DNA of 6,339 nucleotides from Clostridiales bacterium. GTDB lineage: Bacteria > Bacillota_A > Clostridia > Saccharofermentanales > Saccharofermentanaceae. The stretch is taken from contig JAGCGE010000359.1 of NCBI GenBank assembly GCA_017649745.1, positions 1-6,339 of the forward strand, in the 5' to 3' direction. The notes below the pieces were generated by a model. It saw nothing but the letters and a program-made list of their open reading frames with translations, was not told the DNA's origin and made no database searches. Both the position numbers and the translations under genes were made by a program. This document shows, one piece after another, positions 1-6,339 of the stretch (position 1 is the first letter of the stretch; the number at the start of each line of letters is the position of its first letter).

Positions 1-116
1 GTAAGCTTTGTGGACGTCCACATTCTTACATGCGTAAGTATGGCATCTGCCGTCTTTGCTTCCGTGATCTCGCATACAAGGGTGAGATTCCGGGCGTTAA
101 GAAGGCAAGCTGGTAA
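1..116 (+). CDS. rpsN: 30S ribosomal protein S14, zinc type (3' end, truncated by window edge)
   Basis: The last 37 codons of S14 are visible, read from base 3 to the TAA at 114-116. S14 is a late-binding small-subunit head protein that contacts 16S rRNA near S3 and S10. The visible peptide begins [19 protein letters not shown] and ends GVKKASW, the invariant end of short (about 61-residue) S14. Three of the four zinc cysteines are seen (CGRPH and the CRLC pair). Bases 1-2 (GT) fit the final two bases of a TGT codon for the first cysteine, completing CxxC...CxxC. This is the zinc (C+) form rather than the longer zinc-free paralogue. It is followed after 27 nt by rpsH, the normal spc-operon order. 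The start lies outside the window. Confidence 0.97.
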
Positions 117-143
117 TTTCGTAGCATTATAGGAGGAAAAATT

Positions 144-542
144 ATGCAGATTACAGATGCAATTGCAGATATGCTTACAAGAATCCGTAATGCCGGAACA
201 GCAGGCCATCCGACAGTTATGATCCCTTCTTCCAACTTGAAGAAGTCTATTGCTCAGATCTTGTTGGACGAGGGCTACATCGCAGCTTTCCAGTGCATTG
301 AGGACAATAAGCAGGGAATGATCAAGGTTACATTGAAGTACGTTGACGGCCGTGAGCCAGTTATCTCTGGTATCAAGAGAATCTCTAAGCCAGGTCTTCG
401 TATGTATGCTGACAAGGAGAATCTCCCTAGGGTTTTGGGCGGTCTTGGTATCGCTATCGTTTCAACATCCAAGGGTGTCATGACTGACAAGAAGGCTCGT
501 GAGCTTGGTGTTGGCGGCGAAGTTATCGCATACGTTTGGTAA
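144..542 (+). CDS. rpsH: 30S ribosomal protein S8
   Basis: S8 (132 aa, normal length) is a primary 16S rRNA-binding protein of the central domain. In E. coli it also represses the spc operon by binding the rplX-rplE region, which is not in this window. The N-terminus [17 protein letters not shown] is the family start. The C-terminal signature [20 protein letters not shown] (residues 107-126) ends in VIAYVW; its Ser-Thr-Ser loop belongs to the rRNA-binding surface. A perfect AGGAGG at 131-136 sits 7 nt before the ATG and fixes the start. One small departure is Gly18 where NANTAGH is common (here NAGTAGH). The gene lies 27 nt after rpsN and 92 nt before rplF, the longest spacer inside the ribosomal cluster. 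Confidence 0.98.
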
Positions 543-563
543 TCATTAATACGATTATATAAA
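536..563 (+). promoter_or_regulatory. Possible weak internal promoter upstream of rplF
   Basis: TTGGTA (536-541, 4 of 6 to the sigma-A -35 box) lies 16 nt before TATAAA (558-563, 5 of 6 to the -10 box). The -35 overlaps the end of rpsH. Transcription would begin near 569-571, just before the hairpin at 574-605. AT-rich spacer DNA often yields such matches by chance and rplF should already be served by the upstream spc transcript, so this is tentative. Confidence 0.25.
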
Positions 564-573
564 ACTCTGAAAA

Positions 574-605
574 GCGTTCGGTGCACGACATATGCACCGC
601 GACGC
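574..605 (+). promoter_or_regulatory. GC-rich hairpin in the rpsH-rplF spacer
   Basis: CGGTGCA (579-585) pairs perfectly with TGCACCG (593-599) around a 7-nt loop CGACATA. A lower stem GCGT (574-577) / ACGC (602-605) is separated from it by a small internal loop (T578 against C600-G601). No T-run follows, so it is not an intrinsic terminator. It ends 15 nt before the rplF Shine-Dalgarno. A processing site, an mRNA-stabilising element or a protein-binding site are all possible; the sequence does not decide. Confidence 0.6.
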
Positions 606-619
606 GCAATCTAAAGAGC

Positions 620-625
620 AGGAGG
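620..625 (+). promoter_or_regulatory. rplF ribosome binding site (decides start)
   Basis: Perfect AGGAGG 9 nt before the ATG at 635. It rules out an in-frame upstream GTG at 581, which has no Shine-Dalgarno and lies inside the spacer hairpin. Confidence 0.9.
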
Positions 626-634
626 AAAAATATT

Positions 635-1177
635 ATGTCAAGAATTGGTAGAATGCCGATCACGATTCCTGCAGGAGTCGAGGTTAAGCTTGATGGCAGA
701 CACTTGACTGTTAAGGGTGGTAAGTCCACTCTTGAGATGGATGTACATCCTGATATGACAGTTAAGATCGATGGTGCTGTTATCACTGTTGAGAGACAGA
801 ATGATGAGAAGCAGCAGAAGGCCCTTCACGGACTTACACGTTCCTTGATCAACAACATGGTCATCGGCGTATCTGAGGGATTCTCAAAGGATCTCGAGAT
901 CAACGGTGTAGGTTACAAGGCTCAGAAGCAGGGTAATAAGGTTGTATTCAACCTTGGTTATTCTCACCCAATCGAAATGGTTGAGCCAGAGGGAATCACA
1001 ATCGAAGTACCTGACGCACAGAAGATCACTGTCAAGGGTGCAGACAAGCAGCTCGTTGGTGAGACTGCAGCAAAAATTCGTTCATTCAGACTTCCTGATG
1101 CATACAAGGGCAAGGGTATTAAATATGCTACTGAGCACTTGAGAATCAAGGAAGGTAAGACTGGCGCTAAGAAGTAA
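635..1177 (+). CDS. rplF: 50S ribosomal protein L6
   Basis: L6 (180 aa) is a large-subunit protein beside the sarcin-ricin region and the factor-binding site, formed of two repeated alpha/beta domains. The start [20 protein letters not shown] matches the family, as does VKGGKSTLE (residues 26-34). The C-terminal 23S-binding signature is seen as [12 protein letters not shown] (residues 153-164). PEPYKGKG is the commoner form, so Asp-Ala is a mild variant. The ATG at 635 is chosen because of its AGGAGG and because the family begins with M-S/A-R-I-G. The reading frame is open further upstream, but the extra 18 codons would be unrelated to L6. It stops 17 nt before rplR, consistent with co-translation along one mRNA. 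Confidence 0.98.
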
Positions 1178-1194
1178 GCGGGAGGTGTAAGTTC

Positions 1195-1557
1195 ATGATT
1201 AACAAAGTTGATAAAAACGAAATTCGTAAGAGAAAGCACCTTCGCGTAAGAAAAAAGATCAGCGGTACAGCTGAGTGCCCACGTTTGTGCGTATTCAGAA
1301 GTAATGCTAACATCTACGCTCAGGTTATTGATGACGCAAACGGAACAACACTCGTAAGTGCATCTACTCTTGATAAAGAGATCAAGTCCGAGAACGGCGG
1401 TAACAAGGACGCAGCTGCTAAGGTTGGTAAGCTTGTAGCAGAGCGTGCACTCGCTAAGGACATCAAAGAAGTTGTTTTTGATCGTGGCGGATATGTTTAC
1501 CACGGAAGAATCGCAGCTTTGGCTGAGGCAGCTCGTGAAGCTGGTCTCTCATTCTAA
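1195..1557 (+). CDS. rplR: 50S ribosomal protein L18
   Basis: L18 (120 aa, typical) binds 5S rRNA and, with L5, helps place the 5S particle on the central protuberance. The N-terminus is strongly basic ([16 protein letters not shown], residues 10-25), as expected for the flexible 5S-binding tail. The core motifs PRLCVFRSN (29-37) and NIYAQVIDD (39-47) are clear, and the C-terminal [20 protein letters not shown] (95-114) is the family signature. GGAGGTG at 1181-1187 lies 7 nt before the ATG. It sits 17 nt from both neighbours. Nothing unusual is seen. Confidence 0.98.
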
Positions 1558-1574
1558 TCAGGAGGAAATAACAG

Positions 1575-2069
1575 ATGGGTTTTGATTCTACAAATTTGGA
1601 ATTACAAGAAAAGGTTATCCACATCAGACGTGTTTCCAAGACGGTTAAGGGTGGTAGAAACATGCGCTTCGCTGCTCTCGTTATCGTAGGTGACGGTAAC
1701 GGACACGTTGGTAAGGGTATCGGTAAGGCTGCTGAGGTTCCGGATGCAATCCGTAAGGGAATCGAAGAAGCAAAGAAGAATATCATCGAAGTTCCTGTTG
1801 TTAACGGAACTATCCCTCACGAGCAGATCGGTCTTTACGGCGCAGGCAAGATCATCATGAAGCCTGCTGCAAGTGGTACTGGTGTTATCGCTGGTGGTCC
1901 TGTTCGTACAGTTTGTGAACTTGCAGGTATCACAGATATTCGTACAAAGTCTCTCGGTACAAATAACCCTAATAACATGGTCAATGCTACATTGGAAGGT
2001 CTTAAGAGCCTCAAGTCAATCGAGAAGGTTGCACGTATCCGTGGCAAGTCCATTGAAGAAATTCGCTAA
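1575..2069 (+). CDS. rpsE: 30S ribosomal protein S5
   Basis: S5 (164 aa) sits at the back of the small subunit near the mRNA entrance and the decoding site. It influences accuracy, and its N-terminal loop is the classic site of spectinomycin-resistance changes. The N-terminal double-stranded-RNA-binding-like domain carries [20 protein letters not shown] (residues 22-41) and [20 protein letters not shown] (42-61). The C-terminal domain has the [13 protein letters not shown] stretch (99-111) and ends in RGKSIEEI. No deletion is seen in the KTVKGGR loop, so there is no direct sign of spectinomycin resistance, although Asn28-Met29 replaces the more usual basic/aromatic pair. AGGAGG at 1560-1565 precedes the ATG by 9 nt. 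Confidence 0.98.
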
Positions 2070-2083
2070 GGAGGACTCTTATC

Positions 2084-2263
2084 ATGGCAAAACTTAAGAT
2101 TACTTTGGTAAAGAGTACCAACAAGTCAACAAAAGTACAGGCAGCAACTGTAGCAGCTTTGGGTCTCAAGAAGATTGGTCAGTCTGTTGAGAAGAACGAT
2201 GATTCCGCTATCCGTGGAATGGTTCACAGAGTTGCACATCTTGTAACTTGTGAAGAAGTTTAA
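2084..2263 (+). CDS. rpmD: 50S ribosomal protein L30
   Basis: This 59-codon gene encodes MAKLKITLVKSTNKSTKVQA followed by TVAALGLKKIGQSVEKND and a C-terminal IRGMVHRVAHLVTCEEV. This is the short bacterial L30 fold, with its conserved LGL and the MV..V.HLV helix-strand end. L30 is a late-assembling large-subunit protein that contacts 23S rRNA. Its Shine-Dalgarno AAGGAGG (2068-2074) overlaps the rpsE stop codon, so translation is probably coupled to S5. The 14-nt gap before it and 15-nt gap after it place it in its usual rpsE-rpmD-rplO position. Confidence 0.97.
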   Translation: MAKLKITLVKSTNKSTKVQAATVAALGLKKIGQSVEKNDDSAIRGMVHRVAHLVTCEEV

Positions 2264-2278
2264 TGGAGGTATAGACAA

Positions 2279-2722
2279 ATGAAGCTCAATGAAATGACTT
2301 CCGGCGGAAACGCCGTTGCATACCGCAAGGGCCGCGGTGCAGGATCCGGAAACGGAAAGACAGCAGGTCGCGGACACAAGGGTCAGAAGGCTCGTTCCGG
2401 CGGTGGAGTTCGTCCTGGTTTTGAGGGTGGACAAATGCCTCTTTACAGACGCTTGCCTAAGAGAGGTTTCAACAACAAGCGTTTCGCTCCTCAGTACATT
2501 GAGGTTAACGTAAGCGATCTTGAGAAGTTTGATAACGGTGCTGAGGTTTCTGCTGAGATCCTCGCAGATGCTGGTATCATCTCTCTTCCTAAGGTTAACG
2601 ACGGTATCAAGATCCTCGGTAACGGCGATCTTACAAAGAAGTTAACAGTTAAGGCAGTTAAGTTTACTGCTTCTGCAAAAGAAAAAATCGAAAAGGCTGG
2701 TGGAACGGCTGAGGAGGTTTGA
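2279..2722 (+). CDS. rplO: 50S ribosomal protein L15
   Basis: L15 (147 aa, normal length) is a 23S-binding assembly protein with a long basic, glycine-rich N-terminal extension. The extension is visible as [20 protein letters not shown] (residues 18-37) followed by ARSGGG. It leads into [18 protein letters not shown] (47-64). The C-terminal family signature begins [20 protein letters not shown] (111-130) and continues with [17 protein letters not shown] at 2265-2270, directly after the rpmD stop, serves the ATG. It ends with TGA only 2 nt before the secY ATG, and its last codons contain the secY Shine-Dalgarno. This is a translational-coupling layout that ties channel synthesis to ribosomal protein synthesis. 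Confidence 0.98.
2711..2717 (+). promoter_or_regulatory. secY ribosome binding site (decides start)
   Basis: GAGGAGG inside the last codons of rplO, 7 nt before the ATG at 2725. A TTG two codons upstream (2719) is only 1 nt after this site and overlaps the rplO stop, so the ATG is preferred. Confidence 0.85.
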
Positions 2723-2724
2723 TC

Positions 2725-4050
2725 ATGTCAGATATATTCGACACCTTGATCAATGCGTTCCGCTTGCCGGAACTCCGTAAAAAGATCTTAATTACAATCG
2801 TTATCTTAGGTCTTTACCAGATTGGTGGACTTATTCCTGCTCCTGGTCTCGACAGAGAAGCTTTCACAAGTCTCGTGTCAGGTTGGGGTCAGATCGGTGC
2901 TATGATGGATATCATCTCCGGTGGTGGACTTTATTCCGCTACTATCTTTGCTCTTGGTATCACACCATACATCAACGCTTCCATCATCATCCAGCTCTTA
3001 ACTGTCGTATTCCCTTCATTGGGTGATATGGCAAAAGACGGTGAAGCAGGAAGAAAGAAGATGCAGAAGATCACAAGATTCTCTGCTATCGGACTTGCTC
3101 TCGTTCAGTCTTGCTTGTTCACATGGACAACAAGATCTGCGATGACAAACGTACTTCCTAAGCCACTTAATGCAGTTCTCGTAGTTCTCGCATTTACAGC
3201 AGGTACATGCTTTATCGTTTGGCTTGGTGAGCGTATCAACGAATTTGGTATCGGAAACGGTGTTTCCCTTATCATCTTCGCAGGTATCGTAACAAGACTT
3301 CCAGCTATGGCTAAGCAGACAGTTGAGTTCTGCCAGGCTCTTAGCGGTAAGATCACAGCTAAGACTAACAGTTCACCATTTGGTATTGCTGTTGGTATCC
3401 TTGCAGGAATCGTTATCGTAGCTGTTTCAGTTGCACTCATCGTTTTCGTTCTTTATGTTCAGAATGCTGAGAGAAAGATCCCTGTACAGTACTCCAAGAA
3501 GGTTGTAGGAAGAAAGCTTTACGGCGGACAGAGTTCCTATATTCCGATCAAGGTTAACCAGTCAGGTGTTATGCCTGTTATCTTTGCAATGTCTATTCTT
3601 TCATTGCCGAACATGATCGCAACCATGTTCCTTTCAAAGTCAGAAAGTCTCTTTGCAACCTGGTGCCGTGATTTTACAACAAGTCCTTGGTACTATGTAG
3701 CTGAGTTCGTATGTATCGTATTGTTCACATTCTTCTATTCTTTGATTCAGTTCAATCCATTGGAGATCTCGAACAATATCCAGAAGAACGGTGGATTTAT
3801 CCCTGGTGTAAGACCTGGTCGTCCGACAAAGGATTTCATCTTCGGTACAGCTAACCGTTTGAACTGGGTTGATGCTTTGTTCCTTTCGTTCATAGTATTA
3901 GTACCTATGCTCGTTATGAACGTTCTCGATCTTGGTAACGTTTGGTTCGCAGGAACTGCAGTTCTCATCCTTACGGGTGTTGCTAACGATCTCGTAGTAC
4001 AGATCGAGAGCCAGCTCGTAACAAGAAACTACAGAGGATTCCTCGATTAA
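2725..4050 (+). CDS. secY: Preprotein translocase channel subunit SecY
   Basis: SecY (441 aa) is the ten-helix inner-membrane channel through which SecA or the ribosome pushes secretory and membrane proteins; partners are SecE and SecG. Approximate membrane helices: 20-38, 76-95, 118-137, 147-167, 174-192, 218-246, 281-301, 322-342, 383-401, 403-421. The plug lies around 62-74 (ISGGGLYSATIFALGITPYI spans 64-83). Family landmarks are GIGNGVSLIIFAGI (175-188), the GGQSSYIPIKVNQSGVMPVI segment (268-287) before helix 7, the cytosolic loop NGGFIPGVRPGRPTKDF with Arg363 (corresponding to the functionally important E. coli Arg357) and the end QLVTRNYRGFLD. Helix 1 reads YQIGGLIPAPG, with Gln32 where Arg is usual (RIG.FIP.PG). 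A terminator follows the stop by 22 nt. Confidence 0.98.
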   Translation: MSDIFDTLINAFRLPELRKKILITIVILGLYQIGGLIPAPGLDREAFTSLVSGWGQIGAMMDIISGGGLYSATIFALGITPYINASIIIQLLTVVFPSLGDMAKDGEAGRKKMQKITRFSAIGLALVQSCLFTWTTRSAMTNVLPKPLNAVLVVLAFTAGTCFIVWLGERINEFGIGNGVSLIIFAGIVTRLPAMAKQTVEFCQALSGKITAKTNSSPFGIAVGILAGIVIVAVSVALIVFVLYVQNAERKIPVQYSKKVVGRKLYGGQSSYIPIKVNQSGVMPVIFAMSILSLPNMIATMFLSKSESLFATWCRDFTTSPWYYVAEFVCIVLFTFFYSLIQFNPLEISNNIQKNGGFIPGVRPGRPTKDFIFGTANRLNWVDALFLSFIVLVPMLVMNVLDLGNVWFAGTAVLILTGVANDLVVQIESQLVTRNYRGFLD

Positions 4051-4072
4051 TATCGATCGATTGATCTTAATG

Positions 4073-4104
4073 AGATCGTCTCACATAGAGGCGATCTTTT
4101 TTTT
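4073..4104 (+). terminator. Intrinsic terminator after secY
   Basis: AGATCGTCTC (4073-4082) and GAGGCGATCT (4088-4097) form a 10-bp stem with one G-U pair and a 5-nt loop ACATA. A run of eight T (4097-4104) overlaps the last base of the stem. This is a textbook Rho-independent terminator, 22 nt past the secY stop, marking the end of the spc-secY transcript or at least strong attenuation into adk. GATCT at 4063-4067 could pair with 4073-4077 and compete with the left arm. Confidence 0.9.
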
Positions 4105-4115
4105 ATTGAAAAAAG

Positions 4116-4144
4116 GTGCAATTATTTAAATTTGCGTTTATAAT
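4116..4144 (+). promoter_or_regulatory. Probable sigma-A-type promoter for adk-map-infA
   Basis: A perfect TATAAT (4139-4144) lies in AT-rich DNA just after the secY terminator. The best -35 at 17-nt spacing is GTGCAA (4116-4121), only 3 of 6 to TTGACA, so strength or activator dependence is unclear. The start point would fall near 4150-4152, inside the palindrome CAAACGTTTG (4146-4155). The leader would be about 35 nt before the adk ATG. The position after a terminator and before an intact three-gene unit supports the call. Confidence 0.6.
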
Positions 4145-4145
4145 A

Positions 4146-4155
4146 CAAACGTTTG
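4146..4155. repeat. Perfect palindrome CAAACGTTTG at the predicted adk start site
   Basis: Ten-base perfect inverted repeat placed right after the -10 box, where a repressor operator could sit. It is short, and symmetry does not extend beyond it. Another 10-base palindrome, ATCGATCGAT, occurs at 4052-4061, which shows that chance palindromes are likely in this spacer. Confidence 0.35.
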
Positions 4156-4170
4156 AAATTAAATAAGAAC

Positions 4171-4177
4171 GGAAGTG
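4171..4177 (+). promoter_or_regulatory. adk ribosome binding site (non-consensus, decides start)
   Basis: GGAAGTG is one mismatch from GGAGGTG and lies 8 nt before the ATG at 4186. It is weaker than the AGGAGG sites of the ribosomal genes. An in-frame TTG at 4153 has no Shine-Dalgarno and lies almost at the predicted transcription start, so it was not used. Confidence 0.65.
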
Positions 4178-4185
4178 TTTATTAT

Positions 4186-4842
4186 ATGAAACTTATTATC
4201 TTAGGCGCACCGGGTTCCGGAAAGGGAACATCGGCAACATACTTGAGAGAGAAGTACAACCTTGCACATATCTCTACAGGTGATATCTTCAGAGCCAACA
4301 TCAAGGGTGGTACACCTTTGGGTATCGAGGCTAAGAGCTATATCGACAAGGGTCAGCTCGTACCTGACAGTCTCACTGTTTCAATGGTAGAGGACAGACT
4401 TTCCCAGGATGACTGCAACAAGGGTTATATCCTTGACGGTTTCCCAAGGACAATCGCTCAGGCTGAAGCTCTTGATGAGATGCTCAGCAAAAAGGGAGAC
4501 AAGATCGACGCAGTTCTTTCCATCATCGTTGATGATGAGACTATCAAGGGTCGTGTTTCCGGAAGAAGAGTCTGCGAGAAGTGTGGCGAAAGCTACAACG
4601 TTACATTCAGACCTACAAAAGTTGAGGGTGTATGTGATGCATGTGGCGGAAACGTTGTACAAAGAGATGATGATAAGCCTGAGACAGTCGAAGCAAGACT
4701 TAAGACTTATTATGCTAACACACAGCCTTTGATCGATTTCTATGACAAGAAGGGAATCATCATCGAGGGCGATAACAACAAGGACCCTGAGATCTGCAGA
4801 ACTCAGATCGAAGATGGTCTTAAGGCGAAAGGCCTTATCTGA
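4186..4842 (+). CDS. adk: Adenylate kinase (zinc-LID type)
   Basis: Adk (218 aa) catalyses ATP + AMP = 2 ADP in the cytosol. The start MKLIILGAPGSGKGT carries the P-loop GAPGSGKGT (residues 7-15); Ser16 follows where Gln is usual (GKGTQA). The AMP-binding part has STGDIFR (30-36), and DGFPRT (84-89) is the family signature. The LID domain holds four cysteines, C130-x2-C133-x16-C150-x2-C153, the structural zinc site typical of Gram-positive enzymes and absent from the E. coli one. QRDDDKPETVEARL (159-172) supplies conserved Arg and Asp residues of the LID and core. The gene heads an adk-map-infA unit with its own probable promoter and lies 15 nt before map. A perfect 6-bp hairpin (TAAGGC 4821-4826 / GCCTTA 4832-4837) covers its last codons. 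Confidence 0.97.
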   Translation: MKLIILGAPGSGKGTSATYLREKYNLAHISTGDIFRANIKGGTPLGIEAKSYIDKGQLVPDSLTVSMVEDRLSQDDCNKGYILDGFPRTIAQAEALDEMLSKKGDKIDAVLSIIVDDETIKGRVSGRRVCEKCGESYNVTFRPTKVEGVCDACGGNVVQRDDDKPETVEARLKTYYANTQPLIDFYDKKGIIIEGDNNKDPEICRTQIEDGLKAKGLI

Positions 4843-4857
4843 TCTAAGAGGTGTTTC

Positions 4858-5622
4858 ATGGTTGAGATATTATCCGATTATGAATTAGACAAGATGAGAG
4901 CAGCAGGTAAGCTTGTAGCTAAGATCCTTAAAGAGCTTGAGAAAGAAGCTAAAGCAGGTGTTACAACTCAGCATCTTGATGACGTAGCACAAAGGATAAT
5001 CAAAGAAGCAGGCGGATCAGCTCCTTGCGTTGGATACGGAAATCCTCCGTTCCCTGCAGCAATCTGTACATCAGTTAACGAGGAAGTTGTTCACGGTATC
5101 CCTACTGAGGACGTCATCCTTAAGGATGGAGACATCGTAACTTGTGATGTAGTAGCAAGTCTCGACGGTTTTTGTGCTGACGCAGCAAGAACTTTCCTCA
5201 TAGGTGAAGTTTCCGAAGAAAAGAAGCTTCTTGTTCAGAGAACAAAAGAAGCATTCTTCAAGGGACTTGAGCAGGTTAAGATCGGAAACAGGATCGGAGA
5301 TGTAAGTCACGCTGTTCAGGAATATGCAGAGTCTTTCGGATACGGAGTTGTAAGAGTACTTACTGGACACGGAATCGGAAGAGAGATGCACATGGAACCT
5401 GACGTTCCGAACTTCGGAAGACCTGGCAGAGGAGCAAGGATCGTGAAGGGAATGGCTTTCTGTGTAGAACCAATGATAAACATGGGAACAGAAAAAGTTT
5501 TGCTTTGCGATGATGAATGGACTATAGTAACAGCAGACAATAAGCCTGCAGCACACTATGAAAATACAATAATCATAACGGATAACGGACCGGAAATGAC
5601 AACTTTTGAGGAGGATTTGTAA
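4858..5622 (+). CDS. map: Methionine aminopeptidase, type I
   Basis: Map (254 aa) is a dinuclear-metal enzyme that removes the initiator methionine from new proteins when the second residue is small. All five metal ligands fall at the same numbers as in E. coli MetAP: Asp97 (CDV), Asp108 (CAD), His171 (GHGIG), Glu204 (VEP) and Glu235 (YENT). The catalytic and substrate-binding His79 (VVHGIP) and His178 (MHMEP) are also present, so the enzyme should be active. There is no N-terminal zinc-finger or SH3-binding extension, and no ~60-residue insert of type II. AAGAGGTG (4846-4853) precedes the ATG by 4 nt. The stop overlaps the infA start by one base (TAATG). Confidence 0.98.
5608..5614 (+). promoter_or_regulatory. 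infA ribosome binding site inside the end of map
   Basis: GAGGAGG lies within the final codons of map, 7 nt before the infA ATG at 5622. Together with the one-base stop/start overlap it predicts translational coupling of infA to map. Confidence 0.85.
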
Positions 5623-5843
5623 TGTCAAAAGAGGATGTAATCGAGGTTGAGGGTAAAGTAGTTGATGCGCTTCCTAATGCGATGTTCAAGGTTGAGCTTG
5701 ATAACGGACATATCGTTCTTGCTCATATCTCAGGTAAGCTTCGTCAGAACTATATCAAGATACTTCCGGGAGACAAGGTAACTATGGAGCTTTCACCATA
5801 TGATCTCTCACGCGGAAGGATCACTTGGAGAGCTAAGAACTGA
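5622..5843 (+). CDS. infA: Translation initiation factor IF-1
   Basis: IF-1 (73 aa, typical) is a single S1-like OB-fold that occupies the ribosomal A site on the 30S subunit and aids IF-2 and IF-3 in start selection. The sequence begins [13 protein letters not shown] and contains [14 protein letters not shown] (residues 17-30), [20 protein letters not shown] (34-53) and [14 protein letters not shown], all close to the family consensus. The ATG shares its A with the map stop codon. In many Clostridia a small KOW-domain RNA-binding protein gene lies between map and infA; here there is none. The stop is followed 7 nt later by the stem of an intrinsic terminator. Confidence 0.98.
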
Positions 5844-5850
5844 TTACGAG

Positions 5851-5876
5851 AAAACCGCTTACAAGGCGGTTTTTTT
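5851..5876 (+). terminator. Intrinsic terminator after infA
   Basis: AAAACCGCTT (5851-5860) and AGGCGGTTTT (5864-5873) form a 10-bp stem with one G-U pair and a 3-nt loop ACA. Seven T (5870-5876) overlap and follow it. The terminator begins 7 nt after the infA stop and should end the adk-map-infA transcript. The A-rich left arm could give weak activity on the other strand, but no gene there needs it. Confidence 0.9.
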
Positions 5877-5894
5877 GACGAAAGATCTTTTTCG

Positions 5895-5941
5895 AAAGAA
5901 AATAAAAAAGTTCTTGCAAAAAAAGAAAACTCTGATAGAAT
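5895..5941 (+). promoter_or_regulatory. Strong promoter for rpmJ and the alpha block
   Basis: TTGCAA (5914-5919) and TAGAAT (5936-5941) are 16 nt apart, and a TG at 5933-5934 gives an extended -10. A/T-rich tracts at 5895-5910 directly upstream resemble an UP element. The predicted start is near 5948, leaving a leader of about 54 nt before rpmJ. The position right after a terminator fits a new transcription unit that runs through rpmJ into rpsM. Matches are 4 of 6 (-35) and 5 of 6 (-10). Confidence 0.75.
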
Positions 5942-5949
5942 ATATTAGC

Positions 5950-5968
5950 ATGCGCGCAAAAGGCGCAT
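5950..5968 (+). promoter_or_regulatory. Hairpin at the 5' end of the rpmJ transcript
   Basis: ATGCGC (5950-5955) pairs perfectly with GCGCAT (5963-5968) around a 7-nt loop. It starts about 2 nt after the predicted transcription start and lies 22 nt before the Shine-Dalgarno. It lacks a T-run. Stem-loops at a transcript's 5' end commonly protect mRNA from RNase J or RppH-dependent decay; that role is inferred here. Confidence 0.5.
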
Positions 5969-6001
5969 AGTTTGCGTTGAAGAAAATGCAGGAGGTACAA
6001 A

Positions 6002-6115
6002 ATGAAGGTTAGACCATCAGTAAAGCCTATGTGCGAGAAGTGCAAGGTTATTCGCCGTAACGGTAAAGTCATGATCATTTGCTCCGATCCTAAGCACAAG
6101 CAGAAGCAGGGCTAA
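6002..6115 (+). CDS. rpmJ: 50S ribosomal protein L36, zinc type
   Basis: L36 is the smallest ribosomal protein. This one is 37 aa: [20 protein letters not shown], then [17 protein letters not shown]. It binds 23S rRNA near the base of the L7/L12 stalk and is built round one zinc ion. The ligands Cys11, Cys14, Cys27 and His32 are all present, so it is the zinc (C+) form. It has an AGGAGGT site (5990-5996) 5 nt before the ATG. It has its own promoter upstream and is followed by an unusually long 188-nt spacer before rpsM. Confidence 0.97.
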
Positions 6116-6122
6116 GGATAAC

Positions 6123-6159
6123 GCCAAGAGGACAGATTTAGCCCTGTTCAGGTCTTGGT
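6123..6159 (+). promoter_or_regulatory. Leader hairpin 1
   Basis: GCCAAGA (6123-6129) pairs with TCTTGGT (6153-6159), and stacked above it GGACAG (6130-6135) pairs with CTGTTC (6144-6149). This gives 13 pairs (two G-U) interrupted only by a 3-nt bulge (AGG, 6150-6152), with an 8-nt loop ATTTAGCC. It begins 7 nt after the rpmJ stop. No T-run follows. CTGTTC recurs at 6282-6287, next to the rpsM Shine-Dalgarno. Confidence 0.6.
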
Positions 6160-6162
6160 ATG

Positions 6163-6181
6163 TAAGTCCTAACACGACTTA
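6163..6181 (+). promoter_or_regulatory. Leader hairpin 2, loop CTAACAC
   Basis: TAAGTC (6163-6168) and GACTTA (6176-6181) form a perfect 6-bp stem around the 7-nt loop CTAACAC (6169-6175). The same loop, closed by the same C-G pair, tops hairpin 3. Confidence 0.6.
6167..6177 (+). repeat. Direct repeat copy 1, TCCTAACACGA
   Basis: Exact 11-nt match to 6226-6236, 59 nt apart. Each copy forms a hairpin loop plus its two innermost base pairs; the flanking bases differ between copies. Confidence 0.85.
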
Positions 6182-6199
6182 AGAAAAAACAAGAATATT

Positions 6200-6256
6200 A
6201 CACGTCTATGTAGGGGCGGCTGCTTTCCTAACACGAAAGATCCTTACGCTGCGTGT
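6200..6256 (+). promoter_or_regulatory. Leader hairpin 3, long irregular stem with loop CTAACAC
   Basis: Outer helix ACACGT (6200-6205) / GCGTGT (6251-6256) and middle helix GTAGGGG (6210-6216) / TCCTTAC (6241-6247), each including G-U pairs. The top helix is CTTTC (6223-6227) / GAAAG (6235-6239). They are separated by internal loops 6206-6209 / 6248-6250 and 6217-6222 / 6240. The apical loop is CTAACAC (6228-6234), identical to hairpin 2. Confidence 0.5.
6226..6236 (+). repeat. Direct repeat copy 2, TCCTAACACGA
   Basis: Second exact copy of the 11-nt element at 6167-6177. A shorter relative, TTACACG (6198-6204), one mismatch from TAACACG, lies between them. Confidence 0.85.
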
Positions 6257-6303
6257 CGATATATAAATAATTAACATTTTACTGTTCAAATGGAGGTACA
6301 GAA

Positions 6304-6339
6304 ATGGCTCGTATTGCCGGTGTTGATTTGCCAAATGAC
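6304..6339 (+). CDS. rpsM: 30S ribosomal protein S13 (5' end, truncated by window edge)
   Basis: Only the first 12 codons are visible, MARIAGVDLPND, the highly conserved start of S13. S13 lies in the head of the small subunit, bridges to the large subunit (L5) and contacts P-site tRNA. GGAGGT (6292-6297) lies 6 nt before the ATG. It normally opens the alpha operon (rpsM-rpsK-rpsD-rpoA-rplQ), which presumably continues beyond the window. The 188-nt structured spacer in front suggests that its translation is controlled separately from rpmJ. Confidence 0.95.
   Translation, partial: MARIAGVDLPND

Follow-up and report, generated by a model that had tools for sequence, protein, structure and literature searches.

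In gammaproteobacteria, S4 represses translation of rpsM through the alpha-operon leader (accessible portions of PMC10931766), and in Bacilli autoregulation by S4 operates through an untranslated leader of rpsD (PMC7247131). S4 is the experimentally confirmed ligand in both cases, as stated in the accessible portions of PMC7247131 and PMC10931766. For the alpha operon of Clostridia one predicted S4 leader is catalogued, S4-Clostridia (RF03140), for which the accessible portions of the literature give no binding data. Our comparison with described leaders draws on what is accessible of PMC7247131, PMC7779021, PMC10931766 and PMC7356742. Here, we analysed a 6,339-nt stretch of DNA from a Clostridiales bacterium (the window) that ends within the first codons of rpsM, together with related loci. 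Comparison of these sequences argues strongly that a new ribosomal-protein leader, with no catalogued match among the families scanned, precedes rpsM in many Clostridia. It displays two general features of such leaders, a covarying conserved structure and a consistent position upstream of ribosomal-protein genes. No description of a leader with a GCGGCUG bulge was found in the literature as judged by titles and abstract openings, subscription papers being mostly outside reach.

The features of the locus are compiled in Table 1. In the nearest relative, a Clostridiales MAG from yak omasum (L001; 83% identity to the window across 3.7 kb), the downstream gene order is rpsM-rpsK-rpsD-rpoA. A terminator scan of the window returned a single terminator-like site, a GC-rich hairpin (ATGCGC/GCGCAT, 5950-5968) in the rpmJ 5' region, and none between the leader core and rpsM. 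Outside the scan output, inspection by eye revealed a terminator-like hairpin AAAACCGC/GCGGTTTT with a T run after infA and, 3' of it, a promoter-like site before rpmJ (in this order, 5851-5876 and 5914-5941); the alpha operon unit may begin with rpmJ here.

Table 1. Features of the rpmJ-rpsM region, in window positions
Feature	Positions	Strand	Description	Basis
rpmJ (bL36)	6002-6115	+	gene 5' of the leader	37-aa ORF
Hairpin A	6123-6159	+	outer stem GCCAAGA/TCTTGGT (6123-6129/6153-6159), inner stem GGACAG/CTGTTC (6130-6135/6144-6149)	fold, relatives
Hairpin A loop	6136-6143	+	ATTTAGCC, conserved; AGCC complementary to bulge GGCT	relatives
Hairpin 1	6163-6181	+	stem TAAGTC/GACTTA (6163-6168/6176-6181), loop CTAACAC (6169-6175)	sequence, fold
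Leader core	6195-6262	+	P1 (6195-6205 with 6251-6256 and 6258-6262), P2 (6209-6216/6241-6248), bulge, P3	fold, covariation
Bulge	6216-6222	+	5' bulge GCGGCTG, invariant, linking P2 to P3; P2 may be closed by its first G	alignment A3
Hairpin 2 (P3)	6223-6239	+	apical hairpin of the core; stem CTTTC/GAAAG (6223-6227/6235-6239), loop CTAACAC (6228-6234)	sequence, covariation
Shine-Dalgarno of rpsM	6292-6296	+	GGAGG	direct reading
rpsM (uS13) start	6304-6339	+	truncated by the window end	direct reading

A preliminary description of the window had pointed to an exact 11-nt repeat, TCCTAACACGA, at 6167-6177 and 6226-6236, which places identical CTAACAC loops on two perfect stems that differ in their outer pairs. 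Direct reading bears this out on both points. CTAACACGA occurs twice in the 6339 bases, two copies were seen in none of 200 shuffles (mean 0.04), and the repeat is thus real and beyond composition. The minimum-energy fold of the region contains both hairpins; folded alone, hairpin 1 reaches -4.3 kcal/mol, a stability equalled by 11 of 200 shuffles, and hairpin 2 reaches -2.7 kcal/mol, equalled by 50 of 200. Taken as a whole, the 220-nt region is no more stable than its shuffles (z -0.43; equalled by 63 of 200), so that its structure becomes visible only by comparison with relatives. The loops are not mutually complementary, and the earlier rejection of a kissing interaction therefore stands.

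Of the 64 spacers examined, which were those with hairpin A, five from the clade have hairpin 1 (the window, L001, L100, L101 and L102), and the window alone among these five has equal loops in hairpins 1 and 2. Three of its sisters (L001, L100, L102) carry CTGACAC in hairpin 1 and CTAACCC in hairpin 2, and L101 has CTAACAC in hairpin 2 and, by eye, TTAACAG in hairpin 1, which the script closed to TAACA. Among the 89 distinct family spacers with GCGGCTG, the hairpin 2 loop conforms to CTRAYMC in 49, on 13 different stems; it is of another kind in 40, 11 of which have 4-nt loops (TACG, GAAA, TTCG and others) and four of which (L020, L081, L114, L122) retain the CTRACMC letters within a larger loop. 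Elsewhere than in the leader, no 7-nt-loop stem of at least five Watson-Crick pairs was seen to carry a CTRACMC loop (12 sources, 74,730 bases); this loop type so appears to be a habit of the leader in this family rather than of the genome at large. Judged from these relatives, the equal loops are a coincidence within a CTRACMC loop type that both hairpins favour here, and hairpin 1 evidently replaces, in this clade only, an accessory hairpin.

What does not vary lies directly 5' of hairpin 2: in the window fold, P2, a GCGGCTG bulge and P3 are nested inside P1. Using infA of the window as query, we took the best 80 of 571 loci, which are thus picked by likeness to the window; a rpmJ-rpsM spacer was recognised in 62 of them, and the other 18 are excluded from the spacer counts. 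GCGGCTG is present in 46 of the 62 spacers, i.e. in 46 of the 49 that measure at least 100 nt, as compared to 0.2 expected over all 62, and the next commonest 7-mer reaches at most 27 of the 49. Nine of the 18 excluded loci have a rpsM start; five of these contain GCGGCTG and four (L023, L027, L031, L074) do not. A covariance model built from 15 sequences including the window (R1) scored the window core at 73.3 bits. Of 115 family genomes it matched 71 at E<=5e-8, with one strong match apiece, and 92 at E<=1. It matched 10 of 391 genomes of a class sample, nine of them family members already found, which indicates little reach beyond the family. Around R1 matches in the family and the class sample we collected 97 loci (L081-L177), leaving out three (G076, G020, G015) of 63 further family matches. 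The spacer was recognised in 93, all with GCGGCTG. As to the remaining four, L151 has the element next to an unrecognised rpmJ, L162 is cut, and L158 and L177, without GCGGCTG, look like false matches.

Folded on its own, the core has z -1.40, with 18 of 200 shuffles as stable. The alignment of relatives (A3), fitted to the covariance model and hence leaning towards the structure, has GCGGCTG in 71 of 71 rows (63 distinct). Over the distinct rows, 89.7% of the cells are paired as compared to 82.0 in shuffles, cells with double changes number 128 versus 48.9, and the covariation score is 0.338, where shuffles give 0.207 and slid partners 0.07-0.13. Counted by pair rather than by cell, double changes do not exceed column shuffles (12 of 22 versus 11.1). 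The preliminary description had taken a constant loop on changing stems as a sign of selection on RNA structure, and had proposed collecting the spacers of relatives and building a covariance model. That approach upholds one half of the idea, as the stems around hairpin 2 do covary, and not the other, since the hairpin 2 loop varies and is of another kind in 40 of 89 spacers.

By the same comparison, what the earlier reader sought, a loop held constant while its stem changes, is evidently AUUUAGCC of the hairpin at 6130-6149, the inner part of hairpin A. TTAGCC occurs upstream of the core in 64 of the 89 family spacers, within a loop AWTTAGCC in 63 of the 64, and the 64 have 31 different stem pairs among them. 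The 63-nt segment comprising hairpins A and 1 folds with z -2.97, none of 200 shuffles being as stable. The other 25 spacers lack hairpin A and all retain GCGGCTG, which suggests that pairing with AGCC is not all that conserves the bulge; both strands of an AGCC/GGCU pairing are nearly invariant, which puts it beyond the reach of covariation. Spacers from outside the family show no excess of AGCC (8 of 57 versus 14.5 in shuffles; TAGCC 5 versus 5.3; TTAGCC 4 versus 1.7). In L279 and L292, which are mutually similar, and in L058, all from outside the family, the UUAGCC loop belongs to a hairpin located 3' rather than 5' of the core, as if the partner had moved. Where the window has hairpin 1, 55 of the 64 hairpin-A spacers possess another hairpin, B, whose loop plus next base contains [TA]GCT[CT]. 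By eye, its loop (often GCTCC; CUCC) could pair with GGAG of the rpsM ribosome site. Hairpin B was lost in the clade of the window.

The core is rebuilt in other groups as well. Spacers with GCGGCTG from outside the family (57, giving 56 distinct cores) were subjected to an anchored test, in which 44 of 56 cores reformed P2 and P3 (at most 5 of 100 shuffles matching) with unrelated stem letters, e.g. TTTTAGG/CCTAAAA in Clostridiaceae; 12 failed, eight of these without any such structure. A test for duplex enclosure with loose flanks was weaker, with 25 of 46 at <=10 of 200 shuffles. In five Clostridiaceae loci (L189, L192, L199, L234, L238) the first two bulge letters vary and GGCTG is kept. 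A phylum sample (100 of 107 places used) yielded GCGGCTG in the spacers of six genomes; 81 had spacers below 100 nt with neither the strict nor the relaxed motif. The leader is thus found in several groups without being general, and it is rare in the phylum sample. Phage records gave no match. Upstream of the leader in some Clostridiaceae (L197, L198, L200, L204, L207) we noted by eye TTGAC...TATATAGG-like promoters, from which the leader could start its own transcript.

To which protein such an element may respond is suggested by the gene content of the operons. Within the best 80 of 571 infA-related loci, S4 is encoded in the operon in all 40 motif-bearing loci that are uncut before S4, six more being cut, and the same holds for the six motif-bearing loci of the phylum sample. 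Conversely, the motif is absent from six of six Veillonella-type loci whose operons lack S4 and from all nine phylum-sample loci in which S4 was not found in the operon (one of them, L281, cut short). In Clostridiaceae, none of five genomes with their only S4 gene elsewhere has the motif, as compared to 30 of 38 with S4 in place (25 strict plus five relaxed-only matches; Fisher p=0.003, computed with 28 relaxed matches and ignoring kinship). The latter figure derives from 39 examined of 50 better-scoring S4 copies of the alpha-operon type, reduced to 38 by L202, which lacks a rpsM start; two weak S4 matches (E about 1e-4) were ignored.

Eight of the 38 Clostridiaceae with S4 in place lack the motif even by relaxed match, and GCGGCTG is missing from 85 of the 91 phylum-sample operons that include S4: 72 have spacers below 100 nt, three have longer ones, in eight rpmJ was unrecognised, and two have a relaxed match only, in spacers of 19 and 29 nt. 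In a tree of unchecked support, the five S4-less Clostridiaceae fall into two groups whose S4-bearing neighbours (L236, L240; L205) are likewise motif-less, and phylogenetically the link between S4 and the leader is weak. Two sister Clostridiaceae have long motif-less spacers, L249 without S4 in the operon and L205 with S4 kept.

The reading we prefer, and to which we assign a probability of roughly two in three, is that the spacer is a cis-acting leader of the alpha operon, in which a core with a GGCUG bulge would be bound by S4 to repress translation from rpsM on. Ribosomal protein present in excess over 16S rRNA, most likely S4, would bind the core, capped by hairpin 2, through the bulge and thereby repress translation of rpsM and of the coupled genes (rpsM-rpsK-rpsD-rpoA and on). 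Translational control is likelier than attenuation because the scan of the window returned no terminator site between the core and rpsM. The same leader might instead respond to S11, S13, L17, the alpha subunit or a small molecule, which is possible, if rather unlikely: the genes for S13, S11 and RpoA adjoin that for S4 in leader-bearing loci, and the leaderless operons without S4 represent few lineages. Yet these three genes also remain in the five Clostridiaceae operons that lack both S4 and the leader, and S4 is the very ligand confirmed for the gammaproteobacterial and Bacilli leaders cited above. On these grounds, S4 is the likely ligand. The preliminary description had favoured two recognition sites for one ligand or for a dimeric protein. 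In four spacers of the clade (window, L001, L100, L102) both hairpins carry CTRACMC, a loop seen on no other comparable 7-nt-loop stem in the 74,730 bases searched. This fits the idea, which is nevertheless improbable given that sister loops are unequal, hairpin 1 was met in five of the 64 spacers examined and the P3 loop is exchangeable across the family. As the invariant part is the GCGGCUG bulge and not the loops, a two-site or dimeric ligand is not needed.

Slightly less credible still than twin sites is that the element is a divergent member of a known family, S4-Clostridia (RF03140) or Alpha_RBS (RF00140). Both lie at the same place before rpsM, and Alpha_RBS scores the window at 21.3 bits (E 0.0087, taken over a 500-base stretch). 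This score is below the cut-off of 38, though, and in the alignment, which shows one helix only, agreement is mainly at the conserved rpsM start and six helix pairs are non-standard. Permissive Rfam scans gave similar Alpha_RBS values (20.9-21.6 bits) at or beside the leader in the window, L005 and L183, as well as a cow-rumen-4 match (E 5.3) at 6259-6302; their remaining matches fall away from the leader. The preliminary description had named no leader family with this loop, in line with which Rfam 15 at gathering level had no match in the window. In 31 relative loci the only such matches were to RF03140, in L025 and L032: RF03140 occurs in two of five loci without GCGGCTG and in none of 26 with it, the two never being found together. 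For RF03140 the window is below the gathering cut-off (37.5 bits), with no match up to E 10 over 5840-6339. Membership in either family was rejected on these sub-cut-off scores, on the different structure, the RF03140 consensus being GAAAG plus two tandem hairpins, and on the 26 unmatched GCGGCTG loci. Least probable of all is conservation by chance or a signal at the DNA level. The 7-mer alone could be a DNA site, but compensatory changes in P1, P2 and P3 and the rebuilding of the helices outside the family argue against it. The alpha operon also encodes the alpha subunit of RNA polymerase. As the leader is compact and covarying and its invariant part is a single bulge, the ligand question is tractable with a handful of proteins, one RNA and a mutant of the bulge.

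A model for what S4 might recognise was sought in rRNA, with E. coli 16S as reference because RF00177 gave no match in three genomes. CGGCT occurs there once, within the internal loop of helix 18 (504-508); AGCC occurs at 309, 383, 393 and 523, of which 523-526 is the partner strand in helix 18. Position 504 closes a helix, and 508-510 remain in the bulge. According to the accessible portions of PMC7356742, the internal loop of helix 18 includes pairs of 16S 505-507 with 524-526, and the helix-18 enzyme RsuA, which has an S4-like domain, shows reduced affinity owing to S4, perhaps because of overlapping sites in the authors' view. Helix 18 (the 530 pseudoknot) contains both CGGCT and AGCC, and the leader has CGGCU in its 5' bulge and AGCC in the hairpin A loop. 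However, the partner strand in the leader belongs to a separate hairpin, which is absent from 25 of 89 family spacers, and the match spans five letters. We regard as doubtful a split mimicry, in which the leader would imitate the helix-18 pseudoknot as an S4 decoy junction put together from two hairpins, the bulge CGGCU(G) pairing with AGCC of hairpin A like 16S 505-508 with 523-526. The 3' UUAGCC loops of L279, L292 and L058 and the 530-like stretch of separate Clostridiaceae S4 genes (below) would be in keeping with it. If true, it would be rRNA mimicry built from two separate hairpins. Another segment, 16S 39-54 (GCGGCAG, then CCTAACAC), was considered as a model and rejected: the P3 loop differs in 40 of 89 relatives, the five bulge variants keep GGCTG, and GGCAG is present in none of eight leaderless Clostridiaceae spacers.

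Some further observations concern second or separate S4 genes of Clostridiaceae. Upstream of them (L208-L232), [CT]CGCGG[CTA]AA is found in 14 of 25 loci, roughly 30-50 nt ahead of where the S4 match begins, and resembles the 16S 530 loop CCGCGGUAA (525 in E. coli); the separate genes thus carry a stretch of this likeness (CCGCGGCAA versus CCGCGGUAA). L214, L217 and L221 show GGCTG.CTGGCG followed by ACCGC or ATCGC, L226, L228 and L230 look similar by eye, and GCGGCTG as such is present in L211. In the 14 of these 25 loci that were scanned, Rfam gave nothing up to E 0.5. The upstream element could be a second, unlisted S4 leader. Near the promoters of three separate S4 genes (L209, L223, L225) there are GATAATGATTATCATTT-like palindromes, which we take to be of the kind bound by a metal-responsive repressor; this suggests metal-regulated S4 paralogs.

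Besides helix 18 of 16S rRNA, the closest known systems are three leaders. The Bacilli S4 leader is set apart by its description, namely by a GUAA element and a location before a separate rpsD (accessible portions of PMC10931766). Alpha_RBS likewise precedes rpsM, and differs in forming a pseudoknot over the rpsM start. The RF03140 leader (Eckert and Weinberg 2020) shares operon, spacer, bacterial class and predicted S4 ligand with the leader of the window. Its 55-nt model, however, consists of GAAAG and two tandem hairpins, without a GCGGCUG bulge or an enclosing P1/P2, whereas the window core is a nested P1-P2-bulge-P3 structure.
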